Assembly: GCA_003140175.1 (NCBI GenBank)
Contig: PLJD01000096.1
Location: 5,656 to 69,655 of the forward strand
Source: Actinomycetota bacterium
Lineage (GTDB): Bacteria; Actinomycetota; Acidimicrobiia; IMCC26256; PALSA-555
Reading direction: 5' to 3'
Length of the DNA: 64,000 nt
The notes under the pieces are model-generated. The model was not told the origin of the DNA. It saw nothing but the letters and a program-made list of their open reading frames with translations, and searched no databases. Position 1 is the stretch's first letter. Each line of letters opens with the position of its first letter. Shown here in pieces: positions 1-64,000 of this stretch. Position numbers and translations under genes: made by a program.

Positions 1-500
1 GCGATGCTCGAGAAGTTGGCACTGTTGAAGATCGCGTCCTGGAGCGCGCCGGTCTTGATCTTCTCTTCCCGTGCGCGAGAAGACGTCATGGCTGACCCAG
101 CGCGAACCACAGGACATGGGACTGGGGCACGTCTTCGCCTCTCTGGTCGGGCTAAAACCGGGATCTGCAGACAATGGGGGCGCGAGGGTGGAGCGAGCCG
201 TCGATGCCGGTCGAGATGTCGTCAGCGACACGGACCTCGCTCGCGGCGACTCCGCCGATCCCTCTTCTACCAACGCCCAGCTGATCAGAGGTCCGGCACG
301 ACACTGACGGTAGGCCACGTGCCATCACGTGGGCGTTACAGGACGACCTCCAGGAGCCCAGCTGGGAGGTTCTCCCGGGGGCACACTGCCTCGCGCAGGA
401 GCACAGGCCATATGGAGGAAGCCATGGAGACACGAGTTCGCGAAATTCGCGGAGTCGCGCCGGGTATCCCCGGGACGCCGGAGCCGGTCACCCGGAGCGC
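1..500. other. Gene-poor stretch at the left edge
   Basis: No protein family was recognised in any frame. The open frames here are short, rich in Arg, Ser and Gly, and do not look like conserved protein. Because the next 330 bases hold broken pieces of a DNA-binding gene and a hydrolase, this is probably decayed or displaced sequence, or the end of something lying mostly outside the window. Confidence 0.5.
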
Positions 501-634
501 TTGACGTACACCGTCGACGAGGCCGCCCGAGATTCTCTGCTCTCGCGGTCGAAGACGTACGAACCTTGTGGGCGCAGGGCGAGATCCCCGCGGTGCCGTT
601 GGCCGGCCGCCAGCGGCTCATCGCTCGCCTGACC
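501..634 (+). pseudogene. Remnant of an excisionase-family (HTH_17-like) DNA-binding protein
   Basis: From the TTG at 501 one frame reads LTYTVDEAAR, then SRSKTYE. The +2 frame then continues with GEIPAVPLAGRQRLIAR from about 571. Together these match the layout of excisionase/helix-turn-helix 17 proteins: Y-T-V-D-E-A-A, then S-R-S-K-x-Y-E, then G-E-I-P-A-V and a basic end. A frameshift near 560-570 and a poor match between the helices show that it is broken. Proteins of this family usually sit beside integrases, so this may be a scar of a lost mobile element. It runs straight into a hydrolase fragment in the same frame. Confidence 0.5.
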
Positions 635-817
635 TGGGAAGCTCCTCGCGTCGTGTGGGGAAACGCCGATCCGTTCTTCGACGTCGCCTGGGCGTACTGG
701 CTGCGGGACACGATCCCGGGCGTCCGCGACGTCGTCGTGCTCGACGGAGCGAAGCGCTTCTTCCCCGACGAGCGGGCCGACGAGCTCGTCGGACACCTGC
801 GCACGCATTGGGCGCAC
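635..817 (+). pseudogene. C-terminal fragment of an alpha/beta hydrolase
   Basis: The frame reads VVWGNADPFFDVAWAYWLR and then VVVLDGAKRFFPDERADEL. This is the usual end of a haloalkane-dehalogenase/epoxide-hydrolase-like alpha/beta hydrolase: the WG-x-x-DPFF segment before the acid residue, then the last strand and helix. The nucleophile elbow and the cap are absent, because the upstream sequence belongs to an excisionase-like piece. The catalytic His is not evident either. Only about 55-60 codons of a family of roughly 280-300 residues remain, so it cannot be functional. The frame stays open into the following SDR gene, which has its own start at 968. Confidence 0.55.
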
Positions 818-967
818 GCCAGCGCGGCACGCAGCGGAGCGGACCGGCCCCGCGCACCAGTTGGCCCGGGTGGCCCCTTCCGCCGGCGGGCAGCGCCTGC
901 CAGACTCGTTCCCCATGTCCTCTCGAGCACCCACCGCTCCGCCCGCGATGCTCGCGGACTCCACCGC

Positions 968-1771
968 GTGAACCTCGACGGCGGGGTGGCGCTCGTGACC
1001 GGTGCCGCGTCGGGAATCGGGCGGGCGACGGCCGAGCGGCTCGCCGAAGAAGGCATGCGGGTGTGCGTCGTCGACCGAGAAGAAGACGGTGGTCGCGCGG
1101 TCGCGACGGCGCTGGGCGGCGCGTTCCACGTCGCCGACGTCGGCGACCCCGCCCAAGTCGACGCGGCGTTTGCCCACTGCGTGGCGGAGCTCGGGGGTCT
1201 CGATGTGGCGTTCTTGAACGCGGGCATTGCCATCGGCCACGGCGACATCGAATCGCTGCCCGATGACGAGTACCGCCGGATCATGCGAGTCAACGTCGAC
1301 GGCGTCGTCTTCGGTGCCCGCGCCGCGGTACGGGAGCTGATCCCCCGCGGCGGCGGGGCGATCATCGCCACCGCGTCGCTGGCCGGGCTGATCCCGTTCC
1401 CTCCCGACCCGGTCTATGACCTGACCAAGCACGCCGTGGTCGGGTTCATCCGCTCCCTGGCGCCCACGCTGGCGGCGAAGGGAATCACGGCCAACTGCGT
1501 GAACCCGGGCATGACCGACACTGGAATCTTGGGCGACGAGGTGCGGGCCGCGTTCGCCGCCGCCGCCTTCCCACTCATGGCCCCGACGCAGATCGCCGCC
1601 GCGGTCGTGCACGCGATCAGCAGCGGGGAGACCGGCCAGTGCTGGGTGTGCCAGCCGGGCCGGGAGCCCGTCGCGTACCAGTTCCGCGACGTCCCCGGAC
1701 CCCGCACCGAATCCGCCCAGGGGCGGGTGCCGCCGGGTCTGCGGGGCGAGACGGGCGATCTCTGGCGCTGA
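968..1771 (+). CDS. Short-chain dehydrogenase/reductase (SDR)
   Basis: This is a 267-residue classical SDR, a cytosolic NAD(P)-dependent oxidoreductase whose substrate cannot be told from sequence. The cofactor motif TGAASGIG is at residues 11-18, NAG at 84-86, the catalytic Ser at 137 and the Y-x-x-x-K pair at 150/154. The frame is open far upstream into a hydrolase remnant, but homology starts at the GTG at 968, which places the glycine motif at the usual distance from the N-terminus. The C-terminal tail (from about residue 225) is rich in Pro, Gly and Arg and longer than in most SDRs. It stands alone on the plus strand. Confidence 0.87.
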   Translation: MNLDGGVALVTGAASGIGRATAERLAEEGMRVCVVDREEDGGRAVATALGGAFHVADVGDPAQVDAAFAHCVAELGGLDVAFLNAGIAIGHGDIESLPDDEYRRIMRVNVDGVVFGARAAVRELIPRGGGAIIATASLAGLIPFPPDPVYDLTKHAVVGFIRSLAPTLAAKGITANCVNPGMTDTGILGDEVRAAFAAAAFPLMAPTQIAAAVVHAISSGETGQCWVCQPGREPVAYQFRDVPGPRTESAQGRVPPGLRGETGDLWR

Positions 1772-1882
1772 ACCGCCGGGCCCCGCGCCACCGGCCGGGC
1801 ACCCAAACGGATGCGCGACCGAGCCGCCCCGGTCCGTATCCTGGACACGTCCTGTCGGGTCCGGCAACCCCGGAGCGTTTCC

Positions 1883-2407
1883 GTGACGAACCCCAACACC
1901 GAAGCCAGCCCCGAGCGCGAACGCGTGCAGCCCGAGGTGCTCGACCAGGCCGGCGCCCAGCCCGGGGCGGGGGAGCCGAGCGCGGACGAGGGCGAGTCGG
2001 TCAGCCGGCCGACCAAGGTGATCCGGATCGCGTCGATGGTGCGCAACATGCTGGAAGAGGTGCGCCGCGCCCCCCTCGACGACGCGGGACGGCGGCGCCT
2101 GCGTGAGATCCACGAGCGTTCGATCGCTGAGCTCGAGGGGGTGCTCTCCCCCGAGTTACGCAAGGAGCTCACCGACGTGGTGTTGCCGTTCACGACCGAC
2201 GCGCCGACCGAATCGGAGCTGCGCCTCGCCCAGGCTCAACTCGTGGGCTGGCTCGAAGGCCTGTTCCACGGGATCCAAGCCACGCTGTTCACCCAGCAAG
2301 CCTCGGCACAACAGCAGCTCGACGAGCTGCGCCAGCGCCGCGCCCTGGAATCGGCCCAGGGCTTGGGTCAGCCCGAGGGGGGCCCCGGCCCCAGCGGGTA
2401 CCTCTAA
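1883..2407 (+). CDS. bpa: Bacterial proteasome activator Bpa/PafE (DUF2587)
   Basis: This 174-residue protein matches the ring-forming, ATP-independent proteasome activator of actinobacteria, which opens the 20S gate for unfolded or damaged substrates. The conserved helical core starts near IRIASMVRNMLEEVR and includes the segment IHERSIAELEGVLSPELR. The last residues are SGYL, which fits the C-terminal HbYX-like tail that docks into proteasome pockets. The N-terminal ~45 residues are acidic and disordered, as in the family. I chose the GTG at 1883 because GGAG lies 7 bases upstream; the open frame extends further without homology. The aroG-type gene follows after 3 bases, so the two are probably co-transcribed. 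Confidence 0.9.
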   Translation: MTNPNTEASPERERVQPEVLDQAGAQPGAGEPSADEGESVSRPTKVIRIASMVRNMLEEVRRAPLDDAGRRRLREIHERSIAELEGVLSPELRKELTDVVLPFTTDAPTESELRLAQAQLVGWLEGLFHGIQATLFTQQASAQQQLDELRQRRALESAQGLGQPEGGPGPSGYL

Positions 2408-2410
2408 GCC

Positions 2411-3772
2411 GTGTCGACGGCCGAGCTCTTCGACGACGCCTGGTCGCCCAGCGGCTGGCGGTCCCGGCCGGCGGGTCAGCAGCCCGACTGGCCTGACCCG
2501 ACCGCGCTCGAAGAGGTCGGCGCGACGCTGCGCGCGCTGCCGCCCCTCGTGTTCGCCGGCGAGGCCCGCACCCTCACCGAATCGCTCGCCGCGGCGCAGG
2601 ACGGGCGCGCGTTTCTGCTCCTGGCCGGCGACTGCGCCGAGTCGTTCCACCAGTTCTCGGCCGACGCGATCCGCGACAAGTTGCGGGTGATCCTGCAGAT
2701 GTCCGTGGTCCTGACCTACGGCAGCGGCGTACCGACCGTCAAGGTCGGGCGCATGGCGGGACAGTTCACCAAGCCCCGCTCGTCACCGACCGAGGTACGC
2801 GACGGGGTCGAGCTGCCCTCGTTCCGGGGCGACACGATCAACGACTTCGCGTTCGACGAGCTGGCCCGACGACCGGACCCGACCCGGCTCGTGCGTGCAT
2901 ACCACCAGTCGGCGGCGACGATGAACCTGCTGCGGGCCTTCGCCAAGGGCGGCTTCGCCGATCTGGCGCGCGTGCATGCGTGGAACCAGGAGTTCGTGGC
3001 AAGCAGCCCGGAGGGGCGCCGCTACGACGTGCTCGCCGCCGAGATCGAGCGCGCTTTGCGGTTCATGGAGGCCTGCGGGATCGACCTGCAAGGTGAGCTC
3101 GCCCTGCACCAGGTCGATGTGTGGACGGCGCACGAGGCACTGCTGCTCGAGTACGAGGAGGCGCTGACCCGCCGCGACAGCATCACCGGCGACTGGTACG
3201 ACTGCTCGGCGCATCTGCTCTGGGCCGGTGAGCGGACAAACGAACCACAAGGCGCCCACGTGGAGTTCCTCGCCGGGGTGCACAACCCGGTCGGGGTCAA
3301 GATCGGCCCGAGCGCGGGTCCTGACGACGTCGTGGCGCTCTGCGAACGGTTGAACCCTCAGCGGCATCCGGGCCGACTCGTGCTCTTCTCCCGCATGGGA
3401 GCCGATCGGGTCAGCGAGGCGCTCCCGCCGCTGCTGCGGGCGGTGGCGATGAGCGGTCACCCGGTGCTGTGGGCCTGCGACCCGATGCACGGCAACACCT
3501 TCGTGCACGCCAGCGGGTACAAGACCCGACGCTTCGACGACGTGCTGCGCGAGCTGCGGGGCTTCTTCGCCGCGTGCGAGGCGGCCGACGTCTCCGCCGG
3601 CGGCGTGCACGTGGAGCTCACCGGGGATGACGTCACCGAGTGCCTCGGCGGCAGCGAGGAGGTGCTCGACGAGCACCTCGAGCGGCGCTACGAGACGATA
3701 TGCGACCCCCGGCTGAACGCCCGTCAATCCCTCGACCTGGCCTTCGAGGTCGCCGCGCTGTTGCGCCGTTGA
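2411..3772 (+). CDS. aroG: Class II 3-deoxy-7-phosphoheptulonate (DAHP) synthase
   Basis: This enzyme condenses phosphoenolpyruvate and erythrose 4-phosphate in the first step of the shikimate pathway. The 453-residue length and the motifs GDCAES (residues 73-78), GRMAGQFTKPRS and WACDPMHGNT are those of the class II (plant/mycobacterial) type, with the metal-binding Cys, His and Asp/Glu residues present. The start is a GTG 3 bases after the bpa stop. A 7-bp GC-rich inverted repeat follows the stop codon. Class II enzymes in mycobacteria are feedback-controlled by aromatic amino acids and bind chorismate mutase; whether that holds here cannot be seen. Confidence 0.95.
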   Translation: MSTAELFDDAWSPSGWRSRPAGQQPDWPDPTALEEVGATLRALPPLVFAGEARTLTESLAAAQDGRAFLLLAGDCAESFHQFSADAIRDKLRVILQMSVVLTYGSGVPTVKVGRMAGQFTKPRSSPTEVRDGVELPSFRGDTINDFAFDELARRPDPTRLVRAYHQSAATMNLLRAFAKGGFADLARVHAWNQEFVASSPEGRRYDVLAAEIERALRFMEACGIDLQGELALHQVDVWTAHEALLLEYEEALTRRDSITGDWYDCSAHLLWAGERTNEPQGAHVEFLAGVHNPVGVKIGPSAGPDDVVALCERLNPQRHPGRLVLFSRMGADRVSEALPPLLRAVAMSGHPVLWACDPMHGNTFVHASGYKTRRFDDVLRELRGFFAACEAADVSAGGVHVELTGDDVTECLGGSEEVLDEHLERRYETICDPRLNARQSLDLAFEVAALLRR

Positions 3773-3773
3773 C

Positions 3774-3792
3774 CGCTCGGAGGGTCCGAGCG
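3774..3792 (+). terminator. Possible hairpin terminator after DAHP synthase
   Basis: CGCTCGG and CCGAGCG form a perfect 7-bp stem around an AGGGT loop two bases after the stop codon. There is no U-tract, so this is at best an actinobacterial-style hairpin terminator or a pause site. Confidence 0.35.
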
Positions 3793-3830
3793 CGGCGCGA
3801 GGGCCGAGCGGCGCGCCCGACAGCGCGAGC

Positions 3831-6800
3831 ATGGGGGCGATGACCGTGCCGGACAACGGTATGAACGAAGGGCTCCTCGAGGAGCTCTACGACCAGTACC
3901 GCCGCGACCCTGCGTCAGTCACCGACCGCTGGCGCGAGTACTTCGGAGCGGGCCCGGTCCCGAACGGGGCCCGACGCCTGGAGACCCCCGCCGGACTCGA
4001 GTGGGTACCGAACCCCTCGGATCCCAGGTCCCAGGCCGAGCCCGACCCAGGGATCGACGCCCCAACCCGCCCCGACCAGCCCGCGCCCACGCCCGCCCCG
4101 ACCGCCACGGTCGAAGCCCCGACCCCGATCCCAACCCCAATCCCAGCTCCGAGCGCGGCCCCGGCGGTCGAGCCCGCCCCAGACGAGGCCCAGGTGCTGC
4201 GGGGCGCGGCGGCTCGCACGGTGACGAACATGGAGGCGTCCCTCGGTGTCCCCACCGCGACGTCGGTCCGCACGGTGCCCGCGAAGCTGCTCGAGGTCAA
4301 CCGCCAGATCCTCAACAACCATCTGGGTCGTACCGGGCGGGGCAAGGTCAGCTTCACGCACTTGATCGCCTTCGCGGTCGTCCAGGCCGTGCGCGAGTAC
4401 CCCGGGATCAACGCCAGCTACGCGGCCCGCGACGACAAACCCACGGTGACCCGCCACCAGCACGTGAACCTGGGCCTGGCCGTCGACGTGACCCGCGACG
4501 ACGGGACCCGCACGTTGCTCGTCCCCAACATCAAGCACGCCGAGGAGCTCGACTTCGCCGCCTTCTGGAGCGCCTACGAGGAGCTCGTCGCCAAGGTGCG
4601 GGCCACCACGCTGTCTCCCGACGACTTCGCCGCCACGACCGGGACGATCACCAACCCCGGGATGATCGGAACCGTCCACTCCGTGCCCCGCCTCATGCCA
4701 GGTCAAGGCTTCATCGTGGGCGTCGGCGCGATCGGCTACCCGGCCGAGTACCAGGGCGCCGATCCCCAGATGATCGCCCAGCTCGGCGTCAGCCCGGTCA
4801 CGACACTCACCAACACCTACGACCACCGCATCATCGGGGGCGCCGAGAGCGGCGAGTTTCTCCGCCGGATCCACCAGCTGCTGCTGGGTGACGACGCGTT
4901 CTACGACGGGGTGTTCCGCAGCCTCGAAGTCCCCTACGAGCCGGCCCGCTGGAACCCGGACCAGAGCACGTTCGGCGAGGCCGCCGCGACCGACGAGAAG
5001 GTCGCGTCGGTCCATCAGCTCATCAACATGTACCGGGTACGCGGGCACTTGATCGCCAACCTCGACCCGCTCGGCCACTCCGAGCCGCATACGCACCCCG
5101 AGCTCGACATCGCGCATTACGGGCTCTCGATCTGGGATCTCGAGCGCCAGTTCCCAGTCGGCAGCCTCGGCGCGGGCCAGCTGCCCGAGGACCAGCTGCC
5201 CTTGCGAGACATCCTGGGGGTGCTGCGTGACGCGTACGCGCGCACGATCGGCGTCGAGTACATGCACATCCAGGAGCCCGACCAGAAGGCCTGGATCCAA
5301 GCGCGCGTTGAGAGCCCGACCGACGCGATCTCGCCTGACGACAAACGGCGCATCCTCCGGAAGCTGAACGCCGCCGAGGCGTTCGAGCGGTTCCTGGCGA
5401 CCAAGTACCTGGGCCAGAAGCGCTTCAGCCTCGAAGGCGCCGAGACCCTGATCCCGATGCTCGACGTGCTCGGCTCGGCCGCCGCCGACGCCGGCATGCA
5501 GGAGCTCGTCATGGGGATGGCGCATCGCGGCCGGTTGAACGTGCTGGCGAACGTGCTCGGCAAGTCCTACGCGCAGATCTTCCGCGAGTTCGAGGGCGAG
5601 CTCGACCCGTCGAGCACCCAGGGCTCCGGTGACGTCAAGTACCACCTCGGCCAGCTCGGCCAGCACCGTTCCCCCGCCGGCCACGAGGTGCTGCTGCGCC
5701 TGGCCGCCAACCCGAGCCACCTCGAGGCCGTCGACCCGGTGGTGGAGGGCATGGCGCGCGCCGAGGGCGACCGTTTCGGCGACCCGACCGGCGCGGTGTT
5801 GGCGGTGCTCGTGCACGGGGACGCCGCGTTCGCGGGCCAGGGTGTGGTGGCCGAGACGCTCAACCTCTCCGAGGTCGAGGGCTACGACGTGGGCGGCACG
5901 GTCCACGTCGTCGTCAACAACCAGCTGGGGTTCACGACCTCGCCCGAGTCCGGCCGCTCTGGTGTCTATGCCACCGACGTCGCCAAGATGGTCCAGGCGC
6001 CGATCTTTCACGTCAACGGCGACGACCCCGAGGCGTGTGTGCGGGTGATACGCCTGGCGTTCGAGTTCCGCCAGACGTTCCACAAGGATGTCGTCGTCGA
6101 TCTGGTGTGCTACCGCCGCTACGGCCACAACGAGGCCGACGAGCCGGCGTTCACCCAGCCCCGCATGTACGCCCTGATCGAGACCCACCCGTCGGTGCGC
6201 CAGCGGTTCACTGACCAGCTCGTCGCGCGCGGTGACCTCACCGACGACGAGTGCAGCGCGGCGGCCGCCGACTTTCGAGCCCAGCTCGACCGGGCCTTCG
6301 AAGAGACCCACGAACCGCACGACACCGGCCTCCCCGACGACTCGGCGATCCTCGATGAACCCGAACCGGAATCGGCGGCGGCGGCGGAGGCCGACACGGC
6401 GGTCGAGCCCGCCGTGCTCGAGCGGGTCGTGGGCGCGCTGACCACCTGGCCCGATTCGTTCCACGTCCATCCCAAGCTGGCCCGCATCCTGCTCACGGCG
6501 CGGGACGCCTTCGCCGCGGGACACGTCGACTGGGCGCTCGCCGAGGCGATGGCGTTCGGATCGCTGCTCTTGGAGGGCACGCCGGTGCGCGTCGCGGGCC
6601 AGGACACTCGGCGGGGCACGTTCAGTCAGCGTCACGGTGTCCTGGTCGACGCGGCGAACGAGGCCGAATATGTGCCGCTCAATCACCTCGACCCGAACCA
6701 GGCGCCGTTCCGTCTCTATGACTCGGTGCTGTCGGAGTACGCGGCGCTCGGCTTCGAGTACGGCTACTCGGTCGCCGCCCCCGAGGGCTTCACCGCATGG

Positions 6801-7556
6801 GAAGCGCAGTTCGGCGACTTCATGAACGGGGCCCAGGTGACGATCGACGAGTTCGTCGTCGCCGCCGAAGACAAGTGGGGCCAGCGGTCAGGGCTGGTGC
6901 TGCTGCTCCCCCACGGGTTCGAGGGTCAGGGCCCCGACCACTCGAGCGCTCGCCTGGAGCGGTTCCTCACCCTCTCGGCCGACAACAACCTCCGGGTCGT
7001 CTATCCCTCGACGGCGGCCCAGTACTTCCACGCTCTGCGTCGCCAGGCCCGCACTGCCCGCCGGGTTCCGCTGGTGTGCCTGACCCCGAAGCGCTATCTG
7101 CGCATGCCCCAGACCCGCTCGCCGCTCGAGGCGCTGACCCGTGACCGTTTCCATCGCGTCCTCGGCGACCGCTCACCGGACCTCGACCCGGGCGCCGTGC
7201 GGCGGGTGCTGGTGTGCTCCGGCAAGCTCGGCCACGAGCTCATGGACGCACGCGACACGGTCGGCGCGCCAGTGGCGGTGATCCGCGCCGAGCAGCTCTC
7301 TCCGTGGCCCGAGCCGGAACTCGTCAGTGCGCTTGACCGGTACCCCAACGCCACGCAGGTGTGGTGGGTGCAAGAGGAGCCGGCAAACATGGGGGCGTGG
7401 CTCTCCATCCGTGAGCAGCTGGGGCGAGCGCTCGGCGACCGGATCGCCCTCGACCACGTCGCCCGCCACACGGCGGCGAGCCCGGCCAGCGGAAGCGCGA
7501 AAGTCCACGAGCGCGAGCAAGAAGCACTGCTGAACGCTGCGCTGGGCGGACTCTGA
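3831..7556 (+). CDS. kgd: Multifunctional 2-oxoglutarate dehydrogenase/decarboxylase (E2-E1 fusion, Kgd type)
   Basis: This 1241-residue protein joins a lipoate-less succinyltransferase (E2) catalytic domain to a thiamin-diphosphate E1 domain, as in mycobacterial Kgd and corynebacterial OdhA. An E1-type N-terminal helix (LLEELYDQYRRDP) is followed by a Pro/Ala/Thr linker with PTPIP repeats (residues about 65-115). The E2 core is at about 125-370, with the active-site segment NTYDHRIIGGAESG, and E1 runs from about 385 to the end with GMAHRGRLNVL, HGDAAFAGQG and YGHNEADEP. It converts 2-oxoglutarate to succinyl-CoA with a separate lipoyl E2/E3, or to succinate semialdehyde by decarboxylation. 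A start at 3840 (MTVPDNG) is equally possible and has G-rich sequence 5 bases upstream. Confidence 0.95.
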   Translation: MGAMTVPDNGMNEGLLEELYDQYRRDPASVTDRWREYFGAGPVPNGARRLETPAGLEWVPNPSDPRSQAEPDPGIDAPTRPDQPAPTPAPTATVEAPTPIPTPIPAPSAAPAVEPAPDEAQVLRGAAARTVTNMEASLGVPTATSVRTVPAKLLEVNRQILNNHLGRTGRGKVSFTHLIAFAVVQAVREYPGINASYAARDDKPTVTRHQHVNLGLAVDVTRDDGTRTLLVPNIKHAEELDFAAFWSAYEELVAKVRATTLSPDDFAATTGTITNPGMIGTVHSVPRLMPGQGFIVGVGAIGYPAEYQGADPQMIAQLGVSPVTTLTNTYDHRIIGGAESGEFLRRIHQLLLGDDAFYDGVFRSLEVPYEPARWNPDQSTFGEAAATDEKVASVHQLINMYRVRGHLIANLDPLGHSEPHTHPELDIAHYGLSIWDLERQFPVGSLGAGQLPEDQLPLRDILGVLRDAYARTIGVEYMHIQEPDQKAWIQARVESPTDAISPDDKRRILRKLNAAEAFERFLATKYLGQKRFSLEGAETLIPMLDVLGSAAADAGMQELVMGMAHRGRLNVLANVLGKSYAQIFREFEGELDPSSTQGSGDVKYHLGQLGQHRSPAGHEVLLRLAANPSHLEAVDPVVEGMARAEGDRFGDPTGAVLAVLVHGDAAFAGQGVVAETLNLSEVEGYDVGGTVHVVVNNQLGFTTSPESGRSGVYATDVAKMVQAPIFHVNGDDPEACVRVIRLAFEFRQTFHKDVVVDLVCYRRYGHNEADEPAFTQPRMYALIETHPSVRQRFTDQLVARGDLTDDECSAAAADFRAQLDRAFEETHEPHDTGLPDDSAILDEPEPESAAAAEADTAVEPAVLERVVGALTTWPDSFHVHPKLARILLTARDAFAAGHVDWALAEAMAFGSLLLEGTPVRVAGQDTRRGTFSQRHGVLVDAANEAEYVPLNHLDPNQAPFRLYDSVLSEYAALGFEYGYSVAAPEGFTAWEAQFGDFMNGAQVTIDEFVVAAEDKWGQRSGLVLLLPHGFEGQGPDHSSARLERFLTLSADNNLRVVYPSTAAQYFHALRRQARTARRVPLVCLTPKRYLRMPQTRSPLEALTRDRFHRVLGDRSPDLDPGAVRRVLVCSGKLGHELMDARDTVGAPVAVIRAEQLSPWPEPELVSALDRYPNATQVWWVQEEPANMGAWLSIREQLGRALGDRIALDHVARHTAASPASGSAKVHEREQEALLNAALGGL

Positions 7557-7568
7557 GCGGCGAGGCGC

Positions 7569-8186
7569 TCAGGCCGGCGCGGCGTTCGCCGTCGCGGCAC
7601 CGGCGCGGACGTCCAGCGACGCCAGCACCGCGTCCACGACCGAGTCCGCGTACCCGTCGTCGAGGGGACCTCGGCTGACGAGGTACCGGTAGAAGATCGG
7701 GCCCGCGACGAGGTCAGCGACCAGCTCCGCGTCGGTGTCGGGCGACACCTCGCCGCGCCGCGCGGCCCGGGCCACGGCACCGCGGGTGCGTTCACGCCGG
7801 GCAGCGACGAAGCGGGCGTGCTCGTCAGCCAGCTCGGGTGATCGCGGCAGCGCCGCGACGAGTTGGGTGACGCAGCCGCCGGTGGGGGTGGAGGTGAGCA
7901 GGTGCACCAGGCTGCGGGCGACCGCGACGAGGTCGCCGCGCAACGTTCCGGTGTCGGGCGCGGGGAGCTCGTCGGCGGTGAGACACTCAGCGGCGCGCAT
8001 CACGAGCTCAACCTTGCCGGGGTAGCGGCGGTACACGGTCGCTTTCCCGACCCCGGCGCGGGTCGCCACGCCTTCCATCGTGAAGCCCTCGAAGCCCTCC
8101 TCGGCGAAGAGCACGAGCGCGGCGTCGACGATCGCTTGGTCGGCGGCAGGGCTGCGGGGTCGCCCCAGGCGAGGCGACGGGGTCAT
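7569..8186 (-). CDS. TetR family transcriptional regulator
   Basis: This is a 205-residue TetR-type repressor. The N-terminal helix-turn-helix is clear (ALVLFAEEGFEGFTMEGVA, then VGKATVYRRYPGK), and the rest is the ligand-binding and dimer domain. The ATG at 8186 overlaps the last bases of the MFS transporter gene upstream (ATGA), so the two form one operon. The natural reading is that it represses the transporter and is released by a transported drug or metabolite. The gene converges on kgd, with only 12 bases between the stop codons. Confidence 0.9.
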   Translation of the reverse strand: MTPSPRLGRPRSPAADQAIVDAALVLFAEEGFEGFTMEGVATRAGVGKATVYRRYPGKVELVMRAAECLTADELPAPDTGTLRGDLVAVARSLVHLLTSTPTGGCVTQLVAALPRSPELADEHARFVAARRERTRGAVARAARRGEVSPDTDAELVADLVAGPIFYRYLVSRGPLDDGYADSVVDAVLASLDVRAGAATANAAPA

Positions 8187-9871
8187 GGCAGCCGAGCCGG
8201 CGACGGGGCCGGCTGCCCGGCGTTGCCGTCCCGGACCGGGGCGGGCGACGCCGCGGCGTCGCCGGCGCCGTCGGGCTCCGGGGTGGCACCCACCCAGCCG
8301 CCGGTGCGGTCTCGGCCGAACTCGGCGGCTTGGCGTTCGACGTCTTGGGCCCGCGGGCGCGACGGCAAGAAGACCAGCACGGGGATGATCACGACCGCCG
8401 CCGTGGCGGCGGCGACCAAGAGGCCGGCGTGGAAACCCTGGATGAAGGATCCCTGGGCGAGGCGGACGAACAGGCCTTGCGCGGCGTGGGGGAGTCGCGC
8501 CGCGGCCTCGAGCGCGAAGCCGAGCTGCTGTTTGGCTTCGGTCACCAGACCGGCCGGCAGCGAGTGGCCCTGCAGCGCCGACACCACCTTCGCTCCGTAG
8601 ATCGAGGAGAAGACGCTGCCGACCACCGCGACACCCACCGCGCCGCCGACCTGGCGGGTGGTGTCGTTCACTGCGGAGCCGACGCCCGCTCGGGCCAGGG
8701 GCAGCGAGCCCATGATCGACTCGGTGGCGGGGCTGAAGGTGAGCGCCATCCCGGTCGCGGTGAGCGCCATGGGCCAGGCGAGGTGGAGGAACGGGGTGGC
8801 CTGATTCGCGCTGGCGAGCACGGCGAGGCCACCCGCGACGCAACCGAGGCCGAGCGCCACGGTGCGTTTCGTGCCGATGAAATCGACGATGCGGGGGCTG
8901 AGCGGGGCGACGACCATCATCGGCACGGCGAAGGCGAGCAGGCGCACCCCGGTGGACAACGGCGAGTAGTTGAGGACGAACTGCAGGTATTGGGTCAGCA
9001 GGAAGATCGACCCGAACATCGCGAAGAACGCGATCGTGATCGCTCCACTCGCGGCGCTGAAGCGTGGGTTCTTCCAGAAGCGCGTGTCGAGCATCGGGTG
9101 ATCGACGCGGCGCTCCCACCAGAAGAACACGGCGAGCAGGATCCCGCCCGCGAAGAAGAACGCGAGGATCTTCGGGGCGGTCCAGCCCGACGTCGGCGCT
9201 TCGATGACGGCGAACAGCAACGCGCTCAGACCGGCGATGGACAGCACCGCGCCGACCAAGTCCAAGCTCGGCGCGTTCGGGTCTTTCGAGTTCGGGATCA
9301 GGAAGATCCCAGCCAGCACGCCGACCAACACGATCGGGATGTTGACGAGGAAGATCGAGCCCCAATAGAAGCGCTCCAGCAGCGCGCCACCGGTCAGGGG
9401 CCCCAAGGCCACCCCGACCCCGGCGGTGGCCGCCCAGATTCCGATCGCCTTGGCCCGATCTCGACCCGGGAAGATGTTCGTGATGATCGACAGGGTCGCG
9501 GGCATGATCAACGCGCTGCCGATGCCCATGAAGGCACGGCTGGCGATGAGCTGGTTCGCCGAGCCGGACAGCGCCGACAGGGCGGAGCCGGTACCAAAGA
9601 TCAGGAAGCCGGCCTGGAGGGCGGGGCGACGGCCGTACTTGTCGCCCACGCTGCCCATCGTCAGCAACAGCCCGGCGAACACCAGCGTGTAGGCGTCGAC
9701 CATCCACTGCAGCTGGCTGTCGGAGGCGTTCAGCTCCTTCACGATGGTGGGGAGCGCGACGTTGAGGATCGAGTTGTCGAGGACGATCACGAGCAGGCTG
9801 AAGCACAGCACGCCGAGGATGAGCCACCGCCGCTCCTCGGCCTTGGCCTGGACGCGCTCTCCGAGCCTCAT
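8183..9871 (-). CDS. MFS multidrug efflux transporter, DHA2 (14-TM, EmrB/QacA) family
   Basis: This 562-residue polytopic inner-membrane protein probably exports drugs or other lipophilic compounds by proton antiport. Helix 1 carries VIVLDNSILNVALPTI, the family's acidic residue motif. Motif A (GSVGDKYGRRPAL) follows helix 2, and motif C-like LGPLTGGAL is in helix 5. The hydrophobicity pattern fits 14 helices, and the C-terminal 60 residues are a hydrophilic Ala/Gly/Pro tail. I chose the ATG at 9871, which has GGGAG 5 bases upstream; an in-frame TTG lies one codon earlier. It is co-transcribed with the TetR gene and follows dapA after a 113-base gap. Confidence 0.92.
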   Translation of the reverse strand: MRLGERVQAKAEERRWLILGVLCFSLLVIVLDNSILNVALPTIVKELNASDSQLQWMVDAYTLVFAGLLLTMGSVGDKYGRRPALQAGFLIFGTGSALSALSGSANQLIASRAFMGIGSALIMPATLSIITNIFPGRDRAKAIGIWAATAGVGVALGPLTGGALLERFYWGSIFLVNIPIVLVGVLAGIFLIPNSKDPNAPSLDLVGAVLSIAGLSALLFAVIEAPTSGWTAPKILAFFFAGGILLAVFFWWERRVDHPMLDTRFWKNPRFSAASGAITIAFFAMFGSIFLLTQYLQFVLNYSPLSTGVRLLAFAVPMMVVAPLSPRIVDFIGTKRTVALGLGCVAGGLAVLASANQATPFLHLAWPMALTATGMALTFSPATESIMGSLPLARAGVGSAVNDTTRQVGGAVGVAVVGSVFSSIYGAKVVSALQGHSLPAGLVTEAKQQLGFALEAAARLPHAAQGLFVRLAQGSFIQGFHAGLLVAAATAAVVIIPVLVFLPSRPRAQDVERQAAEFGRDRTGGWVGATPEPDGAGDAAASPAPVRDGNAGQPAPSPARLP

Positions 9872-9976
9872 CAACGCTCCCTCGCTTGGGTGCCCGCCGA
9901 CGGCATTGCGAAACGGCCGCGTTCCGCTTTACGCGACGTTACCGATGGTGTCCGAGCCTGGCAACGACGACGGGTT

Positions 9977-9999
9977 GCGGCGGGTTAGCCGCCCGCCGC
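9977..9999 (-). terminator. GC-rich hairpin spanning the dapA stop codon
   Basis: GCGGCGGG (9977-9984) and CCCGCCGC (9992-9999) form an 8-bp perfect stem, with the dapA TAA in the loop. No T-run follows. It may end or attenuate transcription between dapA and the MFS/TetR pair. Confidence 0.35.
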
Positions 10000-10884
10000 G
10001 GCGATCGCCGCGAGGGCGGCCTCGACCGCACCGGCGGAGGCGCGGGTCAGGGGGAGGCGCACGTCGGCGGTCGGGATGAGCCCCTGGGCGGCGAGCACCG
10101 CCTTGAACACCGCGGGGTTCGGCTCGGCGAAGCAGGCCCTCACCACCGGAAGGAGCGCCTCGTGGTGCGCCCGACCCTCGTCGACCTTGCCCGCCAGGGC
10201 GCACTCGGTCAGCTCGACCCATCGGCGCGTGCAGACATGGGCTGACGCGGCCACCGCACCGGCTCCTCCGAGCAGCACGAGGGGGAACAGGAGTGGGTCG
10301 TCGCCGCTGAGCACCGCGAAGCCCGGCGGCGCGTCGGCCAGGACGGTGAGCGTCGCGTCGTCGAGCCCGCCCACCGACTGCTTGAGGCCCGCCACGTTCG
10401 GATGGTTGGCGACGCGCAGCAGCCCGTCCGGCTCGAAGGCCCGGCCGGTGCGGCTCGGGATGTTGTAGAGGACCAGCGGGACCGGGCTGGCCGCGGCGAC
10501 CGCCTCGAAGTGGGCGACGATCCCGGCCTGGTTGGGCCGCAGGTAGTAGGGAACCACGCAGAGCGTGGCGGTGACACCCTCCACGTCGGCGAGCGCCTCG
10601 GTGGCGGCGATCGTGGCCCGGGTGCTGTTCGTGCCCGCGCCGACGATGAGGTGGGCGCCATGGGCCCGGCAGGCGCGGGCGCACACGTCGAGGATGGCGC
10701 GACGCTCATCGGCCTCGAGCAGCGGGGTCTCCCCGGTCGTGCCGAGCGGCACGAGGCCCGCCACGCCCGCCTCGAGGTACCGCTCGGCGAGGCCGGCCAG
10801 GGCGTCGAGTGCGACCGACCCGTCGGACGCGAACGGGGTGATCAAGGGGATGTACACGCCGCGCAACGTCGCGTCGGTTCCCAC
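9985..10884 (-). CDS. dapA: 4-hydroxy-tetrahydrodipicolinate synthase
   Basis: This is a 299-residue TIM-barrel aldolase that condenses pyruvate with aspartate semialdehyde in lysine/diaminopimelate synthesis. Visible catalytic residues are the TTGE motif (49-52), the tyrosine of VPYY (113-114), the Tyr in LYNIPSRTG (140) and the Schiff-base lysine in VAGLKQS (168). The open frame extends further upstream, but family homology begins at the GTG at 10884, which has a TACCCT box 7 bases upstream and so may be leaderless. It is divergent from a TauE/SafE gene across 25 bases. A relative acting on another 2-keto acid cannot be excluded, since the DapA family is broad. Confidence 0.88.
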   Translation of the reverse strand: MGTDATLRGVYIPLITPFASDGSVALDALAGLAERYLEAGVAGLVPLGTTGETPLLEADERRAILDVCARACRAHGAHLIVGAGTNSTRATIAATEALADVEGVTATLCVVPYYLRPNQAGIVAHFEAVAAASPVPLVLYNIPSRTGRAFEPDGLLRVANHPNVAGLKQSVGGLDDATLTVLADAPPGFAVLSGDDPLLFPLVLLGGAGAVAASAHVCTRRWVELTECALAGKVDEGRAHHEALLPVVRACFAEPNPAVFKAVLAAQGLIPTADVRLPLTRASAGAVEAALAAIAAAGG

Positions 10885-10909
10885 GTCGTCGAGGGTAGCC
10901 TCCGCGGGG
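10885..10909. promoter_or_regulatory. Divergent leaderless-type promoters, dapA / TauE
   Basis: The 25-base spacer holds TACCCT (10892-10897, read on minus) 7 bases before the dapA GTG. It also holds TAGCCT (10896-10901, plus) 8 bases before the TauE ATG. Both fit an actinobacterial -10 box at leaderless distance, and neither start has a good ribosome binding site. Confidence 0.5.
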
Positions 10910-11740
10910 ATGTCCGACACGTGGCGAATCGTGTTGACCGGCCTGTTCGGCGTCGGGACCGGGCTCTTGTCCGGCATGTTCGGGATCGGCGGGGCTGTCG
11001 TGTCGACCCCGGCGATCCGGCTGCTGGGCGCCACGCCGATCGCCGCGATCGGCTCGACGGTCCCCTCGATCATCCCGTCGGCGGTCACCGGCGCGTACCG
11101 CTACGCGCGCGAGCACCTCGTGGACTGGCGCGTGGTCGTGTGGACCGGGGCGACGGGGGCCGCGGCGGCGGTCGGCGGCGCGTTCGCCAGCGGCGCCGTC
11201 CCCGGGGGCGGACATCCGCTCATGATCCTCACCGCGCTCATGGTCGGCTTCACGGCCTGGCGGCTCAGCCGGCCCGTCACCGAGCCCGAACCCGAGCCGG
11301 TGCGCAGCGCCGAGGGCGCCACCGACGCCGCGCCGGGTCTGGCCCACCTCGCCGAGGGCCCACCCCGGCTGGAGGCGTGGCGGCTCGCCGTGACCGGGAT
11401 TGGCGCGGGTGCCCTGAGCGGCCTGCTGGGTATCGGCGGCGGGGTGCTCTTGGTCCCCGCGTTCACCAGCTGGTGCCGGATGCCGATCAAGCCGGCGCTG
11501 GCGACGTCGCTGGCCTGCGTGGGCGTGCTGGCGGTCCCGAGCATGGTCACCCACGCCCTCCTCGGTCACATCAACTGGCTGTACGCGCTGCCGCTGTGCG
11601 TCGGCGTCGTCCCCGGGGCGCGCCTCGGCGCGCACCTCACGATCCGCTCGTCGGACCACACCTTGCGGTTCCTGATCGGAATCGTGCTCGGGATCGTCGC
11701 GGTCGCCTACGCCGCCGGGGAGATCATCGCCCTGGTGTGA
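10910..11740 (+). CDS. TauE/SafE (DUF81) family membrane permease
   Basis: This 276-residue protein has two similar halves, each starting with a Gly-rich hydrophobic segment: FGVGTGLLSGMFGIGGAVV near the start and GIGAGALSGLLGIGGGVLL around residue 165. That repeated G-I-G-G signature defines the TauE/SafE family of inner-membrane sulfite/organosulfonate exporters and related anion carriers. About eight helices are expected, and the loop between the halves is acidic and Pro-rich. The substrate is unknown, as no sulfur genes are next to it. It overlaps the uracil-DNA glycosylase gene tail-to-tail by 17 bases. Confidence 0.88.
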   Translation: MSDTWRIVLTGLFGVGTGLLSGMFGIGGAVVSTPAIRLLGATPIAAIGSTVPSIIPSAVTGAYRYAREHLVDWRVVVWTGATGAAAAVGGAFASGAVPGGGHPLMILTALMVGFTAWRLSRPVTEPEPEPVRSAEGATDAAPGLAHLAEGPPRLEAWRLAVTGIGAGALSGLLGIGGGVLLVPAFTSWCRMPIKPALATSLACVGVLAVPSMVTHALLGHINWLYALPLCVGVVPGARLGAHLTIRSSDHTLRFLIGIVLGIVAVAYAAGEIIALV

Positions 11741-12425
11741 TCGGCCGGTGGGCGAGCACCGTCGCTCGGGTCAGGACCGCGTCGAGCATCGCCTCGGTGA
11801 GGCGCCCGGTGAACGTGTTCTGCTGGCTGGGGTGGTAGCAGCCCAGAATCGTCGCCCGGGACGTCACCACTTCCAGACCGTGCGCGAACCGGGGCCGGGG
11901 CCGGGGCAGCTCGACGCCCAGACCCGGGAGGACCCGCCACAGCGCCGCGTACGCGAAACCGCCGAGCACGACGACGACCCGGACGTCTTCGAGCAGGGCG
12001 AGCTCGCGAGCGAAGTAGGGCAGGCACCGGTCGCGCTCGTCGGGGGTCGGATGGTTGTCCGGCGGGGCGCAGCGCACCGCGGCGGTGACGTACGCGCCGG
12101 ACAAGGCCAGCCCGTCCCCGACCCGTTGCGACTCGGGCTGGTTGGCCAGCCCAGCTCGGCACAGCGCACCGAAGAGCCAATCGCCGGAGCGGTCGCCGGT
12201 GAACACCCGTCCGGTGCGGTTCCCGCCGTGCGCGGCGGGAGCCAACCCGAGCAGCAGGATCGCGGCCCGCGGGTCCCCGAAGCCCGGCACGGGACGAGCC
12301 CAGTACGTCTCGTCACGAAACGCGGCTCGTTTGGTCCGACCGACCGTCTCGCGCCAGTCCACGAGACGCGGACACGCGCGACACGACACGATCTCCGACG
12401 TCAGATCGTCGAGCGCGGTGGGCAC
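11724..12425 (-). CDS. Uracil-DNA glycosylase, family 5 (UdgB-like)
   Basis: This 233-residue DNA repair enzyme removes uracil, and often hypoxanthine, from DNA. Motif 1 is GLAPAAHGGNRTGR, the family 5 form with Ala-Pro-Ala-x-His, where family 4 has GEAPG. Motif 3 is HPSQQN near the C-terminus. Cysteines in CRACPRL and in CAPPDNHPTPDERDRC fit the four ligands of the [4Fe-4S] cluster. The start is a GTG with TAGCGT 6 bases upstream. It is divergent from the lipid kinase and converges on the TauE gene. Confidence 0.9.
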   Translation of the reverse strand: MPTALDDLTSEIVSCRACPRLVDWRETVGRTKRAAFRDETYWARPVPGFGDPRAAILLLGLAPAAHGGNRTGRVFTGDRSGDWLFGALCRAGLANQPESQRVGDGLALSGAYVTAAVRCAPPDNHPTPDERDRCLPYFARELALLEDVRVVVVLGGFAYAALWRVLPGLGVELPRPRPRFAHGLEVVTSRATILGCYHPSQQNTFTGRLTEAMLDAVLTRATVLAHRPITPGR

Positions 12426-12457
12426 GGGGCGACGCTATCGCCGTAGTCTCAGCGGCC
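12426..12457. promoter_or_regulatory. Divergent leaderless-type promoters, udg / lipid kinase
   Basis: TAGCGT (12432-12437, minus) lies 6 bases from the glycosylase GTG, and TAGTCT (12444-12449, plus) lies 8 bases from the kinase GTG. Only 32 bases separate the genes, so their promoters must be interleaved. Confidence 0.5.
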
Positions 12458-13402
12458 GTGCGCCTGCTGCTGATCGTCAACCCCACCGCGTCGTCGATGA
12501 CGCCGCGGCGGCGCGTCCTGGTACAGCACGCGCTCGGTGAGGAACACCGCCTCGAGGTCGCCGAGACGACACGCCGCGGCCACGCGACCCGTTTGGCACG
12601 CAACGCGGCGCGAGAAGGCTTCGACGCGGTCGTCGTGGCCGCGGGTGACGGCACCCTCAACGAGGCCGCCAACGGCCTGGCCGGGACGGGCACGGCGTTG
12701 GCCCCCCTGCCGGGCGGGTCGACGAACGTGTTCGCCCGGACGATCGGTGTCCCGAACTCAATGCGGGCGGCGACCAGCCAACTGGTCGCCAGCCTCGCTG
12801 CCCGCTCACTGCAGCGCGTCGGGCTCGGCTCCGGCAACGGCCGGCGTTTCCTGTTCCACCTAGGCGCCGGTTTCGACGCCGAGGTGATCGAGCAGGTGGA
12901 ACGCCACGCGTGGCTCAAACGATCGCTGGCCCATCCGACGTTCGCCGTCGCGGCCCTGACCACCTTCTACCGGGGCTTCGACCGCACCCATCCGGCCTAC
13001 CGGGTCGAGATCGATGGGGTACCGCTCGGCGACGGGTACTTCGCCATCATCTCGAACACGTCGCCGTACGCCTTCTTCGGCGTGCGGCCCCTCACGGTCA
13101 CCCGCGCCGCGGGGCTGGACCGTGGGCTGGCGATCACCATGTTCCAGCGGCTCGATCCTGGCGTGCTGCTGCCCGCGGCGCTGTCGGCGATGCTGCGGGG
13201 CCGGCGACTCCAGCGCCACCCCGACATCATCCAGGGGGCGGATCTCGACACGCTCGACCTGATCGCGCACGGCTCCCCGTTCCCGTGGCAGGTCGACGGC
13301 GACTACCTCGGCGAGGTCGAACGCCTCGAGGTTCGCTACGAGCCCGACTCGTTAACGCTCGTCGTGCCCGGCGACGCGACGCGCCCGGCCGCTACCGGCT
13401 GA
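12458..13402 (+). CDS. Diacylglycerol/lipid kinase (DagK/YegS family)
   Basis: This is a 314-residue member of the DAGK catalytic fold, which phosphorylates diacylglycerol or a related lipid at the membrane. The N-terminal NPTASSMTPRR matches the family's NP...G/S nucleotide-binding start. VVVAAGDGTLNEAANGL contains the GDGT-x-N-E catalytic motif, and LPGGSTNVFART is the phosphate-binding loop. FPWQVDGDYLG near the C-terminus is the conserved W-x-x-D-G-E-like turn. The GTG start is consistent with the start of homology. It ends 11 bases inside the convergent GDPD gene, another lipid-headgroup enzyme. Confidence 0.9.
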   Translation: MRLLLIVNPTASSMTPRRRVLVQHALGEEHRLEVAETTRRGHATRLARNAAREGFDAVVVAAGDGTLNEAANGLAGTGTALAPLPGGSTNVFARTIGVPNSMRAATSQLVASLAARSLQRVGLGSGNGRRFLFHLGAGFDAEVIEQVERHAWLKRSLAHPTFAVAALTTFYRGFDRTHPAYRVEIDGVPLGDGYFAIISNTSPYAFFGVRPLTVTRAAGLDRGLAITMFQRLDPGVLLPAALSAMLRGRRLQRHPDIIQGADLDTLDLIAHGSPFPWQVDGDYLGEVERLEVRYEPDSLTLVVPGDATRPAATG

Positions 13403-14111
13403 GGGCGCGCAGCGCCACGTCGGGCTCGTCGGTGATGACCGCGTCGACCCCCGCCCCGCTCAGCCGCCGGACCCTCGCGGCCCCGTTCACCGTCCAGACG
13501 TGCAGCCGCACGCCGCGCTCGTGCGCGCGGTCGGCGACGGCGCCGGCCCGTGCGCCGCGCAGCGCTCGCAGGTGCGGGTGCAGCGCGGCGTGCCCACCGT
13601 CGGCGACCAGGGAGACGGCCACGTTCGGGTCGAAGCCCGACAGGGTGAGCAGCGCGGTGGGGGTGCGCGGGTCGCCGGCGCGCGCCCGGTTCAGGGCCTC
13701 AAGGTTGAACGACGAGATGAGCACGTCGTCCCGGCGCCCCCGCCGGGCCAGCGTGTCGGCGACGAGGGGCACCAAGCGGTCGTCGGGGTCGTAGTCCGGC
13801 TCGCCGGGGAGGCACTTGAGCTCAACGTTCACGAGCGCGCCGACGCACGCCTCGAGGGCCTCGTCGAGCGTGGGCAGCTCGGGTCGGGCGGCCCGCACCG
13901 CGGCGAAGGGCAGCTCGGCGAGCAGCCCGAGGTCCTGCACGGCCGCGTCGTGGTGCACCACGACGACGTCGTCGGCGGTATGGCGAGCGTCGAGCTCGAC
14001 GCCGTCGGCACCCAGCTCGAGGGCCCGGGCGAATGCCGCCCGGGTGTTCTCGGGCGCCTGGCGGCGGGCGCCCCGGTGGGCCCACACCTGGGTGAGGGCG
14101 CTGGCGGGCAC
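13392..14111 (-). CDS. Glycerophosphodiester phosphodiesterase (GDPD)
   Basis: This 239-residue TIM-barrel enzyme hydrolyses glycerophosphodiesters to glycerol 3-phosphate and an alcohol. Visible signatures are AHRGARRQAPENT (catalytic His, Arg and metal Glu), GVELDARHTADD, VVHHD (second His) and VNVELK for metal binding, with LHVWTVN and AVITDEPD closing the barrel. No signal peptide is seen, so it is probably cytoplasmic. The start is one of two adjacent GTG codons; 14111 has TACCAT 6 bases upstream, while 14114 would add one residue. The longer upstream frame has no homology. It converges on the lipid kinase gene. Confidence 0.9.
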   Translation of the reverse strand: MPASALTQVWAHRGARRQAPENTRAAFARALELGADGVELDARHTADDVVVVHHDAAVQDLGLLAELPFAAVRAARPELPTLDEALEACVGALVNVELKCLPGEPDYDPDDRLVPLVADTLARRGRRDDVLISSFNLEALNRARAGDPRTPTALLTLSGFDPNVAVSLVADGGHAALHPHLRALRGARAGAVADRAHERGVRLHVWTVNGAARVRRLSGAGVDAVITDEPDVALRALSR

Positions 14112-14282
14112 CACGGCATGGTACGAGCCGCGAAAGCGCAGGTCAGACCCCTTGTGGTGTTGGGCGCGCAGATCTACGCTCCGGGACGCCTGGAGGCGAC
14201 GGCCCCGAGGCACGCGCCGGAGCCCCGAGCCCGGCAGCGCGGGCTTACCACCGGCGACGTGCCGATAACGCAAGGAACAGCA

Positions 14283-14573
14283 GTGGCGCTCACCTGGATC
14301 CGCACCCACGACTGGGACGCTGAGGCTTGGCGGTCCCGCTCGGCGTGCCGCGACTCCGACCCCGACGTCTTCTTCCCCATCGGGACCACCGGTCCCGCGC
14401 TAGAACAGATCGAAACGGCGCGCCGGATCTGTACCGCGTGCCAGGTCACCGACGAATGCCTCGAGTTCGCCCTGGCCACCAACCAGGAAGCGGGCATCTG
14501 GGGCGGAACGACCGAGGAGGAGCGACGCAAGCTCCGCAAAGCCTGGGTCGCCCGCCAACGCGCCGCGTCGTAG
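14283..14573 (+). CDS. WhiB family iron-sulfur transcription factor (WhiB1-like)
   Basis: This 96-residue protein has the four WhiB cluster cysteines at 22, 50, 53 and 59, the turn GIWGG at 71-75, and a basic C-terminal tail for DNA binding. The segment FFPIGTTGPALEQIE after the first Cys resembles the WhiB1 subgroup, which binds the primary sigma factor and senses nitric oxide through its [4Fe-4S] cluster. The start is the GTG at 14283, with AAGGA about 8 bases upstream; the long frame upstream is antisense to the GDPD gene. It converges on the PdtaS-like kinase. Confidence 0.93.
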   Translation: MALTWIRTHDWDAEAWRSRSACRDSDPDVFFPIGTTGPALEQIETARRICTACQVTDECLEFALATNQEAGIWGGTTEEERRKLRKAWVARQRAAS

Positions 14574-14595
14574 CGGCCCTCGTCACCCAGCCCGC

Positions 14596-16083
14596 TTAGA
14601 GCGTCCCGAACTCCCCCGGGGCCGCCGGTTTCAACGGCACCCGCAGGCTGACCCGCGTCCCGTGGTCGTCGCGCATCTCGATCGAGCCGCCAAGCTCGCT
14701 GGTCACGAGCGCGTGCACGATCGACAGGCCCAGACCCCTCGAATCCTCGAGGGAGAAGTCAGGCGGCAGGCCGACGCCGTCGTCGACGACGTCGAGGGCC
14801 AGCTCGCCCTCCCGGCGGCGGACGATCACCCGCACGTGACCTTCGCTGGGGGCGCCGTCGGCGCCGTCTGGGAATGCGTGGTCGACGGCGTTTTGCATCA
14901 GCTCATTCAGGACGACCGCGAGGGGGGTCGCGATCTCTCCCGGCAGGAGCCCCGCGTTGCCCTCGACGTCGAAGTGCAGGCGCAGCTCGGGGGTCGAGAC
15001 CGTCTCCTCCACGACTCGCACCAGCGGCCCGATGATCTCGGCGAAGTCGACAACGTCGGCCGCGTCGCGCGACAGGGTCTCGTGCACGATGGCGATCGAG
15101 CGGATCCGTCGCTCCGATTCCTGGAGCGCCTCTTGGGCCTCGGGGGTGCTCAGCCGCCGACCCTGCAGGCGTAGCAGCGCGGCGATCGTCTGGAGGTTGT
15201 TCTTCACCCGGTGGTGGATCTCGCGGATCGTGGCGTCCTTCGACAACAGGATCCGGTCGCGGCGGCGCAGGTCCGTGACGTCGCGCACGAGGATCATCGC
15301 CCCGGTCGAGCGTTTCCGCTCCAGCAGCGGGATGGCTTGGATCAGCACCGACGTCTCGCCCCGCTCGATCTCCTCGGTGACCGGGACCCGCAGCCGGAAC
15401 GCGGCCTCGGCCGCGTCCTGGTCGAAGCCGATCTCCCCGAGGAGCAGCCCGTGCGTGTACGCGTGGATCCCCAACCGGTGCAGCGAGCTGATGGCGTTCG
15501 GGCTGGTGAACCGGATCCGGAGCTGGTCGTCGAGCAGGATTACGCCGTCGGCGACCCGGGGTGCCTCCTCCAGCGCCACCTCGTCGCGGGGGAACGGGAA
15601 CGAGCCTTCGGTCATCATCCGGGCGAAGCGCTCGAAGGTGTCGAGGTAGACACGCTCGAGCTCCCCCTGGCGGCGCCCCGACGTGGTCGGCGACTCCCGA
15701 GACACCACCGCGATCGGCGCCCCGTCCAGCAGGAGCGGGATGCACTCCGTCCGGGCCCGCTCCGCCGAGCCCAGGACCGTTGCGTCGCCGCCCACGATCT
15801 CGAGCTTGCGCCACGCCCGAGCGACGAGTGGTCGCTCCACCTCCTGGACGACGGTGCCGATCAGCTCGGGGGGATACAGGGTCTGGCCGGTCACCGGACG
15901 GACGTGGGCGAGGACCACGAAGCGGTGCCCCTCCTCGCCCTCGACCGGCGCGAGGGCGAGCAGGTCGGCGAAGCACAGATCGGCGAGCGGCTGCCAGGAC
16001 GCCACGAGCCGCTGGAGGTGGCGGAGCGTCGCACCCCGCAAGCCGGTGTTGGCGTGCGCGAGGTCAAAGAGCCCGACTGCCAT
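14596..16083 (-). CDS. pdtaS: Sensor histidine kinase, PdtaS type
   Basis: This 495-residue soluble kinase has the order of mycobacterial PdtaS: an N-terminal GAF-like domain (about 1-160), a PAS domain (about 170-270), the HisKA_2 box IREIHHRVKNNLQT with the phospho-acceptor His at 290/291, and a C-terminal ATPase domain with NELMQNAVDHAF (N box), DDGVGLP (G1) and GLGLSIV (G2). It would phosphorylate a PdtaR-type response regulator that binds RNA through an ANTAR domain; no such gene is in the window. No membrane segment is present. TAACCT lies 7 bases before the ATG, so translation may be leaderless. Confidence 0.93.
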   Translation of the reverse strand: MAVGLFDLAHANTGLRGATLRHLQRLVASWQPLADLCFADLLALAPVEGEEGHRFVVLAHVRPVTGQTLYPPELIGTVVQEVERPLVARAWRKLEIVGGDATVLGSAERARTECIPLLLDGAPIAVVSRESPTTSGRRQGELERVYLDTFERFARMMTEGSFPFPRDEVALEEAPRVADGVILLDDQLRIRFTSPNAISSLHRLGIHAYTHGLLLGEIGFDQDAAEAAFRLRVPVTEEIERGETSVLIQAIPLLERKRSTGAMILVRDVTDLRRRDRILLSKDATIREIHHRVKNNLQTIAALLRLQGRRLSTPEAQEALQESERRIRSIAIVHETLSRDAADVVDFAEIIGPLVRVVEETVSTPELRLHFDVEGNAGLLPGEIATPLAVVLNELMQNAVDHAFPDGADGAPSEGHVRVIVRRREGELALDVVDDGVGLPPDFSLEDSRGLGLSIVHALVTSELGGSIEMRDDHGTRVSLRVPLKPAAPGEFGTL

Positions 16084-16096
16084 GTCAGAGAGGTTA
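16084..16096 (-). promoter_or_regulatory. Leaderless-type -10 box of pdtaS
   Basis: TAACCT (16091-16096 on minus) lies 7 bases upstream of the ATG and overlaps the stop codon of the ATPase gene behind it. It suggests the kinase has its own promoter. Confidence 0.45.
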
Positions 16097-17281
16097 CGAA
16101 CTCCCGAGCAGCGCCCGGCCGATCCTCGCCAGCCCGGCGAGATCGTGGACGTCGTCGGGGAAAGCCGGCACTGACGCCACCACGTCGGGGACCCGTCCGA
16201 GCTCCTCGCGCACCTCCCGTTCGCGGGTCGCCACCACGCTGTAGTCGCGGAACGTGGCCCCGATCGTGCGGAGGACCCGGGCGGTGCGCTCGAGGTCCTC
16301 GAGGCCGCGCTCGCCGAGCGCGGCGACGCTCTCGGCGAGCCGCTCGGACTGATCGCAGAGCAACGTGGCGGCGGCCTGCCCGTCGGGTGACGTCAAGAAG
16401 TCGGGAAGAACCCGGTTGAGCACGATGGCGCCGAGCGGAAAGCGGCGGGCGGCGAGCTCCTGGCAGAAGAACTCCGCCTCCCGCAGCGGCGCCCCGTCGA
16501 GGGTGGTGACGACGACGAAGCTGGTCCGCCGGTCGTGGAGGAGCCGCTCGACCGCTTGCGCGCGGGTGATGAAGCCGTCGTACATGCTCTGGAAGTTCAA
16601 GAAGAACTCCGCGATGTCTTGGAGGAACTGGCTGCCCAGCACGCGATCGGCGAGCTGGTAGAAGGGGCGGCTGGCGAAGTTCACGATCCGAGCCCCGCGG
16701 CGTCCCGCCAGACGGTACGGGGTGATGAGCCAGCGCAAAAGCCGTCCGCCAAAGAAGTCAGCCATCCGGTTGGGTGCCTCGAGGAAATCGAGGGCGTTAC
16801 GGGTGGGTGGCGTGTCGACGACGATGAGGTCGTAGCGTCCGGACGAGTGCAGGTCGTAGAGGCGCTCCATCGCGATGTAGTCGTGGCTCTGCACGAAGCG
16901 CGCCGTGATGTTGTGGTACAGGCGGTTCTCGAGGATCTTGTAGGCGGTCTCCTCGTCGGGCGCGTGGCGCAGCACCAGGTCGTCCCACGACGCCTTCGTG
17001 TCCAGCATCGCCGCGTAAAGCTCCCCGCGGGGTTCGAGCCCCGCCGCTCGCAGCGCCGCATCGGGGACCCGGCGCTCAACGTTGCCGATCCCCTCGAGCC
17101 CGAGCGCGTCGGCGAGACGCCGCGCCGGGTCGATGGTCAACACCAGGACGGTCCCGCCGAGCTCGGTGACGGCGGCCACGGCCGTCGCGGCGGCGGTCGT
17201 GGTCTTGCCGACGCCGCCCGACCCGCAGAACACGACGATCTCCCGCGAGGCCAGGAGCGACTCGAGGCTGGTGGTGGTCAC
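16094..17281 (-). CDS. ArsA/GET3-like P-loop ATPase (second of a pair)
   Basis: This 395-residue protein has a deviant Walker A motif, CGSGGVGKTTTAAA, near residue 20. A switch region, TIDPARRLADALG, follows, and the Walker B-like segment is YDLIVVDTPPTRNALDFL. These are features of the anion-transporting ATPase/Get3 branch of the SIMIBI class. The GTG at 17281 overlaps the stop of the first ATPase gene by four bases, so the two are translationally coupled and probably form a heteromeric pair. Despite the family name, no arsenic genes are nearby, and the true client is unknown. Paired copies of this kind occur widely in actinobacteria near WhiB genes. Confidence 0.85.
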   Translation of the reverse strand: MTTTSLESLLASREIVVFCGSGGVGKTTTAAATAVAAVTELGGTVLVLTIDPARRLADALGLEGIGNVERRVPDAALRAAGLEPRGELYAAMLDTKASWDDLVLRHAPDEETAYKILENRLYHNITARFVQSHDYIAMERLYDLHSSGRYDLIVVDTPPTRNALDFLEAPNRMADFFGGRLLRWLITPYRLAGRRGARIVNFASRPFYQLADRVLGSQFLQDIAEFFLNFQSMYDGFITRAQAVERLLHDRRTSFVVVTTLDGAPLREAEFFCQELAARRFPLGAIVLNRVLPDFLTSPDGQAAATLLCDQSERLAESVAALGERGLEDLERTARVLRTIGATFRDYSVVATREREVREELGRVPDVVASVPAFPDDVHDLAGLARIGRALLGSS

Positions 17282-18252
17282 TGTCCCAGCTCCTCGGCCA
17301 GGTGTTCGGCAACCATGCGGGTCACGCGCAGACCGTGGTCGCGCACGAAGAGATACGGCAGATACAGCAGCGGAAGGTCGACCGCGTCCCGCAGCCGGGT
17401 GAGGTGCACCGACCGAGAGCGTCGCAGCGACACGGCGAGGCGCGTCGCGTCGAGAACCGCGCTCGCACCGGCGCCCAACTCGGCGTCGAGGCGATCGCGA
17501 GGCGACCCGGACAGCAGGGCGTCGAAGACCGGCTCGTCGGCGCGGGTGAACGGCTCCGGCAGCACCCGGTTGACGACCACCGAGCCGAGCGGCACGTCGA
17601 GCTCGACGCGGGCGCGGTCCACCAGCTCGATCGTCTCGTTCACCGGCATCTCCTCGGGTGCGGTGACGACATGGAGGGCGGTGACCGCAGGGTCGGCCAG
17701 CAGCTCGGCCATCCAGTCGGTTTGCTGACGGACCGGCCCCACCTGGACCAGCTCCTGGATCGCCCGCGGCGAATCGAGCTGGGCGAGCACGTGACCGGTC
17801 GCGGCGGCGTCGACGAGGACGAGATCCCAGTCGGCGCGACCCTGCAAGGACTCGCGGACCTCCCAGCACACCTTCCCGACGGTCAGGATCTCCTTGACGC
17901 CGGGCGCCGCGGTCGCGACGAAGTCGAGCACGCTCGCCAAGGGGCCCAGCCGGCCGATCACCGGGATGCGCAGGTTCAAGCGGAGGTACTCGCGCAGGGC
18001 CGCCTCGGTGCGCATCTGCATCGCGCACACCCCCGGGTAGATCTCGACGGGGTCGAAGCCGACCGGCGGATGCTCGAAGAGCGACGTCAGGTTGCCCTTG
18101 GCGTCGACCTCGACGAGCAGCACCCGACGTCCCTGCTCCGCGGCGAGCAGCGCGACGGCGGCCGTCACGGTGCTCTTGCCGACACCACCCTTGCCGGTGA
18201 AGAACAACAATCGGCGGTCGAGGAAGCCCGCGCCGGGCGGCGCCGGGGTCAC
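17278..18252 (-). CDS. ArsA/GET3-like P-loop ATPase (first of a pair)
   Basis: This 324-residue protein carries FFTGKGGVGKSTVTAAVALLAAE (cited in part; the motif is GKGGVGKST at about 20-28), LLVEVDAKGNL, and DLVLVDAAATGH as the Walker B segment. The two lysines of the deviant P-loop are present. It would form a nucleotide-dependent sandwich dimer with itself or with the protein of the next gene, to which it is coupled by a 4-base overlap. It differs from that partner in the switch sequence and lacks the R-x-L-A-D-A-L-G segment. A DUF3107 gene lies 5 bases upstream on the same strand. Its role is not known. Confidence 0.83.
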   Translation of the reverse strand: MTPAPPGAGFLDRRLLFFTGKGGVGKSTVTAAVALLAAEQGRRVLLVEVDAKGNLTSLFEHPPVGFDPVEIYPGVCAMQMRTEAALREYLRLNLRIPVIGRLGPLASVLDFVATAAPGVKEILTVGKVCWEVRESLQGRADWDLVLVDAAATGHVLAQLDSPRAIQELVQVGPVRQQTDWMAELLADPAVTALHVVTAPEEMPVNETIELVDRARVELDVPLGSVVVNRVLPEPFTRADEPVFDALLSGSPRDRLDAELGAGASAVLDATRLAVSLRRSRSVHLTRLRDAVDLPLLYLPYLFVRDHGLRVTRMVAEHLAEELGQ

Positions 18253-18256
18253 CCGA

Positions 18257-18487
18257 TCAGCCGGGGCCGAACCCGACCCGCTTGGTGGCCCCGTCAGCCT
18301 CGATCTCGACGTACACGACCCGCTCGGCAGGGACGCCGACCCGACGGCCCGACACGTCCGTCAGCCACAACACGCCGCCCTTCCCCGCGAGCACGTCGTT
18401 GACCGACGTCTCGACCTCCGCGGCCGTGCCGGCCACCTCCAGGGCCAACTCCTTTGGCGAGTGGAGCACACCGATGCGAACGTCCAT
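18257..18487 (-). CDS. DUF3107 family small protein
   Basis: This 76-residue protein begins MDVRIGVLHSPKELALEV, ends KRVGFGP and has the central V-Y-V-E-I stretch, a pattern typical of the actinobacterial DUF3107 family. Its function is unknown. It is first in a run with two ArsA-like ATPases, 5 bases ahead of the first one, which hints that it is a partner or client of that ATPase pair. The box TACAGT sits 7 bases before the ATG, fitting a leaderless transcript. No membrane segment or metal motif is visible. Confidence 0.85.
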   Translation of the reverse strand: MDVRIGVLHSPKELALEVAGTAAEVETSVNDVLAGKGGVLWLTDVSGRRVGVPAERVVYVEIEADGATKRVGFGPG

Positions 18488-18534
18488 CCCGAGGACTGTA
18501 CCGGCCGTCCCGGCGGGGGCTCGGCTCCGCCCGG

Positions 18535-19722
18535 TCAGGAGATCCGCAGCTCGGGGTGGCGGATGCGGCGCGGCGCCAGCGTGTCGACCTGTTCGGCGAG
18601 GGCGACGAAAGCCTGCGCGGCGAGACTGTCGGGCTCCGACACCGTGATCGGGTTGCCGACGTCGCCGCCCACCCGCAGCGCGGAGACGAGGGGGATCTGT
18701 CCGAGCAGCGGGACGCGGAGGGAGTCCGCCAGCTCCTGGCCGCCGCCAGCACCGAAGATCTCGTAGCGCTTCCCGTCGTCGCCGAGAAACCACGACATGT
18801 TCTCGACCACGCCGATCACCGCCAGGTTCACGCGCTCGGCCATCGCCGCGCTGCGCTGCGCGACCCGCTGCGCGGCCGGCTGGGGAGTCGTGACGACGAT
18901 CACCTCGGCGCCCGGGAGCAGCTGGGCCACCGAGAGCGCGACGTCGCCGGTCCCCGGGGGCAGGTCGACGACGAGCACGTCGGGCTCCCCCCAATGCACG
19001 TCGGTGAGAAACTGCTCGAGCGCCTTGTGGAGCATCGGGCCCCGCCAGATCACCGCCTGGTCGTCGCGGGCGAAGAACCCCATCGACACGAGCTGCACGC
19101 CGTGGGCGCGCGGCGGGATGATCACGTCGTCGATCACACCGGGTGGATGATCGACCCCGAACATCCGGGGCAGTGAGAACCCCCACACGTCGGCGTCGAC
19201 CGCCGCGACCCGCCGGCCCCGCTGGGCGAGCGCCACCGCGAGGTTCGTGCTGACCGACGATTTGCCGACCCCACCCTTGCCGGACGCGACAGCCAGGATC
19301 CGGGTCGACGCGTCAGTGAACGGGTTGCGCCGCGGCGCGGGAGCAGCGGGGCGGGCCGAGGCGTCGACAACCGCCAGCGGATTCGGGGCTGCCTCACCCT
19401 TGAGCGCGCGGGCGGCGTCGACCGCCTCCGCCTCCGTCATGGCGCGCCGGTCGACCTCGACGTTCGTCACCCCGGGCACCGCGCCGACGGCCGCCTCCAC
19501 GCGGCGGAGCAGCGGCTCGGAAGGCCACCCCTCCTCGGGCAGCGCCAACGCGAGGTGCACGACCACCCGGTCCCCGGCTTGCTCCACCCCGGCGACCTCG
19601 CCCAGGTCCACGATCGAGAGTCCGAGCTCGGGGTCCTCGACAGCGCGAAGCGCCGCCCGGACCTGGGAGTCGTCGGCGGGCACGGCAGCCTCCGCGGGGA
19701 CGGGATTTTCCACTACGGGCAT
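18535..19722 (-). CDS. mrp: Mrp/NBP35-family ATP-binding Fe-S carrier
   Basis: This 395-residue protein has an N-terminal MIP18/DUF59 domain (about 18-105, with VEDPELGLSIVDLG) and a C-terminal ParA-like ATPase with P-loop SGKGGVGKSS (147-156), DADVWGFSLPRMFG and VVDLPPGTGD. Family members hold and transfer Fe-S clusters to target proteins. The usual CxxC near the C-terminus is absent: the sequence after VENMSWF runs GDDGKRYEIFG with no cysteines. The ATG at 19722 is 16 bases from the divergent SufR-like regulator, and with the cysteine desulfurase and Nfu genes this supports a role in Fe-S assembly. Confidence 0.9.
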   Translation of the reverse strand: MPVVENPVPAEAAVPADDSQVRAALRAVEDPELGLSIVDLGEVAGVEQAGDRVVVHLALALPEEGWPSEPLLRRVEAAVGAVPGVTNVEVDRRAMTEAEAVDAARALKGEAAPNPLAVVDASARPAAPAPRRNPFTDASTRILAVASGKGGVGKSSVSTNLAVALAQRGRRVAAVDADVWGFSLPRMFGVDHPPGVIDDVIIPPRAHGVQLVSMGFFARDDQAVIWRGPMLHKALEQFLTDVHWGEPDVLVVDLPPGTGDVALSVAQLLPGAEVIVVTTPQPAAQRVAQRSAAMAERVNLAVIGVVENMSWFLGDDGKRYEIFGAGGGQELADSLRVPLLGQIPLVSALRVGGDVGNPITVSEPDSLAAQAFVALAEQVDTLAPRRIRHPELRIS

Positions 19723-19738
19723 AGGTAGAATACCGGGC
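19723..19738. promoter_or_regulatory. Shared 16-base control region between mrp and the SufR-like gene
   Basis: TAGAAT (19726-19731) lies 7 bases before the regulator's GTG, and its complement provides TATTCT for mrp. The spacer is so short that binding by the regulator would block both genes. Confidence 0.5.
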
Positions 19739-20509
19739 GTGGCCCCAGAGACCGCTTCGAGGCCTCGCCCCCGTCCCGACCCGAGCACCCCGCCGTCCGA
19801 GCGCGCGCTCAGCGCCGACGAGTTCACCGCCGCCGTCGCCGCGGTGACCAACGCCTTCGGCGACCCGACCCGCCGGGAGATCTACCTCGCGGTCCGCGAG
19901 ACCGCCGATGGGGTGACAACCGCCGATGTCGCCGAACGATTCGGCCTCCATCCCAACGTGGCCCGACATCACCTCGAGAAACTCACCGGGGGCGGCTATC
20001 TGGCCGTGGACCCCGCCCGCGCCAGCGACGGCGCGCGGCCGGCGGGACGGCCCTCGAAGCGGTACCAGGCCACCGAACGCGACACGTTGGCGCTCCCGCT
20101 CCGCCAGGACGGGGTGCTCGCCAGCCTCCTCGCCCGCGCGCTCGACGCGCTCGGCGCCGACCAAGCCGAGGCGCTCGCCGATCAGGTCGGCTACCAATAC
20201 GGCCGTGACCTGGCCAGCCGCATGGAGCCCGGCGCCGGCCACCGTTCGGCCCGAACCGCGCTCGCCGCGGTCGCCGACGCGCTCACCGCGCACGGGTTCG
20301 CCGCCCGGGCCGAGGCTCGCGGCGACGACTTCGCGATCATCTCAGAGTGCTGCCCGTTCGGCGACGCGGCCCAGCAATACCCCCACGTGGTCTGCGCCCT
20401 CGACCGGGGGATGATCCGGGGCATGCTCGCCGGCCTCTACGGCGAGACAACCCCGCATTTCGAATCGAGCCGCCCCGACGGCAGCGACCACTGCGTCGCC
20501 CGGGTCTGA
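19739..20509 (+). CDS. SufR-like Fe-S responsive transcriptional regulator
   Basis: This 256-residue protein has an N-terminal winged HTH (VTNAFGDPTRREIYLAV through HPNVARHHLEKL). A linker and a C-terminal domain follow, with clustered cysteines in SECCPFGDAAQQYPHVVC. That arrangement matches SufR-type repressors, which hold an Fe-S cluster and repress Fe-S assembly genes when clusters are plentiful. The GTG at 19739 has the box TAGAAT 7 bases upstream. It is divergent from mrp and 10 bases upstream of a cysteine desulfurase gene on the same strand, both natural targets. Assignment to SufR proper rather than a wider ArsR/DtxR-like group is an inference. Confidence 0.82.
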   Translation: MAPETASRPRPRPDPSTPPSERALSADEFTAAVAAVTNAFGDPTRREIYLAVRETADGVTTADVAERFGLHPNVARHHLEKLTGGGYLAVDPARASDGARPAGRPSKRYQATERDTLALPLRQDGVLASLLARALDALGADQAEALADQVGYQYGRDLASRMEPGAGHRSARTALAAVADALTAHGFAARAEARGDDFAIISECCPFGDAAQQYPHVVCALDRGMIRGMLAGLYGETTPHFESSRPDGSDHCVARV

Positions 20510-20519
20510 GACCCAGCCC

Positions 20520-21674
20520 GTGGCCCGGGCGTACCTCGACCACGCGTCGTCCTCACCACTCCGCACCGCGGCGCTGGAGGCGATGCTCCCGTTCCTCGCC
20601 GGGAATCCCGCCGACCCCGGGAGGGTCCACAGCGACGGGCGCGTGACCCGGGTCGCGCTCGAGGAGGCCCGCGAAGCCGTCGCCGCGCTCGTCGGCGCCC
20701 GACCCCGCGAAGTCGTTTTCACCGCCACCGGCACCGAGGCCGTGAACACCGCGGTGTGGGGAGCGATCGCCCACGGCGCGCCGCGACACGCCGGGACGAA
20801 GCGCAGCCATGTCGTCACCACGGCGGTCGAGCACTCGGCGGTGCTCGAGTCGTGCCAGCGTGCCGACGTGGACCTGACCGTCGTCGGAGTCGACCGGGCA
20901 GGCCGCTTCGACGCCCCGGCGCTGCTCGCCGCGCTCCGCCCCGAGACGGTCCTGGTCAGCGTGCAGCTCGCCAACCATGAGGTCGGCACCCTCCAAGGCG
21001 CCGTCCCCGACGTCGTGGCCGGCGCCCGGGCGCACGGCACGCTGGTGCACGTCGACGCGTGCGCGGCGGCCGGCCACGTACCGCTCGACTTCGCGACGCT
21101 CGGCCCCGATCTCTGCTCGATCACCGCCCACAAGCTCGGAGGACCGAAGGGCGCCGCCGCGCTCCTCGTACGACGAGGCGTGCGGATCCCCCCCTTCGTG
21201 GTCGGCGGCGCGCAGGAACGCGCCCGTCGCGCCGGGATCGAGGACGTGCCGGCGATCGTCGGGTTCGGCGCCGCGGCCCGCGAGCTCGTCGCCGGCGCTC
21301 GACTGGCGCAGGAGGCGGCGACCGCGCTCGCCCAGACCGAGGAGCTGCTCGACGCGGCACGAGCCGTCGAGGGCGTGACCCAGCTCGGCGATCCCACCTC
21401 CCGCCTCCCCCACCTGGTGTGCCTCGCCGTCGACGGCGTCGAAGCGGAGCCGGTCCTCTTGGGCCTCGACCAGCGCGGGATCGCGGTGCACTCCGGCTCG
21501 TCCTGCTCGAGCGAAACGCTCGAACCGTCCCCGGTGCTCGCCGCCATGGGCGTCGACGCCGAGCACTCCCTGCGTCCCAGCGTCGGGTGGAGCACCACCA
21601 GCGCAGACATCGCCGCGTTCGCCACCGCCTTCCCGGAGGTGGTCGGGAAGCTCCGCGCGCTGCGCGGGGCGTGA
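20520..21674 (+). CDS. Cysteine desulfurase (NifS/IscS family, class V aminotransferase fold)
   Basis: This 384-residue PLP enzyme releases sulfur from cysteine for Fe-S clusters and thio-cofactors. YLDHASSSPLR opens the fold, ATGTEAVN binds PLP phosphate, AVEHSAVLES carries the stacking His, and ITAHKLGGPKG holds the Schiff-base Lys. The catalytic Cys is in HSGSSCSSETLEPS, on a short loop as in group I (IscS/NifS-like) enzymes. The start is a GTG 10 bases after the SufR-like gene. The first position of the usual LDNAAT segment is changed to DHASSS, which is common in actinobacteria. Confidence 0.92.
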   Translation: MARAYLDHASSSPLRTAALEAMLPFLAGNPADPGRVHSDGRVTRVALEEAREAVAALVGARPREVVFTATGTEAVNTAVWGAIAHGAPRHAGTKRSHVVTTAVEHSAVLESCQRADVDLTVVGVDRAGRFDAPALLAALRPETVLVSVQLANHEVGTLQGAVPDVVAGARAHGTLVHVDACAAAGHVPLDFATLGPDLCSITAHKLGGPKGAAALLVRRGVRIPPFVVGGAQERARRAGIEDVPAIVGFGAAARELVAGARLAQEAATALAQTEELLDAARAVEGVTQLGDPTSRLPHLVCLAVDGVEAEPVLLGLDQRGIAVHSGSSCSSETLEPSPVLAAMGVDAEHSLRPSVGWSTTSADIAAFATAFPEVVGKLRALRGA

Positions 21675-21792
21675 CCGTCCTCGCCCGCGCCGCCGCACCG
21701 TCGAGCGGGGCGGACCCTGACCGCTCGGCGAACCGGGTCTTCCACCTCGGGTCCGCCGCGTCGGCAACGGATTGGCTTGCGGCTCGCTCGCG

Positions 21793-21805
21793 TAGTGTGC
21801 AGCCC
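21793..21805 (+). promoter_or_regulatory. Leaderless-type -10 box of the DUF169 gene
   Basis: TAGTGT (21793-21798) is followed by 7 bases and then the ATG. A TTGGCT lies 15 bases further upstream as a weak -35. Confidence 0.45.
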
Positions 21806-22528
21806 ATGACCACGACCGACTGGGCCCGCCTCGCCGACGACCTGACCGCAGCGCTAAACCTCGGGAACGCGCCGATCGCCATCACCTTCAGCGCGGAGGC
21901 CCCCTCCGGGGTCGCACCCTTCGGGGCGCCGATGCCCGCACCCACCGACGATGGACGGACCGGCCGCGTCCCCGCCGGCTGCGTGTTCTGGATGCGCGCC
22001 GCCGACTCCACCTTCTCGACCGTCGCCGAGGACCACGCCAACTGTTCGGTCGGGTCCGCCACCCACGGTTTCAAGACCTTCGCCGAGGTCGCGGGGAACT
22101 CCGACGTCGCGACGCTGCTCGACGCCGGCTGGGTGACGATGGATATGGTCCCGGAGATCCCGGTCGTCGCGACCCGACCCGGCGCGGTCACCTACGGGCC
22201 GCTCGCCGAGTCGCCCACCGACCCCGACGTCGTCCTGCTGCGCGTCAACGGCAAGCAGCTCATGGTGCTCTCCGATGCCCTCCCGGGACTGCGCATCGAG
22301 GGCAAGCCGCAATGTCACATCGTCGCCGTCGCCAAAGAACAAGGTGAGGTCGCCGCGAGTGTCGGCTGTGCACTGAGCCGCACTCGGACCGGCATGCCCG
22401 CGACCGAGATGACCTGCGCGATCCCCGCGGGACGCCTCGCCGAGGTCCTCGACGCGGTGACCGCCACCGCGCGGGCCGACACCGCAGTGGCCCGCTACGC
22501 CGCGCAGGACGCGCAGCGCTTCGACTGA
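21806..22528 (+). CDS. DUF169 family protein
   Basis: This 240-residue soluble protein looks like the DUF169 family, which is often found in anaerobes and actinobacteria next to redox or Fe-S genes. Typical features are an N-terminal helix followed by L-x-L-G-N-A-P-I-A-I-T-F, a Cys at the start of the core (AGCVFWMRA), DHANCSVGSATHGF and a late IVAVAKEQGEVAASVGC. Four or five conserved-looking cysteines suggest metal or Fe-S binding, but the function is not established. It lies between cysteine desulfurase and the Nfu scaffold, and converges on the latter with 8 bases between stops. Confidence 0.78.
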   Translation: MTTTDWARLADDLTAALNLGNAPIAITFSAEAPSGVAPFGAPMPAPTDDGRTGRVPAGCVFWMRAADSTFSTVAEDHANCSVGSATHGFKTFAEVAGNSDVATLLDAGWVTMDMVPEIPVVATRPGAVTYGPLAESPTDPDVVLLRVNGKQLMVLSDALPGLRIEGKPQCHIVAVAKEQGEVAASVGCALSRTRTGMPATEMTCAIPAGRLAEVLDAVTATARADTAVARYAAQDAQRFD

Positions 22529-22536
22529 GGCGGCCG

Positions 22537-23160
22537 CTACTTCTTGGCGGACTCGTAGTACGGGTTGTTGCCCGACGCGTGGTCCGTCGTGTCGATGACC
22601 GACTGGATGTCGGGGACCCCGTCGAGGATCGCCACCTCGATGCCCTGGGAGAGGGTCACCGAGGCGAGCCCGCAGCCCTGACAGCCGCCCGACATGCGCA
22701 CGTAGGCGACGCCGTCCTCGACCGCGACCAGGTCGGCGCGGCCCCCGTGGGCGGCGATCGCCGGGTTGATGTCCGCTTCGAGCACCGCGAGCACGGCCTG
22801 GGCGACGGGACCGGACAGATCACCGGTGGGTGCGGATCCCGCCCCGCCCAGCGATGGCCGGTTCGGGTTCTTCATCACCATGCCGGAGCCCGCGAAGTCG
22901 AGCGTCGCGCCGGCGAGCCGCTCGACGCTGTCGATCGGCACGACCACCGCGAGGTCGTCGTGACGCTGCACGGCATCGTCGGGGGCCGCGTCCGCCTCGG
23001 GGCGCAACTCCATCAGGTAGGTGAACGACCCGTCGGCCTCGCCGCTGATCTCAACCCACAGCGCGAGCGTGTCGGCGTCGGGCTCACCGGCTCGGACATC
23101 GACGATCTGACGGCGGGCATCGTCGGTGACGACCAGCACAGGTTCGGCGACATCGGTCAT
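22537..23160 (-). CDS. Nfu-type Fe-S scaffold (NfuA-like, NifU C-terminal domain)
   Basis: This 207-residue protein has an N-terminal HesB/A-type-like domain (about 1-100, without its three cysteines) and a C-terminal NifU domain with MSGGCQGCGLASVTLSQGIE, the CxxC that carries a [4Fe-4S] cluster for transfer to apo-proteins. The overall layout matches NfuA. The ATG at 23160 is preceded by TATGAT at exactly 6 bases, a very good leaderless promoter. It is divergent from the ATP-grasp gene across 17 bases. Confidence 0.9.
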   Translation of the reverse strand: MTDVAEPVLVVTDDARRQIVDVRAGEPDADTLALWVEISGEADGSFTYLMELRPEADAAPDDAVQRHDDLAVVVPIDSVERLAGATLDFAGSGMVMKNPNRPSLGGAGSAPTGDLSGPVAQAVLAVLEADINPAIAAHGGRADLVAVEDGVAYVRMSGGCQGCGLASVTLSQGIEVAILDGVPDIQSVIDTTDHASGNNPYYESAKK

Positions 23161-23177
23161 GACGCCATCATAGGACC
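23161..23177. promoter_or_regulatory. Divergent spacer with consensus leaderless -10 for nfuA
   Basis: TATGAT (23167-23172 on minus) lies 6 bases before the Nfu ATG. The spacer is only 17 bases, so it must also serve the ATP-grasp gene (GTG at 23178), for which no equally good box is seen. Confidence 0.55.
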
Positions 23178-24365
23178 GTGCCCCGGGCCCTTCTCCTCCT
23201 GCCGACTGCGACCTACCGAGCCGCGGGTTTCCTCGCCGCCGCCCGCCAGCTCGGCGTCGAGGTCGTCGTGGCTTCCGAAGAGCCCCCCGCGCTCACCTCC
23301 ACGATGGGAGACCGGGCGGTCGTCGTACCCCTCGACGATCCGGACCGCGCCGCCCAGGTCATCGAGGGCCTCGACGCTCGCACGCCCCTCGACGCGGTGA
23401 TCGCGGTCGACGATCAGGGGGTCGTGGTCGCGGCCCGGGCGGGTGAACAGCTCGGCTTCCCACACAACCCGCCCGCCGCGGTGGTCCGGACCCGCGACAA
23501 GGCCGCCCTGCGCGACGCGCTCGCCGCGGCCGAGGTCCCCCAGCCTCGCTACGCGGTCATCACCGACCCCGAAGCGCTTCCCGACGTCGGCTGGCCGCGG
23601 GTGGTGAAACCCACCGGGCGGTCGGGCAGCCAGGGCGTGATCCGCGCCGACGACCCAGCCGCCGCCGTGGCAGCCGCCCGGCGGGCCGCCGAGATCGCCG
23701 GCGGTGGGCCGCTGATCGTCGAGGAATACGTGCCGGGGGCCGAGGTCGCGGTCGAGGGCCTGCTGCGCAGCGATCACCTCGACGTGCTCGCGGTCTTCGA
23801 CAAGCCCGACACGCCAGAAGGTCCGTACTTCGAGGAGACGCTGTACGTCACCCCGTCCCGGCTGCCCGACGAGGTCCTCGCCCGGGTCGAGCGCGTCACC
23901 GCCGACGCCGCCCAGGCGCTCGGCCTCACCGAAGGACCGATCCACGCCGAGCTGCGCGTCCACAAGGGGCGGGTCTGGGTCCTCGAGGTCGCCGCACGCT
24001 CGATCGGTGGGCTCTGCGCGCGCACGCTGCGCCTCGGGGCGGGAATCAGCTTGGAAGAGGTCATCTTGCGCCACGCACTCGCCCTGCCGTTGCGCGATCT
24101 CACCCGAGAGTCCCAGGCGTCGGGGGTGATGATGCTGCCTATCGCCCGTTCGGGCACCCTGGTCGAGGTCCGCGGCCAGGACGAGGCGCGAGCCGTCCCC
24201 GGGGTCGTCGGCCTCGAGATCACCATCCCCCGCGGTCGACCGATCCGGGCCCTGCCCGAGGGAGACCGGTACCTGGGCTTCCTGTTCGCGAGGGCCGCGA
24301 CGCCCGCCGCCGTCGAACACGCGCTGCGCGGCGCGCATCGGCTGCTCGATGTCGACATCGTCTAA
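23178..24365 (+). CDS. ATP-grasp domain ligase/carboxylase-like protein
   Basis: This 395-residue protein has the three parts of an ATP-grasp enzyme. A Rossmann-like N-terminal domain comes first (LLLPTATYRAAGFLAAARQL). The ATP-binding core follows, with WPRVVKPTGRSGSQGV and PLIVEEYVPGAEVAVEG, and then the catalytic end with IHAELRVHKGRVWVLEVAARSIGG (Mg-binding Glu and the Arg/Ser loop). The family joins a carboxylate to an amine or thiol through an acyl phosphate; the substrates here are unknown. The C-terminal ~80 residues resemble the extra domain of the PurK/biotin carboxylase-like group. A radical SAM gene follows 54 bases downstream, and the two may work in one pathway. Confidence 0.85.
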   Translation: MPRALLLLPTATYRAAGFLAAARQLGVEVVVASEEPPALTSTMGDRAVVVPLDDPDRAAQVIEGLDARTPLDAVIAVDDQGVVVAARAGEQLGFPHNPPAAVVRTRDKAALRDALAAAEVPQPRYAVITDPEALPDVGWPRVVKPTGRSGSQGVIRADDPAAAVAAARRAAEIAGGGPLIVEEYVPGAEVAVEGLLRSDHLDVLAVFDKPDTPEGPYFEETLYVTPSRLPDEVLARVERVTADAAQALGLTEGPIHAELRVHKGRVWVLEVAARSIGGLCARTLRLGAGISLEEVILRHALALPLRDLTRESQASGVMMLPIARSGTLVEVRGQDEARAVPGVVGLEITIPRGRPIRALPEGDRYLGFLFARAATPAAVEHALRGAHRLLDVDIV

Positions 24366-24406
24366 CCCCGGCCGGTCCCAGCCCCAGCCGCCGCCGAACG
24401 CACCAG

Positions 24407-24419
24407 TACCCTCGGCGTC
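24407..24419 (+). promoter_or_regulatory. Leaderless-type -10 box of the radical SAM gene
   Basis: TACCCT (24407-24412) stands 7 bases before the ATG at 24420, and no ribosome binding site is seen. Confidence 0.45.
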
Positions 24420-25766
24420 ATGCGCGTGCTGCTCGTCTCGTGCTACGAGCTCGGCCACCAACCCCTCGGCGTCGCCGGGCCCGCCGCCCGACTGCAAGCC
24501 GCCGGCCACGAGGTCCGCTGCCACGACCGGGCCGTGGAGCCCTGGGACCCCCAGCTCGTGGCCTGGGCCGAACGCCTGGCGTGCTGCGTGCCGATGCACA
24601 CCGCGACCCGCATCGCCCGCCAGGTCATCGACGACGTCCGCCGACGCCGCCCCGACCTCCCAATCGCCTGCTACGGCCTCTACGGGGCCGCGATGCACGA
24701 CGTCGCGGACCGCGTGCTGGCCGGCGAGAGCGACGCTGAGCTCGTGGCCTGGGTCGAGGGCCACGACGACGGCCGGGTCGTACACCGGGAACGGATCGGC
24801 GCCGTCGCCGCACCGCCCGCCCGCGAGCTGCTGCCGCCCCTGGACCAGTACGCGCGCCTGGTGCACGCCGACCGGGAACAGCTCGTCGCCGTCGTCGAAG
24901 CGAGCCGGGGCTGCGTCCACCGGTGCCGACACTGCCCGGTGCCCGTCGTCTACGACGGGCGGATTCGGGTGGTCGCGCTCGACGCGGTGCTCGCCGACCT
25001 CGAGCAGCAGGTCGCGGCCGGCGCGGAGCACGTCACGTTCGCGGACCCCGACTTCCTCAACGGTGCACAGCACGCCCGCCGAGTCGTCCACGCGATGCAC
25101 GACCGACACCCCGACCTGAGCTTCGACTGCACCGTCAAGATCGAACACATCTTGGCCCACCCTGACCTGTGGGCCGAGTTCGCGGACGCCGGGTGCCTCT
25201 TCGTCGTGTCTGCATTCGAGAGTCTCGATGACGCGACCCTCGCCCGCCTCGACAAGGGCCATACCGCGCGCGACGCGGGGACCGCCGTCACGCTGCTCCG
25301 CGAGCACGGCATCGAGGTCCGACCGTCGTGGCTGCCCTTCACGCCCTGGACGACCCTCGACCAGGTGCGAGCAGTCCTCGACTTCGTGGCCGACTACGAC
25401 CTCGTCGGCAATGTCGACCCGGTCCAGTACACGATCCGGCTCCTCCTACCCCCAGGTTCCCTGCTGCTGGACCATCCCGACGTCCTCCCCTACCTCGGAC
25501 CCTACGATTCCGACCGGGCCAGCTACGCGTGGCGCAGCGCGGACGCCACGATGGACGAGCTCCAGATCCAGGTCGCGGCGCTGGTCGAGCAGCGCCTCGA
25601 GGCCGGCGACTCCATCCCCGCCGTCTACGCGCGGATCCGCGACGCGGTGGGACTCGCGCCGATTCCGGTCGACGAGGACCGGGCGCGGGCGGTGCCGAGA
25701 CTCACCGAGGCGTGGTTCTGCTGCGCCGAGCCGACGACCGCGCAGCTGGCGCCCCTCACGCCGTGA
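24420..25766 (+). CDS. Radical SAM protein with N-terminal B12-binding-like domain and CCAEP tail
   Basis: This is a 448-residue radical SAM enzyme. A Rossmann-like, cobalamin-domain-type N-terminus (MRVLLVSCYELGHQPLG, about 1-130) is followed by the cluster motif C-x3-C-x2-C at C165, C169 and C172 in ASRGCVHRCRHC, and a TIM-barrel core with FADPDFLNG. The C-terminus reads WFCCAEPTTAQ, with adjacent cysteines at 434/435. I recall an NCBI family described as CUAEP/CCAEP-tail radical SAM (seleno)proteins, in which the first tail residue is Sec or Cys; here both codons are TGC. The B12 motif DxHxxG is not intact. Its partner is probably the ATP-grasp protein upstream. Its product is unknown. Confidence 0.87.
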   Translation: MRVLLVSCYELGHQPLGVAGPAARLQAAGHEVRCHDRAVEPWDPQLVAWAERLACCVPMHTATRIARQVIDDVRRRRPDLPIACYGLYGAAMHDVADRVLAGESDAELVAWVEGHDDGRVVHRERIGAVAAPPARELLPPLDQYARLVHADREQLVAVVEASRGCVHRCRHCPVPVVYDGRIRVVALDAVLADLEQQVAAGAEHVTFADPDFLNGAQHARRVVHAMHDRHPDLSFDCTVKIEHILAHPDLWAEFADAGCLFVVSAFESLDDATLARLDKGHTARDAGTAVTLLREHGIEVRPSWLPFTPWTTLDQVRAVLDFVADYDLVGNVDPVQYTIRLLLPPGSLLLDHPDVLPYLGPYDSDRASYAWRSADATMDELQIQVAALVEQRLEAGDSIPAVYARIRDAVGLAPIPVDEDRARAVPRLTEAWFCCAEPTTAQLAPLTP

Positions 25767-25775
25767 GCGAATGGG

Positions 25776-26207
25776 TCAGCCGGTCCCGAGGTCGACCTGG
25801 CTGACCTTCCAGCCCGCGGCCTCGGTGCCCATGAGGGTGAGCTGCGCGCTGCCACCCGGGTAGGCGAACGTGCAGATCGGCACGCCGGGATCGGGGCCGC
25901 CGCAGGCCTGGAACGTCCACCCGGCTCCCGCACCAGGACGGCTAAAGATCGTGGTCACCGCGCCCGGCATCGCGCACCGCCCGGCGCCAGCCCGGTCGCC
26001 GGCCGTCCAGGCCTGGACGAACGCCTGGGCGGCCTCGGTCGGTGTCGTGCAGATGATCCCGATCGTCACTGACGGGCCGCCCGCGCCCGAGGTGGTGGTG
26101 GTGGTGGTGGTGGCTGGGTGACTCGCAACCCGGGGGCTGCCCCCGCCGCCGCACCCCGCGAGCACCACCGCAGCGACGAGCGCGACCGCCACCCCGGCGG
26201 GGCGCAT
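25776..26207 (-). CDS. Secreted lipoprotein of unknown function
   Basis: This 143-residue protein has a clear lipoprotein signal: MRPAGVAVALVAAVV followed by the lipobox LAGC with the acylated Cys at 19. A Gly/Ser stretch and a run of seven threonines follow, the latter encoded by a trinucleotide repeat at about 26093-26112 that could change length by slippage without changing frame. The mature part (about 60-143) has paired cysteines (GIICTT, GRCAMPG, QACGGPD, PICTFAY) likely to form disulfides outside the membrane. The fold resembles small DUF-type actinobacterial exported domains, but no family is certain. Its ATG overlaps the aconitase stop (TGATG), so it is translationally coupled to it. 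Confidence 0.72.
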   Translation of the reverse strand: MRPAGVAVALVAAVVLAGCGGGGSPRVASHPATTTTTTTSGAGGPSVTIGIICTTPTEAAQAFVQAWTAGDRAGAGRCAMPGAVTTIFSRPGAGAGWTFQACGGPDPGVPICTFAYPGGSAQLTLMGTEAAGWKVSQVDLGTG

Positions 26208-28492
26208 CAGCCGGGCCGGGCCCGCAAGACGTTGAGGGCCGAACCCGCCCGGAACCACTCGATGTGCTCCTCGGACATGGTGTGCTGACAGGTGATGTCG
26301 GACGCGGCACCGCGGGCGTGATGGATCCGGACCGTGACGGGACGGCCGGGAGCCAGCGCTTCGAGGTCGAGAATGTCGAGCGTGTCCTCGACCAGGACCC
26401 GCTCGTAGTCGTCGGGATCGGTGAAGGCCAGCGCGAGCACACCCTGCTTCTTCAGGTTCACTTCGTGGATCCGTGCGAACGACCGCGCCAGGATCGCCTT
26501 CCCGTTCATGTACCGGGGCTCCATCGCCGCGTGCTCACGCGACGAGCCCTCGCCGTAGTTCTCATCGCCGATCGCCACCCAGGCGATGCCGGCTTCCTTG
26601 TACGCGCGCGCAAGCTCGGGCAGCGGACGGCGGGTGCCGTCACGAGTGTCGATCCCCGTCCCGGCCTCGTCGAGCGAAAACGCGTTGTTCACCCCGTTGA
26701 AGAGGTTCCCCGAGATGTTCGTGAGGTGACCTCGGTAGCGCAGCCAGGGACCAGCGGGGGAGATGTGATCCGTGGTGCATTTCCCCACCGCTTTGAGCAG
26801 CACCGGCAAGCCCAGCAGGTCGCGCCCATCCCAGGCCGGGAACGGCTCGAGGAGCTCGAGGCGCTCGGAGTCAGGCTCCACGACGACCGCGACACCTTCG
26901 CCATCCGCGGCGGGCGCAACGAACCCGGACTTGCCGGGGTCGAAGCCCCGCGCGGGCAGCTCGTCGGCGAACGGGGCCTCGAGGAGCACCTCGTGCCCGT
27001 CGGGGGCGCGGATCGGGTCGCGGACAAAGTCGTGATCGAGCCGTCCGGTGAGTGCCATCGCCACCACCGTCTCGGGTGAGCCAATGAACGAGAGCGTCTC
27101 GGCATTGCCATCGTTGCGACGCGGAAAGTTGCGGTTGAACGACGACACGATGGTGTTGCGGTTCCCCGGCGCAATGTCGTCACGCTGCCACTGCCCGATG
27201 CAGGGGCCGCATGCGTTGGCCAAGACGGTGGCCCCGATCGCCTCCAGGTCAGCGAGCAGCCCGTCGCGCTCGATCGTGGCCCGCACCTGCTCCGATCCCG
27301 GGGTGATGAGCAGGGGCGAACGGACGGCCAAGCCGGCGGCCTTCGCCTGGCGCGCAACATTGGCTGCCCGCCCGATGTCCTCATAGGACGAGTTCGTGCA
27401 CGACCCGACCAGGGCGTAGGCAATGTCGAGCGGATAGTTCTCCGTTGACGCCACCCGAACCAGCTCGTCGAGCGGCCGATCCAGGTCGGGGGTATGCGGG
27501 CCCACCACGTGCGGCTCGAGATCGTCGAGGTCGATCTCGAGGACACGGTCATAGACCCGTTCGGGGTCGGCCTCGACCTCGGGATCGCCCCGCAGATGAT
27601 CGGCGTACTCGTCGGCGAGACCGGCGATCTCGTCACGCCCCGTCGACTTCAGGTAGCGCGCGCTGTGCAGGTCGTACGGGAACACCGAGCACGTCGCACC
27701 AATCTCGGCCCCCATGTTGCAGATCGTGGCTTTCCCGGTCGCCGAGATCGACTCCGCCCCCGGCCCGAAGTACTCCACGACGGCGCCGGTTCCGCCCTTG
27801 ACCGTGAGGAGCCCCGCGACTCGCAGGATCACGTCCTTGGCCGACGCCCAGCCGGAGAGGCGCCCGAGGAGCCGCACGCCGATCAGGCGCGGGACCCGAG
27901 TGTTGAACGGCCAGCCGGCCATCACGTCGACCGCGTCGGCACCGCCGACGCCGATGGCCGCGACGCCGAGCCCGCCCGCGTTCGGTGTGTGGCTGTCGGT
28001 ACCGATCATCATCCCGCCCGGGAAGGCGTACTGCTCGAGGACGACCTGGTGGATGATCCCCGAGCCCGGCTGCCAGAAGCCGATCCCGAACTTGGAGGAC
28101 ACGCTGCGCAGGAACTCATAGACCTCCGAGTTCGCGTCGAGGGCGCTCTGGAGGTCTGACGTGGCGCCGACGTGCGCCTGGATGAGATGGTCGCAGTGCA
28201 CGGTGGTCGGGACCGCCACCCGGGGAAGTCCCGCGGTCATGAACTGGAGCAGCGCCATCTGGGCCGTCGCGTCCTGCATCGCCACGCGGTCGGGTCGATA
28301 GTCGGCGTAGGCCACGCCGCGCTCGAGACCGACCGTCTCGGGATCGGCGGCGTGCGCGATCAGGATCTTGTCAGTGAACGTCAAGGGCCGGCTCAGGCGG
28401 CGCCGCGCGGTCTCGACACGCTCGGGGTAGCGGCGATACAGGGACTGCACGAGCTCGACGGGCGTGGTGGGCCCGACTTGGGACTCTGCCAT
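26207..28492 (-). CDS. Aconitate hydratase (mitochondrial-type aconitase)
   Basis: This 761-residue TCA-cycle enzyme interconverts citrate and isocitrate through a [4Fe-4S] cluster. It has the mitochondrial-type length rather than the ~890 residues of AcnA. Cluster cysteines are in VGSCTNSSYED and in ANACGPCIGQW. Substrate-binding segments include IGTDSHTPNAGGLG, SSFNRNFPRRNDGN and DENYGEGSSREHAA (swivel domain). I chose the ATG at 28492 because GGAG lies 6 bases upstream; a TTG 6 codons earlier is possible. A lipoprotein gene is coupled to its end. The window also holds Kgd, another TCA enzyme, far away. Confidence 0.95.
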   Translation of the reverse strand: MAESQVGPTTPVELVQSLYRRYPERVETARRRLSRPLTFTDKILIAHAADPETVGLERGVAYADYRPDRVAMQDATAQMALLQFMTAGLPRVAVPTTVHCDHLIQAHVGATSDLQSALDANSEVYEFLRSVSSKFGIGFWQPGSGIIHQVVLEQYAFPGGMMIGTDSHTPNAGGLGVAAIGVGGADAVDVMAGWPFNTRVPRLIGVRLLGRLSGWASAKDVILRVAGLLTVKGGTGAVVEYFGPGAESISATGKATICNMGAEIGATCSVFPYDLHSARYLKSTGRDEIAGLADEYADHLRGDPEVEADPERVYDRVLEIDLDDLEPHVVGPHTPDLDRPLDELVRVASTENYPLDIAYALVGSCTNSSYEDIGRAANVARQAKAAGLAVRSPLLITPGSEQVRATIERDGLLADLEAIGATVLANACGPCIGQWQRDDIAPGNRNTIVSSFNRNFPRRNDGNAETLSFIGSPETVVAMALTGRLDHDFVRDPIRAPDGHEVLLEAPFADELPARGFDPGKSGFVAPAADGEGVAVVVEPDSERLELLEPFPAWDGRDLLGLPVLLKAVGKCTTDHISPAGPWLRYRGHLTNISGNLFNGVNNAFSLDEAGTGIDTRDGTRRPLPELARAYKEAGIAWVAIGDENYGEGSSREHAAMEPRYMNGKAILARSFARIHEVNLKKQGVLALAFTDPDDYERVLVEDTLDILDLEALAPGRPVTVRIHHARGAASDITCQHTMSEEHIEWFRAGSALNVLRARPG

Positions 28493-28577
28493 GGCGCGCT
28501 CCGGGGTCAACGGGCCGGTCAGCGAAGGCTACGTCTCCCGAGCCGCGACACCGACTCCGGGCCGACCAGTGGCGCTG

Positions 28578-29375
28578 TCACGCCGCGGCGGCGGCGACCC
28601 GGGCCCTGGCCTTGCGGATGATCGGCGACGGTGGGAGGAGGTGGTTCATCACCCGGGTCAGTGCGAACACGTTCGCTCGCACTGGCAGGTTGGCCGACGT
28701 CGGCCACGGCAGCCCGTAGAGGCGTCGAGCCACCCGGGGCAAGATGGCGAGGGTCGCCGTCGCCGGGATCGCCCAGAGGGGCCGCAACGCGAGCGGCATG
28801 GGCGGGAAGAAGATGGTCCGCATGCCTTCCCGCGCGGCCGGCGTGACCTGGAGGCCCTCGACGGAGCGCAGGTACTCGCGCAGCTCGCCCATCGAGCGCG
28901 GGGCCATCCCGCGGGGCAGCTCGACCAGCTCGGCGACGCGAACCATCTCAGCGACGTAGCGGTCGGCGTCGTGGTCGTCGAGGCGCCCCGCGTAGGCGCG
29001 GTAGGCCGCGACGAAGGAGTGCACCTCCACGGCGTGGATCCACAGGAGCAGATCGGGGTCGCTGGCGGTGTACCAGCGCCCCGTGGTCGGGTCGACTCCG
29101 CGGATCCGCTCGTGCACCTTCCGCACCTGGGCGCAGGCTGCTTCTGCGGTCTCGACGTCGCCGTAGGTCGTGCGGAGGACGAATTCCGTCGTACGTTGGA
29201 GTCGACCCCACGGATCGACGCGGTATCGACTGTGCTGGTCGACGCCGGCCATCGCCCGAGGCTCGAGGGCCTGCACCACCAGGGCCCGCAGACCCCCCGC
29301 GAGCATCGCAGGGTCCGCGTGCAGCCGCCACGCCACGCTGTCAGGCCCGAACAGGCCGTCGTCCACGACCGGCAT
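28578..29375 (-). CDS. Oxygenase MpaB family (DUF2236) protein
   Basis: This 265-residue, mostly helical protein matches the DUF2236/MpaB-like group, a family of heme b-binding proteins that includes latex-clearing Lcp-like enzymes. Visible marks are DSVAWRLHADPAMLAGG at the start, DPWGRLQRTTEFVLRTTYG, and DPDLLLWIHAVEVHSFV with the conserved His that would ligate heme, followed by a long helical end. The C-terminus has two hydrophobic stretches. The start is the ATG at 29375. The substrate is unknown. It lies between aconitase and the Ccm operon on the same strand but with 50- to 80-base gaps, so it is probably its own unit. Confidence 0.85.
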   Translation of the reverse strand: MPVVDDGLFGPDSVAWRLHADPAMLAGGLRALVVQALEPRAMAGVDQHSRYRVDPWGRLQRTTEFVLRTTYGDVETAEAACAQVRKVHERIRGVDPTTGRWYTASDPDLLLWIHAVEVHSFVAAYRAYAGRLDDHDADRYVAEMVRVAELVELPRGMAPRSMGELREYLRSVEGLQVTPAAREGMRTIFFPPMPLALRPLWAIPATATLAILPRVARRLYGLPWPTSANLPVRANVFALTRVMNHLLPPSPIIRKARARVAAAAA

Positions 29376-29425
29376 GCTACGAGCCGGAACGGATGGAACC
29401 CGTATCGCCGCCGCGCGACGTCGGC

Positions 29426-29899
29426 TCAGCGATCGTGCTCCTCGACGACGACCGACTTCATGACGTCGCCGACCGTCACACCCGACGCCACGTCCATCCC
29501 CTCGACGACAAAACCGAAGAGGTTGTAAGACTTCGCGAGCTTGCTCGTGCAGTCGTCGATGCAGATGAAGAACTGCGAGCCGTTCGTGTGGGGTCCGGCG
29601 TTCGCCATCGCGACCGCGCCGAGTCGGTACTGGCCCTTGACCGGCTCGTCCTCGAAGCGGTAGCCGGGTCCGCCGCTCCCGGTGCCCTCCGGGCAACCGC
29701 CCTGAACGACGAACTCGGGGACAACCCGGTGGAAGGTGAGCCCGTCGTAGTAGCCCTGGCGGGCGAGCCCCACGAAGTTGTTCACCGTGGTGGGGGCCAG
29801 CTGCGGGTCGAGTTCCATCACGATCGGCCCGCGGTCGGTTTCGATCGTGGCGCGGTACGCCTTTTGCTCGTCGATCTGCCACTCCGGCCGAGGTGTCAT
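29426..29899 (-). CDS. Cyclophilin-type peptidyl-prolyl isomerase
   Basis: This 157-residue cyclophilin catalyses proline cis-trans isomerisation during folding. The active-site segment FHRVVPEFVVQGGCP holds the catalytic Arg, NGSQFFICIDD is the second signature, and LFGFVVEGMDVA closes the barrel. No signal peptide is seen, so it acts in the cytoplasm. The ATG at 29899 overlaps the stop of the CcmI-like gene (ATGA), so it is the last gene of the cytochrome maturation operon. Its link to cytochrome assembly may be only transcriptional. Confidence 0.93.
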   Translation of the reverse strand: MTPRPEWQIDEQKAYRATIETDRGPIVMELDPQLAPTTVNNFVGLARQGYYDGLTFHRVVPEFVVQGGCPEGTGSGGPGYRFEDEPVKGQYRLGAVAMANAGPHTNGSQFFICIDDCTSKLAKSYNLFGFVVEGMDVASGVTVGDVMKSVVVEEHDR

Positions 29900-30780
29900 T
29901 GCTTCGCCTTTCGGGATGCGGACGGGGGGGTCGTCGCGGGCGGGCCGGTCAACGCGTTCGTCACCTGCGCCAGCATGGCCTGGGCTTCCGGTGCATATTG
30001 CCCGTTGGGGGCCAGCACAAGGTAGTGCTGGAGATCGTCCTGGGCTCCGCTGTAGTCCTGGTACTCGTTCGCGAGGACGACGGCACGAAAGAAGTGCGCG
30101 TCGGGGTACTGGGGGTCGAGCTCGATGGCCTGGTCGAGCTCGGACCGGGCGCGGATGTCGAGCTCGGCCGCCTCGCTGGCCGGTGCCGCCGTCGCGGTCA
30201 GGTACAGGATCCGGCCGACGTTGGCGACCGCGACCGCGTTCGACGGCTGGATCTGGCTGATCGCGTTGTATTGCTGCAGCGCTCCCACGAGATTGTTGCC
30301 CTGTTCGAGGATCTGCGCGAGGAGCAGTCGGCTGGTGATGTCCGACGGGTTGCGGGCCACCGCGGCCTCAAGCTGGCGTCGCTGCTGGGTGATCGACACG
30401 GTCGCGGGCGCGTTCGCCTGGCTGTTCCCAGACGAGGTCTGGCCCGGTAGGCGAGCGCCGAGCGCGGCGGCGAGCGCGATGCCGGCGACCACCGCGAATC
30501 CCGCCACCCCGGCGATGATCAACACCCGTCGGCGCAGATTGGTGGGTTCCCGCGCCGGTCGCGCGTCGACCCCGCCCCGTAGGGCACGGATGGCGGCCGC
30601 GCCGCGAGCCGTGTAGTCGTCGTGGAGCCGCTGATAGGACTCGTCGTCGATGTCCCCGGCGACGTGTTCGGCCTCGAGGTCGTCGAGGGAACGCAAGAGA
30701 AAGTCGCGCTCGGCCTCCAGCGCGGAGTGGGTGCTGGGGTCCTCACGATCCTGCTCGGGAGTTTGGGTCGGGTCGGTCAT
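29896..30780 (-). CDS. ccmI: CcmI-like TPR protein
   Basis: This 294-residue single-pass membrane protein has a cytoplasmic N-terminus with an acidic helix (SLDDLEAEHVAGDIDD). A transmembrane helix follows at about 85-110 (VLIIAGVAGFAVVAGIALAA), and then a periplasmic TPR region (about 140-270; repeats around NPSDITSRLLLAQIL and YPDAHFFRAVVLANEY). In system I, CcmI/CycH chaperones apocytochrome c and presents it to the CcmFH heme lyase. Its place right after CcmH and the 4-base overlap support this. The TPR count is about three, fewer than in long proteobacterial CycH proteins. Confidence 0.82.
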   Translation of the reverse strand: MTDPTQTPEQDREDPSTHSALEAERDFLLRSLDDLEAEHVAGDIDDESYQRLHDDYTARGAAAIRALRGGVDARPAREPTNLRRRVLIIAGVAGFAVVAGIALAAALGARLPGQTSSGNSQANAPATVSITQQRRQLEAAVARNPSDITSRLLLAQILEQGNNLVGALQQYNAISQIQPSNAVAVANVGRILYLTATAAPASEAAELDIRARSELDQAIELDPQYPDAHFFRAVVLANEYQDYSGAQDDLQHYLVLAPNGQYAPEAQAMLAQVTNALTGPPATTPPSASRKAKQ

Positions 30781-31232
30781 CCCGAGCGGACGCCGTCGAC
30801 GAGCGCCTCATCGGCATTCGTGGCGTGCAGGCGAGGTTCGCGGCGCCAACGGGCGAACGCGAGGGCCAAGCCAGCCGCGCCCAGCGCGAAGACCAGCACC
30901 GGGAGCCCCCACACGAGGAGGCCGAGGCCGCTGCTCTGCGGCTTGAGGAGGATCGACAGCCCGTACCGGGCGACGTACACGCTGCGGATCTCGGCGTCGG
31001 ACTCGCCGGCCTTCGTCCGGCGCGCCAGGTCGGCGCGGATTGCCTGCGCCGAACTCGACGACGAATCTTCCGCCGAGAGCCCCTGACAGTCCGGGCACCG
31101 GATCTCGGTTGCCAGCTCGTGGGCCCGATCGGCCGAGGTCTGCGGCCCCGAGCTCGGCCACGCCGCCCACACCAACGCGCCGAGGATCAGCAGCGCTGCG
31201 CCGCCCCAGGTCAGGAAACGCCGACCCCTCAC
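30777..31232 (-). CDS. ccmH: CcmH, apocytochrome c thiol-reducing subunit
   Basis: This is a 151-residue membrane protein of the Ccm system. An N-terminal transmembrane segment (FLTWGGAALLILGALVWAA) is followed by the extracytoplasmic active site EIRCPDCQGLSAEDSSS, which has the invariant RCPxCQ with two reactive cysteines that reduce the CxxCH motif of apocytochromes. The C-terminal second membrane helix is at about 100-125. The usual R-C-P-V-C-Q-G-Q-S-I has changed slightly, to D-C-Q-G-L-S. The GTG start overlaps the CcmG stop by 4 bases. With CcmF it forms the heme lyase. Confidence 0.93.
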   Translation of the reverse strand: MRGRRFLTWGGAALLILGALVWAAWPSSGPQTSADRAHELATEIRCPDCQGLSAEDSSSSSAQAIRADLARRTKAGESDAEIRSVYVARYGLSILLKPQSSGLGLLVWGLPVLVFALGAAGLALAFARWRREPRLHATNADEALVDGVRSG

Positions 31233-31768
31233 GGGCGGGCCTGGGCGGCAGCGAGCATCGTGTCGAGGTTGCGCGTCGACGCGGGCCCGAACTGGGTCCC
31301 GACGACGGTGCCGTCGGGAGCGATCGCGTACGTCTCCGGTTGTCCGAATGTCCCGAAGTCAAGCGACAGGTTGCCGCTGGCGTCATTGACGAGATCCCAC
31401 GTCATGCCCTCAGCCTCAGCGTACGGACGCGCCGCGTCGACCGTGTCGTCGCGCAGGATCCCGAGCAGCACGACGTTGGGGTCTCCGGCGTGCTCTTGCT
31501 GAAACGCTTTCAGCGCCGGCAGCTCCTGCTGGCACGGGATGCACCACGAGTTCCAGAAGTTCACCAACACCGCCTTGCCGGCCAGGCTTGCCGTCGACAC
31601 GGTCTGGCCGTCGAAGGTGTGCGCGGTGAACGTCGGCACCTGCTTGCCGACCAGATGGGTTTGCTCGTCGGCTTGCGGGTTGGTGTTGACCTGGGTCGCG
31701 AGCACCACCGCGAGCGCGGCAACCCCAACCCCCACCACGAGCGCCGCCCACCGCGCCGGGTGCTTCAT
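31229..31768 (-). CDS. ccmG: CcmG/DsbE-type thiol-disulfide oxidoreductase
   Basis: This 179-residue thioredoxin-fold protein is tethered by an N-terminal signal anchor (AALVVGVGVAALAVVLATQV). The active site FWNSWCIPCQQE has cysteines at 76 and 79, and the cis-proline segment GQPETYAIAPDG comes later. It keeps apocytochrome cysteines reduced, receiving electrons from a CcdA/DsbD-type protein that is not in this window. It is coupled by 4-base overlaps to CcmF upstream and CcmH downstream. Confidence 0.93.
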   Translation of the reverse strand: MKHPARWAALVVGVGVAALAVVLATQVNTNPQADEQTHLVGKQVPTFTAHTFDGQTVSTASLAGKAVLVNFWNSWCIPCQQELPALKAFQQEHAGDPNVVLLGILRDDTVDAARPYAEAEGMTWDLVNDASGNLSLDFGTFGQPETYAIAPDGTVVGTQFGPASTRNLDTMLAAAQARP

Positions 31769-33801
31769 ACCGGGACGACCTCGGGCTCCTCGCTCGGCGT
31801 CGGCCCAGCCTCCGGCGGGGCCGACACCGGCTCGCGGTCCACTCGGACCTTCCGGCGTCGCAGCTCGGGCGAGATCGCGATCGCCGTGCCGAGCGCGATC
31901 ACCGCCCCGCCAATCCAGAGCCAGACGACCATGGCGTTGATATCCACGCCGATGGTCACCCGCCCCTTCTCGTTGGGTGACGACACGAGCGTGAGGTAGA
32001 CGTCGCGCAGGAAGCCGGTTTTCACCGACGGGGTGCCGATGCCCTCGTTGCTCCCCGGGAAGGTCGAGATGGCGGGCGCGTAGGTTCCGAGGTCGCTGCC
32101 GTCGTGGTGGATCCGGAGGAGCACGGCGACGCTGGTCTTCTGCGGGCTCTTCTCGGTCCGGTTGCCGAGGTAGGTGATCGTGTAGCCACTGACGGTTGCG
32201 GACTGGCCGCGGGCGAGCTCGACCTCACGCCGAGTTGTAAAGGCGCCAAAGGCGGCGAGCGCCACCGCGATGCACACGATTCCGGTGTGCACGACAAGGC
32301 CGCCATAGAGGCGCGGGTTGCCGCTGACCATGCGGCGTACTGCGGTGGGCCACCGCTCGGACTCGGCTCGGTGGCGAGCCCGGGCGCCGACGACGTACTG
32401 CCGGACAATTCCAGCCACCGCAAAGGCGGCGAGACCGAACGCCAGCACGGTCGTGATGCCCCGCGTACCCAGCACCAGCGCGACAACCATCGTGATGCCG
32501 GCCGTGTAGGCGGGGATGATCAGGCGCCGTCGCAGGACGTCGGTGCTGGTGGCGCGCCACGGCAGCGCCGGGGCGACCGCCATCATCAGCAGCAAGGCCA
32601 GGGCGATGGGAGTCGTCATGAGGTTGAAGTACGGGCCACCGACCGACAGCTGGTGGCCCTGCAACGCCTCGGCGAGGAGCGGGTAGACAGTGCCGAGCAG
32701 CACGACGAAGGCGAGACCCGCGAAGAGCAGGTTGTTGACCAGGAAGGCTGCCTCGCGTGAGACCGGCGAGTCGATGCGACCCGGGGAGCGCAGGCGGTCG
32801 CCGCGCCAGGCAATGAGGGCGATGCTCCCGGCGGCGACGACCCCGAGGAAGGCGAGCAGCCACGGTCCAATATCGGACTCGGTGAAGGAGTGCACGGAGT
32901 TGAGGACGCCGCTGCGGGTCAGGAACGTAGCGAGGATGGTGAGACAGAACGTGGACAAGATCAGTGAGAGGTTCCAGACCCGGAGCATCGCCCGCCGCTC
33001 CTGGACGATCACGGAGTGCAGGAACGCGGTCGCGGTCAGCCAGGGAAGGAGGGCCGCGTTCTCGACCGGGTCCCAGGCCCAGAAGCCGCCCCAGCCGAGC
33101 ACCTCGTAGCTCCACCAGGCACCGAGGATGATCCCGATGGTGAGAGCGCCCCAGGCGATGAGCGTCGCCTTACGTACGTCAGCGAGCCAGCCCTCGCTGA
33201 ACCGGCCGGTGATCAGCGCAGCGACGGCGAACGCGAACGGGATCGTGAAGCCCACCAGGCCGAGGTAGAGCATCGGCGGATGGAAGGCCATCAGCGGGTG
33301 GTCTTGGAGCAACGCGTTCGGACCCTGCCCGTCGAAGGGCGGATTGCTCAGGGTGCGGAACGGGTTCGCCGGCCCAAGCATGAGCGCGAAGAAGAAGAGC
33401 GCGACGGCGAGGCCGATGAGGCTGGCCCAGGCGACGAGCGGGTCAGTGACGCGGGCCCGGAACTTGTAGGCCGTGAAGGTGAGGAACCCGCCGAGGACGA
33501 GGACCCACAGGAGGATCGAGCCTTCCAGAGCAGCCCAGAGTCCAGTGATGGTGAACAGCAACGGGGTTTCTCGCGCGTTGTTCGCCGCCACGTACTGCAA
33601 CGAGAAGTCGTGCGTGATCAGCGCCCATTCCATCGCGCCCACCGCGACGACGGCACCGCCGAGGACAAAGAAGATGGCCCGACGCCCGACGATCAACCAT
33701 CGGTCGTCGTGGGTCCACAAGCCCCGCGCCAATGCGCAGATGCCGAGGCCGGCGGAGCTGGCGCCGAGGGCGACGCCGAGGATCCCGAGCGACGCCTTCA
33801 C
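31765..33801 (-). CDS. ccmF: CcmF, cytochrome c heme lyase core subunit
   Basis: This 678-residue, roughly 15-helix membrane protein receives heme from CcmE and attaches it to apocytochrome c. It carries the WWD domain, WGGFWAWDPVENAALLPWL, at about 225-245. Histidine-bearing loops flank it (for example MAFHPPMLYLG and ATAFLHSVIVQ), and GVLNSVHSFTESDIG is another family segment. A periplasmic C-terminal region ends in a last helix before a charged tail. It is coupled to CcmE and CcmG by 4-base overlaps. Confidence 0.95.
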   Translation of the reverse strand: MKASLGILGVALGASSAGLGICALARGLWTHDDRWLIVGRRAIFFVLGGAVVAVGAMEWALITHDFSLQYVAANNARETPLLFTITGLWAALEGSILLWVLVLGGFLTFTAYKFRARVTDPLVAWASLIGLAVALFFFALMLGPANPFRTLSNPPFDGQGPNALLQDHPLMAFHPPMLYLGLVGFTIPFAFAVAALITGRFSEGWLADVRKATLIAWGALTIGIILGAWWSYEVLGWGGFWAWDPVENAALLPWLTATAFLHSVIVQERRAMLRVWNLSLILSTFCLTILATFLTRSGVLNSVHSFTESDIGPWLLAFLGVVAAGSIALIAWRGDRLRSPGRIDSPVSREAAFLVNNLLFAGLAFVVLLGTVYPLLAEALQGHQLSVGGPYFNLMTTPIALALLLMMAVAPALPWRATSTDVLRRRLIIPAYTAGITMVVALVLGTRGITTVLAFGLAAFAVAGIVRQYVVGARARHRAESERWPTAVRRMVSGNPRLYGGLVVHTGIVCIAVALAAFGAFTTRREVELARGQSATVSGYTITYLGNRTEKSPQKTSVAVLLRIHHDGSDLGTYAPAISTFPGSNEGIGTPSVKTGFLRDVYLTLVSSPNEKGRVTIGVDINAMVVWLWIGGAVIALGTAIAISPELRRRKVRVDREPVSAPPEAGPTPSEEPEVVPV

Positions 33802-34211
33802 TGGCGGGGTGGCGACGGCTGCTTAACCACGGGCGGCGTGTAGTCGTTGCCGTGGTTGATGAGGATCTGATCCGAGTCGAACGTCCCGTTCGAAGTCCAG
33901 TGGCCGACCGCCACAACCGGGGCGCCCTGCTTGAAGAGCTGGGGCGGGTTCCCGTGTTGGATCACCTCGGCCGTCGCCTTCCCGTCAGTGAGCTTGAAAT
34001 CAACACCCGCGTGCGTCGGAACAACCGAGCCGTTGACGACCGCTCCGGCCATGCGGAACTCGGAGGTGTCTCGCCGGTGTGCGATCGCTTGCGACACGGT
34101 CCGGAAGTACTGGATGTTGTTAGACAAGATGATGAGGAGCACCACGATCGCTACAGCGGCTCCGGCACACATGCCGACCGCGGCATAAGTCCGGCGGCGG
34201 CGGTTCTTCAT
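33798..34211 (-). CDS. ccmE: CcmE, heme chaperone
   Basis: This 137-residue protein has an N-terminal membrane anchor (about 9-31) and an extracytoplasmic OB-fold. It binds heme covalently through His120 in the segment NHGNDYTPP; Tyr124 follows at the canonical spacing (H-x3-Y), so this is the His type and not the Cys variant of some archaea and sulfate reducers. It carries heme from CcmC to CcmF. The gene overlaps both the ccmD-like gene upstream and ccmF downstream. Confidence 0.94.
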   Translation of the reverse strand: MKNRRRRTYAAVGMCAGAAVAIVVLLIILSNNIQYFRTVSQAIAHRRDTSEFRMAGAVVNGSVVPTHAGVDFKLTDGKATAEVIQHGNPPQLFKQGAPVVAVGHWTSNGTFDSDQILINHGNDYTPPVVKQPSPPRQ

Positions 34212-34327
34212 GCGTCGCGGTCAAGTCGCTCGGCCCGTCGAATGCGTGCCCCCAGCCGAAGCCAGTAGACGAGGAACACGGCGCCGGCGACGGAGTAGCC
34301 GCCAATCACGTACTGGGCGAACTTCAT
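34208..34327 (-). CDS. ccmD: CcmD-like small membrane protein
   Basis: This 39-residue protein has one membrane helix (YVIGGYSVAGAVFLVYWLRL) and a charged, Arg-rich cytoplasmic end (RRAERLDRDA). That is the shape of CcmD, which helps release heme-loaded CcmE from CcmC. The assignment rests on size, topology and position between ccmC and ccmE, with ATGA overlaps on both sides. Sequence conservation in this family is low. Confidence 0.8.
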   Translation of the reverse strand: MKFAQYVIGGYSVAGAVFLVYWLRLGARIRRAERLDRDA

Positions 34328-35088
34328 CGTCCGATTCCCACCTCGACGTGCTCGGGTGGGGCAGTGGTCCCCGCCCCCTGCACGCGCTCTTCGATGGCCT
34401 TCGCGAGCTCCTTGGATTCGAGGTCCTCCTCGAGCGTTTCGAGTCGGTATCGCTTGTCCAGGAGGTAGACGTACAAGAGCGTGAAGGCGAGCACTCCCAA
34501 CCACAAGGTGAAGGCCATGACGCCGTGGATGTGGGCATTCAGACTCGGCGTGAACACGGTCGCCTGCTGGTGCAGCGTCTGCCACCAGTCAACCGAGAAG
34601 TGAACGATCGGAACGTCGACAAAGGCCACGAGCGCAGCGATCGCGCACCGCTTGGCCCTCGTCTCGAGCGGGGCCGGGACGCGACGCAAGGCGAGGTACC
34701 CGACATACAAGAAGAACAGGACAGCAGTGGTGACGAGCCTCGCGTCCCAAGCCCACCAGACGCCCCAGACCGGCCGACCCCACAATGAACCCATCACGAG
34801 CGTCATGGCGGTGAAGAGCACACCCAGCTCAGCCGATGCGCCGGCCAGGCGGTCCCACACCGGGCTCCGGGTGCGCCGCCAGAGATAGAGCGCCGACGAG
34901 AGGGCGGTCACGCCGTAGGCGAGGTACGCGATCCAGGCCGATGGGACGTGGAGATACATCAGACGTTGCGCGTCGCTCTGAACCGCGTCCGGTGGCGCGA
35001 TGAAGAGGCCGAACACGGCCAAGGCGACGAGCGAGACGAGCGCGGCCACGCCGAGCACTCGGCTGATGCGGGGGTTCAGTAGCGTCAT
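34324..35088 (-). CDS. ccmC: CcmC, heme handling protein
   Basis: This 254-residue, six-helix protein belongs to the heme handling family. The WWD motif is WGVWWAWDARLVTTAVLF at about 120-137. Conserved His residues are in MYLHVPSAWIAY and VDVPIVHFSVDWW. It loads heme onto CcmE, together with CcmAB and CcmD. The ATG at 35088 overlaps the ccmB stop by 4 bases; the longer open frame upstream is inside ccmB. The C-terminal 40 residues are a cytoplasmic acidic helix. Confidence 0.94.
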   Translation of the reverse strand: MTLLNPRISRVLGVAALVSLVALAVFGLFIAPPDAVQSDAQRLMYLHVPSAWIAYLAYGVTALSSALYLWRRTRSPVWDRLAGASAELGVLFTAMTLVMGSLWGRPVWGVWWAWDARLVTTAVLFFLYVGYLALRRVPAPLETRAKRCAIAALVAFVDVPIVHFSVDWWQTLHQQATVFTPSLNAHIHGVMAFTLWLGVLAFTLLYVYLLDKRYRLETLEEDLESKELAKAIEERVQGAGTTAPPEHVEVGIGR

Positions 35089-35759
35089 GACTCCTCCAGG
35101 AGCGGCCCGAAGGCGAGCATCCCAATCCCGGTGAAGAGCACGGCGAAAATACCGAGCAACGTCACCCAAGGCCACGCGTCACCCGAAACGCCGCTGATGG
35201 AGGCCTCCCACGCCTTGGTTGCCCCCAGGAGAACCGGGGCGACCACTGGGAGCAACAACACCGGCAACAGCGTCTCGCGCACGCGCAGTCCCGCGGCGAG
35301 GACGCCGTAGAGGGTACCGGTGGCCGCCAGGCCCACAGTCGCGGCCACCGTGGCGAGCACGAGCGGCGCCACACCATTGAGGCCCACATTGAAGAGGATC
35401 ACCACTCCGACCGTGAGTAGCGCCTCGAGGGCCGCGAGCTCGACGGCGACGGCGGCCGCCTTGCCAAGAAAGAGGGCTGAACTGTCCAGCCCGGACAGGC
35501 GAAGCCCGTCCCGGGCTCCGTTCTCGGCCTCGATCGAAAACGCCCGGCCCACCGCCAGCAGGGTCCCGAACAGCACCGTGACCCAGAACAGGCCGGGCGC
35601 CACGTTGGTGAGATCACCGCGGTGGGGGTCGAGCGCGAAAGCGAACAGGAGCAGCACGACGAGTCCGAACGGCAGGATCTGCTGGGCCGTGACCCGGGAT
35701 CGGGCCTCGATTCTGAGGTCTTTGCCGGCGACCAGGGCGGCCTCTTGGAACAGATTCAC
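35085..35759 (-). CDS. ccmB: CcmB, ABC transporter permease of heme exporter
   Basis: This 224-residue protein has six predicted helices and the family start FQEAALVAGKDLRIEARSR. PFGLVVLLLFAFAL, LFGTLLAVGRAFSIEAENG and GLDSSALFLGKA follow. It is the membrane partner of CcmA, needed to free holo-CcmE from CcmC. It overlaps ccmA upstream and ccmC downstream by 4 bases each. Confidence 0.93.
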   Translation of the reverse strand: MNLFQEAALVAGKDLRIEARSRVTAQQILPFGLVVLLLFAFALDPHRGDLTNVAPGLFWVTVLFGTLLAVGRAFSIEAENGARDGLRLSGLDSSALFLGKAAAVAVELAALEALLTVGVVILFNVGLNGVAPLVLATVAATVGLAATGTLYGVLAAGLRVRETLLPVLLLPVVAPVLLGATKAWEASISGVSGDAWPWVTLLGIFAVLFTGIGMLAFGPLLEES

Positions 35760-36475
35760 GCGCGGCTCCCCGACGGCGTTGCGCCGCGGGCGAGCGTCGG
35801 CCGGGAGTCCTTGGTTTCGGCCCGTTCAGGGTCGGGCAGCGTGCCGTGTGCTTGGCCGGCGGTCAGCACGACCTCTCGGGACGACAGCGGTCGGGACCGC
35901 TCTAGCTCGTGCGACACCAAGACGACCGACCGTCCAGCCGACGGCGAGCCGGCGAGCACCGCGTCGAGCGCCGCTCGCCCCTCGGCGTCGAGGCCAGCGT
36001 GCGGTTCGTCGAGCAGCAAGAGCTGAGGGGTGCGGACCATGGCGATCGCAAACGCCAACCGGCGCCGTTGGCCAGCCGACAGCCGGGCGTGCACCACGTC
36101 GCACAACGGAGTGAGTCCGAACTGCTGCAGAACTTCTTGCTCTGGCGGCGCGTCGGCGCCCGCCGCACGCGCCGCGAAGCGGACGTTTTCCGCCACGGTG
36201 AGGTCGTCGTAGCAGCCCGTCTCGTGGCCTACGAGGCTCAGGAGCCGACGGTGGCTTTTGGGGTCTTCGGCCAGGTCATGGCCGAGGACCCAGGCCGACC
36301 CGGAGCGCAGGGGCACGAGTCCGGCGAGGAGTCGGAGCAGGGTCGTCTTCCCCGCTCCGTTCCCGCCCGAGAGCAGCACGACCTCGCCCTCGGCCACGTC
36401 TAGATCCACTCCAGCAAGGGCTGGGAAGCGACCGAGCAGGCACACAGCCGAGCGCAGACGGACGACGGGTGGCAC
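35756..36475 (-). CDS. ccmA: CcmA, ABC transporter ATPase of heme exporter
   Basis: This 239-residue ATP-binding subunit has Walker A SGGNGAGKTT, the signature RLSAGQRRRLAFA, Walker B LLLLDEPHAGLD and an H-loop VSHELER. The Q-loop is in GHETGCYDDLTV. It is the first gene of the operon. I chose the GTG at 36475, which has GGGAG 5 bases upstream; the open frame runs on into the intergenic region and past the sortase promoter without homology. A ~30-residue unstructured C-terminal tail is unusual for CcmA. Confidence 0.93.
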   Translation of the reverse strand: MPPVVRLRSAVCLLGRFPALAGVDLDVAEGEVVLLSGGNGAGKTTLLRLLAGLVPLRSGSAWVLGHDLAEDPKSHRRLLSLVGHETGCYDDLTVAENVRFAARAAGADAPPEQEVLQQFGLTPLCDVVHARLSAGQRRRLAFAIAMVRTPQLLLLDEPHAGLDAEGRAALDAVLAGSPSAGRSVVLVSHELERSRPLSSREVVLTAGQAHGTLPDPERAETKDSRPTLARGATPSGSRA

Positions 36476-36587
36476 AGCGTCTCCCGGGAGCAGGTGGACA
36501 GAGTGTACGGAGGGGTCCCGAGGGCGGGCGAACCGCGTCAGGCCAGCACCTCGGTTCAGGGCCGGGGGGCCCATAGGATCGGGAGTC

Positions 36588-37472
36588 GTGCGACGCGCAG
36601 CCGCCGTCATCGGGCGCGCCCTCATCACCGTGGGCGTCTTGATCCTGCTCTTCGTCGCGTACCAGCTGTGGGGCACGGGGATCTACGCCTCCCAACAGCA
36701 GAGCCGCCTCCGTCGCGAGTTCTCGACTGAGCTTCGCAAGACCCCGACGACGACTACCCCGACGACAAACCCGACGTCCACCGCAACGACGGAACCATCG
36801 CCGCCACCGCCGCCGCCCGGGAACGCCGTCGCTCGCATTCAGATCCCCAAGATCGGATTGGACGCCATCGTGGTCGACGGCATCGCCACCGACGACCTTC
36901 GCATGGGCCCTGGTCACTACCCCCTGACACCGCTCCCCGGTCAACGAGGCAACGCAGCCATCGCCGGCCACCGGACGACCTACGGCGCTTGGTTCGGAAA
37001 CCTCGATCAACTCTCGACGGGTGACGAAATCCTCATCCGAACGGTGCAGGGCTTCTTCACATATCGCGTCTATCAGCAGCTCGTCGTGGACCCGAGCGAC
37101 GTCGCCGTCCTGAACCCAGACCCGGCTCGCCCCGCGACGCTCACCCTGACAACCTGCAACCCGAAATACTCCGCGTCGCAGCGGCTCGTGGTCAAGGCCG
37201 CGCTCGACAGCCCGACACCACCCCTGCCGCCACCCCGCGGACTGCCTCGTCCGTCCAAGCTCGTCGACATTTCCAGCCTGTCGGGCGATTCCGGCTCCCT
37301 GATCCCGGCCCTAATCACTGGGCTCATCGCGGCCGCGGTGGGCGGATTCTGGTGGCTCGCCTACCACCGCCACGCCCGCTTCATGACCTGGATCATCGGC
37401 GCGATCCCGTTCCTCGTGGCGCTGTTCTTCTTCTTCACGTACCTCGAGCGCCTCCTCCCGGCGAACTACTGA
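36588..37472 (+). CDS. Class E-type sortase
   Basis: This 294-residue transpeptidase joins proteins to the cell wall. An N-terminal membrane anchor (about 8-27) is followed by a Thr/Pro linker (50-78). The sortase barrel has catalytic His128 in AGHRTTYG, Cys190 in TLTTCNPK and Arg199 in SQRLVV. The last 70 residues add two more membrane helices (ALITGLIAAAVGGFWWLAY and WIIGAIPFLVALFFFF), an extension not found in all sortases. The GTG at 36588 has TAGGAT 8 bases upstream. No LPxTG/LAxTG substrate gene is in the window. Confidence 0.9.
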   Translation: MRRAAAVIGRALITVGVLILLFVAYQLWGTGIYASQQQSRLRREFSTELRKTPTTTTPTTNPTSTATTEPSPPPPPPGNAVARIQIPKIGLDAIVVDGIATDDLRMGPGHYPLTPLPGQRGNAAIAGHRTTYGAWFGNLDQLSTGDEILIRTVQGFFTYRVYQQLVVDPSDVAVLNPDPARPATLTLTTCNPKYSASQRLVVKAALDSPTPPLPPPRGLPRPSKLVDISSLSGDSGSLIPALITGLIAAAVGGFWWLAYHRHARFMTWIIGAIPFLVALFFFFTYLERLLPANY

Positions 37473-37531
37473 CCCGACATCGCGCCGACTCAGCGTCTCG
37501 AGCGGCGGGCGGCAGGGCCCTTGACGGATGC

Positions 37532-38308
37532 TCAGCGGCCAGAGAAGCGGGCCGGCCGCTTCTCAGCGAAGGCGGCGAGGCCCTCCTGCAGGTCGGCGCT
37601 CGCAAACGCTCCCGCCTCGAGCTCCTGGAGCTCAACGCGAACCTGCGGCGTAAGTGCGCACGCCTCCGCGAGCAAGTTCAGAGCCCGCTTATGGCCCGCG
37701 AGTGAGAGTGGAGCCAACGAGGCCAGCTCGGCGGCGAGGGCCCGCGAGGCGCCGAGGGCGTCGTTGGCTCGACGTTGCACCAATCCGACCTGCTCGGCCT
37801 CGTTCACGTCGAGGAGGCGAGCACTGAGTAGTAGGTCGCGCGCCATCGCCTGGCCGACGAGCGTCGCCAGCCGCGCGATGTTCGCCGCGTTCAGCAGCAC
37901 CCCGAGACGAGCTGCCGGCACGCCGAACGTCGCCCCGGGCGCGGCCACGCGAAGGTCACACGCGACTGCCAGTTGCAGGCCAGCTCCGAGGGCCGCGCCG
38001 TTGACGGACGCGACGACTGGGGCTGGGTAGGCGATGATTTCGTCGAGCAGCTGTTCAAACGCTGGACGGAAGGTGTCCCCTCCGCCGTGACTCAAGCCAC
38101 CGACGTCCGCCGCGCGGCGCCCGAGGTCTGCACCGGCACAGAATGCCTTGTCGCCCGAGCCGGCAATGACGACGGCACGCAGACCCGGATTCGACTTCAG
38201 CCGCTCGTGCAACTCGCCACAGAGCTCCGCGTTGAGCGCGTTCCGGCGCTCCGGCCGGTCGATGGTGGCTAACCCGATTTCGCCGTCGAGCTCCCATTGG
38301 ATCGGCAC
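37532..38308 (-). CDS. Enoyl-CoA hydratase/isomerase family protein (crotonase fold)
   Basis: This 258-residue crotonase-fold protein acts on an acyl-CoA. The oxyanion-hole segments are present (KAFCAGADLGRR and NGAALGAGLQLA). In the segment FGVPAARLGVLL, where hydratases have a catalytic Glu (usual form F-G-L-P-E), this protein has Ala, so a straightforward hydratase reaction is doubtful; isomerase, lyase or hydrolase activity is more likely. The GTG start is 1 base from the stop of the biotinyl-carrier gene, so the two are in one operon with the carboxylase beta subunit. Confidence 0.88.
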   Translation of the reverse strand: MPIQWELDGEIGLATIDRPERRNALNAELCGELHERLKSNPGLRAVVIAGSGDKAFCAGADLGRRAADVGGLSHGGGDTFRPAFEQLLDEIIAYPAPVVASVNGAALGAGLQLAVACDLRVAAPGATFGVPAARLGVLLNAANIARLATLVGQAMARDLLLSARLLDVNEAEQVGLVQRRANDALGASRALAAELASLAPLSLAGHKRALNLLAEACALTPQVRVELQELEAGAFASADLQEGLAAFAEKRPARFSGR

Positions 38309-38309
38309 G

Positions 38310-38528
38310 TCACGACTCGTCGATCAGGGCGATGAGATCACCTTCCTGCACCACATCGTCCGGTTGTACGTGCAGCTCGCGGACGACACCAGGTACCTCA
38401 GTTACAACCGGGATCTCCATCTTCATCGATTCGAGAATGACGAGCTCGTCACCCTCGGCGATGAGTTGGCCCTCATCAACAACGACTTGCCAGACGTTGG
38501 CAGCGATCTCAGCGCGAATCTCGTGCAC
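38310..38528 (-). CDS. Biotinyl/lipoyl attachment-domain carrier protein
   Basis: This 72-residue stand-alone swinging-arm domain has the biotinylation motif ILESMKMEIPV with the target Lys in M-K-M. It would carry biotin, and so carboxyl groups, to the carboxyltransferase encoded just upstream on the same strand. A biotin carboxylase subunit is not in the window and must come from elsewhere. The GTG start is the first in-frame start of the domain. It is immediately followed by the crotonase gene. Confidence 0.9.
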   Translation of the reverse strand: MHEIRAEIAANVWQVVVDEGQLIAEGDELVILESMKMEIPVVTEVPGVVRELHVQPDDVVQEGDLIALIDES

Positions 38529-38607
38529 GAGTGGAGGTTAGCGTCCGCACCGGCGACCGGGCTGGGCCTGACGGATTCCGAGCGACCATCCCCCGCGGTG
38601 ACAGCGA

Positions 38608-40233
38608 TCAGACCGGGAGCACGCCATGCTTCCGCCACGGTCGGACAACCTGCTTGTCGCGCGCTAACTCAAGACCACGAGCGATCGCGACACGCGTCTC
38701 GGCCGGGTCGATGACGTCATCAACAAGCGCGTGACCAGCTGCCACAAATGGGTCGATGTTGCGGCGGATCTCCTCCGCGAGCTCGAGGCGCCGTTGCGGC
38801 CTTTCCTCCTCGGGAACGGCCTCGAGGGTGCGGCGATGAATGATGTTCACCGCCCCATCGGGCCCCATCACAGCGATCTCAGCCGTAGGCCACGCAACGA
38901 TGTAGTCCGGTTCGTACGCGTAGCCGTTCATCACGAAGTAGCCCGCGCCGTAACTCTTGCGCAGCACGACACTCACCTTCGGGACTGTTGCCTCCGAAAC
39001 CGCGAACAACATCTTCGCACCATGGCGAATGATTCCTTGCCGCTCCACGGTTGAGCCGACGATAAATCCCGGCACATCATGCAGAAACACAAGCGAGATG
39101 TTGAACGCGTCGCAGAGCCAGACGAAGCGGGCGGCCTTGTCCGCGGCGTTCACGTCGAGGGCTCCACCCAAGACCATCGGCTGATTAGCCACCACACCGA
39201 TCGGGCGCCCAGCGATCCGTGCCAGACCCGTGACGATGTTCTTCGCCCAGTCGGGTTTGATCCACAGCACCCGCCCATCGTCGACAACCGCGTTCACAAC
39301 ACGCCGAATGTCGTATGCCCGCCGAGGGGCTGTCGGCACGATGCCGTAGAGCTCCGGCACCAGACGATCTGCTGGATCGCCCGTCGGTCGAATCGGCGGG
39401 TCCTCTCGGTTGTTGGACGGGAAGAACGACAAATACTCCTTCACGACAGCTAGGCACTCACGATCGTCAGCGACCTCGAAGTCTGCGCACCCAGAGACAC
39501 GGGTATGTACCGCCGAGCCGCCCATCTCCTCCTCGGTCACGTCCTCGCCGACCGCCGCCTTCACGAGGTGTCGACCACCGAGAGCCATCGACGACGTGCC
39601 CTTCACCATCGGGACGAAATCGGCCAGCCCGGGAATGTAAGCAGTTCCCGCGGCGCAGTGACCGAGAATCGCGGCAACCATCGGCACCACCCCGCTCATC
39701 GTGACCTGCTCGCGAAACAGATCACCCATGCCGGCGAATGTCGACCCGCTCTGGGATTGGATGCGTGCACCAGCCGAATCGAGCAACCAGATCATTGGGA
39801 TGCGCTGTCGAAGAGCGAGCTCGCGCATGCGCTGGATCTTCTGCTCACCCACCCGACCCATCGACCCAGCGAGGACGGTGAAGTCATAAGCCGCGACAGC
39901 GACGCGACGACCATCGATCGCGCCGAGGCCGGTCACCGCGCCGTCCGCGGCGAGGTATCGACCCTCATACGCGGAATCCATGCTGTCCGCGAGCAGACCG
40001 AATTCAACCCAGGTCCCCGGATCGATCAGCAACTCAAGTCGTTCGCGAACCGTCAGCTTGTTGAGCGAATGTTGTCGTGCGACAAGCTCGGAACCGCCCA
40101 TCCCGAACGAGCGAACGCGGCGCTCCCGTACATCGTCGACAAGCTCACCCCAGCCATGCACATCCCCACCGCCCGACGGCGATGATGCCGACGTCTGGCG
40201 GCCCTCATCATCTCCCGTCACGGTTCTCATCAT
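38608..40233 (-). CDS. Acyl-CoA carboxylase beta (carboxyltransferase) subunit
   Basis: This 541-residue protein has the two crotonase-like halves of acetyl/propionyl-CoA carboxylase beta subunits. The N-half runs from KLTVRERLELLIDPGTWVE to GGRHLVKAAVGEDV, and the C-half has GRPIGVVANQP, FLHDVPGFIVGS and AYEPDYIVAWPTAEIAVMG. It transfers carboxyl groups from biotin to an acyl-CoA; acetyl, propionyl or longer substrates cannot be separated by sight. The start is one of two adjacent ATG codons. It follows the membrane protein gene after 23 bases and precedes the biotinyl carrier by 79 bases. Confidence 0.92.
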   Translation of the reverse strand: MMRTVTGDDEGRQTSASSPSGGGDVHGWGELVDDVRERRVRSFGMGGSELVARQHSLNKLTVRERLELLIDPGTWVEFGLLADSMDSAYEGRYLAADGAVTGLGAIDGRRVAVAAYDFTVLAGSMGRVGEQKIQRMRELALRQRIPMIWLLDSAGARIQSQSGSTFAGMGDLFREQVTMSGVVPMVAAILGHCAAGTAYIPGLADFVPMVKGTSSMALGGRHLVKAAVGEDVTEEEMGGSAVHTRVSGCADFEVADDRECLAVVKEYLSFFPSNNREDPPIRPTGDPADRLVPELYGIVPTAPRRAYDIRRVVNAVVDDGRVLWIKPDWAKNIVTGLARIAGRPIGVVANQPMVLGGALDVNAADKAARFVWLCDAFNISLVFLHDVPGFIVGSTVERQGIIRHGAKMLFAVSEATVPKVSVVLRKSYGAGYFVMNGYAYEPDYIVAWPTAEIAVMGPDGAVNIIHRRTLEAVPEEERPQRRLELAEEIRRNIDPFVAAGHALVDDVIDPAETRVAIARGLELARDKQVVRPWRKHGVLPV

Positions 40234-40256
40234 TCCACGACTCGAACGGAGTGCGC

Positions 40257-41765
40257 TCAGTCCCCGGGCAAACGCGACGCCGGCAGACCTAGCAGCGCGC
40301 TGCGAACAACATCAAGAAGCTCGTCATCGCTGAGTTCCAACGCCGACGGAGACACCAAGGCGCGCCTCCGCAACGATATGACGACCGCCATCAACATGAT
40401 GGCCGTGAGCGCGCCGCCCATGCTTGCAACTCCGACGTGGAGACCGATCCAGCCCACGAGCCCGCCGGCGAGACCTCCGCCAACAAAGAGAGGCACATCG
40501 CTGCGGATAAGACCGACGGCTACATAACCCTCGACGCCGTGTTCTCGAAGTGATTCGATGAGCACGCTCAAATGCCAGCCAATCAGCGCAGCACAGCCAG
40601 CCACAGCCCCAGCGACCACCGCTCCGCCGGCCGATGAGACGAAGGCGGACGGAAGAAACACCGTGGCACTCACAAGTACGGTCGCCCCAAGCACGATCGA
40701 GTAGGCCAGGCGACGTCGCGCGGAGTTGCTGACTGGCGGGGACAGCAGCGGAAGCCCGGTGGCGATAAGCACCACGAGTGGGCCCAAAGCCGGCTCACCA
40801 CGATGGAACACGATGAACGCTGCGGACCCCGCCACTACCAACGCCGCACGAGCTGCTGCCGGCCGAATGCGCACAAGGGCCAGCGCCCCCAGCCCGCCCA
40901 GACCCACCAAGGCCAGAAACTCAGCACTCGCGGGGAACTTCTCGGCGCTCGCGGTATCGGCCGAGATTCCGACCGCGAGAAGCACCCCTGCTGTGAGGGC
41001 CACGATTCCGGAGACTCGCCAAACCGATTTTGGGGCAAGCCGCCGCACGACGACCGGGTCGGCCACAAGTAGGAGCCCGACGAGCGCAAGGACCATTGCC
41101 CAGGTCCCCACGTCCCGCAGAACGACGTATCCCGCCACAAAGCCGAGAATTGCGAAGGGCAGCAACTCCGTCTCTGACCGAGTCAACTCTCGTATGTGGC
41201 GACCAAGCGAGCCGCCATCGGCGGCCCACAGGATCGCGGCGACTAGAACGTTGTTCACAGTCCAGTAGCCGACGACAGCGAGGATTGCGCTCAGCCCCAC
41301 GGCGATCCACTCGGATGCACCAGCGACAAACAGGCTGCGACCCAGCGCTGCGGCCGCAAGAGTTGCGAGCGTCGTACAGGACGCGTTGACTACAAGTTTC
41401 CGGAATGCACCGTTTCGGACGTGATCCCAATGCAAGCCAGCGGCAAGACCGCAAACGGCTGGGACCCAGAGAGGACCTCCCGCAACCGCCGTCGCCGCAG
41501 CCGCCGACAGAATCACCATGCTCGAGTTGATGGCGGTCTCATCGCCAAAGATTGCAACACGTTGCGTCGCGACCACGCTCAGGACAACGAGCGCAGCGAC
41601 GGTCCACGCGTCTACATCGCCCGGCCGGCCAAGGAGAAAGGCTCCGGCTAGCCCGGACGCCGCGGCGAGCCCAAGCACAACGGTCATCGCCTTCAAGACG
41701 ACCGACGGCCGCTCCGGAACTGGCCTTCGACCGATTTGTTCTGCAGCGACCACTCTCGGTTTCAC
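40257..41765 (-). CDS. Polytopic membrane protein of unknown function
   Basis: This 502-residue protein is mostly hydrophobic, with about 12-14 predicted helices in Ala/Val/Gly-rich segments. A short charged N-terminus comes first, and a cytoplasmic acidic end closes it (LSDDELLDVVRSALLGLP). I do not recognise a family. The N-terminal half (about 20-230) resembles in style the membrane sensory regions found ahead of HD-GYP or GGDEF domains, but no output domain follows. The GTG start overlaps the sigma factor stop by four bases, so it is probably the sigma factor's membrane partner, perhaps controlling it. The acyl-CoA carboxylase gene follows after 23 bases. Confidence 0.7.
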   Translation of the reverse strand: MKPRVVAAEQIGRRPVPERPSVVLKAMTVVLGLAAASGLAGAFLLGRPGDVDAWTVAALVVLSVVATQRVAIFGDETAINSSMVILSAAAATAVAGGPLWVPAVCGLAAGLHWDHVRNGAFRKLVVNASCTTLATLAAAALGRSLFVAGASEWIAVGLSAILAVVGYWTVNNVLVAAILWAADGGSLGRHIRELTRSETELLPFAILGFVAGYVVLRDVGTWAMVLALVGLLLVADPVVVRRLAPKSVWRVSGIVALTAGVLLAVGISADTASAEKFPASAEFLALVGLGGLGALALVRIRPAAARAALVVAGSAAFIVFHRGEPALGPLVVLIATGLPLLSPPVSNSARRRLAYSIVLGATVLVSATVFLPSAFVSSAGGAVVAGAVAGCAALIGWHLSVLIESLREHGVEGYVAVGLIRSDVPLFVGGGLAGGLVGWIGLHVGVASMGGALTAIMLMAVVISLRRRALVSPSALELSDDELLDVVRSALLGLPASRLPGD

Positions 41766-42478
41766 GAGTCACCCCCCGGCGGCACGAGCCGATCGCCATA
41801 GAGGTCCTGCAGCTGCTGATAGCAGTCGGCACATGCCACGCACGTGGACAGGTGCGCTGAAATCTGGGCCCTGACCTTGCGACTGAGCTGGCCGCGCAGA
41901 TACCGGCCGAGTTTCGAACGTACCGGTCGGCAGGTGCGGCACCCTCCCGATGCCGTGTGCTCGATGCAGAGGCCGACCAGCTCTTCCCGAGCCCGGTGTG
42001 CCCTCTGTCGCGCCGCGACCGGCGTGATCCCAAGCTGCTCAGACAACTCCAGAAAGCCAAGCCCCTCCACGTAGCGAAGGACAAGCACTTCTCGGCTAGT
42101 TCGCGAGAGGGACTCAAACGCCTCGCGAGCGAGCACCGTGTCTAGCTCCGTCAGTACACGTTCCTCGGGGCCTGCCTCGGTCGCGGCGATGTGCTCGGCG
42201 GCATCTGCCCCAACAAAACGTCGGCTCCCCTGCTGTCGAAGTTGGTTCCGCCATAGATTTCGGACCGACGTCAGCAAGTAGGCCTTAACGTTTGACGCGT
42301 CCTCGATGTATTGAGCCCGGCGCAGGACATTGAGAATTGCGGTGTGCGTCAGGTCCTCGGCCTCGGCATCGCTACGAACAAGCCGCCTCGCAACTCGGAG
42401 CGCATCGCCTCGATACTGCGCGATGACCTGATCGAGTTCGTGATTTGGAGACCACTCCGCTCCACCCGGGCTCGACAT
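41762..42478 (-). CDS. ECF-like sigma factor with Cys/His-rich C-terminal tail
   Basis: This 238-residue protein has sigma region 2 (DQVIAQYRGDALRVARRL to AYLLTSVRNLWRN) and region 4 (LSRTSREVLVLRYVEGLGF, then ITPVAARQRAHRAREEL). The extra C-terminal domain is rich in Cys and His: CIEHTASGGCRTCRP, then SAHLSTCVACADC. That pattern (H-x3-C-x2-C) is the zinc-binding motif normally found in separate anti-sigma factors, so this sigma may carry its own regulator or a metal/redox sensor. I chose the ATG at 42478 (GGGAG 7 bases upstream) over an ATG nine codons earlier. A membrane protein gene is translationally coupled. Confidence 0.85.
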   Translation of the reverse strand: MSSPGGAEWSPNHELDQVIAQYRGDALRVARRLVRSDAEAEDLTHTAILNVLRRAQYIEDASNVKAYLLTSVRNLWRNQLRQQGSRRFVGADAAEHIAATEAGPEERVLTELDTVLAREAFESLSRTSREVLVLRYVEGLGFLELSEQLGITPVAARQRAHRAREELVGLCIEHTASGGCRTCRPVRSKLGRYLRGQLSRKVRAQISAHLSTCVACADCYQQLQDLYGDRLVPPGGDS

Positions 42479-42702
42479 CGACCCGCTCCCACCCTCCTGC
42501 CACATCGAGGCGGGTAGGAAACTACCGGTGACGAGGTTCGATTGCTATGGGTGATCGCGGAAGGAAGGGATCGTTTCTATGTCACACACCTCGCGCGCTG
42601 GTGTCCTGCGTGCCTGCCCGGCCACAGCGCTTCCACGGTCGGTCCAGACGTCTCGAGGGATCCCCAAATCCGTCGGTGCTCGGCCTGTGTCGGCGGGTTG
42701 GG

Positions 42703-42714
42703 TACCGTGAGGTC
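42703..42714 (+). promoter_or_regulatory. Leaderless-type -10 box of the DUF5317 gene
   Basis: TACCGT (42703-42708) lies 6 bases before the GTG at 42715. The 236-base gap shared with the sigma factor must also hold that gene's promoter, for which I see no clear box. Confidence 0.4.
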
Positions 42715-43269
42715 GTGTGGCTGCTGATCGCTACCGCGTTGGTCAGCCTTTTCGTCATCAGCCTCACGCACGGAAGTTTCGGCGAGTTGACAAGGTTGCG
42801 GGTCGCGGCGCCGTGGCTCCTCGCCACAGGACTCGTTGTCCAGGCGATCCTCGAATACATCGACATTCCAAGAAGCGACATCGATACCGTCGGTTATGGC
42901 TTGCTGATGGCCTCGTACGTCCTGATCCTCGCCTTCTGCGTTGCGAATATTCGAACCCGCGGATTCGGCGTGATCGCAATCGGCATAGCTCTAAACGCTC
43001 TCGTCATCGGACTCAATCAGGGCATGCCCACTAAGCCTGTGGGTGATGGTCCCCATGGCAACCGCGTCTTCAAACCCGTCGTTCAGACGGTCAAACACCG
43101 CCAGGAACGGAGCGATGATCTGTTGCGGTTTCTCGACGACCGAATCCTTTTTCCAAAGCCCTTCGACGAGTTGGTGTCGTTCGGCGACCTCGTCATGGCC
43201 GTAGGTATCTGCGAGTTGATGTACTACGCGAGCCGGCGGCCCGCAGGCGCTCCCGCCGTCACCGCGTGA
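42715..43269 (+). CDS. DUF5317 family membrane protein
   Basis: This 184-residue protein has four or five hydrophobic helices, starting WLLIATALVSLFVISL. The segment NALVIGLNQGMPTKPVG and the final helix AVGICELMYYASRR are of the kind seen in DUF5317. A hydrophilic stretch (PVVQTVKHRQERSDDLLRFL) lies between helices 4 and 5 and ends in a D-x-x-x-F-P segment. No function is known for the family. The start is taken as the GTG at 42715; the open frame extends upstream without homology. It converges on the HD-GYP-like gene with an 11-base overlap of the ends. Confidence 0.78.
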   Translation: MWLLIATALVSLFVISLTHGSFGELTRLRVAAPWLLATGLVVQAILEYIDIPRSDIDTVGYGLLMASYVLILAFCVANIRTRGFGVIAIGIALNALVIGLNQGMPTKPVGDGPHGNRVFKPVVQTVKHRQERSDDLLRFLDDRILFPKPFDELVSFGDLVMAVGICELMYYASRRPAGAPAVTA

Positions 43270-44437
43270 GCAGTCCTCGACCTCGAAGGACCGATTCGAG
43301 CGCCGTCAGAACATTGCCGTCGTACACATAGGCCGGGCCGGTGAACAGAGCCTCGACCGCCCACGATGCGTGGGCATCGTCGCCCCCGGTCAGTTCGTCG
43401 TAGGCACTTGCGACCTTGAGGATCTGACCCATCAGTACCGCTCGGGTTTCCGACGGCGGATTCGAAGGGCGATGAAGCCCCGGTTCGGCGGCCACGATGT
43501 CGCCGGCATTGGCGAGCGCGTTGCTTGAGCGGAGCATGTCTGCGCCGGCCCTCGCGACGTCGGTGGCATCCAGCTTTAGTCCGGTCGGCGGCTCGTCCAG
43601 GGACACTGCGCCGAGGTGATGCAGCCAAGCCGCGGTCTCGAGATCCCGGAGGCTGGCGTTGCTGACGCCGAGCTCTTGTCCGAGCCCAACGGATAGACCC
43701 GCCACCCGCTCAACATGTCCTTTGCGGGCTAGGCCACCGAGCTCTGGCGCGACTCCGAGCGCTTGAACCGTTTGCTGGAACGTTCGACGAGTTCGGAGTA
43801 ACAGCTCGTAGGAGTACCACGCAGCCAGGAGCGGAACCGAAAATAAGATTGGGCCCCAAAGGCCAAGCCCGCCTTGCCCGCCGATACCACCGTAACCAAT
43901 TGCCATCAGCATTCCGCTGGTCGCGAGAGCTAGGTCAGCTCCACGACCCCGCCAGCGCGCCACGTACCCCTCCCGCAACAGAGTTACGAGATCGGCAACC
44001 ACGAGTTCTGCGACTGCGGCTGCCGCCAGGGCACAGAAAACGACGAGTCGCGGATCTGAAGTAGCGCCGACGCGCATAGTCAGCTGAAACGCTGCGCCGG
44101 CACCGAGGCCCTCTGCGAGGTATTCAGCGAGCAGCAAGACTCGGCTTGGTATCCCACGCGGCTCCGTTCGCAGTGTCACGGCAACCACGGGAGCGAGGCT
44201 CGCGATCGCGACGAACTCGCCAGGCGACGCTGATCGCAGCAGTACGACGATGACCGCGAGGCCAACCGGAAGAGGGCTGCGCTGGTCGGGTCTCAACTCA
44301 AATATGTACCCGGCAACGAGAGCAGTACCGATCACGATCAGGTTGGTCGTGTCGGTGCTCGCGCCAGCAGCAATGGCGATGAGCAGGGTCAGGAAACATG
44401 CTCCGGCAAGAAGGAATAGGCGCCGCGCCTGGTTCAT
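43259..44437 (-). CDS. Membrane protein with degenerate HD-GYP domain
   Basis: This 392-residue protein has a membrane region of about eight helices (about 5-215) and a C-terminal HD-GYP-like domain. Active HD-GYP phosphodiesterases for cyclic di-GMP have L-L-H-D-I-G-K and H-H-E-x-x-D-G-x-G-Y-P. Here the first reads WLHHLGAVS (Asp to His, Lys to Ala), and the second is replaced by a sequence with no H-H-E or G-Y-P. The late segment ILKVASAYDELTGG is retained but with Ser for the first Asp. It is therefore almost certainly not a phosphodiesterase and may be a receptor or scaffold. The ATG at 44437 overlaps a short reading frame (ATGA) that begins with a signal-peptide-like ORF. Confidence 0.75.
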   Translation of the reverse strand: MNQARRLFLLAGACFLTLLIAIAAGASTDTTNLIVIGTALVAGYIFELRPDQRSPLPVGLAVIVVLLRSASPGEFVAIASLAPVVAVTLRTEPRGIPSRVLLLAEYLAEGLGAGAAFQLTMRVGATSDPRLVVFCALAAAAVAELVVADLVTLLREGYVARWRGRGADLALATSGMLMAIGYGGIGGQGGLGLWGPILFSVPLLAAWYSYELLLRTRRTFQQTVQALGVAPELGGLARKGHVERVAGLSVGLGQELGVSNASLRDLETAAWLHHLGAVSLDEPPTGLKLDATDVARAGADMLRSSNALANAGDIVAAEPGLHRPSNPPSETRAVLMGQILKVASAYDELTGGDDAHASWAVEALFTGPAYVYDGNVLTALESVLRGRGLLTR

Positions 44438-44718
44438 GAGACCGTCTCCGTGCCATCGGCACACTCGCAACGACACGCCTCGGGCGGAGGTCGCTGTTCG
44501 CAGTGGCCAAGATACGCGAGCGCGGCACGCTGGGTGGGGAACGGTGCTGGATATGAGGACGTCGGTATCGGCGATAGGTCTCGGCTCTCGCCGATGCCCG
44601 CCGCCGGCTGAGGCAGCATCGAGACTCCCGAGTGCGACCACATCTTGGCGATCGCCCAGGTGTGTGGAAAAGGCGGATTGGGCAGGGTCCCCGATCCAAT
44701 CAGATGTTTCTCGTGGCG
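44434..44718 (-). pseudogene. In-frame extension of the small ORF, after an amber codon
   Basis: This frame is the same as that of the 29-codon ORF just upstream, separated from it only by a TAG at 44719-44721. It stays open for 94 codons and ends in a Cys-rich stretch (ACRCECADG). The stop overlaps the start of the HD-GYP-like gene as ATGA. Together with the upstream piece it would make one exported protein of about 124 residues. Either the amber codon is a nonsense mutation or sequencing error, or this part is untranslated spacer that is open by chance. Confidence 0.35.
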
Positions 44719-44808
44719 CTAGCGGAGGCCCTTGCCGGCACCGCCCGCGAGGACAAGTGCAGCAATGCTCGACCCGACAAGCGCAAGACGGACGATCAGC
44801 TTCTTCAT
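44719..44808 (-). CDS. 29-residue signal-peptide-like small protein
   Basis: The ORF reads from MKKLIVRLALVG through a hydrophobic stretch (SSIAALVLAGG) to AGKGLR and a TAG stop. A strong ribosome binding site, AGGGGG, lies about 8 bases upstream. The shape is that of a Sec signal or a single membrane helix with a positively charged start. It could be a free-standing exported or membrane peptide, or the signal peptide of a longer protein cut by the amber codon, because the same frame continues 94 codons further. Its close coupling to the HD-GYP-like membrane protein suggests they function together. I do not know a family for it. Confidence 0.5.
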   Translation of the reverse strand: MKKLIVRLALVGSSIAALVLAGGAGKGLR

Positions 44809-45094
44809 AGCGAATTCCCCCTCTCTGAAAGCTCTCCTACCGGCTTCGCTATCCCCGGTGAGGTGAACGCTCCGCTGATTCCCAACTGTTTGGGTTCCGT
44901 CGAGGCCCTGCCCATTCGACCCTCCCGGGCTCTCAACACAGGGCTCAGCTCGAACTCAAGCACAGGAGCAACTCTACGCGCCCCTGTAACTCTGCCGACG
45001 CCCAGCGGCGGTAGCCGCGATGTGTTGGGATCCACGTCACACGTCCGGGAGTTCCGTATCCTCCAAGCGGGACTAGTCGAGCTAAGGCGGCCCG
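44809..45094. other. Intergenic region with a structured minus-strand leader
   Basis: There is no gene in this 286-base divergent spacer. On the minus strand, just upstream of the small ORF, two hairpins can form: CCCAA/TTGGG around a 4-base loop (44881-44894) and ACCGG/CCGGT around an 11-base loop (44839-44859). I compared the region by eye with cyclic di-GMP and cyclic di-AMP riboswitches and found no convincing match. The plus side carries AAGGCGG just before the 45095 start. Confidence 0.35.
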
Positions 45095-45775
45095 ATGACC
45101 GAGCAGGGGATCGCGGGACTCGATGTCCAGGCGATCGAAAGTGAGCTCACTCGCCTTCCTGAGATTGTCGCCTGTCGCATCGTCGCTGATCCCCTCGGGC
45201 GCCCGCTCGAAGTTCATGTCTTGGCGCACCCTGGGAAACACCCAAAGCAGGTAGTGCGTGACATCCAATCGGTCGCTTTGGCGTCGTTCGGCCTTGAGAT
45301 CGATCGGCGGATCGTTTCAGTCGTTCAGCTTGGGCCCAGTGGTGCAGAGGGGGTCGAGCCGTCGCCAGCCCCGTTGGCCCGGATTGCGATCGGTGCAATT
45401 CAGTCGCAGTTGGAGGGGAAGCGGGCGACGATCCGTGTCACGCTTACATCGGGCAGCGTTGATGCGACGGGGTTCGCTGAGGGATCGATTGCGGCAGCGA
45501 CCCGTTTGCGTCTGGTCGCGACTGCGACGCTCGACGCGCTCCGCCAGCTACACAACTCGGCAGAGGCCATCGAAGTGGAGCACGCGTCCATCGGCAAGGT
45601 GGGTAGCCAGGAAGTCGTCGCCGTAGCCCTCATCCTCGTCGATCCACCACACGAGTACGAGCTGGTCGGGACCGCCCTGGCGCGCCAGTCGCCCGACGTC
45701 GCGACCGTCCGAGCAGTCCTCGACGCAGTCAACCGTCGGATCTCGTATCTGTCGGGAGAGCACACGGTCTCCTGA
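45095..45775 (+). CDS. Conserved hypothetical protein of two alpha/beta domains
   Basis: I do not recognise a named family for this 226-residue soluble protein. The first half (about 1-85) begins LDVQAIESELTRLPEIV and contains HVLAHPGKHPKQVVRDIQSVA and IDRRIVSVVQLG, a pattern I associate with small actinobacterial regulatory-type domains. The second half (about 95-220) repeats an alpha/beta layout (RATIRVTLTSGSVDATG to ATVRAVLDAVNRRIS). No catalytic motif or metal site is seen. The ATG at 45095 follows AAGGCGG. A glycosyltransferase gene follows 19 bases downstream, so the two are probably in one operon. Confidence 0.65.
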   Translation: MTEQGIAGLDVQAIESELTRLPEIVACRIVADPLGRPLEVHVLAHPGKHPKQVVRDIQSVALASFGLEIDRRIVSVVQLGPSGAEGVEPSPAPLARIAIGAIQSQLEGKRATIRVTLTSGSVDATGFAEGSIAAATRLRLVATATLDALRQLHNSAEAIEVEHASIGKVGSQEVVAVALILVDPPHEYELVGTALARQSPDVATVRAVLDAVNRRISYLSGEHTVS

Positions 45776-45794
45776 TCGCGCGCAGAATCGGCTG

Positions 45795-46880
45795 ATGGGT
45801 ACTCGGACTGCGGTCCTGCTCTCATACCGTCTGGGCGGCCAGGACGGGGTGTCGGTGGAGGCCCGGAAATGGCAATGGGCGCTCCAGCATCTTGGCTTTG
45901 CGGTCCGCCGGGTCGCGGGTGAGTTCGACGACGATCTCTCGGCGGCTGACATCTGCTTGCCGTTCCTGGCCCGTGAGCGTCGGCCCGGTCAGCCCGCAGA
46001 GCACCGCGAGATCGGCCGGGCGGTCGCGGACGCTGATCTGGTCGTCGTCGAGAACTTGTGCTCACTGCCCTTGAACTTGGAGGCGGCCCGGGCCGCGGCT
46101 GCGGCGTTGGCTGCTTTCGCCGGGCGGGTCGTGTTTCATCATCACGACTTGCCGTGGGAACGGGCCGAGTTCGAGCCCTACACGGAGTTTCCCCCGCGCC
46201 GGTCGAACTCACTCCACGTCGTGATCAGCGAGCAGGCTCGTGCGGCACTGGCCCTTCGGGGGATGGACGCGGTGACGATCCGCAACGGCTTCGACCTCGA
46301 TGCGAAGCCGGGACGGCGCACGTCCACGCGGCGCCGCCTCGGATTTAGTCCCCAGGACGTCGTCGTGCTCCAGCCCACCCGCGCGATTGCGCGCAAGGAC
46401 GTCGGCCGGGGGTTAGATCTCGCCGAGCGCCTCACCGTCGAGCTGCCGCGACGCCGCGTGCGTTACTGGCTCACCGGGCCCGCCGAGGATGGCTATGCAA
46501 CCACCCTCGAGGACATCCTCGGTGCGGCCCGGATCTCGACCACCCACCTGCGCACCGAGAACGTGTCGGATGCCTATGCCGCATCGGACGTCGTGGTGAT
46601 GCCGTCACGGTGGGAGGGATTCGGCAACCCGGTCATCGAGGCGATGATCGCCAGACGGCCGGTCGCATCCGCTCCGTACCCGGTGCTGCGCGAACTCCTG
46701 GAGCTCGGGCTACACGTCCTGCCCATCGACGATCCGAGCGCCGTCGCGAGATTCCTCCAACGCCCGGATGCGGGCATCTTGGAGGGCAACCGGGACGTCG
46801 TCGCGCGGGAGCTCGCTCTCGCCGACCTGCCCAAGCGGCTGACGGACGCGTTCGGGCGGGTAGGTTGGGCTGACTGGTGA
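45795..46880 (+). CDS. Glycosyltransferase family 4 (GT-B fold)
   Basis: This 361-residue GT-B enzyme has an N-terminal Rossmann domain beginning AVLLSYRLGGQDGVSVEA, the acceptor side. The C-terminal donor domain has VLQPTRAIARKDVGRGL and the donor-binding segment PSRWEGFGNPVIEAM, with the E-x7-E pattern of the GT4 family. It transfers a sugar from an activated donor to an unknown acceptor. The VVFHHHDLPWE segment is typical of this subgroup. It overlaps the next gene by 4 bases (GTGA). Confidence 0.88.
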   Translation: MGTRTAVLLSYRLGGQDGVSVEARKWQWALQHLGFAVRRVAGEFDDDLSAADICLPFLARERRPGQPAEHREIGRAVADADLVVVENLCSLPLNLEAARAAAAALAAFAGRVVFHHHDLPWERAEFEPYTEFPPRRSNSLHVVISEQARAALALRGMDAVTIRNGFDLDAKPGRRTSTRRRLGFSPQDVVVLQPTRAIARKDVGRGLDLAERLTVELPRRRVRYWLTGPAEDGYATTLEDILGAARISTTHLRTENVSDAYAASDVVVMPSRWEGFGNPVIEAMIARRPVASAPYPVLRELLELGLHVLPIDDPSAVARFLQRPDAGILEGNRDVVARELALADLPKRLTDAFGRVGWADW

Positions 46881-47155
46881 GCGAGCCCTCTGACCCGATC
46901 CTGCAACAGCGCGCACGGATCCGCCACTTCGTGGCGGTCGCACAACGCTGCGGGTACGGGGCGATGCTGCTGGCCATCGTGTTCTTCGGGATCGGGGCAG
47001 CCACCAACTTTCCCGACTGGACCGTTGTGTCGACCGTCACCACGCTCGTGATCTCCATGGCCGTCCTCCCGGTCCCCATCGTCCTGGGCTATGGCGTGCG
47101 CGCGGCCGAGCGGGAGGACCGTCAGCGCCAATCCCCCGAGCGCGGCGCCGAGTAG
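46877..47155 (+). CDS. Small two-helix membrane protein
   Basis: This 92-residue protein has a charged N-terminus (SDPILQQRARIRHFV), two hydrophobic helices (about 27-46 and 52-74) and a basic, Arg/Glu-rich end. It is coupled to the glycosyltransferase by a 4-base overlap and may anchor it at the membrane. No family name is certain. Confidence 0.7.
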   Translation: MSEPSDPILQQRARIRHFVAVAQRCGYGAMLLAIVFFGIGAATNFPDWTVVSTVTTLVISMAVLPVPIVLGYGVRAAEREDRQRQSPERGAE

Positions 47156-47224
47156 CGGTTCGCCCGACCGCCGGACGACCATCTACCCTCGGACCGATCG
47201 GGCGACCACCGAAGGGAGATCGCC

Positions 47225-48229
47225 GTGCGGTACCGCCGCTTCGGGAACTCTGACCTCGTTGTCTCGGAAGTCGGGTTCGGCACCTGGACGCTGGCCAGCG
47301 ACTGGTGGGGCGTCGTCGAGGACAAGCAGGGGCTGCTGCACGCAGCGCTGGACGCGGGCATCACGTTCTTCGACACCGCCCCCGTCTACGGCAACGACGG
47401 CGTCGGTGAGTCGCTGCTCGTGGAGCTGCTCCGCACCCATCGAGCAGAGATCGTCCTGACCACCAAGTGCGGGTACGACATCGACGCCCCCCGCCCCCCC
47501 GGCCAGTCCGAACGACCTCAGGACTGGCGGCCCGAGGCGATTCGGGAGCAGCTCGATGCCTCGCTGCGCCGGCTGGGGACGGACTACGTGGACCTCTACC
47601 AGCTCCACAACGCCCGACTCTCGCCGATCCTGGACGACGATCTCTGGGCCGAGCTCGCGCGCTTACGCGAGCAAGGCAAGGTCCGTGAGCTCGGCGTCGC
47701 GCTGGGACCAGCCATCGGATGGGTCCAGGAGGGCCTCGAGTCTCTGCGCCGACGGCCGATCGCGTCGCTGCAGACGGTCTTCAACATTTTGGAGCAGGAG
47801 CCGGGCCGCACCTTCGCCGCCGAGCCTGCGATCGTGGACGGGACGGCCGGGCTCATCTCGCGCGTCCCGCATGCTTCGGATGTGCTCTCGGGCAAGATCG
47901 ACCGCGACACGGTCTTCGCGGCGACCGACCACCGCTCCCACCGCAACCGGGACAACATGCTCGACAACTTCGAGAAGGCCGAGACGCTCTCCTTCCTGTG
48001 GGAGGGCAGCGGCCGGACGATCGCGCAGGCGGCCGTCGCGGGGATCCTCGCCAATCCTGCGTTCACGACCGTGCTGCCAACGTGCGTCACGGTCGACGAC
48101 GTTCGAGAGTTTGCGACCGCCGCTGACCATCCCCTCGATGCGAGCGAAATCGCGCGGCTTGGAGAGCTTTGGGAGAGCAACTTCGGTCACACCGACCGGT
48201 ATGAGATGCCCTTGAAGTCCAGCGCGTGA
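47225..48229 (+). CDS. Aldo/keto reductase
   Basis: This 334-residue (alpha/beta)8 NADPH oxidoreductase starts RYRRFGNSDLVVSEVGFGTW. The catalytic tetrad is visible as Asp and Tyr in FFDTAPVYGNDGVG, Lys in VLTTKCGYD and His in YVDLYQLHN. The NADPH-binding region lies in the C-terminal third and has diverged. The GTG start has GAAGGGAG about 7 bases upstream. It ends in a 4-base overlap with a TetR regulator that is probably its controller. The substrate is unknown. Confidence 0.9.
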   Translation: MRYRRFGNSDLVVSEVGFGTWTLASDWWGVVEDKQGLLHAALDAGITFFDTAPVYGNDGVGESLLVELLRTHRAEIVLTTKCGYDIDAPRPPGQSERPQDWRPEAIREQLDASLRRLGTDYVDLYQLHNARLSPILDDDLWAELARLREQGKVRELGVALGPAIGWVQEGLESLRRRPIASLQTVFNILEQEPGRTFAAEPAIVDGTAGLISRVPHASDVLSGKIDRDTVFAATDHRSHRNRDNMLDNFEKAETLSFLWEGSGRTIAQAAVAGILANPAFTTVLPTCVTVDDVREFATAADHPLDASEIARLGELWESNFGHTDRYEMPLKSSA

Positions 48230-48876
48230 GCGCACGTCCCGCGACGACGCGTCTCCCGGCCGAGCGGCGTCGCCAACAGATCCTGGACGTCGCCTGCTCG
48301 GTGTTCGCCGACCGGGGCTTCCACGCCACGTCGATGGATGACATCGCTGGCGCGGCTGGGGTGACGAAGCCGGTCCTGTACCAGCACTTCCCCTCGAAGC
48401 GGGCGCTCTTCGTGGATCTGCTCGGCGACCTCGGGAGGCGACTACTCCACGATCTCAACGCCGCGACGGGCGCCGTCCAGACGGGTCGTGAGCGCGTCGA
48501 GGGAGGGTTCGCGGCCTACTTCCGGTTCGTGACCGGCAACGAAGCCGCGTTTCGTGTGCTCTTCGGCGCCTCGGCCCGAAACGACCCCGAGTTCGCGGAC
48601 ATCATCGAGCGCCTGCTCGACGACGTCGCTGGCGTGATCAGCCTCCTGATCGATATCGAGGGGATACCCGAACACCGTCGGGTCCTCGCCCACGCGCTCG
48701 TCGGGATCGCCGAGGCGACCAGCCGCGATGCGTTGACCGGCGACGGCAACGGCCTCGACGCCGACGAGCTGGCCCGGTGGGTGTCGGAGCTGGCCTGGTT
48801 CGGCCTCCGAGGTGTCCGAGGTGACGAGCCCGCATCGGCGACCCGCGCTGGGCGCTTCCCGGTCGAACTCCGCTAG
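48226..48876 (+). CDS. TetR family transcriptional regulator
   Basis: This 216-residue regulator has the N-terminal HTH RQQILDVACSVFADRGFHA, then VTKPVLYQHFPSK. A helical ligand domain follows. It is coupled by a GTGA overlap to the aldo/keto reductase and converges on the reductase-domain gene, whose stop overlaps its own by 4 bases. It probably controls its own operon in answer to an unknown small molecule. Confidence 0.9.
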   Translation: MSARPATTRLPAERRRQQILDVACSVFADRGFHATSMDDIAGAAGVTKPVLYQHFPSKRALFVDLLGDLGRRLLHDLNAATGAVQTGRERVEGGFAAYFRFVTGNEAAFRVLFGASARNDPEFADIIERLLDDVAGVISLLIDIEGIPEHRRVLAHALVGIAEATSRDALTGDGNGLDADELARWVSELAWFGLRGVRGDEPASATRAGRFPVELR

Positions 48877-49643
48877 GCGGCTAAGGCGGGTTCAGCTCGG
48901 GCGTAACGGACGAAGAGGAAGCTCTCAGCTGTCACCACGGAGACAAGCGCGAGGCGTGCGGGAGTCGCAAGGTCGGCGCCAGCGAAGATCCGATGGCTCG
49001 AGCCGACGAGCAACAGGGGCGAGTCGGTCAGGCACAACTCGTCGACCGCGCCGAGGGCAGCGAACTGACCGTTGATGGTTGGGCCGCCTTCGACGAGGAC
49101 ATTCCGGTATCCGCGCCTGACGAGCTCATCGAGCGCCACGCCAAAATCCACCCCGCCGTCCGTGCCGGCCACGACGACGCCGGCGACGTCGGCGGGAGGG
49201 TGGGGCGCGGCCCCGACGGTCACGATGAGCGGAGCCACCTCGGCCTCGGCGAAGAACGGTGCCTGCCAGTCGAGCTCGGCGCGACGCGTCACGACCGCGA
49301 TGGCGGGGACCGGCGTCTGACCGCGTTCGAGCCGGGCCTGGCGGTGGTGTTCGTCGAGGCGAGCCGGCCCGTACTGCTCGTCGCGCATGGTCGACGCCCC
49401 GACGACGATCACGTCGGCGAAGGATCGGATGGTCGCGAAGATCACATGGTCGGCCGCTCCGCCGAGCGACCCCGACGTACCTCCCACTGCGGTGCCGCCG
49501 TCGGCGCTGGCGACCATGTTCACCCGTACGTGGCGATCGCGGCGCGGATCGACCGTCGGCTCGTAGAGCACGGTCAGGTCCGCGGCCCCGCGGCCGGGGT
49601 AGAGCTCGCGGAACTCGGTCCCGTCATCGGGTTGTTCGCTCAT
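48873..49643 (-). CDS. RibD C-terminal/dihydrofolate-reductase-fold reductase
   Basis: This 256-residue protein has the fold of the RibD reductase domain. RVNMVASADGGTAVGGTSG opens it, the NADPH pocket lies in FADVIVVGASTMRDEQYG, and VLVEGGPTINGQF is the conserved E-G-G substrate loop. The family includes pyrimidine reductases of riboflavin synthesis and several paralogues with unknown substrates. No deaminase domain and no riboflavin genes are near, so a role in riboflavin synthesis is not shown. The ATG at 49643 is the first start of the homologous part. Confidence 0.85.
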   Translation of the reverse strand: MSEQPDDGTEFRELYPGRGAADLTVLYEPTVDPRRDRHVRVNMVASADGGTAVGGTSGSLGGAADHVIFATIRSFADVIVVGASTMRDEQYGPARLDEHHRQARLERGQTPVPAIAVVTRRAELDWQAPFFAEAEVAPLIVTVGAAPHPPADVAGVVVAGTDGGVDFGVALDELVRRGYRNVLVEGGPTINGQFAALGAVDELCLTDSPLLLVGSSHRIFAGADLATPARLALVSVVTAESFLFVRYARAEPALAA

Positions 49644-49665
49644 CGGTCAGTCCCGAGCTCGACGG

Positions 49666-50481
49666 CTACGAATCCACGGCAGGCGCCGGGCCGGTGAAAT
49701 GCGGCGCGCGCTTCTCGCGCACCGCGGCGATTCCCTCCCGGGCGTCCTGGCCGGCGAAGCCGAGAAACTCGTAGGCGAGCGATGCGTCGAACGCGGGTGC
49801 AAAGAGCCGGTACCAGTGGTTCAGCGCCATCTTCGTCAGCCGGATCGCGCTCTGTGAACCAGCAGCCAGGTCTCGCGCGACTCCGAGCGCCGTGTCGTGC
49901 ACCGCGTCGTCGTCGACGCAGAGCGATACCAGACCTGCCCGCTCGGCTTCTTCTCCGGTGAGCGACGTCGACGTCAGGAGGAGATATTTGGCTTTGGCCA
50001 TCCCGCAGAGCAACGGCCAGGCGATCACGGCGTGATCACCCGCGGCGACGCCGAGCCGGGTGTGACCATCGAGGATGCGGGCAGAACGGCCGGCGATGGA
50101 GATGTCGGCGAGGAGCGCGACGGCGAGGCCTGCGCCGACGGCCGGTCCGACGATCGCCGACACGATTGGTTTCGAGCACTCGAGCATGTTCGAGACGAGA
50201 TCTCGCGCTTCGCGCAGCACCCGTAGCCGCGCGGCCTCGTCTCCAGCGACCTCCTCGAGCAGGTCGAAGCTGCCACCGGCTGAGAACGCCCGTCCCGCTC
50301 CGCGCACCACCACGACGCGCGTCTCGGGGTCGGCGTCGATTGCCGGCCAGACGGCGCCGAGCTGGGCGTGCATCGCCCGACCGACCGCATTGAGACCAGG
50401 TGCCTCGAGCGTGATGCGCAGGACGCCGAGGTCGGGCCGGTCGAACTGCAAGGTCTCGAACCGCGCAAGGTCGGCTGGCAC
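49666..50481 (-). CDS. Enoyl-CoA hydratase/isomerase family protein
   Basis: This 271-residue crotonase-fold protein has oxyanion-hole segments at [10 protein letters not shown] and [12 protein letters not shown]. The catalytic-Glu positions of true hydratases are changed: the segment reads [14 protein letters not shown], without P-E. This resembles the crotonase subgroup with A-G-D-H, often acting in degradation of fatty or aromatic acids. The start is the GTG at 50481. It sits 22 bases downstream of the RibD-like gene's start but on the same strand, so they may share an mRNA. Confidence 0.87.
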
Positions 50482-50542
50482 GCGTCAGCCTCGCGGTTCG
50501 GACGCCGCTGGCCGCCTCGCAAGGAACGGCGGCTGGTCCATG

Positions 50543-51934
50543 TCAGGCCCGAGTCGGGTCGGTGAACTGCGGGAGCCAGGGCCGCGTGGCAGCAAGGAGT
50601 TCGTCGGTCATCGCCACGACGTGTTCGTACGGGAGCCGTCCGGCCATGGGATCGGCCAGCATCGCCTCGAGCACGGTGGTGCGATTGCCGGTGAGCGCCG
50701 CCTCGACGGCCAGCTCCTCAGCGACGACGACTCGACGGAGCTGCTCGCCGAGGATCGAGTCGACGCGGGCGTGGTCTCTCGGGGTCACGCGTCCACCGGT
50801 CGCCAGCCCCATGCACTCCACGACCACTCCGTCCGGGAGGTTCTCGACTTGTCCGGTGTTCGGCAGGTTCACCGGCAGCGGGGTCGGCCGTTCCCGCAGG
50901 ATGGAATCCAGCAGCGGCGCCACGAGCTCCCCGGAGGGGTAGCCGGTGATCTCGTCGCTGGCCAGGAGCTCGGCGACGCCCTGGTCGTCGTCCCGCTTGT
51001 CGGCCACGTGACCGGCCAGGCCGTAGTGGTGCGCCGACCACTCGCGTCCGAAGTCGGAGGCGGCGGTCACGAAGCCGGGGAAGAACTCCGCTACGTGGGT
51101 GTCCGATGAGCCGGGCAGCACGCCGAAGCGCTGGAACAACTCGAACTTGAGCCGGTTTCCGGCGATCACGTCCGCCTTGGTCCAGTCTGGGCCGTCCGAC
51201 ACCTTGCGGTAGTGCATGCCCGGGGGTGGCGTCATCCACACCGGTTCGGCTTGGGCGGCGGCGTCGTCAAGGAGCGCGCGGAGGCGGGCGAAGCCGTCGT
51301 CGCCTCCGACCTGCATCTCGGTTACGAGCGGGAGGTGGTTGACGCCGGCGACCGTCGGGTCGACGCGGCGGAGGTCGGCGTCGAGCAGCAGGCTCGTCAC
51401 GAACTGCAGCCCGACCACCTCGTTGCAGAGTCCCACGGCCTGGACGGCCGTCTCACGCGTGACGGCACGACACAGGGCCGAGAGCGGGTTCGTGACGTTG
51501 AGGAGCAGCGCAGTGGGGCATCGCCGTTCGACCGCTCGGGCGATCTCGAGGAGGACAGGGATGCTGCGAAGCGCTCGCGTCACCCCGCCCGGCCCGACAC
51601 TGTCCCCGACCGGTTGGCGGATCCCGTAGCGGGCCGGGATCTCCAGATCGTGGCGCATGCTGGAGAACCCCCCGACCGAGAACGCGGTGACCACGTACTC
51701 CGCTCCGTCGAGACCCTCGTCGAGGTCGGTGGTCGCAGTGACCGACAGTCCGATCCCGTCCCGACACTTCGCGATGTGCGAGCCGACGTCGAGCATCAGC
51801 GGCAGTGAGTCGCCGTCGATGTCGACGAGGACGACGTCGGTGTCCTGCAACGACGCCGTGTTTGCGAAGTCGCACAACAGGCGCGGCGTCCAGTGCGTGC
51901 TGCCGCCGCCCACCAGGGTGATGCGGGGTGTCAT
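50543..51934 (-). CDS. Glycoside hydrolase family 4 (alpha-glucosidase/galactosidase or 6-phospho-glycosidase)
   Basis: This 463-residue NAD- and Mn-dependent glycosidase works by oxidation and elimination rather than by the usual acid/base pair. GGGSTHWTPRLL is the NAD loop, NVTNPLSALCRAV carries the Asn and Cys region, GLCNEVVG has the metal Cys, and GVNHLPLV has the metal His. The phosphate-binding residues of 6-phospho-glycosidases cannot be assigned by eye. The ATG at 51934 has an excellent ribosome binding site, GGGAGGAAGCC. No transport genes are beside it. Confidence 0.9.
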   Translation of the reverse strand: MTPRITLVGGGSTHWTPRLLCDFANTASLQDTDVVLVDIDGDSLPLMLDVGSHIAKCRDGIGLSVTATTDLDEGLDGAEYVVTAFSVGGFSSMRHDLEIPARYGIRQPVGDSVGPGGVTRALRSIPVLLEIARAVERRCPTALLLNVTNPLSALCRAVTRETAVQAVGLCNEVVGLQFVTSLLLDADLRRVDPTVAGVNHLPLVTEMQVGGDDGFARLRALLDDAAAQAEPVWMTPPPGMHYRKVSDGPDWTKADVIAGNRLKFELFQRFGVLPGSSDTHVAEFFPGFVTAASDFGREWSAHHYGLAGHVADKRDDDQGVAELLASDEITGYPSGELVAPLLDSILRERPTPLPVNLPNTGQVENLPDGVVVECMGLATGGRVTPRDHARVDSILGEQLRRVVVAEELAVEAALTGNRTTVLEAMLADPMAGRLPYEHVVAMTDELLAATRPWLPQFTDPTRA

Positions 51935-52088
51935 GGCTTCCTCCCCGAGCGACGTTACCGGGCGGCGGGCTTGGCCGGGGCCGCTCCGCGGCGGGTTCGG
52001 GTCGCCGTGCACCGAGGTGCGGGTTCAACGAGCCGGTGTTGGCGAGCCTATCGAGGGGTGCCGGGTGGGAGTCGGGTTGGAGTCGGGG

Positions 52089-52391
52089 TCAGCCCGTCTT
52101 CTCGGGTGCGACGAGGTCGGCGTACTCGGGGTGGTGCTGGATGTAGTCCGCGACGAAGGGGCAACGCGGCGTGACCGCGAGCCCCTGCGCCCGTACATCG
52201 TCGAGCGCGTCCGTGACGAGGCGGCTCGCGATTCCTCGGTGCCCAAAGGCCGGGTCGATCTCGGTGTGGGTGAAGATGATCCGCCCGGACGCGGGTTCGA
52301 AGTTGGCGAACCCGGCGAGCTGCCCACCGAGCCACGCCTCATAGCGGCCTGTGCGGTCATCGCGCACGATGCGGATCTCGTCGTCGGTCAA
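52089..52391 (-). CDS. GNAT/YjdJ-type N-acetyltransferase-like protein
   Basis: This protein of about 100 residues has the compact GNAT fold of the YjdJ group: IRIVRDDRTGRYEAWLGG, ANFEPASGRIIFTHTEID, FGHRGIASRLVTDAL (acetyl-CoA loop) and RCPFVADYIQHHPEYADL. The last segment, with Cys and two His, is typical of the group. I take the TTG at 52391, which has GGAGG about 10 bases upstream, because the longer frame upstream overlaps the DinB gene. Its substrate is unknown. Confidence 0.82.
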   Translation of the reverse strand: MTDDEIRIVRDDRTGRYEAWLGGQLAGFANFEPASGRIIFTHTEIDPAFGHRGIASRLVTDALDDVRAQGLAVTPRCPFVADYIQHHPEYADLVAPEKTG

Positions 52392-52405
52392 CGAACTGGC
52401 CCTCC

Positions 52406-52912
52406 TCAACGGCTCCTGATCAACCCGCGAACGTAGGCGCTCTGCCCGACGTGCTGAAGGTCGTCGGAGAGAACGCTCACGAGCCGCACGCCGAGAGAGA
52501 CCGGCGGATCCCATGACTCGTCGACGATCCGATCGAGGTCACCGTCGCGAAGTGACCTCACAAATCCAATCGTTCGCTCGTAGACCGCATCGTGGTATCC
52601 GACCAGGAGGGCGCCTGAGGGGCGCACACGTGCCACCTCGTCCGGACCGTGGCCATATCCAGTCGCAGCTCGGTCGAAGGGAAGGCCAAATCGATCAGCC
52701 CATCCCAAGCTCGCCCACACCTCTTCCGTCTCGGCAAGGTCGGCCACGTGACTGTCCTGGATTCTCGTCAGGTGCCAGACCAACCAGGCGATCGTGTTCG
52801 TCCGGTCGTTGGGCCGAGTAGCCAGCTCCTCCTCCGACAACCCCTCGACAACCCGACGGGCGAGGTCACGAACGCGGCCGAAGACGTCAACCAGCAGTGC
52901 GACGGAAGTCAT
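52406..52912 (-). CDS. DinB/DUF664 family protein (mycothiol transferase fold)
   Basis: This 168-residue four-helix-bundle protein has TNTIAWLVWHLTRIQDSHV with one metal His, and VLSDDLQHVGQSAYVRGL with the last His near the C-terminus. These are the DinB/DUF664 metal-binding positions. Relatives in actinobacteria conjugate mycothiol or bacillithiol to toxic compounds. The start at 52912 (MTSVALL) fits the family start; an ATG 7 codons earlier is possible. It follows a membrane protein gene on the same strand after about 100 bases. Confidence 0.85.
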   Translation of the reverse strand: MTSVALLVDVFGRVRDLARRVVEGLSEEELATRPNDRTNTIAWLVWHLTRIQDSHVADLAETEEVWASLGWADRFGLPFDRAATGYGHGPDEVARVRPSGALLVGYHDAVYERTIGFVRSLRDGDLDRIVDESWDPPVSLGVRLVSVLSDDLQHVGQSAYVRGLIRSR

Positions 52913-53012
52913 CGGTGCTGCCTTCTTGGCCATCGAGATCGGCGAATCGCTCGTGTGTGCGATCTGTGGCTGGGATCAGGCCCACGGTCTGGAGACAGCC
53001 TCTCATGCGGTC

Positions 53013-53717
53013 TCAGACGCGCAGGGCTGGTTTCGAGGTGGGCGACGCGCGATCGCCACCAGGCTCCGAGTCGACGGGACGAGCCGGCCGCTCGGGGCGA
53101 CGGAGGTGCAAGTCGATGGCGATGCTGGTGACCGCCGCCCAGCCGCACCAGAGCGAGATGAACGCGGCCGTCATGAGCCACGCGAGCAGGCCGACCGCGA
53201 CCAGGTTGACCAGCCCGAAGATCACGAAACGCCGAGAACTCGACGACAGCAGCACGCCACACGTCGCAATCACGTAGAGCACGGTGAGTTGCGTGCCGAA
53301 CGACAGCGGCACCGAATAGCTGATGTGATGACCTTGGATTTGCGCGTGGAGCGGCTGGCTGACGACCGCGACCAGCATGACGAGGCCGACTCCGACCCCG
53401 AGGAGTGAGAGCAGCGTCATGAAACGACGGCGCGAACCTCGAGGTTCGGCGAGCGTCACTGCCACCGGCGCCAGGATCGGGACGACCACGAGCGCGACGA
53501 AGAGGTACAGCCAGGTGGCATGACGGCCAAGCGAGCGTGACACATCTCCCTGGAGGCCCCACCACACGAAGGTCTCCGTGAAGGAGTGCGCAGCGAACAG
53601 CAGCGGCAGCGACGCGAGCGCCAAGTCTCGAGGACGCGACGCATGGCGCACCGCGTCGACCCCGATCACCCCGACTACGACCGCACCCGCCAAATCGGCT
53701 TCGGGCGAGAAACACAC
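53013..53717 (-). CDS. DUF6629-like membrane protein
   Basis: This 234-residue protein has six or seven hydrophobic helices. The start CFSPEADLAGAVVVGVIGVDA and the later SLPLLFAAHSFTETFVWWGL match the pattern I associate with DUF6629, whose members begin M-C-F-S and have an aromatic third helix. No function is known. The GTG at 53717 has AGGAGGT 7 bases upstream, a near-perfect ribosome binding site. The C-terminal 30 residues are charged and disordered. Confidence 0.8.
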   Translation of the reverse strand: MCFSPEADLAGAVVVGVIGVDAVRHASRPRDLALASLPLLFAAHSFTETFVWWGLQGDVSRSLGRHATWLYLFVALVVVPILAPVAVTLAEPRGSRRRFMTLLSLLGVGVGLVMLVAVVSQPLHAQIQGHHISYSVPLSFGTQLTVLYVIATCGVLLSSSSRRFVIFGLVNLVAVGLLAWLMTAAFISLWCGWAAVTSIAIDLHLRRPERPARPVDSEPGGDRASPTSKPALRV

Positions 53718-54027
53718 CGAACGACCTCCTCGTTCAGCTCCCACAACCGGCACCGCACCCGTTCAAGGTGAGGATCCTGTCCTCGCGCAGAGACTACCCA
53801 AGTGGTTGAGACGACAAATAGATGAAACCGGATGCCCGAATCGGGTCGACGGGTTCGTCGTGGGTGGTCGGCGCACGCCTGGGCGGGTTCCCGGGCCGAC
53901 CGTGGTCGCGAACACGGCGAGGGGTCGCCGCGAGGGCGTTCCGCCGAACCGGCGATCCGACTTCGACGAGCCCGCTCCGGCCATATCTGCCCGAGTTGAA
54001 CCCGATCGAGAACGGTAGCGTCGCAAG
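53718..54027. other. Intergenic region with an IS630-like transposase scrap
   Basis: No complete gene is present. The plus frame ending at 54031 contains LRPYLPELNPIEN (about 53975-54013), the signature before the last catalytic Glu of IS630-type transposases (P-x-S-P-x-L-N-P-I-E). The preceding residues show no clear homology, so only a short scrap remains. TAGCGT at 54016-54021 lies 6 bases before the pabB GTG. A tRNA-like string near 53790-53810 was examined and rejected. Confidence 0.4.
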
Positions 54028-55153
54028 GTGACAGCTCGTGGTCTCTGCGATGCTGGTTCCGACGCGGAGCCGTTCGCGATCGTGCGCGACCGAAACTGCT
54101 ATCAGATTGCTACCGAGCCGGTCGAGATTCTCTGCGGCTCCGGAAGGGATGTCGTCACTCGACTCGATGAAGGTCCGCCGGGATGGTGGGCGGGGTACTT
54201 CGCCTACGAGTGGGGCCACTGCCTCGAGCGGGTTCGCGACTCGCGAATCAACCCGGACCCGTGCCCGGATGTGACGTTGGTGCGTTTCAATCGAGTGCGC
54301 CCGCTCACCTTGGCAACCAAACGACCCGAGCGTCGATCCTCGGATCCTCTTCCCTGGGCGTCGAGCATTGACCGGGACGGCTTCTGCGAGAAGGTTCACG
54401 CCATTCATCGCCTGATCCGCGACGGGGTCTGCTATCAGGTCAACCTCACGCGTCGCCTGTCAATGTCGCAGCGGATCGACCCGGGAGCGCTGTTCGAAGC
54501 GCTCGAAAGCATCAACCCGTCGCCGCGCTCGTTCCTGCTGTCATTCGGAGATACGGCCGTCGTGTCAGCCTCACCCGAACGATTCCTTTGCCGAGACGGC
54601 CCGCGTATCGCGACCTGCCCAATCAAGGGGACCGGCACAGTAGCGGAGGTGTTGCTGGCCAGCGCAAAAGATCGAACTGAGAACGTGATGATCGTCGATC
54701 TGGCCCGGAACGATCTCGGGCCGGATCTGTGAGCCGGGCTCCATCAGTGTCCCGGCCCTGTGTCGTCCCGAGCGTTACCCGGGAGTTGTGCACCTGGTCA
54801 GTACCGTGACGGGAAGTCTCCGGCCCGATGTCGGGACCGCCGGCATGCTGCAGGCACTGTTCCCACCAGCGTCGATCACCGGAGCACCCAAGCCGAGCGT
54901 CATGCAGGCGATCGTGGACTTGGAGCCGGTTCCCCGAGGCGTCTACTGCGGCGCGATCGGATGGATCGACACGCAACGTCAACGAGCCGCACTCTCCGTT
55001 GCGATCCGGACTTTCATGGTCGGCTCCCACACCACGACGCTGGGCGTCGGCGCCGGCATCACGATCGACTCACAGCCCGCCGCTGAATGGCGAGAGACCG
55101 AGCTCAAGGCCCAGAACCTGCTCAAGGCCGCCGCATACGCCCACGCGACCTGA
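54028..55153 (+). pseudogene. pabB: Aminodeoxychorismate synthase component I (pabB-like), split by a frameshift
   Basis: Two frames join to make a complete chorismate-binding enzyme of about 375 residues. The first part (54028-54732) has VCYQVNLTRRLS, SASPERFL, PIKGTG and ENVMIVDLARNDLG. The second (from about 54721) continues RICEPGSISVPALCRPERYPG, cited in part, then HLVSTVTG, FPPASITGAPK, GAIGWID and GAGITIDSQPAAEWRETELKA. One extra base in the C/G run near 54718-54722 shifts the frame; without it the conserved L-G-R-I-C-E-P-G would read through. Sequence on both sides is well conserved, so the event is recent or a sequencing error. The product would make aminodeoxychorismate for folate. 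Confidence 0.85.
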
Positions 55154-55467
55154 GCCGCGTTTCCTTCGACTCAGGCACCCGCCGATCACCGCTTCGCCCT
55201 GGCGGGTGAGGGGGACGGGCGGGACGGAGAAGCTGGGCTTTCAACTCGTCGTCGCGCCGACCAAGCAGCCCGGCGGCGGGCGTCATCCTCGCCCGCACGC
55301 CACCGGCCGGTGCTACCCACCGGTGGGTTCGGTGACACGCGGGTGTCGTCGCACCCGACGACATCGATCGCCGACCACCGGGTGCGCCGCTGGCGACCCC
55401 CGACATCGGTGCTCCGTGGGGCCTCGCCGCCGAGCCGAGGGCCGCGCCGACCAGGCAATCTGTCTCC
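55154..55467. other. Non-coding or degenerate stretch
   Basis: These 314 bases between pabB and the GNAT gene contain no recognisable protein or RNA gene. The frames are Arg/Pro/Gly-rich and not conserved-looking. Local short repeats of the type ACCGGCCGGT/ACCCACCGGTGGG are present, but there is no larger order. Confidence 0.4.
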
Positions 55468-55929
55468 GTGGCCGACGTCCTGATCCGCTTCGCCGTGCCG
55501 GCCGACCTGGGTGTCCTGAGCGACGTGTTTCGCAGGTCGTCGCTGTCTAATGAGGGTGATCGCGTGAGTCTCCTGGCCCATCCGGACGCGCTCGCCTTCT
55601 CCGATCGCGCAGTCCACGAGCAACGGGCTCGAGTCGCCATCGCCGATGGTCGCATCGTGGGCTTCGCCACCACACTGATCGCCGGGCAAGTCAGCGTGCT
55701 GGAAGACCTATTCGTCGATCCCGATTGGGCGCGGCGCGGGATTGGTCGGGAGCTGGTGGTCGACGCGGTTGGCACCGCGCGGCGGCAGGGGGCGCCGCGT
55801 ATGGAAGTGACAGCGAATGGGCACGCGCTTGGCTTCTACGAGAAGGCCGGCTTCGTTCTCGAAGGGGTGGTGGAAACCCGTTTCGGCCCGGGATCTCGGA
55901 TGCACCTTGATATCGCGGCGCGAGCGTAG
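55468..55929 (+). CDS. GNAT family N-acetyltransferase
   Basis: This 153-residue acetyltransferase has an N-terminal IRFAVPADLGVLSDVFRR, the acetyl-CoA loop LFVDPDWARRGIGRELV (R/Q-x-x-G-x-G/A) at about 85-100, and GHALGFYEKAGFVLEG at the end. The start is the GTG at 55468. The substrate cannot be told from sequence. It is the last gene before the integrated element. Confidence 0.88.
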   Translation: MADVLIRFAVPADLGVLSDVFRRSSLSNEGDRVSLLAHPDALAFSDRAVHEQRARVAIADGRIVGFATTLIAGQVSVLEDLFVDPDWARRGIGRELVVDAVGTARRQGAPRMEVTANGHALGFYEKAGFVLEGVVETRFGPGSRMHLDIAARA

Positions 55930-55961
55930 GGAGCTCGAGCACGCAACGCCGCGGCACGGAG

Positions 55962-56047
55962 CTATGGAATATGCACGCCAGATATGGCCCGAGCGACCAC
56001 GAGCCTCTGGATCTCGGAGGTGCCTTCGAAGATGGTGTAGCTCTCAT
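55962..56047 (-). pseudogene. C-terminal remnant of an acyl-CoA dehydrogenase, cut by the element
   Basis: The minus frame ends SYTIFEGTSEIQRLVVARAI, then SGVHIP and a TAG stop (55962-55964). This is the standard C-terminal end of acyl-CoA dehydrogenases (Y-x-I-F/Y-E-G-T-S-E-I-Q-R-L-V-I-A-R). Just upstream of SYTIF, where M-R-D-A-K is expected, the frame reads G-V-R-H-E and homology stops. Only about 25-28 codons of a ~380-codon gene remain. The break is next to an AlpA-like gene and an integrase, which makes it the likely left attachment site; the rest of the gene should lie at the other end of the element. Confidence 0.72.
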
Positions 56048-56070
56048 GCCTAACCCCCTGACCTGGGCTT
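56030..56070. other. Likely left attachment junction (attL/attR core) of the integrated element
   Basis: Acyl-CoA dehydrogenase homology ends here on one side, and element-specific sequence begins on the other. The exact core cannot be fixed because the other end of the element is outside the window, so a direct repeat cannot be checked. Confidence 0.4.
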
Positions 56071-56195
56071 CTGTGCCCTGGTGGCGCACAAATGACCGCG
56101 TGTGCCCGCGAATGGCCCGCGTACGCGCCCCGTGCCGATGCCGCGGGGTCGCGCACCTGCGTGCGCCGCCGCCGCTCTCCCGGACGGTTGGAGAC

Positions 56196-56525
56196 ATGGA
56201 TGGCGACGCACACCAGCCGCCTGCGGCTGCCCCGCCCCGGGATCGGGCCTGGACCCAGGCTGATGTGGCCGCGTTCTTGGTCTGTGCCGAGTCGACCGTC
56301 GAGGACATTCGTCGTGAGGACACGTCGTTCCCGACACCGAAAAGGCCACGCCCTGGTCTGGCCCGATGGGTGCCAGCCGATGTGGTCGCCTGGTTCGAAG
56401 GGCTCGGCGCGGACCGTCCCACGCCAAGACCGACGCGCACAGCAGCCGTGGCGTCTGGCGTCCTGCCAACGGCCGTTCCAAGGGCTGTCCCCCGAGCATC
56501 TCGAGGCGAGCGTCGTCATGGCTAG
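56196..56525 (+). CDS. AlpA-like/excisionase-type DNA-binding protein
   Basis: This 109-residue protein has a winged HTH of the AlpA/excisionase type: TQADVAAFLVCAESTVEDIR, then FPTPKRPRPGLARWVPADVVAWF. The C-terminal ~40 residues are disordered and rich in Arg, Pro and Thr. Such proteins steer integrase between integration and excision. The ATG at 56196 has GGTTGGAG just upstream. It overlaps the integrase gene by 8 bases, consistent with one control unit. Confidence 0.8.
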   Translation: MDGDAHQPPAAAPPRDRAWTQADVAAFLVCAESTVEDIRREDTSFPTPKRPRPGLARWVPADVVAWFEGLGADRPTPRPTRTAAVASGVLPTAVPRAVPRASRGERRHG

Positions 56526-57927
56526 GCCCCGTCGACCTGACGCTGACCCAGTGCGAGTCACCAAAGACGCTCGGGTGGGCTGGTATCCGTCTGGCTATGC
56601 CGGTGTCGGGCCGCGTAGATGGAAACGGTGTTCGAGTCCCGATGACGCCGAGCTGGAGGCTCGCAAGTTGCGAGCCGATCTGCGCGCTTTGCGTGCCGGT
56701 TTTGGTGACACCAGCCTTCCGGGTCCTCACCGCACCGTCGAAGACGCGTATCTAGCTTGGCTCGAGTATGTGCATCAGCATCATCCTGAAGGCACCTGGC
56801 GTGCGTATTCGTCTCGAGCCAACGTGTGGTTCTCACTCATTGGTGGCAACCGTTGCGCCGAGATGTGCCTGGACCTGGTGCTGACACCTCTGAAAGCAGC
56901 CCGCGATCAAGGCGTATCAAAAAGCACGTTTGATGGCATCTACACCGCGTTGATGAGTTTCGTGTCGTGGGGAATTGTCGAGCGGTGGTTGCCCGTCGAC
57001 ACCAAGGGCAACAAAGAAGCGTGGGATGACGCTGTTCGGCGTGTCCGGACCCCGTTGATCCGCCAGACCGCGAACACCCGGACCCAGGATCGAGTTGCGG
57101 CTCTCACAAGTGGTCGAGGTCCCCGCTGGGACGACGACAACGATTCGGAGCGCGGCATCGTCATCGACTCGGTACCCACGCACGCTGAGATCGAGGCGCT
57201 CGGTCGCGCTGTCGAAGCCGTTGAGACCAAGCCGGCACCCTGGCATAAAGAGACGGGGCGTGGTGCCAAAGGTGGCCGTCACCGGCCTGAGGCTTCGGAA
57301 GTCTGGCGTATTTGCAAAGCCCCCGGCACCCAGGCGGCCACTGGTGTGCGCCCCATGGAGCTGTTGGTCATTCACGCCGACAACATCGACCCTCTCGGTG
57401 AGCTACATGTTCAGTTCCAGTTGGATCGTTACAAGCGGTGGCAACCAAGTGCCCCGCCGCCGGTCGTGCCGTTGAAGCACAACAAGTCGCCACGTACCGC
57501 GCTCGTGCACGCGTATTGGATGCCGACGTTGTTGGAGCTCGCCGCGTTCGCCCGTGAGCATTGTGACGGCTGGCTGTTCGCTCCCACCGGTGGCCAGACC
57601 TGGTGGGCCGAGTCGTACGCCAGCTTGCTCGATCGGGCCAAGCGCCTGCTCGAGAGCGAGTATCAGCAAGCACTCGCCGCGGCTTCGGAGAACGACCCGG
57701 GGCTCGTGCTGCCGCCGCGTTTCGATTACCGGCCGTACTACGCGCGTCACCATTACGGCAGCTATTCGATCTCACCCGTGGCAGCTGGTGGTTACGGCCT
57801 GGATCCAAAACTCGTATCCGAGTCCATGGGTCACACGTCGTTGAAAGTCACTCTCGACACCTACTACCACGCCCCATCGAACGCCCGCGCCCACTGGGCG
57901 CAGGCGAGTGCCCTGCCGCCCCGGTGA
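56518..57927 (+). CDS. Tyrosine recombinase/integrase
   Basis: This 469-residue phage-type integrase has an N-terminal basic DNA-binding segment, a SAM-like core-binding domain (about 65-150, with TVEDAYLAWLEYVHQHHPEG) and a catalytic domain (about 220-460). Visible catalytic residues are the Arg in ATGVRPMELLVIH, the region YARHHYGSYS equivalent to H-x-x-R with Tyr in place of the usual first His, the His in MGHTSLKVT and the nucleophile Tyr in LDTYYH. An insertion of about 80 residues before the first Arg makes it longer than most. The ATG at 56518 overlaps the AlpA-like gene. Confidence 0.9.
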   Translation: MARPRRPDADPVRVTKDARVGWYPSGYAGVGPRRWKRCSSPDDAELEARKLRADLRALRAGFGDTSLPGPHRTVEDAYLAWLEYVHQHHPEGTWRAYSSRANVWFSLIGGNRCAEMCLDLVLTPLKAARDQGVSKSTFDGIYTALMSFVSWGIVERWLPVDTKGNKEAWDDAVRRVRTPLIRQTANTRTQDRVAALTSGRGPRWDDDNDSERGIVIDSVPTHAEIEALGRAVEAVETKPAPWHKETGRGAKGGRHRPEASEVWRICKAPGTQAATGVRPMELLVIHADNIDPLGELHVQFQLDRYKRWQPSAPPPVVPLKHNKSPRTALVHAYWMPTLLELAAFAREHCDGWLFAPTGGQTWWAESYASLLDRAKRLLESEYQQALAAASENDPGLVLPPRFDYRPYYARHHYGSYSISPVAAGGYGLDPKLVSESMGHTSLKVTLDTYYHAPSNARAHWAQASALPPR

Positions 57928-58145
57928 GATGTCTTCACGTATGCGCAGCGCGGCGAGCAGGCAAGTGCGTCTACGGGGACTCGATTGACCCAGAAATCCC
58001 AATAGTGTAATTTGGGTGGTCGCTGTAGTCGCCAAACACCCGAAAGCGGTCGGCGCAAAGACAGCAACGCACCAGCGTCTGGCTGGGTCGTGTCCACCGC
58101 CTGTCTTTGCGTGCAGGACAAGCGGACAAGAGAGTCGAGGTATAC
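57928..58145. other. Structured intergenic region after the integrase
   Basis: A perfect 10-bp inverted repeat, GCAAAGACAG (58055-58064) and CTGTCTTTGC (58101-58110), encloses 36 bases that contain a second stem, CCAGC/GCTGG. A smaller inverted repeat CCCAAT/ATTTGGG lies nearby at about 57998-58016. It may be a recombination-associated site, a terminator for the integrase or a small RNA. Confidence 0.4.
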
Positions 58146-58778
58146 GTGAAGCCGATCGCGCTCAGCATGACGACCTTCGGTGATTTCGTAGTTGCTGATT
58201 CACCCGGCCAGCTAGCGAAACTTCGGGAAATTCGGCGGCAGTATGAACAGCCATATTTTCCTGGCGGGGACTTCTGGTCGCGATGGCGTGAGGATGTTGA
58301 GCGACTCCACATCGACGGCGGCTCCCGTCGAGACCTTGCTCCGATCGCCGAGCGCGCAAAGGACAATCGTGGGCCCCAATACTCGAAGGCAAGCCGTGGA
58401 TATGCAACATTCTGGGGAAACAAGGCGATTGAGCTAGCTGGTCACCCGAAGCCAGCGACATGGAAGCATGATCGGCTCTCGGTGCGCGTGAACCCGGAGT
58501 GGATCTTGCGGATCGGCGGAAAGGTCCGGGTCGTCAAGTTGCACTTGAAGGAGCGGCTTGTCTTGTCGCAGCGTCTTGCAAATCCGCTGCTCTTTCTCTT
58601 GGACGAGCACTTCGGGCCAGCAGTCGGTGGTCCCCCAGTCGGAATCCTGGACGTCCAGCGCGGACGGCTGTGGACGCGACGTACTCAGCGCCGGGACGTG
58701 GAAGCGGTCTTGCGAATGCAAGCGGCGGCGCTGATTGCCGGATGGGACGAACTTGATCAGCAGCGTGGTGTTGCCTGA
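58146..58778 (+). CDS. Hypothetical protein, mobile-element cargo
   Basis: This 210-residue soluble protein matches no family I know. It has charged segments early (KLREIRRQYEQPYFPGGDFW) and a compact alpha/beta core (SVRVNPEWILRIGGKVRVV). The repeated pattern of LFLLDEHFGPAVGGPPVGILD and a helical end follow. The invariant-looking SRGYATFWGNKAIE segment may be a marker of the family. The GTG at 58146 follows GAGG at 5-6 bases. Confidence 0.6.
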   Translation: MKPIALSMTTFGDFVVADSPGQLAKLREIRRQYEQPYFPGGDFWSRWREDVERLHIDGGSRRDLAPIAERAKDNRGPQYSKASRGYATFWGNKAIELAGHPKPATWKHDRLSVRVNPEWILRIGGKVRVVKLHLKERLVLSQRLANPLLFLLDEHFGPAVGGPPVGILDVQRGRLWTRRTQRRDVEAVLRMQAAALIAGWDELDQQRGVA

Positions 58779-58955
58779 GGCGGGTTGGCGGTGTCTGGCA
58801 AGCTGCGCTGATCAGTCCCTCGGGGCCAGCACGCGGGTAGTGGGCGTCACGGCTCCGATGAGCGGCTTGTCGCCCAGCGCGACGCCCGTCTCCAGAGCGC
58901 TGGAAGGTCACGACACGCCCGCCTACTGTCGAGGGACACGACTGAGTGAGTTCCA

Positions 58956-59369
58956 ATGCCATTTCACGCTGTTCCCGTCGAAACGCTGCCCTATCCCCAC
59001 GCTCCGACGTGCATCAATCGGTTCCTACACGAGCGGTTCAACGACCCGACCAGCGGCCGAGCGTTCGTGCACGCGCTCACGGCTGCGGACCTCGAACAGT
59101 GCGAGTACCACCAAGCCGACTGGCATCTGATCGCCCGCGCAAGCGTTGAGCTACTAAAGGTCGTCGGACCCGACGTGAGCCTGGCCGAAGCAGGCCAGGC
59201 CGCGCAGAAGGTCGGACTTCCGGAGCGAGAGTTGGCATTTCTCGTGTCCCTTTTCGAAGACCCAATTACCTGGAGGCGAGACGCTCCCGAAGTGATCGGG
59301 CAGCACCGCGTTTGCGCTCTCCATGCGGCCAGCGTGCCCGAATGCGTTGTGTATCTCGACGGTTCATGA
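58956..59369 (+). CDS. Hypothetical protein, mobile-element cargo
   Basis: I do not recognise this 137-residue soluble protein. It is rich in Ala, Glu and Leu with several Cys and His residues (CINRFLHERF, EQCEYHQADWH, HRVCALHA), a spacing that may hold a metal. Its end overlaps the convergent gene by 6 bases. The 177 bases before it show no feature. Coding status rests on an open frame of reasonable composition and a start preceded only by a weak GAG. Confidence 0.5.
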   Translation: MPFHAVPVETLPYPHAPTCINRFLHERFNDPTSGRAFVHALTAADLEQCEYHQADWHLIARASVELLKVVGPDVSLAEAGQAAQKVGLPERELAFLVSLFEDPITWRRDAPEVIGQHRVCALHAASVPECVVYLDGS

Positions 59370-59783
59370 CGGGTCCACGTCGGCGGGTTCAGTCGCCACA
59401 AGCGTCGACACGTTGATGTCTGCGAACGTCTCCCACCGGCGAAGCCAGTCAAGGCAGCCATCCCGTTGCGCGCACGCGTACGCGATCTGACGAAGCATCA
59501 CGGTCTCAGGGTCGACTGAGCCCCAGCCCGGGAGGTAGGTCGGTTCAGAGAGCAGCCACTGCGGGACGTTGTGAAACACGTCGGCAAGGTCGGCGGCGCT
59601 CGGCAGCGTGGCGAGCCCGTCCGACTTCTGATGCTGACGAGCGTTGGCACGAATGGTTGCCAGCGCCCGTCCAAGCAGCGCGAGCACCCTCGGCGCACCC
59701 TGCCCGCTCTCCGATCGCTCCGCTGCTGCCACGTGTGCCTGCGCCGGTATCGACCCGCGCTCCGTCCCGATCTGGCCTGCCAT
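59364..59783 (-). CDS. Hypothetical protein, mobile-element cargo
   Basis: I take the ATG at 59783, with GAGAGGG 5-6 bases upstream, giving 139 residues; the open frame is longer but its upstream part has unlike composition. The C-terminal half reads ALATIRANARQHQKSDGLAT and VFHNVPQWLLSEPTYLPGWG, with CAQRDGCLDWLRRWE near the end. It is helical, with no membrane segment or known domain. Confidence 0.5.
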   Translation of the reverse strand: MAGQIGTERGSIPAQAHVAAAERSESGQGAPRVLALLGRALATIRANARQHQKSDGLATLPSAADLADVFHNVPQWLLSEPTYLPGWGSVDPETVMLRQIAYACAQRDGCLDWLRRWETFADINVSTLVATEPADVDPS

Positions 59784-59897
59784 CAACGCCCTCTCGCCTC
59801 GATCAACATGGTGAGACAGTCGGCCGCTTGAGCCGTCGAGCCAGGAGCACGGGACCCCGCTTGGCGGCACGCCGTCGACCCGTCCGAGAACTCTGAC

Positions 59898-60476
59898 GTG
59901 GGCCCAAGCCAACTGTCGACGGGAGTGTTCCGCCAGGCAACGTCTTTTCCTATAGATACCGACATCGTCGTCGGATGCCTCGACGGATTGGATCCCCGCG
60001 ATCAGCTCTTTCTTCGTGCCTTGAATTCGGGGATTCGGACTCTTTCGCCTTGCGAGCGCGCGGTTGTAGCGCCTGTCACTGGTCACGTGGCCGAGTCGGT
60101 CGTCGAGCTGATGTTGGACGGCCTCGGCTGGCATGTCTTGTGGCATTTCGCAGGCCCGGGCCTCCACGGTGTCGACCTGGTGTTCTTGACAGCCGACAAT
60201 CGCGTCGTCGCTGTTGAGGTCAAGGGGACGCTTGTCTCCGGCCGGATGGCGCGGCTTTCCCGTCGCGAGGTTGAACAGATGACCGCCGCATGGCTAGATG
60301 ATCCCGCCAACCCTGGCATGGCCGAACTCGGACTCGACAGTGCCGATGTGTATGGAGCGGTTGTGGTCGTCAACTTCGCCGATCTGATCTGGCGTTGCGC
60401 GCTGACAGCCGATTTCGCCGTGCTACACCCGGTCGGCACGCTCGATCAGCTGGCTGATCTCACTTGGCTGACCTAA
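59898..60476 (+). CDS. PD-(D/E)XK-like nuclease
   Basis: This 192-residue protein has the layout of a PD-(D/E)XK nuclease core: an N-terminal helix with Glu66/70 (HVAESVVELMLDGLGW), the Asp strand GVDLVFLTADN (Asp93) and VVAVEVKGT with Glu107 and Lys109, spaced E...D...E-x-K. Such cores are found in restriction enzymes, repair nucleases and Holliday-junction resolvases. Its substrate is unknown, and its job could be defence or element replication. The start is the GTG at 59898. The gene is followed by a transposase remnant and a methyltransferase on the opposite strand. Confidence 0.72.
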   Translation: MGPSQLSTGVFRQATSFPIDTDIVVGCLDGLDPRDQLFLRALNSGIRTLSPCERAVVAPVTGHVAESVVELMLDGLGWHVLWHFAGPGLHGVDLVFLTADNRVVAVEVKGTLVSGRMARLSRREVEQMTAAWLDDPANPGMAELGLDSADVYGAVVVVNFADLIWRCALTADFAVLHPVGTLDQLADLTWLT

Positions 60477-60544
60477 CTGCCAACCCCGAATGTCTCCGGC
60501 TCGCTTGCGACGTCACAAACACCATCCCGGTCAGGACCGGTTCG

Positions 60545-60760
60545 ATGGATCCGTCTCCTGAAAGCCGTTACTTCAGCCAAGTGGAACGGGGCGTCGACGG
60601 AACCCACTACAAGGGCTCGGCCGAGCATCTACGCCGCTACCTAGCCGAATTTCGATTCCACTACTCGACTCTCGCAAAATCCGCGGCACTCCGCATGGAT
60701 CGGCAGCTGGCCTACAACGACCCCGCGCCAGGATCAGGCCGTCGCCGCCTGGTCACTAGC
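60545..60760 (+). mobile_element. IS1595-family (ISXO2-like) transposase remnant
   Basis: The plus frame reads VERGVDGTHYKGSAEHLRRY, then LAEFRFHYST. This matches the C-terminal part of IS1595/ISXO2-like transposases, where the form is K-R-G-x-x-G-T-x-H-x-V-S-x-x-H-L-x-R-Y-L-x-E-F-x-F-R-Y. Only about 65 residues are present and no inverted repeats were found, so it is a relic. It lies between the nuclease and the methyltransferase, showing past transposition inside the element. Confidence 0.6.
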
Positions 60761-62215
60761 AATCAATTCGCCGACCGATGGCAGATCCTCAGGCTTGCGC
60801 ATTGGCGGCAGGGGCAGGTCCTCCACGTTGTTGGGCTGCGGCCCGGGGGTCGCGACCGCACCAAAGGGGCGCCGCTGGAGCATCAGGGCCTCGGCTGCCT
60901 TGACGAGGTGAATCGTCAGACCCTCCTGCCGTACTCGGGCCGCCTCGTCGACTGCGCCCTTCGTGAAGCTGAATGCTATGACGTAACCCGTGTCGTTCCC
61001 GGCTCGCCTGATGGCAGTCTCGAAGTTGTCAATGATATTGCGTCCGACGTGTTCCGATTGCTTCACCTGAACGGGATCGCGGGTGAAGAACCAGTAGCCG
61101 TCAATTCCCATGTCCCCAGTTCGTTTTGCTGAATGCGTCCCGTTGATTGCGTTGATTGCCCAGTTCTGAAACTCGAAGGGCTTCAACGTTTTGAGGTCCG
61201 CAACCGTCGATGGGGTGTTCACGACGACAGGACTCGAGTGAAGCTTGAGTAGCCGTCGCTTCATTATCTCGATGGCGGTCAAGGAAATGTCGATCCCGAC
61301 CCACTGACGCTTTAGGCGCTCCGCTACGGCGACCGTCGTTCCACAGCCGCAAAATGGGTCCAGGACGATGTCACCGGGATTGCTGCTCGCGAGGATTATC
61401 CGTTCGAGAAGTGCTTCGGGCTTCTGAGTTGGGTATCCCAACCGTTCGGCCGCCTGCGGATTGATCCGGTCGATGTCGGTCCATACGTCATCGACGGCCT
61501 TACCCTTGAGGTCTTCGCGGTATCGCTTATGTTGGGGCCAGCCCGTGCCTCGGGATGGCCAATAGATGAGACCTTGCGAGTCGAGTATTTCGAGCTCGTC
61601 CGGTGCGACCATCCAGTGGCGATTCTTCGGCGAGGGATCCAGTCCGCGCCAGGGTTGGCCCGACGCGCCATGACGGACGCCGGCGCCAGTTAGATCGGCC
61701 CGCCAATAGAGCCGCCCGTCGCCGTCGTCGTATTTGTAATACCGGTCGAGATATTCCTGGTCGTAGTCCGTTCGTGGTGCGTTCCACGTCACCTTCTTGG
61801 ACCGCCCGTAATAGAGGATCAAATCGTGAACCGGGCCATACCGCTTCGCGCTGCTGTGTGCAGTCGTTCGCTTCCAGACCACTTCGTTTCGGAACATCCC
61901 ACCACCGAAGACCTGGTCAAGCATGACCTTGAGGTAATGGCTCGCGTGCGGATCGCAATGAAGGTAGAGCGAACCGGTGGGCTTGAGGACACGGCGCAAT
62001 TGGTCAATGCGCTCGCGCATCCATCCGATGTAGTGCTGGATGCCGCCCTCCCAGCGGTCCTCAAACGAGCGCACCTCGGCCTCGTCTCCCCAGATCACCT
62101 CGTATACCCGGTTCGAGAAGAACGGAGGATCGAGGTAGATCAGATCGACCGACTCATCCGGCAAGGTGCCCAGCCGCGCCAGATTGTCGTCGCAGTAGAG
62201 AACACCCGTATCCAT
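60734..62215 (-). CDS. DNA methyltransferase fused to an Mrr-like restriction domain
   Basis: This is a 493-residue protein. The N-terminal part is a beta-class amino-methyltransferase: motif IV YLDPPFFSN (Asp29-Phe32) comes first, and motif I LDPFCGCGTT (286-294) comes later, the reversed order of the beta class. It would methylate adenine N6 or cytosine N4. The C-terminal part (about 340-450) has GIDGYWFF and DPVQVKQSEHVGRN, the D...Q-x-K of Mrr-type PD-(D/E)XK nucleases. One chain may therefore both modify and cut DNA. The ATG at 62215 has GAGGGG upstream. The sequence specificity is unknown. Confidence 0.85.
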   Translation of the reverse strand: MDTGVLYCDDNLARLGTLPDESVDLIYLDPPFFSNRVYEVIWGDEAEVRSFEDRWEGGIQHYIGWMRERIDQLRRVLKPTGSLYLHCDPHASHYLKVMLDQVFGGGMFRNEVVWKRTTAHSSAKRYGPVHDLILYYGRSKKVTWNAPRTDYDQEYLDRYYKYDDGDGRLYWRADLTGAGVRHGASGQPWRGLDPSPKNRHWMVAPDELEILDSQGLIYWPSRGTGWPQHKRYREDLKGKAVDDVWTDIDRINPQAAERLGYPTQKPEALLERIILASSNPGDIVLDPFCGCGTTVAVAERLKRQWVGIDISLTAIEIMKRRLLKLHSSPVVVNTPSTVADLKTLKPFEFQNWAINAINGTHSAKRTGDMGIDGYWFFTRDPVQVKQSEHVGRNIIDNFETAIRRAGNDTGYVIAFSFTKGAVDEAARVRQEGLTIHLVKAAEALMLQRRPFGAVATPGPQPNNVEDLPLPPMRKPEDLPSVGELIASDQAATA

Positions 62216-62705
62216 GCCCTAGCCCCCTCGACGCCTCGCAAGTTGTCGGCGCCGCTAGAGCGCACCTGTATAGCCTCCTGAGGCCAATGTGGCCAGAGCG
62301 ATGAATGTGAAGCGGGCATGCCTGCCGCCGCCCCGGGGTGTGCGGCGCTGGTCTCGCGAAGATCGTTCGCGTGTCATCGCGGTCGTGCTCCGCGGCATGG
62401 CGAAGGGCTTACGAGTCTTTAGGCGCCCTGTGCACTTCAGCCCGCTGTAAACGTGCAGGTCATGAGGCTGATTCAAAGATGAGCGTGAATCGTCGTAAGG
62501 CCATAGCTTGCCAACAAGAACAGGTCTCCCGACCTCAATACGAAAAGAACACCAAAAGAACAAGGACAGGTGCACCTAGGGGTGCCCCCCCTCTTTTTGC
62601 GCAGCGTGGTTGCGCGAGCGAACCCGTCAATTCCCACTCTGATACAGCCGTCAGATGGCGCGGTAACTGTCTCCATCGTGACGCGAGCCCGCCACGGCTC
62701 TCTGA
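62216..62705. other. Non-coding region with direct repeats and a palindrome
   Basis: No gene is recognised. Two copies of AAAAGAACA (62543-62551 and 62554-62562) are spaced 11 bases apart. They are followed at once by the 10-bp palindrome AGGTGCACCT (62568-62577) and then a C/T-rich run ending in CTCTTTTTG. This is a possible operator, replication-associated site or terminator. Confidence 0.4.
62543..62577. repeat. Tandem 9-bp repeat next to a 10-bp palindrome
   Basis: AAAAGAACA occurs twice with an 11-base period (about one helical turn) beside the palindrome AGGTGCACCT. The A-rich repeats contrast strongly with the GC-rich surroundings. Confidence 0.5.
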
Positions 62706-63233
62706 TCAGTCGCCGTCGGGCTCGAATCCTGGCCCGCACAACGGGTGAGGTGGCTTGCTCGGGGCAGGCAGCTCGTCGAACCAGAACCTTCCGATCGCCG
62801 CCCGGGTCAGGTCATCGACGTGCTCGCCGTGGAGATCGACACCGACCCAATAATCCTGGTCAGCGAACAACAACTCCGCACGAAACGTCGTGAGCACCTC
62901 GATGAGAGTCTTGAGTCGCCCGGCGTCGACCTGGTCAAACTGTTCCGGGTCAGCTTTCAGGCTGCCGATCGACCAGGCGAAGATCTGGTGAAGCGCCCAC
63001 TCTTCGCCGCGACAGCTCGGGTGCTGCCAATGCTCGGATGTCATGTTGCTAACGATCTGGATCAGACACACCTCGAGACGCCGCAACAGCCAGATAGCGG
63101 TATCGGCTGACCGTGGTAGCGGCAACCACAGCTCGTCAGCGGCGACTGCTCGAGCCGCCTCGAAGGCTTCCGTGCCAGCAAGCGCGCAGAGCTGTTTGAA
63201 CAGGTCATTCCATGTCTCGGTGATGCCGGCCAC
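62706..63233 (-). CDS. Hypothetical protein, possibly a frameshifted longer gene
   Basis: This 175-residue soluble, helical protein has no known family (ETWNDLFKQLCALAGTEAFE; then EFDQVDAG-like segments). The GTG start at 63233 is poor and has no ribosome binding site. Reading upstream, an ATG at 63377 opens a frame (MHAPQEFPALEKSYDYTSDY) that, if one C were added to a run of five Cs near 63287, would run straight into WLNDDDFDLIALRHVLVAGI, cited in part, and this gene. That reading gives a protein of about 222 residues with an acidic N-terminus. Confidence 0.5.
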   Translation of the reverse strand: MAGITETWNDLFKQLCALAGTEAFEAARAVAADELWLPLPRSADTAIWLLRRLEVCLIQIVSNMTSEHWQHPSCRGEEWALHQIFAWSIGSLKADPEQFDQVDAGRLKTLIEVLTTFRAELLFADQDYWVGVDLHGEHVDDLTRAAIGRFWFDELPAPSKPPHPLCGPGFEPDGD

Positions 63234-63564
63234 GAGGACGTGGCGCAGAGCGATGAGGTCGAAGTCGTCGTCGTTGAGCCAGGGGGAGTGTCTCTGAGGT
63301 CCATGTCGGGGTCGGAGTAGTCGGACGTGTAGTCGTACGACTTTTCAAGGGCAGGGAACTCCTGGGGTGCATGCATGCCGTTCACCAATCTGTGGGCGCA
63401 CCGCGCTAGGGATGCCCGGTGCTGGGAACCCTCAGCGGGACCGGTAGTGGGCCGTCGAGGGCTAGCTGCACTATCCCAAGGGCTTGTGACAAATCGACGC
63501 TCTCTCGGATGCGCGGAGATTCCGCGTACGTATTCCGCCCGTTGGGCTGTGTGCCGGTTATCGA

Positions 63565-63966
63565 ATGGTGGTGGCACCACCACGCTTCGTACCCAAAGCG
63601 CTGATGCGGCGGCCCGCCGAGTTCGGCCAAGACCCCGAAGCCGAATGGCGAGCTGCCCGCAATCTGACCGAAGCGTCCCTGATGGCCCACGCCTACTGGC
63701 AACACTTGGCCGCCTGCGTGATCAACGAACGGCTCCGTGACTCTGGTGCATCCCGCAAAGAGCTCGCCCAGGCACTCGGTGTAGGCACCCGAATGCTCGG
63801 ATCCAAGCTGAACGGCACCTTCCCCGCTGCGTCGGATGAGCTGTTCCGCTGGGCGCTTGCTTTCAACGACGTCTCGATCCTGCCGCCGCCAGTCAACCGG
63901 GTCGCCGATGTGCTCCCGAAGGCGCGGGGCAAGCACAGCTACAAGCGCCTCGGCCTGCATTTCTGA
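63565..63966 (+). CDS. HTH (Cro/CI-like) domain protein
   Basis: This 133-residue protein carries INERLRDSGASRKELAQALG, then VGTRMLGSKLNGTFPA, an XRE-type helix-turn-helix in the middle (about 52-85), with short arms on each side. It may control the element's genes. The start could also be at 63604 (MRRPAEFGQ). The last 34 bases of the window after its stop hold nothing recognisable. Confidence 0.7.
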   Translation: MVVAPPRFVPKALMRRPAEFGQDPEAEWRAARNLTEASLMAHAYWQHLAACVINERLRDSGASRKELAQALGVGTRMLGSKLNGTFPAASDELFRWALAFNDVSILPPPVNRVADVLPKARGKHSYKRLGLHF

Positions 63967-64000
63967 GTGCGCCGGCCCGCGAGCGGGCCAGACGCGCCCG

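Follow-up and report, generated by a model that had tools for sequence, protein, structure and literature searches.

A conserved micropeptide gene linked to MASE9-type membrane sensors and DUF5317 in Actinomycetota and Bacillota

Results

Organization of the locus

The window analysed here, i.e. the complete stretch of 64,000 nucleotides from an Actinomycetota bacterium of the order IMCC26256, contains a compact group of genes (Table 1) consisting of PEP, encoding a micropeptide, H2, encoding a membrane protein with a degenerate HD-GYP domain, DUF5317, and u, encoding a soluble protein. PEP is located upstream of H2, the start of the divergent gene u lies 286 bp beyond PEP, and DUF5317 and H2 are convergent with their ends overlapping by 11 bp. 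The convergent pair with overlapping ends, a signal-like ORF of 29 residues and an ECF-type sigma factor gene diverging from DUF5317 had all been described in the initial annotation of the locus and are found in place, the small ORF being, beyond that description, an independent conserved gene. The proposed ATGA coupling of H2 to the frame of the small ORF did not hold, as the overlap exists only with a 69-aa frame that continues past the TAG stop codon of PEP and is incidental. This 69-aa frame shows no similarity to H1, the MASE9-type membrane HD protein described below, or to the corresponding spacer of the sister species, and was rejected both as a gene and as a remnant of H1. No Rfam element reaches the gathering threshold in the window.

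The region from 37.5 to 44.8 kb had also been suggested to form one regulatory system; this suggestion fails, the sigma factor and a 502-aa membrane protein encoded after it (40257-41765, minus strand) accompanying the module only within the same family. The 502-aa protein has no Pfam match and shows BLAST similarity to the MASE9-like N-terminal half of H1, suggesting that in this family the sigma factor, too, may receive its input from a MASE9-type sensor. A carboxylase cluster and enoyl-CoA hydratase genes are frequent neighbours in Actinomycetota and are absent at the Bacillota modules examined. Relatives carry a second enoyl-CoA hydratase gene between DUF5317 and the sigma factor/carboxylase genes (e.g. 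L063, 8934-9695), which is missing from the window at 42505-42715.

Table 1. Features of the module and its surroundings in the window.
Feature	Position	Strand	Remarks
PEP, 29-aa micropeptide gene, MKKLIVRLALVGSSIAALVLAGGAGKGLR	44719..44808	-	Homologues in the order; conserved AGGGGG Shine-Dalgarno
Shine-Dalgarno region of PEP, AGAGAGGGGGAATTCGCT	44809..44830	-	AGGGGG type, common to the aligned PEP genes
Spacer block after PEP, GGATCGGGGACCCTGCCCAATCC	44660..44690	-	Resembles the PEP-H1 spacer motif nCCGRGGYCYTG of relatives
H2, 392-aa MASE9-like membrane protein with degenerate HD-GYP domain	43259..44437	-	
DUF5317, 184 aa, GTG start	42715..43269	+	PF17248, 71.8 bits
u, 226-aa soluble protein, divergent from PEP	45095..45775	+	LeuA-regulatory-domain-like fold
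ECF sigma factor with C-terminal zinc-finger	41762..42505	-	Family-level neighbour, outside the core module

Conservation of PEP

Judged by how it is conserved, PEP is a real, previously unnamed tiny gene with a strong Shine-Dalgarno sequence, short enough that annotation pipelines are likely to overlook it. Homologues of 28-30 aa occur throughout the window's order, ORFs of the same pattern and length lying at the same place in most related genomes, and across all copies the length ranges from 24 to 31 aa. The Smith-Waterman scores of these ORFs are 64-117, compared to approximately 20-35 for the best unrelated small ORFs. Within the family, the copies of the window and of L066 differ with a dN of 0.10 and a dS of 1.04 (dN/dS about 0.1), and among eleven copies the differences per codon position are 0.38, 0.27 and 0.59, i.e. 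concentrated at the third. The peptide shows a core, LxLAGGA, followed by a basic/aromatic tail. In 48 copies from two phyla the residues L-A-G-G-A are conserved to 88-98%, four or five mostly basic and aromatic residues follow the core in 42 of the 48, and there are hardly any acidic residues. For PEP, all matches in Pfam and NCBIfam stay below the respective cut-off, the best including LPAM_1 (15.9 of 20 bits) and NprX (13.6 of 75 bits).

Linkage within the order and across two phyla

Neighbourhood mapping in the window's order revealed a conserved arrangement in which u is divergent from PEP, followed by H1, H2 and a convergent DUF5317. Among the 58 genomes of the order, 50 encode DUF5317 and 42 an H2 homologue, and a convergent DUF5317 lies within 600 bp at all 36 H2 loci tested. 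On the class level, 47 of 50 PEP matches are followed on the same strand by a homologue of H1 (46) or H2 (one), with 45 of the 47 pairs spaced within about 200 bp. In the window's genus, H1 is located on another contig together with its own PEP, and the original locus retains PEP and H2. The window can be read as carrying a rearranged version of a conserved module, presumably for signalling at the membrane, composed of u, PEP, H1, (H2) and DUF5317. Solitary PEP-H1 pairs with no u, H2 or DUF5317 close by are found in the window's own genome and elsewhere (among them L158, 5233-6750, and L061, 3739-5214), and at some module loci (L094, L098, L100) no PEP was found. The DUF5317 proteins of L163, a genome of the same class, and of L171 (Acidimicrobiia) are nearly identical.

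An H1 profile scan of named genomes recovered loci that combine u, PEP and H1, often along with DUF5317, in Coriobacteriia, Clostridia and other groups. Scanning 1.72 Mb of the resulting loci with a peptide pattern gave 12 matches, all 12 at H1 genes, with most of these already known when the pattern was composed. We therefore applied a second test relying on ribosome-binding site, length, charge and hydrophobicity alone, which detected a small ORF upstream of 55 of 96 H1 genes compared to 0 of 63 u, 0 of 71 DUF5317 and 1 of 81 H2 genes. The lone H2 positive belongs to the sister species, in which H1 is likewise found at another locus, and the 41 H1 negatives include many Streptomyces-type loci without u or loci with a profile-detected PEP failing the strict criteria.

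Within the Bacillota, DUF5317 scores above cut-off in 77 of 249 genomes. An H1-type gene adjoins DUF5317 at 14 of 20 loci and PEP is present at 13 of these 14, usually in a single operon u-PEP-H1-DUF5317. The PEP profile matches 61 of the 249 genomes, 58 of which also carry DUF5317 (Fisher p = 4.5e-36, a value uncorrected for phylogeny and obtained with a profile that includes some of these Bacillota sequences), and 54 of 62 PEP matches lie 1.36-3.2 kb upstream of DUF5317 on the same strand. In some clades DUF5317 occurs with no PEP detectable, as is the case in 19 of the 77 DUF5317 genomes. These data give a strongly positive answer to the check proposed in the initial annotation, namely whether a short signal-like ORF, DUF5317 and an HD-GYP-like membrane protein are repeatedly linked in Actinobacteria and Firmicutes. 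One module (L300) carries two different PEP-like ORFs on opposite strands (1176-1334, plus; 4081-4179, minus).

Sensor and output domains of H1 and H2

The window H2 is, as judged from its motifs, catalytically dead as an HD-GYP enzyme, in line with the loss of HD and GYP residues noted earlier. Its HD_5 score of 21.2 bits stays under the cut-off of 27.2 bits, and it lacks the metal-binding and catalytic motif HDxGK. The alignment with relatives shows LHHLG in place of the HD motif, i.e. HH for HD, in the window protein and in most members of the order. The HHExxDGxGYP segment is absent from the window protein, and VASAYDEL replaces VADxxDAL with loss of the final aspartate. With an hhalign probability of 98%, the N-terminal half of H2 is a homologue of the half of H1 that is of the MASE9 type. 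This profile-profile match is the only tie of the window H2 to MASE9, a domain not among the Pfam matches listed for it.

H1 combines an HD domain with a membrane half that is probably a sensor of the MASE9 type. The MASE9 cut-off (PF20972, 24.3 bits) is passed by several H1 proteins (38.3, 26.1 and 24.8 bits) and by one GGDEF-EAL protein, with others scoring below, including the H1 encoded in the window's own genome (15.1 bits). The complete residue set H..HDxGK..H..HHExxDGxGYP..D is present in most H1 proteins of Bacillota and in several of Actinomycetota, and HHE/GYP is lost from H1 in the window's order, including the H1 on contig C112 of the same genome. As the Bacillota proteins mostly retain all catalytic residues of the HD-GYP signature, it is the window's order that is characterised by their loss. 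H1 proteins from the order (e.g. L066, 7539-8870) furthermore end, behind a proline-rich linker, in the invariant motif GSAGLGDL. This C-terminal motif resembles a docking motif and does not occur in the tails of Bacillota H1. The window's own genome has 17 GGDEF matches.

In several Actinomycetota loci a variant of the peptide, PEP-B (...LGAGRKW), precedes MASE9-GGDEF-EAL proteins beside DUF5317. H2 has a MASE9-like half as well. PEP thus goes with the membrane sensor domain, and the catalytic part varies.

DUF5317 and u

The DUF5317 domain is assigned with an E-value of 7.9e-20 (cut-off 25 bits). Its AlphaFold2 model, based on 60 sequences, has a mean pLDDT of 94.5 and shows five predicted membrane helices plus a small beta subdomain, and a comparison with the PDB gave no fold match, none being better than E 2.9. 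Residues D142 and D158 and an SxGD...G motif had raised the idea that DUF5317 might be an LspA-like aspartyl protease cutting the lipobox-like LAGGA of PEP; this idea was rejected, no LspA being present among the fold matches or the 25 Pfam families listed. DUF5317 could still represent a new protease fold. A structural match to the C-terminal domain of LeuA was found for the AlphaFold2 model of u (Foldseek, 1sr9, E 1.5e-5; low whole-chain TM-score of 0.35), indicating a fold like that of the LeuA regulatory domain, and five of 45 u members match LeuA_dimer weakly. No convincing sequence relatives of DUF5317 or u were found in the PDB.

Discussion

We describe the genes of a putative membrane signalling module in two bacterial phyla, how they are conserved and linked, how far they co-occur, and which of their motifs are intact. 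It is possible that PEP has to do with a receptor or with processing, as raised initially from the sequence. The reading we favour, with our confidence evenly balanced, is that PEP is a dedicated membrane micropeptide partner of MASE9 receptors acting in trans, with DUF5317 as third component, either in one complex with them or in the maturation of PEP, and all of them jointly setting a c-di-GMP-related output. According to this model, H1 would join a MASE9 membrane sensor to an HD-GYP c-di-GMP phosphodiesterase domain, and the module's second version would have GGDEF-EAL domains driven by the MASE9 sensor. PEP, predicted to insert into the membrane as a single helix, would be the trans partner of the sensor domain, and the polytopic DUF5317 may present, mature or stabilise PEP, presumably through physical contact. 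Together, PEP, the MASE9 sensor and DUF5317 would then act on c-di-GMP levels or a related output. In the window's order, with the catalytic site of H1 eroded and H2 dead, the module probably works via protein-protein signalling. The DUF5317 genomes with no detectable PEP, the module loci at which none was found and the Streptomyces pairs described below count against the partner reading.

A more far-reaching version, which we put forward only tentatively and hold somewhat less firmly, considers PEP, MASE9 and DUF5317 as an unrecognised signalling class spanning two phyla, in which a peptide of 24-31 residues, either embedded in the membrane or processed by DUF5317, would be a specific ligand or subunit of MASE9 directly switching HD-GYP or GGDEF-EAL output. 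If true, this would constitute peptide-controlled c-di-GMP signalling. MASE domains are common on c-di-GMP enzymes, with inputs known for few of them, and PEP beside MASE9 proteins in Actinomycetota and Bacillota, mostly accompanied by DUF5317, represents a concrete and testable candidate for such an input. The model would furthermore provide a first functional context for DUF5317. The window's order, having lost the enzymatic output and kept the peptide, the sensor domains and DUF5317, would offer a naturally occurring example of how a c-di-GMP receptor becomes a signalling protein devoid of catalysis.

The main rival, which we consider unlikely, though less so than the others, takes PEP as a precursor from which a very short signal for export is released, through a cut after LAGGA by signal peptidase or DUF5317, so that the tail of four to five residues would be sensed by MASE9 in a manner comparable to agr or ComX. 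The strong conservation of LAGGA next to a tail that varies in sequence and is nearly constant in length also fits a cleaved precursor and as such counts against the partner reading. PEP has a basic n-region and a hydrophobic h-region, the precursor, a polytopic protein and a polytopic receptor are encoded together, and a single genome, G000, has modules with different tails (GKGLR and GRTWK). Against an exported signal, the chemistry of the tail is conserved rather than hypervariable, and RKW is common to PEP-B tails across loci, which suits membrane-interface anchoring as well. Moreover, neither the sequence nor the fold of DUF5317 gives a match to a protease, the module is without an exporter, and the NCBIfam peptide-pheromone families do not match PEP.

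A role as a leader peptide in cis, in which translation or stalling at PEP would govern translation of the receptor gene behind it, is improbable to a clearly greater degree. The position of the core, four to five codons ahead of the stop codon, would suit such a role, as would a short conserved motif in the PEP-H1 spacer, which reads nCCGRGGYCYTG in the order and GTCGGYCC in many Bacillota and behind which a hairpin at times covers the ribosome-binding site of H1; the motif is seen in L334, L337, L375, L377, L385, L386, L390 and others, with a similar block in the window. The consensus structure of the spacer is, however, weak with one covarying pair, and the strict motif occurs in nine of 20 fresh Bacillota loci and is thus not universal. 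On these grounds a conserved RNA between PEP and H1 was rejected and retained as a minor rival only. PEP is also conserved on the protein level across very different base compositions, and in L111, L112 and L115 it lies beside DUF5317 although no MASE9 gene comes directly after it, an observation that favours trans action and speaks against PEP being purely a leader peptide.

It is very improbable that the genes adjoin each other on other grounds, for instance because they are transcribed together or rearrange slowly, with PEP functionally unconnected to H1 or DUF5317: the whole neighbourhood is syntenic in the window's order, so that linkage there proves little by itself, but the linkage spans two phyla with different flanking genes and persists with swapped output domains and in relocated solitary pairs.

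Returning to the partner model, the nearest described system is the tandem gene pair HdgA/HdgB of Streptomyces venezuelae, both membrane HD-GYP proteins with the second being degenerate, which are confined to the membrane fraction and whose mutants show no developmental phenotype (PMC6205966). Streptomyces pairs of the H1/H2 type are homologous to H1 and H2 of the module; in contrast to the latter, no PEP, u or DUF5317 was found within about 6 kb of them, showing that MASE9 HD-GYP proteins can exist free of PEP. A literature search, with subscription literature and preprints outside its scope, returned no work on DUF5317 and none on the MASE9 domain, including any micropeptide or DUF5317 partner.

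In the agr and ComQXP systems a small precursor, a polytopic membrane protein and a polytopic receptor are encoded together, with a histidine kinase as receptor output. The module differs from these in its c-di-GMP-type output, and no AgrB or ComQ homologue was seen in it. MgrB, SafA and Prli42 are tiny membrane proteins of a single helix, each modulating a larger sensor or signalling complex; their sequences and targets are unlike those of PEP, and to our knowledge none of them regulates c-di-GMP enzymes. The polytopic MASE1 domain of the c-di-GMP enzyme DgcE of E. coli is reported to take its input from a dedicated GTPase partner system (PMC6510439). DgcE resembles the module as modelled here in having a MASE-type polytopic domain served by dedicated partner proteins, these partners being a GTPase system in DgcE as opposed to a peptide of 25 residues in the module reported here.
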